Assembly: GCA_937142855.1 (NCBI GenBank)
Contig: CAKZQZ010000001.1
Coordinates: 1 to 48,948, forward strand
DNA length: 48,948 bases
Direction: 5' to 3'
Source: an uncultured Alphaproteobacteria bacterium
GTDB taxonomy: Bacteria; Pseudomonadota; Alphaproteobacteria; Puniceispirillales; Marisalimonadaceae
Part shown: piece after piece, positions 1-48,948 of the stretch
How positions within the stretch are numbered: position 1 is the first letter of the stretch
How the letters are laid out: every line of letters starts with the position of its first letter
Notes under the pieces: model-generated
What the model saw: the letters and a program-made list of their open reading frames with translations, nothing else
What the model was told of the DNA's origin: nothing
The model's database searches: none
Position numbers and translations under genes: made by a program

Positions 1-330
<330 letters not shown>

Positions 331-555
331 GATGGGTATGAATTATAAAATTCATGCCGAAAAGGTTATCATACCTTCACACTCAAGTTACTGACTAACA
401 AATTAAAAATTTGTTATTTTATTATGGTAAATTGCGCGATTCAATAGACGACCTGTAATAATTGTGTAAAACACAAAACCGCCGTCCGTGAATCTCTTCT
501 TAAATTAACAATGTCAAACAGATACTCATAAGAGTAATGATTTTCCTAAATCGAA
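331..555 (-). other. 16S rRNA leader (transcribed spacer)
   Basis: This is the transcribed stretch between the rRNA promoter and the mature 16S end. It lies in the only interval longer than 300 bases without a protein gene (331-712). A perfect 7-bp inverted repeat (ATGAATT/AATTCAT, 338-355) sits just before the mature 16S and could be part of a processing stem. The segment around 482-500 reads on the minus strand as GAAGAGATTCACGGACGGC, which resembles leader elements I recall from other alphaproteobacterial rRNA operons. No open frame or tRNA was seen. The role is inferred from position only. Confidence 0.6.
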
Positions 556-560
556 AGCCG

Positions 561-589
561 GTTATACTCATCAAATATAGATATGTCAA
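561..589 (-). promoter_or_regulatory. rRNA operon promoter
   Basis: On the minus strand a perfect -35 box TTGACA (584-589) is followed after exactly 17 bases by TATAAC (561-566). This is a near-consensus housekeeping sigma-70 promoter pointing at the 16S gene about 230 bases downstream. Its strength fits an rRNA operon. A second TTGACA on the same strand (512-517) has no good -10 box at the right distance. Confidence 0.8.
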
Positions 590-712
590 ACTTAAATATT
601 AAAATTTTATAACAAAATTATCTTTTTTTCTTAGGAAGATATTTTCGTCAAAAAAAACACCTCGTTTCCATTACAAATTGTTACCTTGACATTTAAATTT
701 AATAGAGACAAA

Positions 713-2098
713 ATGCCGAACATTATGAAAAAAGTATTTAATAATAGTGCCTTACACAAATATCTTATTGTTTTCGTTTTGTTTGCTTTGCCGAGTTTTT
801 ATTTGAGTGTAAAAATTGCTGTTGCATCATCCATCCAGATTGATCAGAACAACATGCCTTTAAAAAGACCTGTTAATCTAGCGAACATTGAAGAATCATC
901 AGATACTATTCATAACATGACTCAAAAAATTGGGGCAAAGTTAACTGCTGATATAAAAAAAACAAAACTAAAGGCAAACGAAAATTTAAGTTCAGCCTTA
1001 TCTAGAGTAAAATTTAGCTCTAAAGATATCAGTTTTATTGTAAACTCTATTTATAAACTTAAAAACGGGAAAAACATTCTTAGCACCTTACCTGTAGGAA
1101 TGGATATTCATTATTCTACTCCAACTAATATAACTGGCGGTGCTCTAAAATTAAATTTTTCTAAAAAAAGAGACATTTTTGTTTGGCAAGATTTTGAAAA
1201 TAACTATTCATCAAAAATTTTTTTAAGGCCAACTAAGTCAGAAAATACTCTAATTAAAGGTGTTATTACATCTAGCTTATACTTGTCAGCCATTAAATCT
1301 GGTGTACCTGAAAATACTCTATTAGAGATGATCAACCTTCTAGGGTTTTCAGTTGACTTCCAAAGAGAAATTCGTGCAGGTGACAGTTTTGAAATTATGT
1401 TTACTAAAGAAATTGACTTACTCAAAAACAGCTTAATGCAAACAAGACCAATTAGTTACGTTAGTATTAACCTTTCAGGAAATAAACTAGGTTTTTATAA
1501 ATACTATGATGAGTATGGTTTTCCTCAATATTATGATAAAAATGGTAATTCATCAAAAAGAACCATTATGAAAACGCCAATTAATGGGGCAAAATTAACT
1601 AGTAGATATGGAAACAGAAAACATCCTGTTCTTGGTTATACAAAATTACATAGAGGACTTGATTTTGCAGCACCAACTGGAACACCTGTTTTTGCTGCTG
1701 GAGATGGAATCATTGAGAAAGCTGGGTGGAACGGTTCATATGGACGCTATATAAGGATAAGGCATACTGGCACTTATAAAACTGCCTATGCCCACTTATC
1801 AAGAATCCACAAAAAAATTAAAATTGGAAGTAGAGTCTCACAAGGTAAAACTATAGGTTATGTTGGAAGTAGCGGAAGATCAACTGGGGCTCACCTTCAT
1901 TACGAAGTTCTTAGGAATAACAAACAAGTTAATCCAATGAATATTAAATTACCTGCTGGCAAGAATATACCAAAACAAGAATTAGCTGCTTTTGAACAGA
2001 AGGTTATAGAAATTTTAAATCAGAAATTAGTTCTTGAGCAAAAAATTGACAATAAAAAAGTTGCTACAAATTCTTATGAAAGAGAAAAGTTTTACTAA
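713..2098 (+). CDS. M23 family metallopeptidase (murein DD-endopeptidase type)
   Basis: Predicted envelope peptidase that cuts peptide cross-links in peptidoglycan. From ATG 713 the protein has 461 residues: a hydrophobic signal or anchor (about 17-38), an OapA/LysM-like middle part, and a C-terminal M23 beta-barrel (about 290-405). The zinc-site motifs are complete: HRGLD (His 313, Asp 317) and HLH (394-396), so it is probably active, as in MepM-type enzymes. The frame is open to a TTG at 686, but that TTG is followed by ACA with no ribosome site. ATG 713 has a weak AGAG five bases upstream, and ATG 725 is another option. It is transcribed toward clpB, with one base between the two stop codons. 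Confidence 0.88.
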   Translation: MPNIMKKVFNNSALHKYLIVFVLFALPSFYLSVKIAVASSIQIDQNNMPLKRPVNLANIEESSDTIHNMTQKIGAKLTADIKKTKLKANENLSSALSRVKFSSKDISFIVNSIYKLKNGKNILSTLPVGMDIHYSTPTNITGGALKLNFSKKRDIFVWQDFENNYSSKIFLRPTKSENTLIKGVITSSLYLSAIKSGVPENTLLEMINLLGFSVDFQREIRAGDSFEIMFTKEIDLLKNSLMQTRPISYVSINLSGNKLGFYKYYDEYGFPQYYDKNGNSSKRTIMKTPINGAKLTSRYGNRKHPVLGYTKLHRGLDFAAPTGTPVFAAGDGIIEKAGWNGSYGRYIRIRHTGTYKTAYAHLSRIHKKIKIGSRVSQGKTIGYVGSSGRSTGAHLHYEVLRNNKQVNPMNIKLPAGKNIPKQELAAFEQKVIEILNQKLVLEQKIDNKKVATNSYEREKFY

Positions 2099-2099
2099 A

Positions 2100-4514
2100 C
2101 TATTTTTTTACAACAACTTTTATGTTGTGATCTTGCACCTCAATAAATAAACTATTGCCATCTTGTGCTTCATTATTAATGATTAGCTCACTTATTTTAT
2201 CTTCAATAGCACTTCTGATTTTTCTTTTAATTGGCCTAGCTCCATATTCTGGACTGTAACCAGTCAAAACAATATTTGAACAAACTTCAGAATTCCAATC
2301 AATTTTTATATTCTTTTGTAAAAGCCTATGCTTGAGATCTAATAGCTGTATCTCAACAATTTTAGAAATATGAGATTTGCCCAATTTTGAAAAAAAGAGA
2401 ATTTCATCTAATCTATTTATAAACTCAGGGCTTAATTTAGATTTAACTGAATTCATAATATTTTTCTTTGTTAGGTTGTTTTTTTCATTATCCTTGCTGA
2501 AATCTATTTCAGTATTGAAATGTTCAGCACCAATATTACTAGTTAGAATTATGATTGTATTTGTAAAGTCAACAATTTTACCATGACTATCCGTTAGCCT
2601 ACCATCATCCATAACTTGAAGAAGGATGTTTAAAACATCTATATGAGCTTTTTCTATTTCATCAAAAAGTATAACTCTATATGGCCTTCTTCTAACTGCC
2701 TCTGTTAAAGTACCACCCTCTTCGTGACCCACATAACCTGGAGGAGCACCAATCAATCTGGATATTGAATGTTTTTCCATATATTCAGACATGTCTATTC
2801 TAATAATTGCATTTCGGTCATTAAAAAGGAATTGAGCTAAGGTTTTAGCTGTTTCAGTTTTTCCAACGCCTGTTGATCCTAAGAAAAGAAAGGACCCTAT
2901 TGGACTCGATGAATCATTCAAACCAGCTCTTGATCTTATAATTGTTTTAGAAATTGCGCTAATCACATTATCTTGACCAACTATCATTTTTTTTAATTCA
3001 GATTCAATTTTTAATAACTTTGAACGCTCAGCTTCAAGCATTTTTTCCACAGGGATGCCTGTCCACTTAGATACTACCAAAGCAACGTCTTCTTCATTAA
3101 CTATAGTATTAAGTGAGTCACCGCTGTTTGAGTATTTTTTTATATCATCCTCTAAATTAGGGATTATTTGATAAGAAAGCTCTCCTGCTCTATCCCAATT
3201 TCCATCTCTTTTTGCTTTATCTAATTCATTCCTAGAGTTTTCAAGCTCAATTTTTTTAAGTTGTTCCTCTTCTATAAGTTTTTTGCCAGAATTCCATTTT
3301 ATAGTTTCATTTTTTGATAAAAGTTGTAATTTTTCTAATTCTTCTTCAACTTTCGAAAGCCTGGCTTCTGAAGATTTGTCAATCTCTCGTATTAAGACTT
3401 TCTTTTCTATTTGTAATTGAATTATTCTCCTATCAATTTCATCTAACTCATCTGGTTTAGAGTCAATTTCAATTCTTTTGCGACTCGCCGCCTCATCTAT
3501 TAAGTCAATTGCTTTATCCGGTAAATATCTATCGTTTATGTACCTGGAAGATAAGTTTACAGAAGCCAACAAAGCTTTATCGCTAATAGCGATGCCATGA
3601 AAAAGTTCATATTTTTCTTTAATACCGCGCATCATAGATATAGAATTTTCAATATCAGGTTCATTAACATAAACTTGCTGAAAGCGTCTTTCTAGAGCTT
3701 TATCTTTTTCAATATACTTTTTATATTCATCTAATGTGGTAGCGCCGATACAGTGTAACTCACCACGGGCTAGAGCAGGCTTAAATATATTAGAAGCATC
3801 TAATGAGCCATCCCCGCCACCAGCTCCAACTAGAGAATGAATTTCATCTATAAAAAGAATTATATTTTCTTGTTCTTTTTCAATTTCATTTAGTAATGAC
3901 TTTAATCTTTCTTCAAAATCACCTCTAAATTTTGCTCCCGCCAAAATACTAGCCAGATCTAGAGAGAAGATTTGTTTTGACTTTAATTTTTCTGGAACAT
4001 CTTTATTTGCTATTCTTATGGCTAAGCCTTCAGCAATAGCCGTTTTGCCAACTCCTGGCTCCCCAATTAAAATTGGATTATTTTTTGTTCTTCTAGATAA
4101 AACTTGTATAACTCTTCTTATTTCCTCGTCTCTACCAATAACAGGGTCTAATAAACCTTTTGTTGCTTTTTCAGTTAAGTTTGCGGCAAACCTATTAAGT
4201 GTATCGAAACTCGATTCTGCCATCTTATTCATAGCTTTTTTATCTTTCCTAAATTGTCTAATTTGATCATGTAAATTAATAAAATTAATATTATTTTTAT
4301 TTAAAATATATCTTGTTTGGTCATTTAACTTTGTAAATGATAGTAATAAAATTTCTTGGGTTATATATTTATCACCAAAATCAACCATTAATATATTAGC
4401 CATACGAAGCAAATCAATTACGCTTTTATCAATTTTTTCTTGGGCTTTTTTATTAGTTATATATGGATAAATACTTTCTTTTAGATAATTAATGTCTACA
4501 TTTAAATTTTTCAA
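2100..4514 (-). CDS. clpB: ATP-dependent chaperone ClpB (frame open from an internal TTG)
   Basis: Hsp100 disaggregase that extracts proteins from aggregates together with DnaK. The 804 residues hold two AAA+ modules: Walker A GEPGVGKT (151-158) and GSTGVGKT (near 550). Between them lies the long charged coiled-coil M domain (about 350-470), which separates ClpB from ClpA. ClpB usually has about 857 residues. The missing 50-odd N-terminal residues are encoded directly upstream in the same frame (4515-4669), but no start codon serves them unless one base is restored; see the separate entry. The TTG at 4514 is only the first start-type codon in the open frame and has no obvious ribosome site. 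It lies below DUF4167, a common alphaproteobacterial order. Confidence 0.93.
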
Positions 4515-4672
4515 CAGATCAATAATGTATTTTTCTTGATCAATTAAAATTATGTAAAGTAAATGGCACGAGGCTAGGCTAGAATTATTTTTAAGGGCAA
4601 GATCAAGCCCGGAATTGAAAATATTTTTGGATCTATCTGATAGTTTTTTGAGTAAATCTTCTATTTTTCCAT
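4515..4672 (-). pseudogene. clpB: clpB 5' end, separated from its ATG by a one-base frameshift
   Basis: In the clpB frame, upstream of TTG 4514, the minus strand reads KIEDLLKKLSDRSKN, then about 40 residues resembling the ClpB N-domain (including SCHLLYIILIDQEKY). An in-frame TAA lies just before, with no ATG, GTG or TTG after it until 4514. The natural ATG (4670-4672) is one base out of phase. It is followed by G and a run of five A (plus-strand T at 4664-4668) and then hits TAG. A sixth A would give MEKIEDLLKKL joined to the rest, 857 residues in all, the usual ClpB length. Sequencing error, recent mutation or slippage on the A run are possible. Confidence 0.75.
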
Positions 4673-4760
4673 ACCATTTTATTTAACCTGATATGTATAT
4701 AGTAAGTATATGATTAATATCAATATTGGCTTTTAGAGTATATTAGGGTAAAATAATCTT

Positions 4761-5261
4761 TTACGCTGGTGCATTATTAACACTTATATCTTCTGCCTCT
4801 ATTTCATTAGTTTTTTTGCTATCATCCTTGTTTTCTGAAGCAATTAATTCTGCTTCTCTTATTTCAAAACCTCTTTTCTTTCTAGATAATTTCTTTTGAG
4901 TATTTTCATTGGGATCCACTTCTATATTGATGGAATTATTTTCAACTGGTTTTGATTCAGCTTTCTGCTTCATTTCTCTTTGTTCAGCAATTACTTCAAT
5001 CTCTTTAAGAAGTCTATAGTAATGATCTGCAAATTGAAGAAAGGATTCTGCTAAAATATGGTCGTCAGAAGAAGACGCATCAGATGCTAAACTAATATAT
5101 TTTTCATTTAGTTGGGCAACAGAACCTCTTTGACGTCCATCTGGCCCAGAACTTTCAATAACAGTATTTTTGTTAAGGTTATTATTAAAATTACTATTTC
5201 CAAAATTTCTACGACTTGATCCACGGTTTTGACGACGACGCCCATTATTTTGCTGTCTCAT
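4761..5261 (-). CDS. DUF4167 domain protein
   Basis: Small basic protein of 166 residues. The first 40 are rich in Asn, Gln and Arg (disordered, nucleic-acid-binding-like). The conserved DUF4167 core follows (about 45-90, GSVAQLNEKYISLA through the FADHYYRLL segment), then a charged, low-complexity tail. The family is nearly confined to Alphaproteobacteria and usually sits between prmC and clpB, as here. The function is unknown; an RNA or ribosome link is only a guess from the basic N-terminus and from neighbouring prfA/prmC. Confidence 0.9.
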   Translation of the reverse strand: MRQQNNGRRRQNRGSSRRNFGNSNFNNNLNKNTVIESSGPDGRQRGSVAQLNEKYISLASDASSSDDHILAESFLQFADHYYRLLKEIEVIAEQREMKQKAESKPVENNSINIEVDPNENTQKKLSRKKRGFEIREAELIASENKDDSKKTNEIEAEDISVNNAPA

Positions 5262-5382
5262 ATTATTCCTAAAATATAGCTTATTAGTTTGATTAAATTT
5301 ATCTAAAAATTTTAAATTATATTTTTATAAAAGTTATTAAAATATAACGACGTTAATAATAAATAATAACGTATATGGATAC

Positions 5383-5411
5383 TTTATATAAAGTTTTTAT
5401 GCTTAAGCCAA
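5383..5411 (-). promoter_or_regulatory. Candidate promoter for DUF4167-clpB
   Basis: On the minus strand TTGGCT (5406-5411) and TATAAA (5383-5388) are 17 bases apart, in the 159-base gap between prmC and DUF4167. In DNA this AT-rich such a -10 box arises easily by chance, so this is tentative. No heat-shock-type box was seen ahead of clpB here. Confidence 0.35.
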
Positions 5412-5420
5412 GAAAAAAAA

Positions 5421-6308
5421 TTATTTAGTCATAAAAACTATTACCCTTACTATACCGGACAAATCTTTTTCATAACCTAGTAATAGCAAATTATTTTCAT
5501 AACCTATTTTTATAACCATATCTTCCTGTCCCATACCTATTTCGACAAAGATTTTTGAGCCATTTTTTAATATCCTATTAAATTTAGGAAATATAGTTTT
5601 ATATGCCATTAAACCATCGAGACCACCATCCAACGCAACAAATGGATCAAAGTCTTTAACCTCTCTTTGTAAAGATTTAATTTCATCAGTTGGAATATAA
5701 GGTGGATTAGTGACAATAATATCAAACTTAGATTTATTCCTAAATTTAAGTAGGTCACTATCCCAATTTTTTGAGTTCCAATTAAGTTGAAAATATGCAG
5801 ATCTATGTTCTAAATTATATTCTGTAGCGTTTATTTTAACAATCTCTAGAGATTTTTTAGAAACATCTAAAAAAGACACGTTTGAATTTTTTAATTCTTC
5901 TAAAAGAGATAACCCTATACAACCTGAACCTGAACCTAAATCCAAGATATCTAATTTATCAAATATATTAGAGTAATATTTTAAAACAGCAGTAATTAAA
6001 ACTTCAGTATCTTGTCTTGGGTCAAGAACTTCTTCATTTAACTTGAAATCTCTTTTCCAAAAATTTCGTTTGTTAATTATTCGAGAAACAGGTTTACCCA
6101 AAGATCTTTCGCTGATTAAAACTTTGAATTTCTTAATTTCATCGTCTGTTATATAAACATTTTCGTGAGTGTAAAGCGTACTTTTTTTTTCTAAAACATA
6201 GGAAAGTAATAACCTACAGTCTAGACTAGCTGTTTCAGAACCACTTTTTTTTAGAACTTCAATTTCTGATTTTATAAGACTGAAAACATCAAGTTTTTTT
6301 TTAATCAT
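5421..6308 (-). CDS. prmC: Release factor glutamine methyltransferase PrmC
   Basis: Methylates the glutamine of the GGQ motif in peptide release factors. It has 295 residues: a helical N-terminal domain (about 1-100), then a class I SAM-dependent methyltransferase fold with the SAM loop [10 protein letters not shown] (123-132) and the catalytic NPPY motif (201-204), diagnostic for N5-glutamine methyltransferases. The start overlaps the end of prfA by eight bases, so the enzyme and its substrate are translationally coupled. It is the last gene of the rodZ-ispG-hisS-prfA-prmC run. Confidence 0.96.
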
Positions 6309-7377
6309 TGGATGATAGCTTTAACATCCTATCTTCTACAATCAGCGCATCTAAAAGCTCATCAAGGGCTTCACCATTTAAGACTTTATCTAATTTATGA
6401 AGTGTTAAATTAATTCTATGGTCTGTAACCCTCCCCTGAGGAAAATTATATGTCCTTATTCTCTCAGATCGATCACCTGAACCAACTTGATTTTTTCTTG
6501 ATGAAGATCTTTCATCTTGCTGCTTTTTTCGTTCAGATTCATATAATCGAGATTGAAGAATCTTCATTGCTTTTGCTCTATTTTTATGTTGTGACTTTTC
6601 ATCTTGTTGACTAACCACAATTCCTGATGGTAAATGAGTAATCCTTACAGCTGAGTCCGTTGTATTTACTGACTGCCCACCAGGCCCACTAGATCTAAAA
6701 ACATCAACTCTTAGATCTTTCTCTTCAATTGAGATTTCTAAGTCTTCAACTTCTGGAAGAACAGCCACAGTTGCAGCTGATGTATGAATTCTACCACTAG
6801 TCTCTGTTGTTGGCACTCTTTGAACTCTATGAACACCTGATTCAAACTTTAATCTTCCAAAAACACCATTCCCAATTATATTTGCTTGCGCCTCTTTATA
6901 ACCACCAACACTAGTCTCTGAAACTTCCATAACTTCGAATTTCCATTTATGTTTAATGGATAGTTTTTCATACATCGCAAAAAGATCTGAGGCAAACAAA
7001 CCGGCTTCATCGCCACCTGTCCCAGCTCTAACTTCAATAATAACATTTCGAGTATCATCTTTATCTTTTGGCAATAAGGCAAATTGAATATCTCTTTCAA
7101 GATTATTGACGGCTTCTTTTAAATTACTAAATTCTTCAGAGGCAATAACCTTTATTTCCTCATCAGCGTTCTTATCATTTAAAACTTCACTGAGATCTAA
7201 TAGCTCTTTAACCATTTCATCTTTTTTTTTGGCTAAATCTGTAATTAGCTTTATGTCTGATAATTCTTTTGATAATTCAGCTAACTCATTAGGTTTGAGT
7301 AAAGAAGAATTAACTAGTAATTTTTCTATTTCACTCTCTCGATAAATAATTTTATCAATATTTTTTTTTAGACTCAA
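6301..7377 (-). CDS. prfA: Peptide chain release factor 1
   Basis: RF1 ends translation at UAA and UAG. The 358 residues match the family length (360 in E. coli). The stop-codon-reading PxT motif is PTT (189-191), which marks RF1 rather than RF2 (SPF), and the peptidyl-hydrolysis GGQ motif is at 233-235. UGA termination would need RF2, not in the window; TGA is used as a stop by genes here (ubiG, cobT), so RF2 should exist. It lies 12 bases after hisS and overlaps prmC. Confidence 0.97.
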
Positions 7378-7389
7378 AGACTACTCCAA

Positions 7390-8640
7390 CTATTTATTCA
7401 AAAAAGTCTTAATAACATTTACTGCTTCTCTAATATTCACAGGTTCTTCTGTGCCTGTAATAAGATTTTTAAGCTTTAATATTTTCATTTTCACTTCCTC
7501 TTCACCTAAAATAATCGCAAAGGAGGCATTGATTTTATTAGCTCTTTTAAACTTTTTAGACATACTGCCTGTGTATAAAATTTCTACTTTCAAATCTGCG
7601 TTAATGAGTGGTTCCATAAAAGATAAAAGTGAGAAATTAAATTCGTCAGAAACACCTAATAAAACAACATCAGGGTTATTGTTAAAATGACTTGGTACCA
7701 ATAAAGATAGTCTTTCTATACCCGCTGCCCAACCAACACCGGGAGTATCTGGTCCACCTAACATTTTAGATAAACCATCATATCTCCCTCCAGCAAGAAC
7801 AGTCCCTTGAGCTCCTAATTCATCCGTAATAAATTCAAATGCCGTATGACAGTAATAATCTAACCCCCTAACTAAATTTTTATCTATATCATATTTAATC
7901 CCTAATACATCTAGTCCTTCAGTAACTATTTGAAACTTATCTTTAGATTCTTGGTTTAAATAATCTAAAATATTTGGGGCATTAAAAATTATTTTTCTGT
8001 CACTCTCATTTTTTGAGTCAAGTATCCTTAGTGGGTTTTGAGATAATCTATTTATGCTATCATTAGAAAGTTCTGTCTTATAATCATTAAGATACTCTAT
8101 TAAAAATTTTCTGTAATTCAGTCTACTTTCGGAATCTCCCAAAGAATTTATTTTTAGTTTTGTTGAGTTAAGCAGTCCTAATTTTAGTAAAAAATCTTTT
8201 CCAAGAGATATAACCTCTACATCAGCCATCGGATTACTTAAACCTATGCATTCTACCCCAAATTGTTTGAATTGTCTTAGCCTTCCTTTCTGTGGTCTTT
8301 CATATCTAAACATAGGGCCATAATATGAAAAACGTTTAGGAACATCTTGTATTAACCCAGCATTTAAAAAAGCTCTAACAACACCAGATGTACCTTCTGG
8401 CCTTAACATTAGCTCATCATTACTGCGGTCTTTAAAAATATAATTTTCTTTTGTTACAATATCACTTGATATTCCTAGAGGTTTTTTAAAAATTTCTGAA
8501 AATTCAAAAATTGGTGTTTCTATTTGAGAGTAACAATATTGGTTGGATATTTTTAAGGCAGTTTCAATAACTTGATTATGTTTATCTAAAACTTCAGGCA
8601 ACAAATCATTTACACCTCTAACTGTTCTAAGTTTATCCAT
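7390..8640 (-). CDS. hisS: Histidyl-tRNA synthetase
   Basis: Class II aminoacyl-tRNA synthetase that charges tRNA-His. It has 416 residues: class II core from the N-terminus (motif 2 region with FRYERPQKGRLRQF), the HisRS-specific signature RGLDYYCHTAFEF (about 259-271), a GGRYDGL loop, and a C-terminal anticodon-binding domain (about 325-416). It sits 35 bases after ispG, as in the rodZ-ispG-hisS order also known in gammaproteobacteria. Confidence 0.97.
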   Translation of the reverse strand: MDKLRTVRGVNDLLPEVLDKHNQVIETALKISNQYCYSQIETPIFEFSEIFKKPLGISSDIVTKENYIFKDRSNDELMLRPEGTSGVVRAFLNAGLIQDVPKRFSYYGPMFRYERPQKGRLRQFKQFGVECIGLSNPMADVEVISLGKDFLLKLGLLNSTKLKINSLGDSESRLNYRKFLIEYLNDYKTELSNDSINRLSQNPLRILDSKNESDRKIIFNAPNILDYLNQESKDKFQIVTEGLDVLGIKYDIDKNLVRGLDYYCHTAFEFITDELGAQGTVLAGGRYDGLSKMLGGPDTPGVGWAAGIERLSLLVPSHFNNNPDVVLLGVSDEFNFSLLSFMEPLINADLKVEILYTGSMSKKFKRANKINASFAIILGEEEVKMKILKLKNLITGTEEPVNIREAVNVIKTFLNK

Positions 8641-8675
8641 TCTAACCCTATGAATTATAATTTTTTTATTAGTAT

Positions 8676-9767
8676 TTAATTTAAATCTGCAATTTTACTT
8701 TCAACAAATTTAACAATATAATCAGCTACGTTCTCATTCTTAATTATGTGGTCTGTAATGCCATTAACATAGATCTGATGGGTACCCTTGCCACCACCAG
8801 TTAATCCAATATCAGTTTCCTTAGCTTCACCAGGACCATTTACCACACAACCAATAATAGAAACCGTTATAGACTGAGTTATATGTTGCAATCTTTCTTC
8901 AACCTCTTGTACAGTTTTTATTACATCAAACTGTTGTCTGGCACAGGAAGGACAAGAAATTACTGTGACTCCCCTTCTTCTCAAACCTAATGATTTAAGC
9001 ATCTCATAGCCAACACGTACTTCTTCTTCTGGATCAGCTGAAAGAGAAACCCTAATAGTATCTCCTATTCCAGACCACAATAAATTTCCTAACCCTATTG
9101 ATGATTTTACCGTTCCTGATCTTAAACTGCCAGCTTCTGTTATTCCAATATGCAATGGGCAATCTTCTATTTGAGCAAGTTTTGCGTAAGCCGCTACAGA
9201 CAGAAAAACATCAGAGGCTTTTACACTTACCTTATATTCATAAAAATCATGCTCATGAAGAATTTTTATATGTTTTAAAGCCGAATCTACTAGCGCATCT
9301 GGTGTAGGCTCACCATATTTTTCTAAAATATCTTTTTCTAAAGAACCTGCATTAACTCCAATACGAATTGAAGTTCCGTTTTGCTTTGCGGAAGCAATTA
9401 CTTCTCTTACTTTATTTATATCACCAATATTTCCTGGATTAATTCTTAAGCAAGCAGCACCTGCATCAGCTGCTTCGATAGCTCTTAAATAATGAAAATG
9501 TATATCAGCAACTATTGGTACTGGAGAAACCTCAACTATTTTTTTTAAGGCTTTCGTTGAGTCTTTATCTGGACAAGAAATCCTTATTATATCTGCTCCT
9601 GCCTCAACAGATTTAAAAATTTGTTCTAACGTTGCGTCAACATCAGTGGTTAAAGTATTTGTCATCGTTTGAACTGTGATAGGAGCATCTCCACCAACAA
9701 AAACGTCTCCAACTTTAATTTTCCTAGATTTTCTTCGTTCAATATGCCTAAAAGGCCTTATATTCAT
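8676..9767 (-). CDS. ispG: 4-hydroxy-3-methylbut-2-enyl diphosphate synthase (IspG)
   Basis: Iron-sulfur enzyme of the MEP isoprenoid pathway that converts the cyclic diphosphate MEcPP to HMBPP. From ATG 9767 it has 363 residues: an N-terminal TIM barrel and a C-terminal 4Fe-4S domain with Cys 272, Cys 275 and Cys 307 plus the catalytic Glu of GPGE (314). ATG 9767 was preferred to the upstream TTG at 9779 because a GAGA lies at good distance and family members begin near NIRPWR-like text. The MEP route, not mevalonate, is thus implied. Confidence 0.96.
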
Positions 9768-9821
9768 GAGAATTCTCAAATTTTATAGTGAGTGGGTTTA
9801 TATGACTATACTAGTATCGAT

Positions 9822-10868
9822 TTAATTTATATTTGTTATATTTGAGAATGATTTAATATTCAATGGTTTCGCAGTGATTATTTCACCAACTTCACCAAGT
9901 TTTGCTAGAAAAGAATTACCCTGTGATAGAGATAAAACTCCTGCATTACCTGTATTAATAGTTAATCCATTAATATTTGGAACAATAAAAGTCTCACCTG
10001 GCCTCATAAGTCTTGCAAATAAAATGCTACCATTCATATCCTCAATTTCTACCCAACTGTTTCCCGAAGACTTTAGAACCATCTCAGTTTTGGGATCTCT
10101 TATATTAGCCTTAGCGGATAATTCATTAATCTTATTATTAGTACTTTCCTGAAAATTATCTTTGGTTTTTTTTGTTTCAAGAATTGTGTCAGCATTCTTT
10201 AAAATTTTCTTAATAGGCTCTACAAATTCATTTTGAACTAATATTTCTTTTTTATCAGCAAAATTTTGATTACTTTTTATGTTAGTGTTATTAACAAAAT
10301 TTTCTTCAATTATCTCATAATTTAAATTGTTACTGAATTCTGGTTTTTCTATTTTTTGTTTTATGTTTGTATTTGAAGCAATGTTTGTATCCTTCCTATC
10401 ACTATAATACCATCCTGAATAGACAAGAGTTGCAATTAGAAGAGAAATAACAGTCCCAACAGGTAAAATTTTGTTATTATTATTAATAGGTGATAAAAAG
10501 TTATGTTGTTCTTTATAATGAGAATTTTCTAGAGAGCTTTTGAACTCTTCTACCAAGAGATTGCTATCTAAGCCTAAGAAACGAGTATATGACCTTACAA
10601 ACCCTACCTTGTAGGCTAAACTTGGTAAATCTATATCATTACCATCTTCAAAATCCTTAATAACTTTTAATTTCACTTTAAGAGAAGCAGATACTTGTTG
10701 AGATGTTAATCCTTTTTTTAATCTAGTATCTTGACAGACTTGTCCAACTGAAGAAAGTTCCCCATTATCAAAAACTTCATTTAGCACATTAGCCAAATTT
10801 GTGTCATCAATTTTAGGATCGTTAGACGAGGAATTATGTTTGCTTTTTTCACTTTTGATAGACATCAT
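9822..10868 (-). CDS. rodZ: RodZ-like cell shape protein (HTH-TM-DUF4115)
   Basis: Membrane protein linking MreB filaments to the cell-wall elongation machinery. The 348 residues run: cytoplasmic Xre-type helix-turn-helix (about 40-105, with TRLKKGLTSQQVSASLKV), one membrane segment (about 134-154), a low-complexity Asn/Lys-rich linker, and a C-terminal DUF4115 beta domain (about 255-340, with WVEIEDMNGSILFARLMRPG). Position ahead of ispG-hisS supports RodZ, as in E. coli. No mreB is in the window, so the partner is inferred. Confidence 0.85.
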   Translation of the reverse strand: MMSIKSEKSKHNSSSNDPKIDDTNLANVLNEVFDNGELSSVGQVCQDTRLKKGLTSQQVSASLKVKLKVIKDFEDGNDIDLPSLAYKVGFVRSYTRFLGLDSNLLVEEFKSSLENSHYKEQHNFLSPINNNNKILPVGTVISLLIATLVYSGWYYSDRKDTNIASNTNIKQKIEKPEFSNNLNYEIIEENFVNNTNIKSNQNFADKKEILVQNEFVEPIKKILKNADTILETKKTKDNFQESTNNKINELSAKANIRDPKTEMVLKSSGNSWVEIEDMNGSILFARLMRPGETFIVPNINGLTINTGNAGVLSLSQGNSFLAKLGEVGEIITAKPLNIKSFSNITNIN

Positions 10869-10885
10869 ATCCCCAAAAAAGATTT

Positions 10886-10914
10886 ATAATATAACGTGAT
10901 TTACTTAAAATCAA
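10886..10914 (-). promoter_or_regulatory. Promoter of the rodZ-ispG-hisS-prfA-prmC operon
   Basis: On the minus strand TTGATT (10909-10914) and TATTAT (10886-10891) are separated by 17 bases. The -10 box ends 17 bases before the rodZ ATG, and a GGGGAT ribosome site lies between. The five downstream genes are spaced by 54, 35, 12 and -8 bases, so this could serve them all. Confidence 0.55.
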
Positions 10915-10960
10915 TATTTGTTTTTACGTCTAAACCTTAGTTTATTTTAATTTAAGAAAA

Positions 10961-12178
10961 TTATGCATCTAGACCAAATGCCGAATGCAAAGATCTCATC
11001 GCTAATTCATAATAATCTGATGAGATTAAAACTGAAATTTTTATTTCACTTGTAGATATGACATGAATATTAATTTGGTTCTTGGCTAAAGTCTCAAACA
11101 TTGTTTTTGCGACACCTGATTGAGTTCTCATTGCATTTCCAACTACAGAGATTTTTACTACGTTCGTTTCGCTTATAAATTTTTTAAAACCTATTTTTTC
11201 TTGGGTTTTTTTTATTGTTCTTTCTGCTAATTTCAAATCTGTTTCTGGTATAGTGAAAGTTATATCTGTAGAACCCTCATTGATGGATGAAGATTGAACT
11301 ATCATGTCCACGTTTATCGAAAGATCGGCCAAGGCACTAAATATTTGTGCAGCCTGTCCTGGTTTGTCAGGAACCCCTGACAATGTTACCTTTGCTTCAT
11401 TCAAGCTGTGTGCAATTCCACTTATTTCTGATTTTTCCATATAACTACCCTCTTTCAATATATGCGTTCCAGGAAGATCCTCAAAACTGCTAAGGACTCT
11501 TAGATTAACACCATATTTCATTCCTAACGCCACAGATCTAGTCTGCAAAACCTTTGCACCTTGTGATGCCAGCTCTAACATTTCTTCATATGTTATAGAT
11601 TCAAGTTTTTTGGCACTCTTAACTATTCTGGGATCAGTTGTGTAAACTCCGTCTACATCAGTATAAATATCACAACGTTCTGCGCTAAATGCAGCCGCAA
11701 TAGCAACTGCAGAAGTGTCAGACCCCCCCCTGCCTAAAGTTGTAATTCTGTTCTCAGAAGAAATACCCTGAAACCCCGAAATAATTGCTACTTCATTATT
11801 CTTGAAAGATTCTAAAATATTTAATGTTTTTATTTCTTCAATAACTGCTTTACCATAGGTATTTTCTGTAATTATTGGGACTTGCCAGCCTAACCAAGAT
11901 CGTCCTTTTATATTTAAGTTATTAAGCGCTATAGTTAGTAACGCAGCTGTGACTTGTTCTCCAGAAGATAACACAACATCATATTCTGAATATGGAGCTA
12001 ACTCTGAGGTATTATTTACTAACTCAATTAAATTATTGGTAACGCCAGACATTGCAGACACAACAACAATAACTTTATTACCTTCATCTACTTCAGACTT
12101 TATTTTATAAGAAATTTTCTTGATTTGAGGAACATCTGCAACAGAGGTACCCCCAAATTTCAATACCACAATATTCAA
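10961..12178 (-). CDS. lysC: Aspartate kinase
   Basis: First enzyme of the aspartate pathway to lysine, threonine and methionine: it phosphorylates L-aspartate. The 405 residues hold the kinase domain (KFGGTSVAD, 7-15; GRGGSDTSAVAIAAA, about 149-163; YTDVDGVYTTDPR) and two C-terminal ACT domains (about 263-405), which carry feedback control. The length and single-function layout match the alphaproteobacterial enzyme without a fused homoserine dehydrogenase. It is divergent from ubiG across 47 bases, so promoters must overlap or be very compact. Confidence 0.96.
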   Translation of the reverse strand: MNIVVLKFGGTSVADVPQIKKISYKIKSEVDEGNKVIVVVSAMSGVTNNLIELVNNTSELAPYSEYDVVLSSGEQVTAALLTIALNNLNIKGRSWLGWQVPIITENTYGKAVIEEIKTLNILESFKNNEVAIISGFQGISSENRITTLGRGGSDTSAVAIAAAFSAERCDIYTDVDGVYTTDPRIVKSAKKLESITYEEMLELASQGAKVLQTRSVALGMKYGVNLRVLSSFEDLPGTHILKEGSYMEKSEISGIAHSLNEAKVTLSGVPDKPGQAAQIFSALADLSINVDMIVQSSSINEGSTDITFTIPETDLKLAERTIKKTQEKIGFKKFISETNVVKISVVGNAMRTQSGVAKTMFETLAKNQINIHVISTSEIKISVLISSDYYELAMRSLHSAFGLDA

Positions 12179-12225
12179 ATTTCTGTTACCTTCAATTATG
12201 TTTACCTTAAATACAAAATTATAAT

Positions 12226-12996
12226 ATGACTAATACAGTAGACAAAAGAGAAATAGAACAATTTTCTTTATTAAGCAACCAATGGTGGAATAAGTCAGGT
12301 CCTTTTTCTGCTTTGCATAAAATGTCAAATGCCAGAATTGAATTTATAAAAACCAATGCGGTTCGAATAATTGATCATTTACAAGATGAGCCTAGTTACT
12401 TATGCGGCATTAAATGTTTGGATATTGGTTGCGGCGGTGGAATTTTATCCGAGCGTTTAACTAGACTGGGAGCAAAAGTTACAGGAATTGATGTCTCAGA
12501 CAAAGCAATAAAAATAGCTACGGAACACGCAATAAAAAGTCGTTTGGAAATTGATTATAAATGTATTTCAACAGGAGAGCTTCTTAAATCTAACAAAAAA
12601 AAGTTTGTTAATAGTTTTGATATAGTTATTGCTTCAGAAGTTATAGAACACGTGAATAACAGAAATATTTTTTTATCAGATATATCAAACTTATGTAGAC
12701 CAGGAGGGCTGATAATATTTACAACTATAAATAAGTCTTTTATGGGAACATTTTTGGCAAAATTTTTAGCAGAAGATATTATGAAAATCCTTCCTCATGA
12801 CACTCATGACCCCGAGAAATTTATTTCTCCCGAACAACTTACCCTAGAGGCTGAAAAATATAATATAGTACTAGATAGTTTTACAGGGTTTTTGCCTACA
12901 TTTGGAACTCAAGATATATCAAAAAAAGAGTTTGGAGACTTTATTTTAATGCCTAATTTAGGAGTTAATTATGGAGCAGCAGGCATCAAATTATGA
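12226..12996 (+). CDS. ubiG: Ubiquinone biosynthesis O-methyltransferase UbiG
   Basis: SAM-dependent enzyme that performs both O-methylations of ubiquinone synthesis. The 256 residues have the class I SAM fold with DIGCGGG (66-72), GIDVS (about 92), and family text such as NQWWNKSGPFSALHKMS at the N-terminus. Divergent from lysC, as commonly seen in Alphaproteobacteria. The TGA stop is followed by one base and then the stop of the converging DUF1178 gene. Confidence 0.95.
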   Translation: MTNTVDKREIEQFSLLSNQWWNKSGPFSALHKMSNARIEFIKTNAVRIIDHLQDEPSYLCGIKCLDIGCGGGILSERLTRLGAKVTGIDVSDKAIKIATEHAIKSRLEIDYKCISTGELLKSNKKKFVNSFDIVIASEVIEHVNNRNIFLSDISNLCRPGGLIIFTTINKSFMGTFLAKFLAEDIMKILPHDTHDPEKFISPEQLTLEAEKYNIVLDSFTGFLPTFGTQDISKKEFGDFILMPNLGVNYGAAGIKL

Positions 12997-12997
12997 C

Positions 12998-13480
12998 TCA
13001 ATGATCATCTGCCACCCATGGTATATTAAGGACATTAATTCCTTCTTCTTGTAACTCTTCAATATCTTTTTGAGTGCCATGACCATGTATTGGTTTTTCT
13101 TTTATTTTACCCTGGTTCATTGACCTAGCTTGTTTAACGAATTCATTACCAACATAAGTTGAATTTTTTTGAACCTCTTTTTTAAAAGTTCTTAGGAATG
13201 CAGTGATGTTTTTTAGATCTAATTTTTGCTGCAAATCTTGAGTTTTCTTACTAACATCTAATTTGTTTTGTTCTTTATTATTATCCAAATCACCGTTTGA
13301 TAATTTATTTAAATTTGGTGTAGTTAATAATTTTATTACATCCTCTCCACCACAGGTTGGACAACTCAACAAACCTAATTTTTTTTGTTTTTCATAAGAT
13401 TCTATATTTTGAAACCAAGCTTCAAATTCATTCTCTTTCGAACAATAAATAGATTTGCATCTCAATTTATATTTGATCAT
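12998..13480 (-). CDS. DUF1178 family protein
   Basis: Soluble protein of 160 residues. The N-terminal part resembles a zinc ribbon: an early cysteine pair (Cys 8, Cys 13), the family's FEAWFQNIESYEKQ segment, and SCPTCG (about 39-44). The C-terminal part ends in a conserved stretch (KPIHGHGTQKDIEELQEEG). In relatives the first ribbon strand is usually shorter, so Cys 8/Cys 13 may include a small local insertion. The function is unknown. It lies five bases downstream of secA and is probably co-transcribed with it. Confidence 0.88.
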   Translation of the reverse strand: MIKYKLRCKSIYCSKENEFEAWFQNIESYEKQKKLGLLSCPTCGGEDVIKLLTTPNLNKLSNGDLDNNKEQNKLDVSKKTQDLQQKLDLKNITAFLRTFKKEVQKNSTYVGNEFVKQARSMNQGKIKEKPIHGHGTQKDIEELQEEGINVLNIPWVADDH

Positions 13481-13485
13481 TTTTC

Positions 13486-16083
13486 TTAAAATTTACCACA
13501 ACAATGTTTGTATTTTTTACCTGAGTCACACAATGGACAAATTGCATTTCTCTGTATTTTTTTATTACTATCTGAATGTCTAATTACGTTTGAGTTCTCT
13601 TGTTCCATTGCCTGTTCTGTTTGTATTTCAATATGAGAGAGCACTGATGTAATAGTCTTTCTCAATTTATCAAGCATCCCTTCAAATAGTTCAAAAGATT
13701 CCTTTTTATATTCATTTAATGGATCTTTTTGTGCATAAGCTCTTAAACCTATTGATTGTCTTAATTGATCAAGCACTAATAGATGGTCTTTCCAACCTTG
13801 GTCTAATACCTGTAATAATAATGTTTTTTCTGCTTGTCTAAAAATTTCAATACCGAATTTTACAGCTCTCTCTGCCATAAAAGCATCTGAAAACTCAATT
13901 AATCTATTAATTATCTCTTTTTCAATGATTCCATCTTCTTTAACCCAGTCACTTATTGGAACTTCGATACCTAAAAAATTTTTACTTTCAACGGTTAAAG
14001 TGTCTACGTCCCATTCATCATGATAACTTTCTTCAGGAATAGAATTATAAACTAACGTCTCTATTACCTGATGCCTCATATCTGTAATCATTTCGCTAAT
14101 GTCATTAGACTTCATTATTTCTTTTCTTTGGTCAAAAATAACTTTTCTTTGATCATTCATGACATCATCAAATTTTAATAATTGTTTTCTTATTTCAAAA
14201 TTATGAGCTTCAACTTTACTTTGAGCTTTTTCAACCGCTTTATTAATCCAAGGATGAATAATGGCCTCACCTTTTTCTAAACCAAGCTTGCCTAACATTG
14301 TCTCTAGTCTTTCTGAGCCAAATATTCTCATCAGATCATCTTGCAATGAAAGTAAAAACTTGGAGCTTCCTGGATCACCTTGTCTTCCTGTTCTTCCTCG
14401 GAGTTGATTATCGATTCTTCTACTTTCATGTCGTTCTGTACCAATCACAAACAAACCACCTGCATCTAGAGCCACTGTTTTCTTATCTTCTATATCAGTT
14501 TTTAATTTTTCAAAATTCTCATCATTAATATCTGAATCACCAATCTCTTTAGTTTTTCGTATTTCTAAATTTCCGCCTAACTGAATATCAGTGCCTCTAC
14601 CGGCCATATTTGTAGCTATAGTTACAGCACCTGGGAGGCCAGCATAACCAATTATTTGAGCTTCTTGTTCATGAAATTTTGCATTTAGAACTTCGTGTTT
14701 TATATTTTTTGCTTCTAATAATTTTGATAATATTTCAGATTTTTCAATTGAAACGGTTCCAACCAAAACAGGCTGTTGATTTTTTTGGCAATCTTCAATA
14801 AGAGTTACAACAGCTTGATCTCTTTCTTCGTTAGTCTTGTAAATTTCATCATTACTATCAATCCTAGCAACTTTTAAATTTGTAGGAATTTCAATAACAG
14901 ATAAACTATAAATTTCAGAGAACTCGCCTTCTTCGGTAAGAGCCGTACCAGTCATTCCAGATAGCTTTGGGTACATTCTAAAATAATTCTGAAAAGTAAC
15001 ACTCGCTAAAGTTTGATTTTCTGGCTGAACTGTTATTTTTTCCTTAGCCTCGATAGCTTGATGTTGACCTTCTCCAAAACGTCGACCTTCCATCGCGCGA
15101 CCTGTGAACTCATCAATAATAATTACATTGTCATTTCTAACCATATAATGTGTATTTTTCTTAAATAACTTATGGGCTCTTAAGGCCTGATTTATATGAT
15201 GCAACAATGACACGTTTTTAACATCAAAAAGACTTCCATTTTCCATTATTTTTTCAGAAATCAAAGCTTTTTCAATATTATTTATACCTTGGTCTGTTAG
15301 GTTACAGGTTCTTTGTTTTTCATCTAGTTCATAGTCATTTTCTTTGAGTAAAGGTATAAATTTATCAATTGAATTGTATAAAACAGAGGAATCCTCAGAG
15401 TGACCTGAAATGACTAACGGTGTTCTAGCCTCATCAATCAAAATTGAATCCACTTCATCAACAATAGCAAAATTAAAAGGTCTCTGAACCATCTCTTCGA
15501 GACTATACTTCATATTATCTCTCAGATAATCAAATCCAAATTCGTTGTTAGTCCCATATGTTATATCACAGTTATATGCGGCTCTTCGTTCATTATCATC
15601 CATATCAGATATAATGCACCCAACTGAAACGCCTAAAAAATTATAAATCTGTCCCATCCATTGGGAATCTCTTCTTGCCAAATAATCATTAACTGTTACT
15701 ACATGAACGCCCTTCTCCTCTAATGCATTTAAATAACAAGCTAATGTAGCGACTAAGGTTTTACCCTCTCCTGTTTTCATTTCAGCAATTTTACCTTCAT
15801 GAAGAACTAATCCGCCCATTAATTGTACATCAAAATGTCTCTGATTTAATGTCCTCTTTGCTGCTTCTCTAACAACAGCAAAAGCCTCAGGTAAAACAGA
15901 TATAATTGTCTCTTTATCGGAAAGTCTTTTTTTGAACTCAACTGTCTTGAGTTTTAAATCATTATCTGAAAGAGATTCAAAGTTTTTTTCTAGCTTGTTA
16001 ATAATATCAATTGTGGGTTTGTATTTTTTAATTTGCCTATCATTAGCTGACCCAAAAAATCTAGATGTTATTTTGCTGAACAT
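13486..16083 (-). CDS. secA: Preprotein translocase ATPase SecA
   Basis: Motor of the Sec export pathway that pushes preproteins through SecYEG. The 865 residues include the DEAD-motor Walker A (MKTGEGKT, 102-109), the DEVD box (about 210), the SAT-like GMTGTA segment, helical wing and scaffold regions, and the C-terminal zinc-binding tail [17 protein letters not shown], which binds SecB and lipids. All expected parts are present. It is divergent from the parvulin gene, the usual alphaproteobacterial order secA / ppi / argJ / mutT. Confidence 0.98.
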
Positions 16084-16151
16084 TTAAAGTTCTCCAATGG
16101 TACTATCGTGTGTACATCTTATTTATTAATATGAGTAGAAAAGATCAACCC

Positions 16152-16179
16152 TTGTAAAGATTATAAAAAAATCTATAAA
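16152..16179 (+). promoter_or_regulatory. Candidate promoter for ppi-argJ-mutT-grxC-nit
   Basis: TTGTAA (16152-16157) and TATAAA (16174-16179) are 16 bases apart and lie 32 bases before the parvulin start, in the divergent gap to secA. Weak matches in AT-rich DNA, so only tentative. Confidence 0.35.
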
Positions 16180-16210
16180 TAAAGTAACTATATAATTGGA
16201 ATATAACTAA

Positions 16211-17050
16211 ATGTCTTCTTTTAAAATAATTTTTCTTGTTGCTAAAATAATTCTTACTTTGTCAATAACTGCGGCTTCAGCAAAGGATCTCAATAATATT
16301 GTTGCAGCTAAAGTTAATGACCATATTATTTCTGCTCAAGATGTTCTGAACGTGATAAATACATTACCTCAAAACATTAAAAAAAAGCCATTGCCTGAAA
16401 TTTATCCAAGAGTTGTAAACGAATTAATCAATCAGTATCTAATAACTAAGCAAGCTTATAATGAAAAATTAGATTTAGATCAAAAGGTGATAAACTTAGT
16501 TAAAAAAAGCCAAGACAAGATCTTGGCAAAGTATTGGCTTAATAATTATATAAAAAATGAGATTAAAGAAGAAAAAATAAAAACCTTCTATAATAATTAT
16601 CTTAAATCATTCCAGACATTTAAAGAAGCAAATGCCAGCCATATTCTTGTTAAAAACAATGAGGAAGCTAGAGCTATTATAAAAAAAATTAATAATAAAG
16701 CCAAATTCTCCGAATTAGCTAAAACTCATTCAACTGGTCCTTCTGGTAAAAATGGAGGTAACTTAGGTTGGTTTGGCCCAGGTCAAATGGTAAAGGAGTT
16801 TGAACAAGCTACTTTTTCATTAGAAAAAGGAGAGATTTCTCAAGAGCCAGTCAAAACTAAGTTTGGGTTTCATATTATTAAGTTAAATGATATCAGGGAT
16901 GCAAAACCCAAAAAATTAGAAGAAATTAAACAAAATATTATTGACAAAATCACAAAAATTTCACTTTCAAACCTTGAAAATGAAATTAGGAATAATCAAA
17001 AAATTAAAATAATTAACTTTGAAGACATTGTAAAAAAAGTAAACAAGTAA
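16211..17050 (+). CDS. Periplasmic parvulin-type peptidyl-prolyl isomerase
   Basis: Folding helper for exported proteins. The 279 residues begin with a signal peptide (hydrophobic about 7-22, likely cut near AASA-KD). A SurA/PrsA-like helical N-terminal region follows, then one rotamase (parvulin) domain (about 135-230) with the family text ASHILVKNNEEA, GPSGKNGGNLGWFGPGQM and KFGFHIIKL. Its place beside divergent secA suits a role just after translocation. Which paralogue it is (PrsA-like or SurA-like) cannot be settled. Confidence 0.92.
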   Translation: MSSFKIIFLVAKIILTLSITAASAKDLNNIVAAKVNDHIISAQDVLNVINTLPQNIKKKPLPEIYPRVVNELINQYLITKQAYNEKLDLDQKVINLVKKSQDKILAKYWLNNYIKNEIKEEKIKTFYNNYLKSFQTFKEANASHILVKNNEEARAIIKKINNKAKFSELAKTHSTGPSGKNGGNLGWFGPGQMVKEFEQATFSLEKGEISQEPVKTKFGFHIIKLNDIRDAKPKKLEEIKQNIIDKITKISLSNLENEIRNNQKIKIINFEDIVKKVNK

Positions 17051-17067
17051 AATGCTCAATAATCAAT

Positions 17068-18291
17068 ATGTTTGATAATAGAATGAATGAATATACAAGC
17101 TTTCAAAATTTAAAAATATCAACTTGTTTTTCTGGTATTAAAAAATCACCTAACAATGAGCATGATTTACTTTTAATTGAATTTGAAAAAGCATCTTCAG
17201 TAGCTGGAGTCTTTACAAAATCTCTAACCTCGAGTGCATCTGTCAACCAGTGTAGGGATTGTCTTAACTCTGAAGAGCAATCCACTGTTAGAGCTATTGT
17301 TGTCAATTCTGGAAATGCAAATGCATTTACCGGAGAAAAAGGTGAGGAAACTGTTCTAGAAATTAGAAAATTTCTTTCCTACAAATTAAATTGTAACATT
17401 AATCAAGTTTATACAGCTTCAACGGGAGTTATTGGAGAACAGTTAGATTCTAGTAAAATTATTAATCATATAAAAAATTTATCTCCATATGATCCACCTA
17501 ATTGGTCAGAAGCCGCCAAAGCAATTAAAACAACCGATACATTTCCCAAAATAGCCAAAAGGACGTGTAAAATTGATAATGCTAAAATAGAAATAGTTGG
17601 TATTGCGAAAGGATCAGGTATGATTGCGCCTAATATGGCGACTATGCTAGGGTTTTTATTTACTAATGCAAACTTACCATCTAACGTCTTGCAAAAAATA
17701 CTTGAAATAGAAAATGAAAAAACCTTTAATTCTATTACTGTAGACAGTGACACATCAACAAGTGATACCGTGTTATTGTCTGCAACTAGAACTGCTAATC
17801 ATGTACCTATAAACAAATATTCTGATAAAAGACTTAAAGATTTCAAAAAAAATATATCTAGTCTGATGCTTGAACTTGCTCAATTAATCGTAATTGATGG
17901 AGAAGGTGCCTCTAAATTTATTACCATAAAATTAGAAGGAGCTTCTTCAACAAAATCTGCAAAGAAAATTGCATTTTCAGTTGCTAACTCTCCTTTAGTT
18001 AAAACAGCAATAGCAGGTGAGGATGCAAATTGGGGTAGAATTATTATGGCTATTGGTAAATCTGGTGAAAAGGCTAATAGAGATAAGATTAAAATATATA
18101 TCGGTAATGAACTAGTTACTAGTAATGGCATGGTTAGTAAAAACTATTCAGAACAAAAAGCTACCGAACACTTAAAACAAAAGGAAATTATTTTAACTAT
18201 TGATGTTGGAGTTGGAAAATCCAAAGCCACTGTTTACACTTGTGATTTAACTCATAAGTATATTGAAATTAATGCAGACTACAGATCATAA
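17068..18291 (+). CDS. argJ: Bifunctional ornithine acetyltransferase / N-acetylglutamate synthase
   Basis: Recycles the acetyl group in arginine synthesis, moving it from N-acetylornithine to glutamate. The 407-residue precursor carries the autocleavage motif MATML, with the new N-terminal nucleophile at Thr 192, plus the conserved VVNSGNANAFTG and GEDANWGRI segments. Cleavage would give alpha and beta chains. The start is uncertain: ATG 17068 or ATG 17083, neither with a clear ribosome site. It overlaps the mutT start by 20 bases. Confidence 0.96.
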   Translation: MFDNRMNEYTSFQNLKISTCFSGIKKSPNNEHDLLLIEFEKASSVAGVFTKSLTSSASVNQCRDCLNSEEQSTVRAIVVNSGNANAFTGEKGEETVLEIRKFLSYKLNCNINQVYTASTGVIGEQLDSSKIINHIKNLSPYDPPNWSEAAKAIKTTDTFPKIAKRTCKIDNAKIEIVGIAKGSGMIAPNMATMLGFLFTNANLPSNVLQKILEIENEKTFNSITVDSDTSTSDTVLLSATRTANHVPINKYSDKRLKDFKKNISSLMLELAQLIVIDGEGASKFITIKLEGASSTKSAKKIAFSVANSPLVKTAIAGEDANWGRIIMAIGKSGEKANRDKIKIYIGNELVTSNGMVSKNYSEQKATEHLKQKEIILTIDVGVGKSKATVYTCDLTHKYIEINADYRS

Positions 18292-18691
18292 AAATATAAA
18301 AACAGTAGTATGTATTGCTCTCATAAGCGAGAATGATCAAATTCTGATATCTAAGCGACCTCCTAAAAAGCATTTATCTGGATTTTGGGAGTTTCCTGGA
18401 GGTAAAGTTGAAGCAGGAGAAACTCCAGAAAATGCTCTAATTAGAGAAATTAAAGAAGAATTAAACATTGACATAAGTAGGAATTGTATTGCTCCCCTCA
18501 CTTTTAGCGAATTTGATTATAATAATTTCCATTTGTTATTACTCTTGTATGTTTGTAGAAAATGGGAGGGTGAACCTCAATCTATGGAAAAAAATTTGCT
18601 GAAATGGGTTAAACCAAATATGCTAAGAGAATATAAAATGCCTCCTGCTGATGATGCTTTGATATATTCTATCCAAGACTTATTTTATTGA
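18272..18691 (+). CDS. mutT: 8-oxo-dGTP diphosphatase, MutT type (Nudix)
   Basis: Removes oxidised guanine nucleotides before they enter DNA. From ATG 18272 it has 139 residues with a full Nudix box: GGKVEAGE (43-50) followed by REIKEEL (58-64). ATG 18272 is chosen over the in-frame TTG at 18263. It begins inside the last codons of argJ, which implies translational coupling, and the argJ-mutT order is standard in Alphaproteobacteria. Confidence 0.93.
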   Translation: MQTTDHKNIKTVVCIALISENDQILISKRPPKKHLSGFWEFPGGKVEAGETPENALIREIKEELNIDISRNCIAPLTFSEFDYNNFHLLLLLYVCRKWEGEPQSMEKNLLKWVKPNMLREYKMPPADDALIYSIQDLFY

Positions 18692-18709
18692 CTTTGTAGG
18701 GAATGAATA

Positions 18710-18967
18710 ATGAATAAAAATAATAAGGTAATTATATATACAAGCTCCTTATGTGGTTTTTGTTACAGAGCAAAATCTTTGCTGAAAAAAAAGAATATTA
18801 ATTTCGAAGAAATTGATGTTGATTTTGATTATAAAAAAAAAGTTGAAATGATCCATAAATCTAATGGTAGAACATCCGTTCCCCAAATATTTTTTGGAGA
18901 CGAACACATTGGAGGATGTGACGACTTATTTGAACTTGATAAAAGAAACGAACTAGATAATTTGTAA
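18710..18967 (+). CDS. grxC: Glutaredoxin 3
   Basis: Small thiol-disulfide oxidoreductase reduced by glutathione. 85 residues with the thioredoxin fold: active site CGFC (15-18) in place of the usual CPYC, the cis-Pro loop TSVPQIF, and GGCDDLFEL for glutathione contact. Both active-site cysteines are kept; Gly for Pro after the first cysteine is a mild departure that may alter redox potential. A GGGA ribosome site precedes ATG 18710. Next to a nitrilase-like amidase, a frequent alphaproteobacterial pair. Confidence 0.94.
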   Translation: MNKNNKVIIYTSSLCGFCYRAKSLLKKKNINFEEIDVDFDYKKKVEMIHKSNGRTSVPQIFFGDEHIGGCDDLFELDKRNELDNL

Positions 18968-18970
18968 TTT

Positions 18971-19801
18971 ATGAGCAATTACTTATCAATCGCTTGTCTT
19001 CAATATGCTTCCACTAAAGACGAAAATAAAACTTTAGAAATTGTGGAAAGATTGATAGTTGAAGCTGTTAATTTAGGTGCTGAATTAATAGCTTTGCCGG
19101 AATGCGCAACATCACTGCATGAAAATTCTACCGTTACAAAAGAGTTTGCTTCAAATGAAGATGAAAGTATAAGTCTAAATTTTTTAAAAAAATCTGCAAA
19201 ATTTTATTCACTCTATATTTTAGTTGGTTCGTTACCAATTAAATATAAAGATAAGTTAGTTAATAGGTCTTTTTTGATTGCTCCAAACGGAAGAGTTGTT
19301 AGTAAATATGATAAAATTCATCTATTTGATGTTAAATTGCCTAATGGCGATATTTTTAAAGAGTCAGACACATATTTAAATGGAAAAAAAGCTATCATTG
19401 CAAAGATAGAGGCAAAAACCATTAATATTGGGATGACCATATGTTATGATGTTCGTTTTCCAAGTCTATATCAAGATTTAGCTGAAAATGGTGCACACAT
19501 TATTACTGTACCATCTGCTTTTTCCTCACTAACCGGACCAATTCACTGGCACACTTTGTTAAAGGCCAGAGCTATTGAAACAGGATGTTTTATAATTGCT
19601 CCAGCTCAAAATGGAATTCATGAGTGTGGCAGAAAGTCCTATGGTCACTCACTAATAATTTCACCATGGGGCAAAATTTTAGCAGATGGTAAAGACAATG
19701 ATGGAGTAGTTTTTTATAAAATAGATTTAACAGATGTCGATAAATTTAGAAAATCAATACCCTCATTACATTCAAAAATAAAATACTTAACCAATTTTTA
19801 A
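18971..19801 (+). CDS. Carbon-nitrogen hydrolase (Nit1-like deaminated glutathione amidase)
   Basis: Nitrilase-superfamily amidase of 276 residues with the catalytic triad in place: Glu 44 (ALPEC), Lys 115 (KYDKIHLFD) and Cys 158 (TICYDVRFP). The text around the triad and the neighbouring grxC fit the Nit1/YbeM group, which hydrolyses deaminated glutathione as a metabolite-repair step. That substrate is inferred from the family, not shown. Its 3' end overlaps the 3' end of convergent accA by 15 bases. Confidence 0.88.
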   Translation: MSNYLSIACLQYASTKDENKTLEIVERLIVEAVNLGAELIALPECATSLHENSTVTKEFASNEDESISLNFLKKSAKFYSLYILVGSLPIKYKDKLVNRSFLIAPNGRVVSKYDKIHLFDVKLPNGDIFKESDTYLNGKKAIIAKIEAKTINIGMTICYDVRFPSLYQDLAENGAHIITVPSAFSSLTGPIHWHTLLKARAIETGCFIIAPAQNGIHECGRKSYGHSLIISPWGKILADGKDNDGVVFYKIDLTDVDKFRKSIPSLHSKIKYLTNF

Positions 19802-20731
19802 ATACTTTTCTTCTTTTAATTTAATCAGATCACTCTGACTTAATTCTTGTAAGGCCTCTAATCTTCTTTCAATTACGTCTCCTATTTCATTGATTGCCAT
19901 TTTAGTATCTCTATGAGCCCCTCCGACTGGCTCTGTAATAATTTCATCGATAATACCAAATTTAAACATATCCTGAGCTGTTAATTTAAGCGCTTCAGCT
20001 GCTATATTTGCCTGATCTGAACTTCTCCATAAAATTGAAGAGCAACCCTCAGGTGATATTACAGAATATATTGCATGTTCTAACATCAATGTATTATTAG
20101 CAACAGCAAGTGCAACCGCACCACCAGAACCACCTTCACCAGTAATAATAGAAATTGTGGGCACACTAATTTCTAAACTTTTTTGAATACAACTTGCAAT
20201 TGCTTGAGCTTGTCCTCTCTCTTCAGCTCCTTTTCCTGGATAGGCACCTGCAGTATCAACAAACATTAATACTGGCAACGAGAATTTATTAGCTAGATCC
20301 ATCAATCTTATAGCTTTCCTATAACCTTCAGGTCTAACCATTCCAAAGTTTTTGCTAATTCTATCAGTAGTGTTTTTACCCTTATCAATTCCAATAACAA
20401 TAACACTTTTTTTACGAAAAAAAGCTGTACCGCCAGTTAAAGCGTTATCATCTGAAAAATTTCTATCTCCAGAAAGGGGGATATAATCATCAAATAAATT
20501 TTTTACAATATCTTGAAAATGAGGCCGTTCTGGATGCCTGGACACCTGAACTTTTTGCCAAGGTGTAAGCTTGGAATATGTAGATTTTAATTCTTGAGCG
20601 ACGGCACCTTGAAGCTTACCTATTTCTTCAGCAATATTAATATCTCCTCCAGAAGATAAATGTCGTAACTCTTCTATTTTTCCTTCAAGGTCAGAAATCT
20701 GTTTTTCAAAAGATAAAAAATGTTTAATCAT
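19787..20731 (-). CDS. accA: Acetyl-CoA carboxylase carboxyltransferase subunit alpha
   Basis: Half of the carboxyltransferase that makes malonyl-CoA for fatty acid synthesis; the partner AccD is not in the window. The 314 residues match the family length. Helical N-terminus (about 1-60), then a crotonase-like core with GMVRPEGYRKA, FVDTAGAYPGKGAEERGQ, the oxyanion-loop GEGGSGGA, and ISPEGCSSILWR. It lies 20 bases after xerD, the usual order in Alphaproteobacteria. Confidence 0.97.
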   Translation of the reverse strand: MIKHFLSFEKQISDLEGKIEELRHLSSGGDINIAEEIGKLQGAVAQELKSTYSKLTPWQKVQVSRHPERPHFQDIVKNLFDDYIPLSGDRNFSDDNALTGGTAFFRKKSVIVIGIDKGKNTTDRISKNFGMVRPEGYRKAIRLMDLANKFSLPVLMFVDTAGAYPGKGAEERGQAQAIASCIQKSLEISVPTISIITGEGGSGGAVALAVANNTLMLEHAIYSVISPEGCSSILWRSSDQANIAAEALKLTAQDMFKFGIIDEIITEPVGGAHRDTKMAINEIGDVIERRLEALQELSQSDLIKLKEEKYLKIG

Positions 20732-20751
20732 GATTAGTTACTTTCTAAATA

Positions 20752-21702
20752 CTAAATTTTAATATTTTTTAAGGGATGAATATCTTTTATTAGCCCCGCC
20801 AATCTTTCTGACTTCACATGTGTATATATTTCAGTAGTACTAATGTCAGCATGTCCTAAAAACTTTTGCAATGATCTTAAGTCAGCTCCACGGTTTAATA
20901 AATGAGTAGCGAAGCTATGTCTAATTATATGCGGAGAAACATCTTTATTAATTCCTATACTTTTTGATAAATCTAAGAAATCTTTGTAAATAGTTTGTCG
21001 AGAAACGAAATCTTTACTGTTTTTTTTAGGAAACATATATTTATTATTTAAAAAACACTTTAGGCTAGATCTAAGATGTAACCACTCAACAATTATACTT
21101 TTAGCCTCTTTATTGAAAGCAACAATTCTGTAGACTTCTCCCTTACCTTTAATTTGAATTTTGTCATTGATTTTAATAAAGTCTGTTAAGTTAAGACTTA
21201 AAAGTTCACTTATTCTCATTCCTGTTGAATACAATATTTCTAATATGGTTAAAGTTCTTAAAGCTTTCATTTGTTTAAGAAGGGTATCATTTTTTAATCC
21301 ATAATAGTTTTCTTTTGCTTTAGTAATAAGATCTAAAATTTGGGCTTCAGATAAAGCGTTAGGCAACTTTTTATCTTTTTTATATGTGTCCAAGTTATTT
21401 AGAGGATTATTTGTGATATAGTTTTCATCTTTTAAAGTTTGATAAAATTGCGATATTGAAGATAATTTTCTAGTTAAAGAATTAGCTTTATAATTTTTAG
21501 ACCTTAAAAACGTGAAATATTCTATAAAATCACCTTCGTTAGCTTCTAATAACTTTATTTTTTTTTTGCTTAACCATTCAAGTGTCAAGTTAACGTCCAA
21601 TTTATATGCGCTTATTGTATTTTTAGATAAACCTTTTTCTAAACTATTAATACTTAAAATTTCATTAATTAGATCGGTATCTTTTATATTTTTTTTTTTC
21701 AT
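20752..21702 (-). CDS. xerD: Site-specific tyrosine recombinase XerD
   Basis: Chromosome dimer resolution recombinase acting with XerC at dif. The 316 residues have the SAM-like N-terminal DNA-binding domain (about 10-100) and a catalytic domain with Arg 163 (STGMRISELL), His 258/Arg 261 (HIIRHSFATHLL), His 284 (FLGH) and the Tyr 293 nucleophile (EIYTHV). The place upstream of accA marks it as the housekeeping Xer rather than a phage integrase; XerC versus XerD cannot be fully separated. The coding start is followed by a long A run. Confidence 0.92.
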   Translation of the reverse strand: MKKKNIKDTDLINEILSINSLEKGLSKNTISAYKLDVNLTLEWLSKKKIKLLEANEGDFIEYFTFLRSKNYKANSLTRKLSSISQFYQTLKDENYITNNPLNNLDTYKKDKKLPNALSEAQILDLITKAKENYYGLKNDTLLKQMKALRTLTILEILYSTGMRISELLSLNLTDFIKINDKIQIKGKGEVYRIVAFNKEAKSIIVEWLHLRSSLKCFLNNKYMFPKKNSKDFVSRQTIYKDFLDLSKSIGINKDVSPHIIRHSFATHLLNRGADLRSLQKFLGHADISTTEIYTHVKSERLAGLIKDIHPLKNIKI

Positions 21703-21712
21703 TTTTCTATAT

Positions 21713-23404
21713 TTAGTAACTTATCAATTTTGACGACATTACCTCGTAAGTGATATTATTAGCTAAATCTTCAAGCCCAATTTTATATAGTGACGATTTA
21801 ATAGTTATTAAATTATTTAAGTCAAAGTCAATTAATGGTGCATCAGAAATTAGTCTTGCTACAAGTAAAACAGTCAAAGATTTCTGGTTTTTGTCAGATG
21901 CTTGTTTAATGCTTTTAGCTAAAATAAAATTTTTAATATTATTAGCCCCCTCCCACTTAATATCTACCCCATTATCAAAACTAGCGTCATCAATAGTGTT
22001 TATATAATCCAACCAGTTTACAGATGAAGGTTGAATCATCCCTGCTCTTTCAACTGTTGGAATTAAAAGCCAAGCATTTTCTTTTAACACAAAATCCCAA
22101 TCCCACTCATAACCTTTTTTTAACATAATCATATTGGCTAACTTGTTATCAGGAAAAGAATTAGGATTTGCAGTGACTTTTAACTCTTCAATAGTGTCAA
22201 TTAGATTTTTTGTTAAGGATGCACTATCAATTTCTTTTAAAATTGGCAGATAAAGCTTAACTACCTCATTAAACCTTCCATTTTTTGCTTCCAACTTAAT
22301 AAAATCTATAATTGATTGTGTTTGTATTAATTCATCTTTTAAACCAATGATTGAAAACCAAACGTTTGCTCTATTGTAGGTATTAGGTTCTTTTGAATAA
22401 TTAATTAAGGCCGTCTGAACATCAACTTTACCATCAGCAACATATTTATAATTTTCAATAATTGTTTCAACTTCAATGTCAGTATAATTAATCTTTCTAT
22501 CTATGAGAAATGATTTTGCCTTAGGGGTTAAATAATTAAGGGTCAACAAGGAATCAGTATACTCAATACCAAGATGTGCTACATAGTCTAGTTCGATGGA
22601 TAGCTTTAAAGAATCCATCATCACCAGATGGATAGGTCTAATTTGTGAAACTTGATTTTGAAGATTAAAACTTTTCTTTTGATCATAAACGTAATTGAAT
22701 AAATTTTCAAAGATTTGATTAGAAAAACCCCTTGATTTTATCAAATCTAAAACAAATTCAGATTGATCTCTTTTTCCATCTAATATTAAACAAAAGACTC
22801 TTCCCATTTGCCAGAAATCTTCAGAGGTATTCTTTGATTTTTCATTAATATATTTACATGCCTCTTTATCTTTAACATTGAAAAGTTCAAACTCAACCTG
22901 CCACCTCTTCCACAAACCCCACTTTTTAGTATCAGGAAGTTGCTTTACTAATTGATATAATTTTTTACTATCCCCGGCACTTTTAATTTTTAGTAAACGT
23001 GTTTCTATAAATTTTATAATATTTTCTGTGTTTCCTGTTGGTGGATTAGAAGTACTAAGATACATTTGGTTTAAAAAGTGTTGTAAGGACTTACTTGTGA
23101 CCACGTCAGGAATATAATTTAAATTTTCAACAATTTCTGTTGCTTCTAGATTTTCCCAAATATCTAAACCCATAAAAGTATTAATCTCGGTTGTTACCCC
23201 AAGTGAACCCAGGGATGGCTTTGTTAATTTGCTGACCTGAATATTTGTTTTTTTTAAAATAGATTTTTCTTTACCCGAAACAGCATCATTACTTTGAGCG
23301 TAAGCGCTCAGAGCAGAAAATCCTAAAATTAGAACTAAACTATATTTTAAAAAACTTAAATAGGAGCCGATATATAAAGTATAATTAATTAGTGGATTCA
23401 TCAT
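21713..23404 (-). CDS. Exported, mostly helical protein of unknown function
   Basis: I do not recognise a named family. The 563 residues start with a hydrophobic export signal (about 18-36, likely cut after SAYA). The rest looks like a chain of amphipathic helices of the TPR or alpha-solenoid type, with repeated text such as FWQMGRVFCLILDGKRDQSEFVLDLI; no cysteine pairs, catalytic motifs or further membrane segments stand out. Similar long periplasmic proteins do occur beside xerD and aroK in other Alphaproteobacteria, as far as I recall. It overlaps the last 20 bases of the small upstream gene (23385-23525), and xerD follows after 10 bases, so the three probably form one transcript with accA. 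Confidence 0.8.
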   Translation of the reverse strand: MMNPLINYTLYIGSYLSFLKYSLVLILGFSALSAYAQSNDAVSGKEKSILKKTNIQVSKLTKPSLGSLGVTTEINTFMGLDIWENLEATEIVENLNYIPDVVTSKSLQHFLNQMYLSTSNPPTGNTENIIKFIETRLLKIKSAGDSKKLYQLVKQLPDTKKWGLWKRWQVEFELFNVKDKEACKYINEKSKNTSEDFWQMGRVFCLILDGKRDQSEFVLDLIKSRGFSNQIFENLFNYVYDQKKSFNLQNQVSQIRPIHLVMMDSLKLSIELDYVAHLGIEYTDSLLTLNYLTPKAKSFLIDRKINYTDIEVETIIENYKYVADGKVDVQTALINYSKEPNTYNRANVWFSIIGLKDELIQTQSIIDFIKLEAKNGRFNEVVKLYLPILKEIDSASLTKNLIDTIEELKVTANPNSFPDNKLANMIMLKKGYEWDWDFVLKENAWLLIPTVERAGMIQPSSVNWLDYINTIDDASFDNGVDIKWEGANNIKNFILAKSIKQASDKNQKSLTVLLVARLISDAPLIDFDLNNLITIKSSLYKIGLEDLANNITYEVMSSKLISY

Positions 23405-23525
23405 TTACATCTAATATTTTTTTTTCTAGCTTGCTAGGTGCTGGCATATCAGCGTAATTTACAATGGCTATTGCAGCAAAAACAACTAAAATAGTAATAA
23501 TTATAACAGCCTTATAACTTTTCAT
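23385..23525 (-). CDS. Small single-pass membrane protein (46 residues)
   Basis: A short reading frame: ATG at 23525, TAA at 23385-23387. The product starts MKSYKAVIIITILVVFAAIA: one hydrophobic helix (about 6-23), then a charged tail with DMPAPSKLEKKI. A strong GAGG ribosome site lies eight bases before the ATG, and the stop overlaps the ATG of the 563-residue exported protein, so the two are coupled. The MPAPSK-type motif resembles small proteins I recall at this spot in other Alphaproteobacteria. Function unknown; a membrane partner of the exported protein is an inference. Confidence 0.75.
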   Translation of the reverse strand: MKSYKAVIIITILVVFAAIAIVNYADMPAPSKLEKKILDVNDESTN

Positions 23526-23655
23526 TTCAAACCTCAATTAAGGGATGGACTATAAATATCAATTATGGCGAGTTTTTGTCTAATAATTAAAGCATCTACT
23601 TCAATTTAAATTTTAAAATGTTAATGTAAATAAACCTAAATTACTAATTATAAAT

Positions 23656-24225
23656 ATGTGTAACAAAAAAGAAAAAGAAAACCAAATTCTAAGTAACAAA
23701 AAAATTTTTACTCTTATTGGCATGATGGGTACTGGAAAATCTAAATTTGGTCGTTTAGTGGCTAATAATCTTGCATACAAGTTTTATGATGTAGATACAT
23801 TGATTGAAAGTGATCAAAAAAGTACAATAAAAACAATTTTTCAAGAAAAAGGAGAGTCTTTTTTTCGAAAAATTGAAAAAAATACAATAAAAAATTTAAT
23901 TGCAAATGTTACAACAAAAGAAGAAAAATCGATTTTAAGCTTAGGTGGTGGCGCTTTTGATGATCAGGAAACTCGAGACAGATTGCTTTCAAACACATAT
24001 GTTATTTGGCTAAATACACCAGTTGACATATTAGTAAAAAGAGTAGGTAATGGTTCAAAAAGACCAATGTTAAAAGGTGATGTAAATGCTTCAATTAATG
24101 ATCTTTTATCTAAAAGGATTAGATACTACTCTACTTGTCACTACCAACTAAACACACATGATCTTAGTGAAAACCAGATTCTCCATAAAATTTTGACAAA
24201 AATATCAAATAAAAAAAGTAATTAG
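23656..24225 (+). CDS. aroK: Shikimate kinase
   Basis: Phosphorylates shikimate at the 3-hydroxyl in aromatic amino acid synthesis. The 189 residues have Walker A GMMGTGKS (22-29), the shikimate-binding DVDTLIE segment, GGGAF, and the lid region with SKRPML (Arg for ATP). The extra 20 charged residues at the N-terminus are common in alphaproteobacterial versions. One base separates its stop from aroB. Confidence 0.95.
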   Translation: MCNKKEKENQILSNKKIFTLIGMMGTGKSKFGRLVANNLAYKFYDVDTLIESDQKSTIKTIFQEKGESFFRKIEKNTIKNLIANVTTKEEKSILSLGGGAFDDQETRDRLLSNTYVIWLNTPVDILVKRVGNGSKRPMLKGDVNASINDLLSKRIRYYSTCHYQLNTHDLSENQILHKILTKISNKKSN

Positions 24226-24226
24226 T

Positions 24227-25360
24227 ATGAAATCAAAAATATTAAATGTTTCTTTTAACGAAGATTTTAGTAAAAAATCATATAATATTCATATAGGTAC
24301 CGATTTAATATTAAACCCTAAAATTATATTAAGAAAATTTATTGAGAAAAGAAAAATTATTATCATTCATGATAGCTATTTTTCACTTCAAGATAATAAG
24401 AATAAATATCTTTATAAATTTGTAGAATCTATAAAGGAATATTCTAGCAATGTTTACTTATTAAGTATTCCAGGTGGAGATAAAACAAAAGATATTTTTC
24501 ATCTAAATAAATTAATTGAAAATATATTGTCTTTTGAAATAGATAGAGAAAGTTTGATAATTGCTTTTGGCGGAGGTGTTGTTGGTGATATAGCAGGATT
24601 TGTGTCAGCAATAATATTGAGAGGTATTAATTTTGTTCAAGTACCAACTACACTTTTATCTCAAGTAGATAGCTCAATTGGAGGCAAAACTGGTATAAAC
24701 TCTAAAATTGGTAAAAATTTAATAGGTGCTTTCCATCAACCCCTGGCGGTAATTTCTGATATGAATGTTCTTGAATCTTTGCCAAAAAGAGAGTTTAATG
24801 CGGGTTTAGCTGAAGTTATAAAGTATGGATTGATAAAAGATATTTCTTTTTTTGAGTGGTTAGAAAAGGAATATAAAGATATAATAAGACTCAATCAATT
24901 AAAGTTACAAACTATTGTCACAAAATCTTGTGAGATCAAAGCTGAAATCGTTAAAAATGACGAAAAAGAAAAAGGAGAAAGAGCCTTACTTAATCTTGGG
25001 CACACTTTTGCTCACGCAATTGAATATTTTGGCAATCATGATGGAAGAATTATTCATGGAGAGGCAGTTTCAATAGGTATCTGTTTAGCCTTGAAATTTT
25101 CATATTTTTTAGGATTTTGTAGAGAAGAAGATCTTAAGAGGGTGGCCAATCTTTTTGAAAAATTTAATCTTCCTACATCCTTTAATAACTTCAAAAATTT
25201 ATCTTTATCATCTGCAAAATTGATAGAAAGATTTAAATTTGATAAGAAAAATAAACAAAATCAATTAACATTTATTTTAAACAAAGGTATAGGAAAATCT
25301 TTTGTACATAATAATGTAGACATAAATGATTTAACTCAATTCTTAGATAAAGAAATTTAA
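24227..25360 (+). CDS. aroB: 3-dehydroquinate synthase
   Basis: Second step of the shikimate pathway, an NAD- and metal-dependent cyclisation of DAHP. The 377 residues include the NAD-binding GGGVVGDIAGFVSA segment (about 115-128), the QVPTTLLSQVDSSIGGKTGIN signature, and the metal-binding LGHTFAHAIE region (His). The stop TAA overlaps the next ATG by one base (TAATG), so it is coupled to the CNNM/CBS gene. Confidence 0.96.
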   Translation: MKSKILNVSFNEDFSKKSYNIHIGTDLILNPKIILRKFIEKRKIIIIHDSYFSLQDNKNKYLYKFVESIKEYSSNVYLLSIPGGDKTKDIFHLNKLIENILSFEIDRESLIIAFGGGVVGDIAGFVSAIILRGINFVQVPTTLLSQVDSSIGGKTGINSKIGKNLIGAFHQPLAVISDMNVLESLPKREFNAGLAEVIKYGLIKDISFFEWLEKEYKDIIRLNQLKLQTIVTKSCEIKAEIVKNDEKEKGERALLNLGHTFAHAIEYFGNHDGRIIHGEAVSIGICLALKFSYFLGFCREEDLKRVANLFEKFNLPTSFNNFKNLSLSSAKLIERFKFDKKNKQNQLTFILNKGIGKSFVHNNVDINDLTQFLDKEI

Positions 25361-26619
25361 TGCCAGATTTATTTATTTTTATATTTAATATTTTTTTATT
25401 AATTCTACTTTCAGCTTTTTTTTCCAGCTCAGAAACAGCGTTAACCGCTGTATCGGAAGCTAGAATCCATGAATTGGCTCTTCAAGGAAACAAAAAGGCA
25501 AGCACCATAGAAAAAATTTTAGCAAAAAAAGAAAAAATGATAAGTACGATATTAATTGGAAATAACCTTGTAAACATTGTTGTATCTGTTTACGCAACAA
25601 GCTTTGCTATTAGTTTTTTTGGTCAATTTGATCTCGTTTTTATAACTATTTTGTTAACCATATTTCTTGTTATTTTTGCAGAAGTAATCCCCAAAACATA
25701 TGCTTTTAGTAATGCAGACAAACTAGCTCTTAACGTAGCACCAGTGATAGATTTTTTTATTTTTATTTTAACCCCAGCCACCTTTATTACTGAAAGGTTA
25801 GCAAGAATTGTATCAAAACCAACTGTTAAAGATGAAGAGGCAAAAACAGAAGAGCTTAGAGGAATGATAAGATTACATGCTGGAAACGAAAGTAGAGACA
25901 AAGAACGAAGTAAAATGATGTCTAGTATGCTTGATATGGATGATGTAACTATAGAAGCTGTGATGACGCATAGAGGTGGTGTCACTATGATTGATATAGA
26001 AGAAGAACCTGAAACTGCCTTTAAAATTATTGGCGAGAGTCCATACACAAGGATACCGATCTATTCTGGAAGCCCTGACAATATTATAGGTATTCTTCAC
26101 GCAAAAGAATTGTTCAGAACTTTAAGAAGAAGAAATTTTAAGGGTATAAATAGCATCAAATTATCTGAATTGATGAGCCAACCGTATTTTGCCCCAGAAA
26201 CAACTCTGTTATTAGATCAGTTAGAAGTCTTTAAAACAAGAAGAGAGCATTTTGCAGTAGTTGTTGATGAGTATGGCGATTTCAGAGGGATTGTAACACT
26301 AGAAGATATCATAGAAGAAATTGTAGGCGAAATTGATGATGAAACAGACATCAAAGTTAAAGGTGTTAAAGCACAACCAGACGGTTCATTTATTATTGAT
26401 GGATCGGTGACAATAAGAGATCTAAACAGATCTCTCGGCTGGTATCTTCCAGATCAAAATGCGAATACAATAGCAGGTCTTGTTTTACATGAATCAAGAA
26501 CCATTCCAGAGCCAGGCCAAGAATTTAGATTTCATAATATACGATTTAGAATTCTTCAGAAGAAAGCTAATTTTATTTCTCAATTGCGATTGTGGAATGA
26601 ATTAGGGATAAAAAGCTAA
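25360..26619 (+). CDS. CNNM/CBS-domain membrane protein (HlyC/CorC family)
   Basis: Four-part protein of 419 residues: an N-terminal CNNM membrane domain with three or four hydrophobic helices (about 1-135), a CBS pair (about 190-315, with VMTHRGGVTMIDIEE and DEYGDFRGIVTLEDIIEEIVGEI), and a C-terminal CorC-HlyC transporter-associated domain. Relatives are magnesium or cobalt efflux proteins; the hemolysin name is historical. It follows aroB with a one-base overlap, a fixed alphaproteobacterial arrangement with no obvious functional link. Confidence 0.9.
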   Translation: MPDLFIFIFNIFLLILLSAFFSSSETALTAVSEARIHELALQGNKKASTIEKILAKKEKMISTILIGNNLVNIVVSVYATSFAISFFGQFDLVFITILLTIFLVIFAEVIPKTYAFSNADKLALNVAPVIDFFIFILTPATFITERLARIVSKPTVKDEEAKTEELRGMIRLHAGNESRDKERSKMMSSMLDMDDVTIEAVMTHRGGVTMIDIEEEPETAFKIIGESPYTRIPIYSGSPDNIIGILHAKELFRTLRRRNFKGINSIKLSELMSQPYFAPETTLLLDQLEVFKTRREHFAVVVDEYGDFRGIVTLEDIIEEIVGEIDDETDIKVKGVKAQPDGSFIIDGSVTIRDLNRSLGWYLPDQNANTIAGLVLHESRTIPEPGQEFRFHNIRFRILQKKANFISQLRLWNELGIKS

Positions 26620-26635
26620 AATTATTTCGATTGAT

Positions 26636-26908
26636 TTAAGAAAACTCTTCAACAGTTAAAGCTCTAATTGTTACCGAGTGTAGATCTGACAAATACTCTT
26701 CTTTCAGAGATTGATTAACCATTCTATGTCTATCTATTTTACTTTTATTATTAAAAATTTTTGAGACTATTACTATTTCAAAATGACTTTCTACATTCTC
26801 TTGAAAGCTCTGGTGACCTCTATGTTCTTCAGAAACATCAAGAACAGAAAAATAATATGGTGCAAAACCTTCTTTAATAATTTTTTCAATCTTTGATCGT
26901 CTTTTCAT
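26636..26908 (-). CDS. bolA: BolA family protein
   Basis: Small protein (90 residues from ATG 26908) with the BolA fold: the conserved SEEHRGHQ segment and the RHRMVNQSLKEE helix with the invariant His. BolA proteins bind monothiol glutaredoxins and iron-sulfur clusters and affect cell shape under stress. ATG 26908 was preferred to a TTG at 26920. Divergent from the J-domain gene, a conserved neighbourhood in Alphaproteobacteria. Confidence 0.92.
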   Translation of the reverse strand: MKRRSKIEKIIKEGFAPYYFSVLDVSEEHRGHQSFQENVESHFEIVIVSKIFNNKSKIDRHRMVNQSLKEEYLSDLHSVTIRALTVEEFS

Positions 26909-27007
26909 TTTAAGGTCCAATATTATGATAATAATTTAAAAAAGTTAATTACAAACTTGCACCTATTACTACATAATCTTATAACAATATTAAAGAAATT
27001 TAAAATT

Positions 27008-27541
27008 ATGCTAGATACAAAACAAAAAGAAAACACTCACAGAAATTGTTTCAACCCAGATTGTGACGAGCTTGGAATATACCCTGCTCCAAAGTCTAGA
27101 GAAAACTTAAGAGAATATTTATATTTTTGTATTAATTGTATTAGAGAATTTAATAAATCATGGAATTATTTTAAAGGGCTTAATGAACAGGAATTAGAAA
27201 TTGAAATCCGAAAGTCTACAACATGGGACAGGCCTAGTTGGAAGTTTGGAACTAAGACCTTGAACTATGATTTTGAGAGAGCTTTTAAAGATTTTGATGA
27301 ACAAAAAAAGTCTAATCAAAAAAATAATATTTCAAAAAAATTACAAAATTCTTATAAGTTATTAGACTTAGATATAAATAGTTCATTAGATGAAATTAAA
27401 GGAAAATATAAGGTTTTAGCAAAAAAATGGCATCCTGATGTTCAAAAAAAAGAGGAAGCTGAATATAATCAAAATAAATTTATAGATATTACAAACGCTT
27501 ACAAAGCTATTTTAAAATCTTTTACTGAAACAAAAAAATAA
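27008..27541 (+). CDS. J-domain protein with N-terminal zinc-finger-like region
   Basis: Probable co-chaperone of DnaK. From ATG 27008 it has 177 residues. The first part has two cysteine pairs (CFNPDC near 13-18 and CINC near 42-45) that could bind zinc. The J domain is at the C-terminal end (about 110-170) with the essential HPD (KKWHPDVQ) that stimulates Hsp70 ATPase. An in-frame TTG at 26957 was rejected for lack of a ribosome site. The bolA / J-domain / cobS / cobT order is typical of Alphaproteobacteria. Confidence 0.88.
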   Translation: MLDTKQKENTHRNCFNPDCDELGIYPAPKSRENLREYLYFCINCIREFNKSWNYFKGLNEQELEIEIRKSTTWDRPSWKFGTKTLNYDFERAFKDFDEQKKSNQKNNISKKLQNSYKLLDLDINSSLDEIKGKYKVLAKKWHPDVQKKEEAEYNQNKFIDITNAYKAILKSFTETKK

Positions 27542-27565
27542 AATACATAAATTTGGAGAATAATA

Positions 27566-28576
27566 ATGAACGAAGTTAGTTTAACTAACAATATGGATTT
27601 CGACCCTGAAACATTCCCAAACTCACTAACTACAGTTATAGATGCTGAAAAAGTGTTTGGTTTTAAGACTAATATGAAAATCTTAGGATTTAAGGAAAAA
27701 ACAAAATTTGTTCCTGAAGTGGATGACTCCTATTTGTTTGATGAAGTTACTACTAAAGCAATACTTGCTGGGTTTTGTTACAACAGAAGGGTAATGATAC
27801 AAGGGTACCATGGTACTGGAAAATCAACTCATATAGAGCAGGTTGCAGCAAGGTTGAATTGGCCATGTGTAAGGGTTAACCTCGATAGTCATATAAGCCG
27901 TTTAGACCTTGTAGGTAAAGACGCTATTGTTTTAAAAGATGGGAAGCAAGTAACTGAATTTAGAGAGGGTGTTTTACCCTGGGCGCTTCAAAACCCTGTT
28001 GCTATTGTATTTGACGAATATGACGCAGGTAGGGCAGATGTTATGTTTGTTATTCAAAGAGTTCTAGAAGTTTCTGGAAAACTAACTTTGCTTGATAATA
28101 ATAGAGTAATAAACCCTCACCAAAACTTTCGTTTATTTGCAACGGCCAATACGGTTGGATTAGGTGATACAACTGGTTTATATCATGGAACACAACAAAT
28201 TAATCAAGGCCAAATGGATAGATGGTCAATAGTTTCAACTCTTAACTACTTGTCTTCAGATGCAGAAGAAAAAATTATAATTTCTAAGGTTCCTAACTTT
28301 AATACTAAAGACAAAAGAGAAATTATTAAATCTATGGTTTCAATAGCAGAATTAACAAGAAACGGCTTTATATCAGGAGATCTGTCTACTGTTATGTCTC
28401 CAAGAACAGTCATAACATGGGCAGAAAATACTAATATTATAGAAGATATTGATTTAGCTTTTAAACTCACTTTTTTTAATAAATGTGATGAGATGGAAAG
28501 GCCAATAGTTTCGGAGTATTATCAAAGATGTTTTGGAAGAGACTTAATTGATATAGAGAAAAAAACTGACATTTAA
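27566..28576 (+). CDS. cobS: Cobaltochelatase subunit CobS
   Basis: AAA+ ATPase of the aerobic cobaltochelatase, which inserts cobalt into hydrogenobyrinic acid diamide together with CobT and CobN. The 336 residues have Walker [10 protein letters not shown] (80-88), the Walker B VFDEYDAG, and sensor text [10 protein letters not shown]. It has a clear GGAG ribosome site. The stop and the cobT start share one base (TAATG), matching a 1:1 complex. CobN is not in the window. CobST also occur in some genomes lacking complete B12 synthesis. Confidence 0.95.
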
Positions 28577-30402
28577 TGACAAAAAAATTAGATAATACAC
28601 AATTTCAAAATGCAACCGCCTCTACTCTTAAAGCTGTATCTGGTAATTTAGAAAATGAAAGAGAAATCAAGTTTTCTGGGAACACCAGTTATTTATCCAC
28701 AAAAGAAATACGTCTACCACAAATTCTTAAAGATTTAGATAATAAACAACTAACTAAATTACGAGGAGAAGCAGATAAAATTGCTTTAAAATTAAAATAT
28801 CATGATCCTGCATTATTCAGCAAACTCCTACCCTCTTCTGACTTATCCTCTCAGATATTTAAATTAGCTGAAGATGCGCGCATAGAAGCAGTTGGAGCCA
28901 AGCATTTTTCTGGTATTAAAAATAACCTGCAAAGTTTGATAGTTGAACAATATAAGGAAACTATTTTGCCTATTCCAGGAGGGGATGACAAAGAGGCTCT
29001 TGTTAAAGCATTACATCTTGTAATAAGAGAGAAAATTACAAAATCTGATGCACCATCAAATACTTCTATTTCTTTAGAAAAATGGCGACCATGGATTAAT
29101 AGTAAAATTGGTAATTTACTTAACCAACTTCAAGAAAATATTGCTAACCAAGAAAAGTTTGCAGCAAAAACCAAAGAGTTATTGACGGCTCTTAAGGCCG
29201 AAATTGGGGAAACAGATTCTAACAATAATGGTGACAATGAAGAAGATAGTGAAGACACAAACTCTGAAGAAAGTGACGACAACGATAACTCTTCTCAAAA
29301 TGAAGGTGATGATGATCAAGAAGCTGGGTTAGATGGTGGCAGCGACTCACAAGAAGATGAGGGTCAAATTGAAGGAGATGTTCAAGATGGTGATGCTGAA
29401 GATCAAGATGGTGATAGCGAAGGAGAAATTCCTTCTAATCCCCTTCCAGGTTATAACCAAGGAAAAAATAACTTAGAGCAAAATTATAAAGTTTTTTCTA
29501 CAAAATATGATGAAATAGTGAATGCCACTGAACTCTGTGAAGAGGATGAGTTAACTAGACTGAGAGCAACACTTGACAAACAACTAGAAGTTCTTCAAGG
29601 GGCAATAGCAAGATTAGCTAATAAACTCCAAAGAAAATTACAAGCTAAACAAAATAGATCTTGGAATTTTGATCTTGAAGAAGGAATGCTAGATGCTTCT
29701 AAATTATCTAGAATAATTACTCAGCCACTTTTTCCACTTTCTTATAAACAGGAAAAAGATATGAAGTTTAGAGATACAATAGTTACATTGCTTATAGATA
29801 ATTCTGGTTCTATGAGAGGACGACCAATAACGATTGCAGCCATTTGTGCAGATATAATGGCAAGAACTTTAGAAAGATGTGGCGTAAAAGTTGAAATATT
29901 AGGATTTACTACAAAAGCTTGGAAAGGAGGGCAATCAAGAGAACAATGGATCAATGATGGAAAACCTACTTACCCTGGGCGACTAAATGATTTAAGACAT
30001 ATAATATATAAGCCAGCTGATGCACCCTGGAGAAGGGCAAAAAATTCTCTTGGTTTAATGCTCCGTGAGGGAATTCTTAAAGAAAATATTGATGGAGAAG
30101 CCTTAATTTGGGCTCATGATAGGTTATTAGGAAGATTAGAAGATAGAAAGATTCTTATGGTAATAAGTGATGGTGCACCTGTAGATGATACAACCTTATC
30201 TTCAAATAGTGGAAATTATCTAGAACTTCACTTAAAAGAAGTTATTTCCTTTATTGAAAACAAATCACCAGTCGAGTTGGTTGCTATTGGAATTGGACAT
30301 GATGTTACTAGATATTATAACAAAGCTGTCACTTTAACTGACGCTGAACAACTTGGTGGAGCTCTTACAGAACAACTAGCTGATTTGTTTAATGAGGAAT
30401 GA
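28576..30402 (+). CDS. cobT: Cobaltochelatase subunit CobT
   Basis: Partner of CobS in aerobic cobalt insertion. The 608 residues show the typical layout: helical N-terminal domain, a strongly acidic low-complexity linker rich in Asp, Glu, Asn and Ser (about 211-285), and a C-terminal von Willebrand A domain with the metal-ion site DNSGS (408-412). The acidic stretch is normal for the family. The TGA stop is one base from the stop of convergent rpmB. Not to be confused with the unrelated phosphoribosyltransferase also called CobT. Confidence 0.95.
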
Positions 30403-30403
30403 T

Positions 30404-30703
30404 CTAGCTATCTTGTGCAGTGTTTTTGGAAGTTTTTAAAATAGACTTTTTTACGGCTAATGCCTCTGGTGCTAGAACCCTATTACTCGTTTTTTTAAGA
30501 TAGTCATCTAGACCACCATTTTTTTCGACTGACTTAAGTGCATGAACACTTACCTTCATATTAATGAATTTATCTAGAGTTTTACTAAAAAATTTAACAC
30601 TCTGGAGATTTGGTAAAAATTTTCTTTTTGTTTTATTTTTTGCATGGCTAACATTATTACCACTCATAACATTTTTACCAGAAATTTCACATACTCTAGA
30701 CAT
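30404..30703 (-). CDS. rpmB: 50S ribosomal protein L28
   Basis: Large-subunit ribosomal protein with the family start MSRVCEISGK and the GNNVSHAKNKTKRKFLPNLQ core. With 99 residues from ATG 30703 it matches the long alphaproteobacterial type (about 95-100). The usual second zinc-type cysteines are absent, as in many L28 proteins. It stands alone, convergent with cobT; rpmE or rpmG are not nearby. Confidence 0.95.
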   Translation of the reverse strand: MSRVCEISGKNVMSGNNVSHAKNKTKRKFLPNLQSVKFFSKTLDKFINMKVSVHALKSVEKNGGLDDYLKKTSNRVLAPEALAVKKSILKTSKNTAQDS

Positions 30704-30776
30704 CAATAACCCCTTAATTAGAATGACGATTTATAAAATATGGTTTCATAAAGGTCAAGCAAAATGCTTTTGTAAA

Positions 30777-31910
30777 CTATTTTTTATTATTTTTTTTAAA
30801 ATTCATTCCATTTAGCGCCATTTGCATGGCATCTTCTGGATTGTCTGCTATTCCTCGTATGTCATCGATTTTTTCTAAGTTATCTCTTTTCATTAACCCT
30901 AATAGCCCTTTTATTATCTTATCTCCAATTAAGGGACCTTCAAAAGTCATAGATGAATATAGCTGCACCAAATTTGCACCACATAATATTTTCACATAGG
31001 CTGTTTTGGCATCACAAACACCACCTGCTGCTATTAAGTAAAGTTTATAACTATTATTTTTTATTATTTTATTACTCATAGATAAAAGAGATGTAGATTT
31101 ATTAAAAAGTGGAACACCAGATAGTCCACCAATTTCTTTGGAGTTTTTAGATTTTAGGTTTTTGCTTCTATCTATAGTAGTGTTAGAAATTATGAGGCCT
31201 GTTATTTTTAATTTAACTGCCTTGTTAATAATTGTTTCTAAATTATCAAAAGAAATATCAGGTGCAATTTTTAGGAATATAGGAATCCCCGAACTGTTAA
31301 GCTTTGAATTAGCTATTCCTTTTTTTACAGCCTTTATAACTTTTCCTAAAAGGTCACTTTCATGAAAATCTCTTAAATTGGGAGTGTTGGGAGAAGAAAT
31401 ATTAATAGCTATATAATCCCCAAATTGAGATAAATTTTGAGATAGAATTTCATAATCCTTAAACCTATCATGGCTATCTTTATTAGGACCAATATTAATA
31501 CCTAGAACAAAATCACTACCTACGGGATGTATTTTTCTATACTGTTCAAGTTTTTTTTTAGCTTCATCCATACCTAAGTTGTTAAACCCATTACGGTTTA
31601 TTATTGCTTGATCTTTTTCTAATCTAAATACTCTTGGTTTCGGGTTTCCATATTGCCCTAAAGGCGTAATTGTTCCGACCTCTGTGAAACCAAAATTTAA
31701 AGAATGAATTTTGTCAATTACCTGCGCATTTTTATCAAATCCAGCAGCTATACCCAGTACGTTACTAAATGTTAAATTATTAATTTTGGTAGGTATTTTT
31801 AGAAAACTTAACCTTGGATGAATGCCAAATTTTAGAGCTTTTAAAGTGAGTTGGTGAGCAATTTCTGGATCTAATTTTCTAATTAAAAATGTAATAAAGC
31901 TCCAAATCAT
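30777..31910 (-). CDS. pyrD: Dihydroorotate dehydrogenase (quinone), class 2
   Basis: Membrane-associated flavoenzyme that oxidises dihydroorotate to orotate and passes electrons to ubiquinone in pyrimidine synthesis. From ATG 31910 it has 377 residues: an N-terminal amphipathic quinone-site helix (MIWSFITFLIRKLDPE), then the FMN barrel with GIAAGFDKNAQ, NRNGFNN, the class 2 catalytic Ser region ISSPNTPNLRD, and FLKIAPD. ATG 31910 has an AGAAGA ribosome site and avoids the overlap with lysS that the upstream TTG would create. Confidence 0.95.
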   Translation of the reverse strand: MIWSFITFLIRKLDPEIAHQLTLKALKFGIHPRLSFLKIPTKINNLTFSNVLGIAAGFDKNAQVIDKIHSLNFGFTEVGTITPLGQYGNPKPRVFRLEKDQAIINRNGFNNLGMDEAKKKLEQYRKIHPVGSDFVLGINIGPNKDSHDRFKDYEILSQNLSQFGDYIAINISSPNTPNLRDFHESDLLGKVIKAVKKGIANSKLNSSGIPIFLKIAPDISFDNLETIINKAVKLKITGLIISNTTIDRSKNLKSKNSKEIGGLSGVPLFNKSTSLLSMSNKIIKNNSYKLYLIAAGGVCDAKTAYVKILCGANLVQLYSSMTFEGPLIGDKIIKGLLGLMKRDNLEKIDDIRGIADNPEDAMQMALNGMNFKKNNKK

Positions 31911-31920
31911 GAATAATCTT

Positions 31921-33507
31921 CTATTTAACCAATTTACCTTCAAGAACATTTTCTAACAATTGTATAGTAGATTTAATCCCATAAAGTTTTATAAAACTTC
32001 CCATTCTAGGTCCCTCTGATTGACCTAAAACAGTCTGGTACAAACCTTTAAACCAATCGCGTAAATTTTCATATTCTAATTTTTTTCCTATGGAAAAAAC
32101 AAGAGATTGTATTTCATCAGATGTGTTTTCTTCATTTAAAACTGATAAAGATTTAATTAAGTCTTTTATACCCTTCTTCTCTGTTTCGTCTGGTAACCTA
32201 TAACTCTTAAATGGCTCAATTTTTTCTTTATAATAATTTACTGCTAATTTAATTAACAAATCTAGCTCTGGAGACCTTTTAACACCAGGTGAGTAAGTTG
32301 ATACATATCCCCATATAGTTTCTGAGTCATTCGCATGACAAACTGATGCCAAATTTAATAACAAAGTATATGTAACTGGCAATTCATTTTTCTTGGGATT
32401 ACCCTTATGCAAATGCCAAACTGGATTATCTAATTTTTGCTCTACACTCTGTTCATCATATTTTTTTAGATAAGAAAAGTACTCATCAGTTGTTTTAGGA
32501 ATTACATCAAAAAAAAGTCTTTTTGCTCTTTTAGGATTACTATACATAAATAGAGCAAGTGACTCTGAAGAACCGTAACGTAGCCATTCTTCTATAGATA
32601 ATCCATTACCTTTAGATTTTGAAATTTTTTCACCGTTTTCATCTAAAAACAATTCATATGAAAACCCAGTTGGAGGTACAGCACCTAAAACCCTAAGAAT
32701 TTTACTAGATAATATGACGCTTTCGGACAAATCTTTTCCTGCCATTTCATAATCTACACCTAGGGAAAACCAACGCATAGCCCAGTCGCACTTCCACTGT
32801 AACTTACAAGATCCCCCAAGAATTGAAACTGTTACTAACTCCTTTGTGTCTTCATCAATGTAACTGATTGTATTCTTTTCCGTATCAATTGATGAAATGT
32901 TTACTTGAAGAACTTTACCGGAACTTGGGCAAACTGGTAAAAAGGGACTATATGTTTTTTTTCGGTCTTCACCCAAAGTAGGTAAAATAATGTTAATAAT
33001 TTTATCATAATTCAACAAAATAGTTTTTAGCGCATTATCAAATTTACCACTCTTGTAACAATCTGTAGCTGAAACAAATTCATAATCAAAACCATACTTA
33101 TCAAGAAAACTTTTTAGTCTAGAATTATTATGTGCACCAAAACTATCAAACTTTTCATATGGGTCGGGGACACTAGTAAGAGGTTGATCAATATATTTTT
33201 CTAGTAATGCCTGTTGGGGAACGTTTTCTGGTACTTTCCTAAATCCATCCATATCATCGGAAAAACAAATTAACTTAGTTTTTCTACCTGTCAAAACTTC
33301 AAATGCATGCCTTACTATACTTGTTCTAGCTACTTCACCAAATGTTCCTATATGAGGTAACCCTGAAGGACCATAACCTGTTTCAAACAAAACAACTTTT
33401 TGACTATCTTTATCAAACTTTACTAATCGGTCTCTAAGATTTCTGGCCTCTACGAATGGCCATGAATTTGATTTTTCTGCAATTTTTTTTAAATCGAAAT
33501 TATTCAT
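31921..33507 (-). CDS. lysS: Lysyl-tRNA synthetase, class I
   Basis: Charges tRNA-Lys with the Rossmann-fold class I enzyme rather than the common bacterial class II form. The 528 residues carry the HIGH-like HIGT (52-55) in GYGPSGLPHIGTFGE and the KMSKS-like KISKS (294-298), followed by an alpha-helical C-terminal domain. Class I LysRS is known from archaea, spirochetes and many Alphaproteobacteria. Also named lysK. It lies 10 bases upstream of pyrD. Confidence 0.95.
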   Translation of the reverse strand: MNNFDLKKIAEKSNSWPFVEARNLRDRLVKFDKDSQKVVLFETGYGPSGLPHIGTFGEVARTSIVRHAFEVLTGRKTKLICFSDDMDGFRKVPENVPQQALLEKYIDQPLTSVPDPYEKFDSFGAHNNSRLKSFLDKYGFDYEFVSATDCYKSGKFDNALKTILLNYDKIINIILPTLGEDRKKTYSPFLPVCPSSGKVLQVNISSIDTEKNTISYIDEDTKELVTVSILGGSCKLQWKCDWAMRWFSLGVDYEMAGKDLSESVILSSKILRVLGAVPPTGFSYELFLDENGEKISKSKGNGLSIEEWLRYGSSESLALFMYSNPKRAKRLFFDVIPKTTDEYFSYLKKYDEQSVEQKLDNPVWHLHKGNPKKNELPVTYTLLLNLASVCHANDSETIWGYVSTYSPGVKRSPELDLLIKLAVNYYKEKIEPFKSYRLPDETEKKGIKDLIKSLSVLNEENTSDEIQSLVFSIGKKLEYENLRDWFKGLYQTVLGQSEGPRMGSFIKLYGIKSTIQLLENVLEGKLVK

Positions 33508-33580
33508 TTCTCAACATCTATTTTTTAAGTAATAGCTATATTAATTATAATCAGTAATCAACTTGTTATAATACAATTTG

Positions 33581-33620
33581 AACAAAAAAAAACACCTCTT
33601 GTCGTAACAAAGAGGTGTTT
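33581..33620 (-). terminator. Intrinsic terminator after groEL
   Basis: A perfect 11-bp stem (33590-33600 pairs with 33610-33620, AAACACCTCTT on the plus strand) with a 9-base loop. On the minus strand it is followed by a run of eight or more T. It lies just after the groEL stop and before lysS on the same strand, so it separates the heat-shock operon from lysS. It is one of only two clear intrinsic terminators in the window. Confidence 0.88.
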
Positions 33621-33641
33621 ATATTTATATTTTTTTGGCTA

Positions 33642-35327
<1,686 letters not shown>

Positions 35328-35365
35328 TCAATTATAAAGTAATTATTATTTAACCAAGGGTTTAA

Positions 35366-35653
35366 TTAACCCATTATTCCCATGATATCGCTTTCTTTCA
35401 TGATCAATAGATCTTTTCCATCAAGCTTTACTTCTGTGCCGGACCATTTACCAAAAAGCACAATATCACCCTCTTTTACATCTAAGGGTTGAACCTTACC
35501 TGTTTCATCACGTGCACCGGATCCTGCTGCAATAATTTTGCCTTGCATTGGTTTTTCTTGTGCTGAATCTGGTATTATGATTCCACTAGCTGTTTTTTCT
35601 TCAGCTTCAAGACGCTCGACTACAACTCTGTCGTGAAGTGGCCTAAACTTCAT
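35366..35653 (-). CDS. groS: Co-chaperonin GroES
   Basis: Heptameric lid of the GroEL chamber. 95 residues with the family start [16 protein letters not shown], the mobile loop (about 17-33, [18 protein letters not shown]) and the C-terminal [13 protein letters not shown] strong AGGGAG ribosome site precedes ATG 35653. First gene of the groES-groEL operon, 50 bases ahead of groEL. Confidence 0.98.
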
Positions 35654-35716
35654 GCCTTTTCTCCCTATTTTAAAAGTTAAATTTAAACAATAAATACATT
35701 ATTGATGGAGCTTAAA

Positions 35717-35742
35717 TAATGGGAACATCTGAAAGTTTCAAG
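35717..35742 (-). promoter_or_regulatory. RpoH (sigma-32)-type promoter of groES-groEL
   Basis: On the minus strand CTTGAAA (35736-35742) is followed after 12 bases by CCCATTA (35717-35723), close to the sigma-32 consensus (CTTGAA, then CCCCAT-type -10). It lies 64 bases upstream of the groES ATG. No CIRCE/HrcA operator (TTAGCACTC-N9-GAGTGCTAA) is in the gap, so control by RpoH alone is suggested. Upstream is a run of 14 A (plus strand, about 35746-35759). Confidence 0.75.
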
Positions 35743-35821
35743 ATTAAAAAAAAAAAAAATTTAAAATATTGAAAATTTTTGATTTTATGTCACTTAAATA
35801 ATAAATCTTTATTATTAAAAC

Positions 35822-36835
35822 ATGACAATTAATATTTACAAAATAGATAGATGTGTCTCAACATGGCTCTTAACCGTTATTATAATGGTTTTGTTAATGA
35901 TTGTGATTGGTGGCATAACAAGATTGACTGGTTCTGGGTTATCCATGGTGGAGTGGAGGCCAATTTGGGGATTTCTTCCACCCCTATCTGAATATGAATG
36001 GAGTAGGGTTTTTAACCTTTATACAAGCTCTCCAGAATATATAAAAATCAATAATGGTATGAATTTGGAAGAATTTAAACAGATATTCTTTTGGGAATAT
36101 TTTCATAGGTTATGGGGTAGATTAATAGGAATTGTGTTTTTTATTCCTCTAGTTTTTTTTGTAGTTTTAAAAAAAATACCAAAGGCTATTATCCCCAAAT
36201 TTTTTATAATTCTGTTTCTGGGAGGTCTTCAGTCTATAATAGGGTGGTGGATGGTGAAATCAGGATTGGTTAATGATCCCACTGTTTCACAATACCGTTT
36301 AGCCGTTCACTTGTCCAACGCACTATTAATACTATTTTTTTTAGTTTGGGTGTACCTAGAAATAAAAGTAGGGGTTTCTAAAATCAGATTAGACTTCAGT
36401 CTCTTTGTTTTTTTCTTAATCTCAACAACTATAGTAGCAGGAGCATTTGTTGCTGGAATGGATGCTGGATTGATGTATAATGAGTACCCTATGATGGGTG
36501 GTAGTCTTATTCCTGAGACTTATGGAGATTATAAATTTTTAGACCCATTTGAAAACCCCGCATCTGCTCAATTTCATCACAGACACCTTGCTTTGTTAAC
36601 TGCAATTTTTACTTTAATTTACGCTATCAATATTTATTCTAAAACAGACGATAATATAATTAAAAGGGTTGCCGTATTCACAGCTTTAATCGTGTGTTCA
36701 CAATTTTTGCTAGGTATTATAACGTTAATAAATATGGTACCTTTACATCTAGGAGTTCTTCATCAAACTGGAGCTGTTATCTTATTTTTATCTTTTATAA
36801 TTTCGATGCATAGGGTTAATTTGACAAAAACTTAG
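35822..36835 (+). CDS. ctaA: Heme A synthase (COX15/CtaA, type 2)
   Basis: Membrane enzyme that oxidises the methyl group of heme O to make heme A for aa3-type cytochrome oxidase. The 337 residues form about eight membrane helices, with the conserved GGITRLTGSGLSMVEWRP start, the heme-ligand histidines in EYFHRLWGRLIG (near 92), RLAVHLSNALL, QFHHRHLAL and PLHLGVLHQTGA. It lacks the cysteine pair of Gram-positive CtaA. It implies an aerobic, heme-A-using respiratory chain. The stop is one base from the aspS stop. Confidence 0.95.
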   Translation: MTINIYKIDRCVSTWLLTVIIMVLLMIVIGGITRLTGSGLSMVEWRPIWGFLPPLSEYEWSRVFNLYTSSPEYIKINNGMNLEEFKQIFFWEYFHRLWGRLIGIVFFIPLVFFVVLKKIPKAIIPKFFIILFLGGLQSIIGWWMVKSGLVNDPTVSQYRLAVHLSNALLILFFLVWVYLEIKVGVSKIRLDFSLFVFFLISTTIVAGAFVAGMDAGLMYNEYPMMGGSLIPETYGDYKFLDPFENPASAQFHHRHLALLTAIFTLIYAINIYSKTDDNIIKRVAVFTALIVCSQFLLGIITLINMVPLHLGVLHQTGAVILFLSFIISMHRVNLTKT

Positions 36836-36836
36836 A

Positions 36837-38603
36837 TTAATTATTTCTTTTTTTATCTAACGTTATACCTAACTCCTTAATTTGGTTCGGGTTAACCTCA
36901 TTAGGAGCATTCATCATTAAATCTTCTGCCTTACCAGTCATAGGAAACAGGATAACCTCCCTAATATTTGGTTCATCGGCTAATAACATTACAATTCTAT
37001 CAATACCTGGAGCAATTCCTCCATGGGGTGGCGCACCAAATTTAAAGGCATTTATTAAACCAGGAAACTTGTTATCTACCACTTCAGGTTTATGACCTGC
37101 AATTTGAAAAGCCTTATACATTATCTCTGGCACATGGTTTCTAATAGCGCCAGAAGAGAGCTCTATACCGTTACAAACCAAATCATATTGATAAGCCAAG
37201 ATGTCAAGTGGGTCTTTGTTTTCAAGGGCATCCATTCCACCTTGTGGCATAGAAAATGGATTATGAGAAAATTCTACATTGCCAGTCTTATCATCTTTCT
37301 CGAACATTGGATAATCAACGACCCAACAAAACTTAAATGTATTTTTTTCTATTAAATCTCTATCTGTAGCAATTTTGACTCTAGCTTTACCTGCCAAATT
37401 TGCCGCCTCATTTTCTTTAGCACAAGAAAAAAATAATGCATCTCCATTATTTAGATTAAATAACTTTTTCAAGGTTAGAGATTTATCGCTACCAATAGCA
37501 TTAGCAACAGGCCCTTTTGCTTCATCATCATTAAAAATAATGTAGCCCATGCCTGGAGCACCTTCTCCTTGTGCCCAACTATTCATTTTATCTGCTACAG
37601 ATCTAGACCCACAACCTGGACCAGGAATCCCCCTAACAATTGAACCTTTATCAATAGATTTAGCAAAAATACTAAAACCAGAATTAGTAAATGCATCTGT
37701 AACGTCTTGTATTTCAAGATTGAATCTCAAATCTGGTTTGTCATTTCCATATTTTAGCATTGAATCTTTATATGTAATTTTAGGAAAAATATCGTCGACG
37801 TTTTTTGTGGAAAATTTATTAAAGACTTCTTTTATGACAGGTTCTACAGCTTGGAAAACATCTTCTTGCTCAACATAAGACATTTCTAAGTCTAATTGAT
37901 AAAACTCACCTGGTGATCTGTCTGCACGGCTATCTTCATCTCTAAAACAGGGCGCAATTTGAAAATATTTATCAAAACCAGAAACCATAATTAACTGCTT
38001 AAACTGCTGGGGTGCCTGTGGTAAGGCATAAAACTTACCCTTATTTAGTCTAGAGGGCACCAAAAAGTCTCTTGCACCTTCTGGGCTAGAAGCAGTTAAA
38101 ATAGGAGTTTGAAACTCAATAAACCCTAATTCAATCATTTTATTCCTGATGGTTTGAATAACGTTTGATCTCAAAATTATATTAGAATGAGGTCGGTTTC
38201 TTCTTAAGTCTAAATACCTGAATTTTAACCTTGTTTCTTCGCCATAATCTTCATCAGAATTGACTTGTAGAGGCAAAGTATTAGATCTAGATATAATATC
38301 TAATTTTGACAAATTTACTTCAATATGACCAGTAGGTAAATTTTTATTGATTGTATCATCTGATCTTTTAACAACTGTTCCAGTTATAGTGATAACACTT
38401 TCAAGTGGCAGATCTTCTGCAACCGAAAAGTTTTTATTTGAAGAGTCAACAACAACTTGAGTTAATCCATAATGATCTCTTAAATCTACAAAGATTAATT
38501 GTCCGTGATCTCTTTTTCTATGAACCCAGCCAGACAATTTAACATCTTCATTAACATTTTGAATTCCTAGCTCATTACATTTATGTGTTCTATATTTGTG
38601 CAT
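36837..38603 (-). CDS. aspS: Aspartyl-tRNA synthetase
   Basis: Class II synthetase charging tRNA-Asp (perhaps also tRNA-Asn in alphaproteobacteria that use the transamidation route). From ATG 38603 it has 588 residues: N-terminal OB-fold anticodon domain (about 1-110), class II motif 2 [19 protein letters not shown], the bacterial GAD insertion (about 280-420), and motif 3 [16 protein letters not shown] 38603 has an AGGA ribosome site; the upstream TTG at 38624 was rejected. GatCAB is not in the window. Confidence 0.96.
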
Positions 38604-38620
38604 TTTTTTTCCTAATTCTA

Positions 38621-38812
38621 TCAATTTTTTGATATTGATCTCTTAGCAATCTGGTTCATCACTTCTAAACTTTTTTCATAATCAATTTGCGGCCATATTG
38701 CAATTTCATCGGCAGACCTTAAACACCCAATACACAACTGACTTTGCAAATCTATTTCACATACGCCGACGCATGGACTAATTATTTTATGTTGGTTAAC
38801 TTGTTGACCCAT
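38621..38812 (-). CDS. DUF1289 family protein
   Basis: 63-residue protein with the four-cysteine DUF1289 pattern [18 protein letters not shown] (Cys near 14, 18, 27, 30) followed by the conserved EIAIWPQ-type helix. The spacing suggests a bound metal or iron-sulfur cluster. The function is unknown. It sits between the DJ-1-like gene and aspS, a few bases from each, so probably in one transcript. Confidence 0.9.
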
Positions 38813-38813
38813 A

Positions 38814-39371
38814 TTAATTTGTATTTTCTTTAAGAGCTTGACCTAACATTTCCAATAGATCTGATATACCAGCTTCTCCACTAGTTGCGCTAATCAAGTT
38901 TTGGTCTTTTACAGTAGGTTTATCTATAATTTCTGCTCCAGCAGCTATCAACAAAGCACTGTCAGCATCCGAAGCTGCAACCTTCCTGCCTTTTGCAGCA
39001 TCAATAGTGGTTAATAACATTGTTGAAACTCCAGCCAAAGCAACTGGCTCATTCTCTCTTAGAAAAGCTCTTAATATTCTTCTTACATGCAAATCATTAC
39101 TAAGAGTTTCAATCTGGTTAGCACCTCCAGGAATAATTAGAGCATCGTAGTCTATTGCAAGTATTTCTGATACGGGCTGATCAACTGGGTAGGATAACCC
39201 CCATTTCTCCGATGCCCAACCATTAGTAGTCCCTATATCTCTAGAAATAATAGTATATGACCCTTCTGCTGCTAAAATTGTCTTTTGAATAATTAAAAAT
39301 TGTTCCTCGTTAAAACCACTGGCTACCATTACAGCAATTTTTTTACCCTTGAATGCCGAAAGATCAGACAA
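38814..39371 (-). CDS. DJ-1/PfpI superfamily protein without the catalytic cysteine
   Basis: The 185 residues have the class I glutamine-amidotransferase-like fold of DJ-1/PfpI proteins: KKIAVMVASGFNEEQF at the N-terminus with the Glu of the elbow region, YDALIIPGG (about 74-82), and the nucleophile elbow position. There the usual A-x-C-H/G motif is replaced by ALAGVSTMLL, so the cysteine is missing, as in the C-terminal domains of large catalases. A classical protease or deglycase activity is therefore unlikely. Role unknown. Confidence 0.85.
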   Translation of the reverse strand: MSDLSAFKGKKIAVMVASGFNEEQFLIIQKTILAAEGSYTIISRDIGTTNGWASEKWGLSYPVDQPVSEILAIDYDALIIPGGANQIETLSNDLHVRRILRAFLRENEPVALAGVSTMLLTTIDAAKGRKVAASDADSALLIAAGAEIIDKPTVKDQNLISATSGEAGISDLLEMLGQALKENTN

Positions 39372-39442
39372 AACACTCTCCTAGTTTTATATATTAAAGT
39401 TCTATAAAAGATTTAGTGAAGGTTATCAAGTAAACTAAATAT

Positions 39443-41116
39443 TTAAAAATTCCATTTTGTAAAATTTCTTTTATACCAGCTTACACTTAATAAAATTACA
39501 ATTGGTATAATGATCTGAAAAATAGTAGCAACACCCAGATCTTTCTTTGCACCGCTTAAAGCTAAATTTAATGCCTCAACAGTTAAAGTTGTAACTCTTC
39601 CTGCACCAATAAAATATACTGGAGTATATAAAGCAAAAGAAACAAGCATGCCTATTGCTATTGATAATAAAAAAGTAGGCATTATTATCGGGATTTTTAT
39701 AAATATTAACCTTTCAAATCTATTTTTTCCTAAACTTGTAGCTACTTTTAAAATATCTTTTTTAATTTCTCTGAATGAAGGTGCCAAAATAATAAAAGAA
39801 TAAGGAATGACATAAAACAACTCTACAATAATCAGGGGTATAAAAAAATTACTAAAATTTAGAGGTGTTATAAAGCTTTGTATTCCAATTAAAAAAGAAA
39901 TTTGGGGTATGAATAAAGGTAAAAAAATAAAACTCTCAAAATAATAATATTTCTTGTTAAAACTTTCTGTTAACTCAACCCATAATATTACTATCACACA
40001 AGATAAAAGTGATACAATTAAAGGAATAAAAATAGATATTAATATTATGGATTTATTTTCGTTAAAAAACTTTACAAAGATTTCAATATTTATATTAGCA
40101 GGCAAAAGATTAGGAAAGAACCAATTACCTGCTAAACCCCAAAGAAAAGAGCTAATGACAGTCAATAATGATAAGGCTAATAATATTAATATTAAACTAA
40201 AAATAAAGTATTTTATAAAGCTATTCTTATATGAACACCCTCTAACTAAATAAGTAAAAAAAAATTTATTACTAACTAATTTTTCTAGTAGAAGCCACAA
40301 TAATAATAAAATGACTATGACAAAAAGTTGTATTAATGCCAAGTTAGAAGCAATAAAAAAAGAGTCAATCTCTGATGATTGATAATATTGTAAAATGCGT
40401 ATAGCTAGAGTAGATGGGGTAGATGGGGCCAAAAGCAGAGACATATCTAAAACTGAAGCCGCAAAAGCAATGACAATAAAAACAATTAATCTTATTCTTT
40501 TATATATCAATGGAAATAACAAAATACACCAAACTGAAAAAGTTGAATGTTGTAATGATTTTCCAACATTAAGAAATTTTTTAGCACCAAATTGTTCAAT
40601 AGCTGACATTGAAACTAATATAAAGAAAGGAATTTCCTTTAAAACCAGTCCTAGTATTAAAAAGAACCCATACTCGTCAGGTAAAATAAAAAAATTTGGA
40701 GGTCTTTCAAAACCAGTTAACCACGGTGAAAAAAGTCTAAAAAATAAACCACTTGGAGAAAATATAAACATTAAACCAATTGCCATGGTTATATGAGGTA
40801 GGGCAAGAAATGGTGATATAATTATTTTTAAAAATTGATAAATTTTTGTCTGAAAAATAGATAAAAGAATAACTTGAGAAAAAAACAAAGCTAACAAGGT
40901 CGACATAAAACCTGTAAAAAAAGATAAAATAATGGATTTATTAATTCCTGGAATAGTAAAAGAGAGATAAAAATAATTTAAATTAAAATCATATTTATCT
41001 AAAATTGGAAAGTAGCCAAAAGATGGTAATAAAAACCCTAGGAGACCAAATAAAATTGGGACAGTTAAAAAGATACTCAAAAAAATCCATAAAGTTTTGT
41101 TTAGATAGCCATGCAT
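39443..41116 (-). CDS. ynjC: ABC transporter permease, fused two-domain (YnjC type)
   Basis: Inner-membrane channel of an ABC importer. The 557 residues contain two tandem binding-protein-dependent permease domains in one chain, about 12 hydrophobic helices. Each half has an EAA-type loop that contacts the ATPase (GAKKFLNVGKSLQ near 175 and KVATSLGKNRFERL near 455). The layout matches the YnjC/ThiP/FbpB group. It follows the binding protein by 26 bases. No ATPase gene lies downstream, where DJ-1 follows. The substrate is not known. Confidence 0.88.
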   Translation of the reverse strand: MHGYLNKTLWIFLSIFLTVPILFGLLGFLLPSFGYFPILDKYDFNLNYFYLSFTIPGINKSIILSFFTGFMSTLLALFFSQVILLSIFQTKIYQFLKIIISPFLALPHITMAIGLMFIFSPSGLFFRLFSPWLTGFERPPNFFILPDEYGFFLILGLVLKEIPFFILVSMSAIEQFGAKKFLNVGKSLQHSTFSVWCILLFPLIYKRIRLIVFIVIAFAASVLDMSLLLAPSTPSTLAIRILQYYQSSEIDSFFIASNLALIQLFVIVILLLLWLLLEKLVSNKFFFTYLVRGCSYKNSFIKYFIFSLILILLALSLLTVISSFLWGLAGNWFFPNLLPANINIEIFVKFFNENKSIILISIFIPLIVSLLSCVIVILWVELTESFNKKYYYFESFIFLPLFIPQISFLIGIQSFITPLNFSNFFIPLIIVELFYVIPYSFIILAPSFREIKKDILKVATSLGKNRFERLIFIKIPIIMPTFLLSIAIGMLVSFALYTPVYFIGAGRVTTLTVEALNLALSGAKKDLGVATIFQIIIPIVILLSVSWYKRNFTKWNF

Positions 41117-41142
41117 TTTTAAAAATACTAAACGTTAATTAT

Positions 41143-42393
41143 TTATGAACCGTACCTTTTTATCCACCCTTCTTCTAGAGCCTTTACCCAAGAGGGATGT
41201 GGCTCTTGAAGTTTCATTTTTAAATCATCATTAGATAAAGTAGCAACCCCTCTTGAAATTTCAGCAAATCTATTTTTCCATTCTATATCTAATTTATCCA
41301 TGGACAATACGCTTGGGTCTCCCCAAAAGTTATTATCTTGTTTTCTTATTTGAGCATATGGAGAGATTAAAAAATTAATGAAAACTTTTGCCGCTTCTTT
41401 TTTTGAGGAGTTATAAGGAATAGTTAAAAAATGAATATTAGCTAAAGTTCCCCTTTCATGTATGTAACTTCTAACAGTCTTAGGCAGGCGTTTTTCAGAT
41501 ATTGCATTTGATGCGTGAGAAATATTAAAAGCCATTCCGATATCAATTTCTCTTTCAGCCACTAGCTCTGTTAAGGCCAAATAATTACTAGGGTAACTTT
41601 TTCCCTTTCTCCACAAATATGGTGTAACCTCGTCTAACCACAACCATAAGGGTTGGAGTTCTACTTTATGTATTCTGTCTTGATACTCAGATTGCAATAA
41701 ATTTTTATTTGATATTACTTCAATTAATATTTGCTTTAAAAAACTAGTTCCAACAAAATCTGGCGGCTGTGGAAAAGTAAATCTGCCTTTATTATTTAAA
41801 ATATATTTTTTTAAATCTATTGATGATTTAGGAGGAACTTTTATAAACTTACTATCATAGTAGAAAGTAAGCTGAGAAAGACCCCATGGCATCTCCATAC
41901 CTTTGGTTTTAATTCCAAAGTCGTTAAGTAAGCTAGGGTTATTTTCAAAATCCAAATATTTCGAGTTGGGAATTTCAAATATCCAATTTTCGCTAGAGAG
42001 TAATGAATTATTTTTCATCATGGCAAAGTTTTCACCATTAATCCAAACTAAGTCTACAGCTCCATTGAGATTTTTGGCTGAATTTTTTTCAGATAAAATT
42101 CTGGCGACAACATTTGATGTGTCAGATACTTTTACATGTTTAACATTAATATTATACTTTCTTTTTACTTCCTTAACTGCCCATTTTATATAACTATTTA
42201 TATTTTTATCACCTCCCCATGCGTGAAAAAAAAGTGTCTGACCAACCGATTTTTTTAGAATGTCTTTCCATGAGTTTGAATTTTCTGCACCATGTGCAAC
42301 ACAAGAAAAAAAAATAAAGTTACAAACCAAAATAATTTTGGAAATTTTTTCTGTAAATCTCTTATTAATTTTCAGTAATAAGCTATTTGTCAT
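41143..42393 (-). CDS. ynjB: ABC transporter substrate-binding protein (YnjB type)
   Basis: Periplasmic binding protein of 416 residues from ATG 42393 (AAGG ribosome site; the upstream TTG was rejected). Signal peptide about 18-38. The mature part has YnjB-family text: FFHAWGGDKNINSYIKW, DLVWINGENFAMMK and GRFTFPQPPDFVGTSFLKQ. Related periplasmic proteins bind anions, metals or thiamin; the substrate of the YnjB group is not settled. First gene of a two-gene unit with the permease, divergent from yggT. Confidence 0.9.
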   Translation of the reverse strand: MTNSLLLKINKRFTEKISKIILVCNFIFFSCVAHGAENSNSWKDILKKSVGQTLFFHAWGGDKNINSYIKWAVKEVKRKYNINVKHVKVSDTSNVVARILSEKNSAKNLNGAVDLVWINGENFAMMKNNSLLSSENWIFEIPNSKYLDFENNPSLLNDFGIKTKGMEMPWGLSQLTFYYDSKFIKVPPKSSIDLKKYILNNKGRFTFPQPPDFVGTSFLKQILIEVISNKNLLQSEYQDRIHKVELQPLWLWLDEVTPYLWRKGKSYPSNYLALTELVAEREIDIGMAFNISHASNAISEKRLPKTVRSYIHERGTLANIHFLTIPYNSSKKEAAKVFINFLISPYAQIRKQDNNFWGDPSVLSMDKLDIEWKNRFAEISRGVATLSNDDLKMKLQEPHPSWVKALEEGWIKRYGS

Positions 42394-42489
42394 TTTCAAA
42401 CCTTCTTTAATAAGATATTTTTTAATTTAAAGTATGGTAATTTAATTTTAATATATTATTTATATCATATAACATCTACAAAAGTTACA

Positions 42490-42774
42490 ATGAACGCATT
42501 ATTAATACTTATAAATGAAATTATCACTCTCTATTTATATACATTATTTGTTTACGTAATAATGACGCTTCTCATTCAATTTCAAATGATAAATAGTTAT
42601 AACAAAATAATAAATGCTATTTTTAGAGCTCTTATTTCTCTTCACGAACCCTTATTAGGAAAAATCAGACAATTTATGCCGTCACTTTCTGGAATTGATT
42701 TGTCCCCAGTAATAGTTATTTTGCTACTAAGCTTTTTAAAAAATCTAATCCAAGACTATAGATTAGGGTTGTAG
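42490..42774 (+). CDS. YggT family membrane protein
   Basis: 94 residues with two hydrophobic helices (about 13-33 and 72-88) and the YggT signature around HEPLLGKIRQFMPSLSGIDLSPVIV. The family occurs in bacteria and plastids and has been linked to osmotic stress and membrane organisation, with no firm biochemical role. It starts a run of five or more genes (yggT-folD-HIG1-adenosyltransferase-etfBA), 10 bases before folD. Confidence 0.9.
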   Translation: MNALLILINEIITLYLYTLFVYVIMTLLIQFQMINSYNKIINAIFRALISLHEPLLGKIRQFMPSLSGIDLSPVIVILLLSFLKNLIQDYRLGL

Positions 42775-42784
42775 AAAAGCTTTT

Positions 42785-43696
42785 ATGAAAAATTTAGACA
42801 AAAATATAGATGGAAAGTCATACGCTAATAAATTACTAAAAAAAATTTTTCCTCTTAGCCAAGAGTACTTTTATAAATTTAATCGTAAACCGTCTCTTGC
42901 TGTAATTCTAATTGGTGAAGATCCTGCTAGTAATGTTTATGTTAAAAATAAGATACGGACAGCAGAGGCGAATAATATTAAATCTATTGAAATTAAACTT
43001 CCTACTGAAACCTCGGAAAAAGAGCTCCTCCAAAAAATTATTTCGTTGAATGAAGAAGTTGAGATAGACGGAATACTTGTACAGTTACCACTTCCCAACC
43101 ATATTTCTGAACAAAACGTTATAAACACCATAAATCCAGATAAAGATGTAGATGGCTTTCATCCTGTAAACTTTGGAAAACTTTATATGGGGGTTCCTAA
43201 CTTTGTTCCATGCACACCCCTAGGTTGTCTATATATGCTTAAAAATGAATTAAAACACTTAAGTGGAAAAAATGCCGTTATAGTCGGAAGGTCTAATATA
43301 GTTGGAAAACCTATGGCATCTCTTTTGTTGTCTTCAGATTGCACGGTTACTCTAACACACTCAAAAACTAAATACTTAAAAGAACACTGTAAAAAGGCAG
43401 ATATATTAATTGCCGCAGTTGGATGCCCCGAAATGATCGATGATACATACGTGAATGAAAATGCCATCGTGATAGACGTGGGAATTAATAGAGTAGCAGA
43501 CCCTCTACAAAACAAAAAATCAATGCTTGTCGGAGACATTAATTACAAAAAAGTTTATAATATAGTGAAAAAAATAACGCCTGTCCCAGGTGGTGTTGGG
43601 CCCATGACAATCGCATGCCTTATGCATAATACAATTAAAGCTGCGTATAAAAACAAGAAATACAACTTTATCGACATACTTGAGGATTCTACATAA
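42785..43696 (+). CDS. folD: Methylenetetrahydrofolate dehydrogenase / cyclohydrolase
   Basis: Bifunctional one-carbon enzyme that interconverts 5,10-methylene-, methenyl- and 10-formyl-tetrahydrofolate, making NADPH. The 303 residues have the catalytic YVKNK (Lys 56), the QLPLPNH segment, the NADP-binding VGRSNIVGKPMASLL and the C-terminal TPVPGGVGPMTIACL signature. The stop overlaps the next ATG by one base (TAATG). Confidence 0.97.
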   Translation: MKNLDKNIDGKSYANKLLKKIFPLSQEYFYKFNRKPSLAVILIGEDPASNVYVKNKIRTAEANNIKSIEIKLPTETSEKELLQKIISLNEEVEIDGILVQLPLPNHISEQNVINTINPDKDVDGFHPVNFGKLYMGVPNFVPCTPLGCLYMLKNELKHLSGKNAVIVGRSNIVGKPMASLLLSSDCTVTLTHSKTKYLKEHCKKADILIAAVGCPEMIDDTYVNENAIVIDVGINRVADPLQNKKSMLVGDINYKKVYNIVKKITPVPGGVGPMTIACLMHNTIKAAYKNKKYNFIDILEDST

Positions 43697-43899
43697 TGGA
43701 ATGGTATAATTTTATACTTTACATATCAATGGCAATAGTTGTACTCGTTCTAGGTTGGGGGTTAATAACTATGGCTAGAGGTGGTGATTATAATAAATCT
43801 AAGAGTAATCTTTTAATGAGATATAGAATTGTATTTCAAGCTCTAGCAATATTAATTTTTGTATGCTTATTAATGTATAAGAAATATTCTAATGGTTAA
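43696..43899 (+). CDS. HIG1-domain twin-transmembrane protein
   Basis: 67 residues forming two membrane helices (about 7-25 and 45-62) joined by the conserved loop ARGGDYNKSKSNLLMRYR. This is the hypoxia-induced-gene-1 fold shared with mitochondrial Rcf1/HIGD1, which associate with cytochrome oxidase; bacterial members are mostly alphaproteobacterial. A role at the respiratory chain is inferred from the family. It is coupled to folD by TAATG, and its stop overlaps the adenosyltransferase start by eight bases. Confidence 0.9.
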   Translation: MEWYNFILYISMAIVVLVLGWGLITMARGGDYNKSKSNLLMRYRIVFQALAILIFVCLLMYKKYSNG

Positions 43900-44485
43900 G
43901 TTAAATAAAATTTACACACGCACTGGCGATGACGGAACAACAGGATTAACAGATGGTAGTAGAGTATTAAAACACTCGTCAAGGCCCCAGGCATATGGAA
44001 CTGTTGACGAATTGAATTCTTCTTTAGGTTTAGTATTTTTATGCCTTGATAACAAAGACACTGAAGATACATTTGGTGAGATTAAGGTATTAATAAGAGG
44101 AATCCAAAACGATTTATTTGATCTTGGGGCTGACTTATCAACTCCTATATCAAAGGTGAAACAAAACTATAAGCCTCTGAGAATTACAAAAAAACAAATC
44201 AATAGGATTGAAAAATCAATTGATAAATATAATAAACAATTAAAACCATTAAATTCATTTATCCTTCCCGGTGGCTCAGAAGCAGCTACCCTATTACATT
44301 TATCCAGAACTGTGGCTCGAAGGGCTGAAAGGGATGTATCACTTCTATCTTGCGAAGAAGAAATCAATAAAAACTCTTTGGTTTATCTAAATAGATTATC
44401 TGATTTATTATTTGTTTTATCTAGAGTTTTAAATGAAAATGGATTAAATGATGTACTATGGGTGCCTGGTTTAAATCAAAAATAG
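43892..44485 (+). CDS. Cob(I)alamin adenosyltransferase, PduO type
   Basis: Makes adenosylcobalamin from ATP and cob(I)alamin. The 197 residues have the ATP-binding N-terminal TRTGDDGTTGL (10-20), AYGTVDELNS, the RRAERDVSL helix (ATP/cobalamin contact) and the YLNRLSDLLFVLSR helix. Gene order HIG1 / adenosyltransferase / etfBA is conserved in Alphaproteobacteria. With cobST at 27.6-30.4 kb it supports B12 use. Confidence 0.95.
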   Translation: MVKLNKIYTRTGDDGTTGLTDGSRVLKHSSRPQAYGTVDELNSSLGLVFLCLDNKDTEDTFGEIKVLIRGIQNDLFDLGADLSTPISKVKQNYKPLRITKKQINRIEKSIDKYNKQLKPLNSFILPGGSEAATLLHLSRTVARRAERDVSLLSCEEEINKNSLVYLNRLSDLLFVLSRVLNENGLNDVLWVPGLNQK

Positions 44486-44512
44486 TCTTAATTTTTAAAA
44501 ATGGAGTTTAAA

Positions 44513-45262
44513 TTGAAAGTTTTAGTCCCTGTAAAAAGAGTTGTTGATTATAATGTTAAAGTAAGAGTTAAAAGCGACAACTCAGGTGTAGAACTAGATA
44601 ACGTGAAAATGTCTATGAACCCCTTTGACGAAATTGCTGTTGAAGAAGCTTTAAGACTAAAAGAAAAAGGCATGGTTGAAGAGGTTATAGCTATTTCTAT
44701 TGGATCATCACAAGTGCAAGAAACTATAAGAAATGCTCTTGCAATGGGTGCTGATTCAGGGATTTTTGTTGAAACGAATGAACTCCTCGAACCGTTAAAT
44801 ATAGCTAAAATTATCTCATCTATTGCCACTAGAGAAAAGTTTGGTTTAATTATACTAGGCAAACAAGCAATTGATGATGATATGAATGCTACTGGGCAAA
44901 TGACAGCTGCTTTGTTGGGATGGGCTCAAGCTACATTTGCCAGCAAAGTTGAAGTTAAAGAAAATAAGGCTATTGTAAGTAGGGAGGTTGACGGCGGCAT
45001 TGAAAATATTGAAGTCAATTTACCTGCCATAATTAGTACAGATCTAAGATTAAATGAGCCAAGGTATGCAAGTCTGCCAAATATTATGAAGGCAAAGAAA
45101 AAACCAATTCAGCAGGTTTCAATTGAAGACCTTAACATAAAGATAGAAAATCGATTAAATATTCTAAAGGTTGAAGAACCAAACAAACGTCAATCTGGGG
45201 TAATGCTCAAAACTGTAGATGAATTAGTAGATAAATTAAAAAATGAAGCTAAAGTAATATAA
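44513..45262 (+). CDS. etfB: Electron transfer flavoprotein subunit beta
   Basis: With EtfA it carries electrons from acyl-CoA and other dehydrogenases to the ETF-quinone oxidoreductase. 249 residues from TTG 44513 give the usual start [16 protein letters not shown], and a GGAG lies six bases upstream. ATG 44501 is in frame but contains that ribosome site within its own codons, so the TTG is preferred. AMP-binding text ([36 protein letters not shown]) is complete. AT-rich codon use, unlike the end of the next gene. Confidence 0.94.
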
Positions 45263-45280
45263 GTTAAAAAGGATTAAAAA

Positions 45281-46207
45281 ATGAAAGTACTCATTGTAGC
45301 AGAGCATAATAATAATGAATTATTACCAGCAACTTTACATACAGTAAACGCGGCAAATCAGATTGGTTCTTCTGATTTAATAGTGATTGGAAGTGACTGT
45401 CAGAATGTTATTAAATCATCAACAAAAATCAAAGGTATTAGTAAAGTTTTATCTTGTGATAATGAAATCTACAAAAACCCACTAGCTGAGAATATATCAA
45501 CTTTAATTAAGTCTATTGCAGAAGACTATTCTCATATTTTATTTTCAAATACAGCTAATGGTAAAAATATTGCTCCTAGGCTTGCGGCACTTCTCGATGT
45601 AATGATTATTCCTGATATAATTGAGATTATTGATGACGAGACATTTAAAAGACCTATCTATGCTGGTAACGCCATTGCCACTGTTCAATCGTCTGATGCC
45701 ACTAAGGTTATCACCGTTCGTGGTACAGCCTTTGATAAAGCAGAAGCCACTGGCGGCAGTGCAGAAGTAAGCGATGTTGCTGCGGGTGATAATTCTGGCA
45801 AGTCTGAATTTGTGAAAGCAGAACTTAGCAAGTCTGATCGTCCTGAGCTAACCAGCGCCAACATCATCATTTCTGGTGGTCGTGGTATGGGTAACGGCGA
45901 AAACTTCGCACTGGTTGATGCTGTAGCTGATAAATTGGGTGCCGCCGTTGGTGCTTCACGTGCCGCTGTTGATGCGGGCTTTGTACCGAACGATTATCAA
46001 GTTGGTCAAACTGGTAAAATCGTTGCACCTGAACTTTATATCGCGGTTGGCATTTCTGGTGCCATTCAACACTTGGCTGGTATGAAAGACAGTAAGATCA
46101 TTGTTGCCATCAACAAAGACGAAGAGGCCCCAATTTTCCAAGTGGCTGATTACGGCTTGGTGGCTGACTTGTTTGAAGCATTACCTGCTCTTGAAAAAGC
46201 CCTTTAA
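45281..46207 (+). CDS. etfA: Electron transfer flavoprotein subunit alpha (hybrid composition)
   Basis: Partner of EtfB that binds FAD. The 308-residue frame is unbroken and has the FAD-domain signatures [50 protein letters not shown]. The first 126 codons are AT-rich (AGA for Arg, TTA for Leu), the last 182 GC-richer (CGT, CTG, GCC). The switch lies in the conserved [14 protein letters not shown] stretch near 45,660. The protein could function, but the gene looks like two related etfA genes joined in frame. Confidence 0.93.
45640..45680. other. Composition junction inside etfA
   Basis: GC by hand count: 23% in 45241-45300, 38% in 45541-45600, 27% in 45601-45660, then 50% in 45661-45720 and 52% in 45721-45780, staying near 50% to the window end (52% in 46861-46920). 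Codon choice changes at the same point. No repeat, tRNA or insertion end is seen here. Either an assembly join or a recombination crossover fits. Confidence 0.85.
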
Positions 46208-46218
46208 GGAGCGCTTTG

Positions 46219-47094
46219 ATGGATTTTAAAACAATCGGCGTCATTGGCGCAGGGCAAATGGGCAATGGCATTGCCCATGTTGCCGCCCTATCGGGTTATG
46301 ACGTGGTGATGTCAGATGTTTCTTCTGAACAAGCCGAAAAAGGTCTGGCGGTTATCACCAAAAACATGGCCCGCCAGGTAAGCAAAGAGATTATCTCTCA
46401 AGCTGACATGGACACGGCAATCGCCCGTATTAAAGCCAGCGGTGATGTTGCTGACCATGCCATCTGTGATTTGGTCATCGAAGCGGCAACTGAAAACGTT
46501 GCTTTGAAAGAAAAGATATTTGCTGGTTTGGTGCCTCATCTAAAAGATGACGCGCTTATTGCAACCAACACATCGTCTATTTCGATCACCAAATTAGCAT
46601 CAACCACTGATCGCCCTGAGCGTTTCATGGGCATGCATTTCATGAACCCTGTGCCCTTGATGAAATTGGTTGAGTTAATCCGCGGTATCGCCACCAGCGA
46701 TGAAACCTTTGAAGCCATTCACGCTTTAACCCTTAAAATGGGTAAAGTGCCAGCGGTTTCGGAAGATTTCCCTGGCTTTATCGCCAACCGCATTTTAATG
46801 CCAATGATCAATGAAGCCATATATACCCTTTATGAAGGTGTTGGCACCATTGAAGCCATTGACACCACCATGAAACTTGGCATGAACCACCCTATGGGTC
46901 CGCTTACACTGGCTGACTTTATTGGCTTGGACACCTGCCTTGCCATCATGCAAGTTCTTTACGAAGGGTTGGCCGATAGTAAATACCGACCTTGTCCTTT
47001 GCTGGTTAAATATGTAGAAGCCGGATGGCTTGGACGAAAAACCGGAAAAGGCTTTTATGATTATTCGGGTGACACTCCGGTTCCAACGCGTTAA
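46219..47094 (+). CDS. 3-hydroxybutyryl-CoA dehydrogenase
   Basis: NAD(P)-dependent enzyme of the PaaH/HbdA group interconverting acetoacetyl-CoA and 3-hydroxybutyryl-CoA. 291 residues from ATG 46219 (GGAG at 46208-46211). Rossmann motif GAGQMG (10-15), catalytic His 140 in [11 protein letters not shown], the [17 protein letters not shown] segment, and the C-terminal dimer domain ending GKGFYDYSG. Follows etfA in many Alphaproteobacteria, so its position is expected, but its codon use belongs to the GC-richer right part. Ends before a strong terminator. Confidence 0.95.
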
Positions 47095-47100
47095 ATTACT

Positions 47101-47126
47101 AACCCCGCTGCGGCGGGGTTTTTTAA
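47101..47126 (+). terminator. Intrinsic terminator after the etf-hbd operon
   Basis: Perfect 8-bp GC-rich stem AACCCCGC / GCGGGGTT (47101-47108, 47113-47120), loop TGCG, followed by TTTTTT. It closes the etfBA-dehydrogenase transcript. The GC-rich style contrasts with the weaker AT-rich groEL terminator on the other side of the junction. Confidence 0.92.
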
Positions 47127-47154
47127 TGCCTTATAAAGTGGGGAGGCTTTTAAA

Positions 47155-47838
47155 ATGGCAGATATGAAAATTGTGATGGTCAATAAAAACTATTCCAGCT
47201 GGTCGCTACGGGGATGGTTGGGTGTAAAACAAACAGGCGCTGAGTTTGAAGAAATTATCTTTGACTTATGGACCGATGAATTTAACGACAAGATCAAGCG
47301 TTATAGCCCCACAGGCTGTGTCCCTGTGTTGGTGGATAAAGATATTTATGTTTGGGAAAGCATCGCCATTTTAGATTATTTGGATCGCAAATTTCCCGAC
47401 TGCGGCATCTGGCCCAAAGAAAGCCACCTGTACGCCCATGCTAAGGCCATTTCTGCTGAAATGCATGCCGGCTTTTTCGCGTTGAGAGGGGCCGCACCAA
47501 TGAACCTGCGTGAGAACCGCCCCTATATGGACATGGATGAAAAGGTTAAAAAAGACGTTGCAAGAATTGAGGAAATTTGGACATCATGTCTTGAAAGTCT
47601 GGGGAATGTCGGACCTTTCCTGTTTGGTAAATTTAGCGGTGCCGATATGATGTATGCCCCTGTGGTCGCCCGCTTAAATGGTTATGGTATCAAACTGAAT
47701 GACACCTGTATGGCTTATATGGATGCGGTGCTTAATCACCCCCATATGAAAGAATGGTATGAAGCCGCGGCTAAAGAAACCTTTACCATCCCAGAAGATG
47801 AAATTCCTGCCACCCAGATGGTGTTAATTGCGCCTTAA
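47155..47838 (+). CDS. Glutathione S-transferase family protein
   Basis: Two-domain GST of 227 residues: N-terminal thioredoxin-like domain (about 1-85, with NKNYSSWSLRGWL holding the probable catalytic Ser, SPTGCVPVLVD with the cis-Pro, and the glutathione-binding ESIAILDYL), and an all-helical C-terminal domain. The substrate is unknown. A GGAGG ribosome site lies about nine bases before ATG 47155. It is a separate transcription unit after the terminator and GC-rich like the rest of the right part. Confidence 0.9.
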   Translation: MADMKIVMVNKNYSSWSLRGWLGVKQTGAEFEEIIFDLWTDEFNDKIKRYSPTGCVPVLVDKDIYVWESIAILDYLDRKFPDCGIWPKESHLYAHAKAISAEMHAGFFALRGAAPMNLRENRPYMDMDEKVKKDVARIEEIWTSCLESLGNVGPFLFGKFSGADMMYAPVVARLNGYGIKLNDTCMAYMDAVLNHPHMKEWYEAAAKETFTIPEDEIPATQMVLIAP

Positions 47839-47869
47839 CACCGCCGCCATAATAGTCGAGGCACCGACA

Positions 47870-48379
47870 ATGATAAAAGTCCTTAGTCATATTATCATAG
47901 CATTACTATTGATGGTGCCCACTACAAATGCAGAGGAGAGCAACATGTCTAAAGCCACGGGAACCTTTGAAATAAGCATGATACCGCAGGATGATGGTGC
48001 CGCCAATATGGGGCGTTTTCAGTTTGAAAAAGCATTTGCAGGCGACATCACAGGCACAAGCATCGGCCAAATGTTAAGCCACCGATCCAGCGTTGAAGGG
48101 TCAGCGGGGTATGTTGCAATGGAAAAACTTACCATCACGGTTGATGGAAAGACTGGCAGCTTTCATGCCCAACACACAGGCACTATGCAAGCGGGCGACC
48201 AATCAGCCAGCATCAGCATTGTGCCTGATAGTGGCACCGACCAATTAACAGGTATATCAGGCAGCATGGTAATAGAAGTGGTCGATGGGCAGCATTTTTA
48301 TACACTGACCCTGAGCTATTCGGTTCGTCCGTATACACCAGCAGCGGCGTTGAATTTAGTGCAACCAATGGTGTATTAA
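47870..48379 (+). CDS. Exported DUF3224 family protein (out-of-frame tail?)
   Basis: From ATG 47870 it has 169 residues: signal peptide (about 1-21, cut near TNA-EE) and a DUF3224 beta-barrel domain (about 27-150) with ATGTFEISMIP, GRFQFEKAFAGDITGTS, GSFHAQHTGTM and DGQHFYTLTLSY. DUF3224 proteins normally stop near that last motif. Here about 18 more codons follow, in DNA where another frame (48301 onward) also reads well, so the true end may be lost at a frameshift or join. Function unknown. Start at TTG 47828 was rejected. Confidence 0.75.
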   Translation: MIKVLSHIIIALLLMVPTTNAEESNMSKATGTFEISMIPQDDGAANMGRFQFEKAFAGDITGTSIGQMLSHRSSVEGSAGYVAMEKLTITVDGKTGSFHAQHTGTMQAGDQSASISIVPDSGTDQLTGISGSMVIEVVDGQHFYTLTLSYSVRPYTPAAALNLVQPMVY

Positions 48380-48948
48380 ATTACGACTTTGAAACAGGCT
48401 ATTTAACCAATTGGTGCGTGGTACAAGGTGACGCCTTTAAAGATGAAGATGTTTCAACAGCGACCCACTGGTTTGCTGGACAATTTAATTTACATGGTTT
48501 TTATCACCTTTGGAGCTTTTTCGATGGTGGCGATAGTGACACAGGAGAAATGCGTACCGGTAATTTTGTCTTGGAAGGTGATGGCCAAATAAAATTTTTA
48601 ATATCCGGCGGGCGCGATTTAACTAACCTATATCTAACACTCGTTGATGCGAATACCGATACCGAACTTTTATGGGCGACAGGTGCCGACAGAGAAACCT
48701 ATGAAGAAAAGGTGATGGATGCTTCTGCCTATATCGGCCAATCAGTTTATTTAAAACTAGTCGATAACAGCACAGGTGGTTGGGGTCATATCAACCTTGA
48801 CTATGTTCGCGTGCCAGTAGCGGATAACTTATCTGGTCAATTCCCTTCTGCTGGGCCGGGTAATCCACCAACCAGTATCAGCTTAAACGGCGGGGCACAG
48901 TCTTTAACCACGGGTGAGTCATTAAATCTTACTGCAACGGTATCGCCA
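48301..48948 (+). CDS. Partial secreted protein: fructan-hydrolase-like module plus Ig-like repeat start
   Basis: An open frame with no start codon at its left edge (in-frame stops at 48226-48231) running off the window. From about 48319 it reads as convincing protein: a module with NYDFETGYLTNWCVVQGDAF, FYHLWSFFDGGD, TGEMRTGNFVLEGDGQIKFL and TGGWGHINLDYV, which resembles the N-terminal beta module of levanase/GH32-type fructan hydrolases. A Pro/Gly linker and SISLNGGAQSLTTGESLNLT, like the start of a bacterial Ig-like repeat, follow. No catalytic domain is visible. The family call is from memory, so moderate. Confidence 0.6.

Follow-up and report, generated by a model that had tools for sequence, protein, structure and literature searches.

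A conserved AUA/AUU codon as the candidate start of full-length ClpB in an alphaproteobacterial genus

Where is translation of clpB initiated when its reading frame extends well upstream of any standard start codon? This question is raised by the window, the whole 48,948-nt stretch of DNA analysed here (contig C1 of a 2.32-Mb genome in 122 contigs). The gene is encoded on the minus strand and ends with a stop at 2100; the ORF listing gives TTG 4514 as its first codon. The frame stays open 5' of this TTG as far as a TAA at 4685-4683, and no ATG, GTG or TTG was found in the clpB frame between the two. The initial annotation recognized this open stretch and ascribed its lack of a start to one base missing from a run of five A (4668-4664) that separates clpB from an ATG at 4672; another out-of-frame ATG is found at 4677. 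Both the open frame and the position of ATG 4672, one base out of phase across the five A, were confirmed in the window. The reading that fits best is one absent from that annotation, namely initiation at an AUA or AUU codon, and it is there that full-length ClpB most likely starts. In the window this codon is the ATA at 4664, from which the clpB frame runs 50 codons down to TTG 4514 and six further codons up to the stop TAA:

4683..4685, minus strand: in-frame stop TAA, the upstream bound of the clpB frame
4670..4672, minus strand: out-of-frame ATG of the initial annotation, opening a three-codon ORF (ATG GAA AAA TAG) whose stop ends at +4 of the clpB frame
4662..4664, minus strand: ATA, proposed start codon of full-length ClpB (854 codons), based on the aligned ATA/ATT of the genus and on codon-like conservation from here on

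The 5' end of clpB in the genus and in control genes

The same-genus search covered 40 genomes, and the clpB 5' end was present in 29. In G020, G021 and G027 the match starts inside the gene, for which a contig end accounts in the first two; G010, G013, G017, G019, G029, G031 and G037 gave weaker matches only, which were taken for ClpA, and G033 gave no match. The completeness of these last eight genomes is listed as 52-90%, and clpB may be absent from their assemblies. The codon aligned to window 4664-4662 is ATA in 27 of the 29 genomes and ATT in two (G011 and G015). From the upstream in-frame stop to this codon, a distance of 1-18 open codons, no ATG, GTG or TTG occurs in 27 of the 29, and in these the first standard clpB start comes 15-147 codons downstream. 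The exceptions are G011, with an ATG 11 codons 5' in an AT-rich repeat, and G024, with a TTG four codons 5' and a broken N-domain. Since same-genus relatives show it too, the missing standard start is not a matter of chance. The clpB 5' end is in this respect of the infC type, with no ATG, GTG or TTG and with a conserved AUA/AUU at the expected first codon.

The sister genera g2, g3 and g4 start clpB with ATG (eight, two and one loci, respectively), and of 13 loci from the order's other families, 12 show an ATG, GTG or TTG close to the 5' end of clpB, the remaining one (G062) being full of N. In this sample, therefore, the AUA start of clpB would be a feature of the genus of the window, g1.

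The neighbours of clpB in the window, which we take to include an M23 peptidase, a DUF4167-like gene, prmC, prfA, hisS and ispG, have orthologues on the same 14-20-kb stretches of the relatives. A standard start was found within 12 codons of the expected place in 133/133 neighbour orthologues and in 0/15 clpB genes on the stretches of 15 genus genomes. This control comprised ten gene families and one secA copy. It excluded hits below 40% identity or starting past residue 40, as well as frames truncated where a stretch ended; of the 32 window genes used as queries, 20 gave no counted hit in those stretches. The test was lenient, a chance ATG, GTG or TTG within 12 codons being counted as a start. 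Among ClpB loci of other organisms, 79 of 80 carry a standard start no more than 25 codons from where it is expected; these loci have a best segment at most 54% identical, include none of the genus and may omit near records. In the one locus without such a start (L094) the alignment begins only at residue 121.

As side observations, all three genomes that gave a 16S match (L211 in G001, L212 in G007 and L213 in G009) have their 16S rRNA gene some 1.8 kb past the clpB 3' end, and the G+C content of the window rises to 46% at 46001-48000, near the contig end, from 27-36% in the earlier 2-kb steps, which may mean that this part was acquired recently or that the end of the contig is chimeric.

The N-domain and the internal ATG

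Downstream of the proposed start, the gene falls into a diverged N-domain and a core, separated by an internal ATG:

4233..4664, minus strand: ClpB N-domain, codons 1-144, diverged; Clp_N in 27/27 genus members scanned
4239..4250, minus strand: Shine-Dalgarno-like purine stretch AGGAAAGATAAA before the internal ATG, from anti-Shine-Dalgarno (anti-SD) duplex energy
4230..4232, minus strand: conserved internal ATG (codon 145), proposed start of an N-domain-lacking ClpB, from conservation in the genus and sister genera
2100..4229, minus strand: ClpB core with two AAA+ modules and D2-small (Pfam AAA, AAA_lid_9, AAA_2 and ClpB_D2-small above cut-offs)

According to Pfam, the window protein has the two AAA+ modules, AAA lid and D2-small that define ClpB/Hsp104. 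The N-domain-like text noted by the initial annotation was also borne out, as the N-terminal 190 codons of the window matched Clp_N with 25.0 bits (cut-off 20.7), the whole window protein scoring 19.9 bits, just under that cut-off. Clp_N, the domain expected at this end of a ClpB/Hsp104, was recognized in the N-terminal segments of 27/27 genomes at E up to 1, with a best value of 1.9e-09.

Window codon 145, which falls in column 148 of the alignment, is an ATG in all 27 genomes with an intact N-domain and in both broken ones (29/29), as well as in 11/11 loci of the sister genera g2-g4. As read from the printed sequences, the order's other families have no ATG at this site in their 13 loci, one of which (G064) has GTG, as E. 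coli does. An anti-SD energy of -4 or lower over the 15 bases before the internal ATG was found in 76% of the 29 genomes; among the 297 other Met codons and the 19,213 codon positions of the core, the shares that reach it are 2% and 15%, respectively. In g2-g4 the energies at this ATG range from -3.9 to -8.0. The Arg at alignment codon 142 is AGG in 20/27 genomes, while AGG makes up 22% of AGG plus AGA in the core (kinship ignored). As in the ClpBs with two isoforms, a putative internal start with a ribosome-binding-like stretch is found near codon 149. The initial annotation had raised the possibility that an N-domain-lacking ClpB is made from an internal start; this idea is supported for a second product, its candidate start being the conserved ATG 4232 and not TTG 4514.

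The N-domain is broken in two of the 29 genomes, G004 (L032/L038) and G024 (L037), each of which has an open frame from the internal ATG onwards. A TGA overlapping the internal ATG closes the N-domain frame of G004, whose core then runs on for 709 open codons. The N-domain of G024 is interrupted by a deletion and by stops, while its internal ATG region is retained, with an open frame after it over the stretch read. Among 27 genomes the mean N-to-core divergence ratio is highest for the N-domain of G004 (3.4, the next being 3.2), so that its break appears genuine and relaxed and not a product of misassembly, although this falls short of proof. The two natural breakages suggest that the short ClpB is the form that cannot be lost.

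Might the N-domain text then be an untranslated relic, with the internal ATG alone making ClpB, without an N-domain? The conservation of this ATG and of its Shine-Dalgarno-like stretch, the broken N-domains of G004 and G024 and an N-domain divergence averaging 2.2-3.4 times that of the core would all fit. A relic is nevertheless rather improbable, as the N-domain is free of stops and frameshifts in 27 genomes, is recognized as Clp_N in every one of them and, from codon 2 on, accumulates its mismatches at third positions.

The codon at which coding begins

This pattern was quantified as the pairwise mismatch per codon position among 27 genomes, G004 and G024 being excluded for their broken N-domains. 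Upstream of the ATA the mismatch has no codon pattern (0.21-0.68 in codons -8 to -2; 0.36/0.42/0.15 in codon -1); it is 0/0/0.14 in the ATA codon itself and concentrated at third positions in codons 2-15 (0.19/0.11/0.43). In a profile of the 27 N-terminal segments, positions 8-190 align to residues 6-192 of structurally solved ClpB chains, which places the ATA about two codons ahead of the usual ClpB residue 1.

Some other non-standard codon near the ATA might initiate in its place, since 1-18 codons are open between the stop and the ATA and codon 4 is TTA in 27/27 genomes; this is improbable, because the upstream codons are unconserved and codons 2 and 3 already vary in a coding style (GAT/GAC and AAT/AAC). 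Constancy of the third base was rejected as proof of the ATA: the 25 of 27 genomes with ATA look striking next to the 247 ATA among 566 Ile codons of the same region, but on the tree (26 genomes) this base takes two steps, which is unexceptional in that two or fewer are also seen in 15 of 44 conserved internal Ile columns. A reassignment of AUA to Met was likewise rejected, as ATA, ATT and ATC interchange at conserved Ile columns, implying that AUA is still read as Ile in elongation.

One explanation offered by the initial annotation, that a homopolymer error or a recent null mutation removed a base from the A run and that ATG 4672 is the true start, draws on the window, this one genome, in which the ATG lies one base out of phase over five A. 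Relatives 36-71% identical in the clpB 5' region keep the frame without an in-frame ATG at that place (28/28 genomes with the 5' end), and an ATG at -8, the place of ATG 4672, occurs in none of the 28. Among the 29 genomes the length of this A run, up to the ATA, ranges from one to six, with five A in six of them including the window and two in the nearest relative, G028. As neither the A run nor the preceding ATG is common among relatives, no extra base is needed, and with the frame 5' of TTG 4514 conserved codon by codon a lost base is very unlikely. Ribosomal or transcriptional slippage linking an out-of-frame ATG (4672 or 4677 in the window) to the clpB frame, also considered in that annotation, is just as far-fetched, because upstream ATGs differ in place and frame between relatives, G005 has no ATG, GTG or TTG in any frame within 60 bases upstream, the length of the A run is not conserved, and neither a conserved ATG nor a slippery site was seen in the relatives.

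To place clpB among other genes, about 450 kb from five relatives and the window were scanned for starts; 157 ORFs of G014 and the window were queried, and the 126 with at least two homologues were tested. Nineteen were flagged: two clpB, eight lying under a longer opposite-strand ORF and nine others. The codon pattern was checked in 18 of the 19 (all except the window clpB), and seven of the nine others, with short leads or no codon pattern, were taken as ordinary. Among the 126 ORF groups, clpB was the sole clear case of constraint starting well 5' of any standard start, two being ambiguous. One flagged ORF with two homologues, which we take to encode an EamA-like transporter, has no standard start near its conserved 5' end in L216:7091-7999 (G014) and L228:4611-5489 (G023), and an ATG is present in its G012 homologue (L221:14695-15603); it is possibly another non-canonical start. 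In a 295-codon ORF on the minus strand of L215 (G014), the 15 codons before the ATG are codon-like (0.07/0.17/0.42; four homologues).

Two further stretches lie upstream of the clpB ATA:

4669..4675, minus strand: G-rich stretch GGTATGG, weakly Shine-Dalgarno-like by anti-SD duplex energy; AGGT in many relatives
4718..4723, minus strand: TTGATA at the place of the relatives' TTGAAA promoter-like box, from the alignment with relatives

The anti-SD energy over bases -18 to -4 before the ATA is -2.8 in the window and -3.3 on average over the 29 genomes. The mean before 19 window genes is weaker (-0.9), and 25% of core codon positions match the pre-ATA median, which is not above background. The anti-SD was seen in two 16S genes of the genus, the window's own genome giving no 16S match. 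TTGAAA is found upstream in 26 of the 29 genomes, 25 times at -51 to -64 and once at -85, the window being among the three without it. The box was considered as a possible heat-shock promoter; judged by eye against consensus sequences, its spacing fits neither sigma-32 nor sigma-70 cleanly, and no promoter was assigned.

The gene infC is the textbook case of a non-AUG start. In this genus it starts with ATA in 27/27 loci (L149-L175; 27 of 40 genomes gave a match), and GGAGAT precedes the ATA in the 26 loci not cut by an end, as opposed to the ATT start of E. coli; an in-frame TTG lies ten codons 5' of the ATA in four of the 27. The use of ATA by infC in the same genus implies that AUA initiation is probably available there. 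The anti-SD energy before infC of the window's genome is -8.0, far stronger than before the clpB ATA, so that clpB, with a mean of -3.3, lacks the strong or extended Shine-Dalgarno motif of infC-type starts, a feature reported for the S. aureus sites.

A dual-start model and its relation to known systems

We propose that clpB of this genus has two starts, a weak AUA/AUU for the long form and a standard AUG at codon 145 for a form lacking the N-domain, a model to which we assign a probability of about 0.78 from comparative sequence data. The AUA (AUU in two species) at window 4664-4662 would be read by the initiator fMet-tRNA to yield full-length ClpB, which would be made sparingly because IF3 discriminates against such codons, and the AUG at window 4232, preceded by its purine-rich Shine-Dalgarno-like stretch, would direct synthesis of the short form. 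Against this model, the Shine-Dalgarno stretch before the ATA is weak, whereas the AUA/AUU starts of S. aureus are reported to have extended motifs (PMC13009471). The N-domain is fast-evolving and broken in 2/29 genomes, and on the tree the start codon is no more constant at its third base than conserved internal Ile codons are. Upstream in-frame starts also exist, an ATG in G011, a TTG in G024 and a TTG in 4/27 infC loci.

A further step, which we regard as doubtful, is that the ratio of long to short ClpB reads out IF3 activity, forming an isoform switch gated by initiation fidelity in the disaggregase of what are probably ocean bacteria. As infC itself starts with AUA in the genus, full-length ClpB and IF3 would then rise and fall together.

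The model, if true, would put a widely conserved chaperone among the few genes with an AUA/AUU start and would tie start-codon choice to the ratio of ClpB isoforms, for which the reason that the internal start is kept has been called unclear (PMC6168691). Gene finders restricted to ATG, GTG and TTG would annotate ClpB throughout the genus without all or part of its N-domain.

A close precedent for the proposed start is infC, which starts with ATT in E. coli and AUA in S. aureus and for which repression by IF3 has been reported (PMC5472188, PMC13009471). As in this IF3 autocontrol, the codon would be AUU or AUA, and infC of the genus also uses ATA; unlike infC, which regulates the factor it encodes and is preceded by a strong Shine-Dalgarno (-8.0 in the window's genome), clpB is the gene of a disaggregase and has a weak one. 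Outside infC, the S. aureus genes ccpN (AUA), cvfC1 (AUU) and citZ (AUA) gave reporter yields of about 10-30% of AUG, and two of them were called conserved (PMC13009471). They resemble the clpB case in their AUA/AUU starts, and differ from it in being other genes of another phylum, with extended Shine-Dalgarno motifs reported for infC, cvfC1 and ccpN. Streptomyces sigR is also a stress-response gene with a non-canonical start, reportedly repressed by IF3 (PMC5472188), though its start is GTC and its product a sigma factor. No clpB with a non-canonical or ATA/ATT start is described in the titles and abstracts among the literature matches listed.

The proposed short form has its counterpart in E. 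coli and M. tuberculosis, where a ClpB lacking the N-domain is made from codon 149 (PMC6168691), and the two E. coli isoforms cooperate (PMC6941012). In these species and in Leptospira an internal start near codon 149 (GTG; ATG in Leptospira) gives the form without the N-domain (PMC6168691, PMC6941012), much as the internal ATG would do here. The difference is that here the odd codon would fall on the long form and the standard ATG on the short one, and the passages cited from those reports mention no non-AUG start for the long form. The clpB of this genus would then combine an infC-type start with a dual-isoform ClpB.
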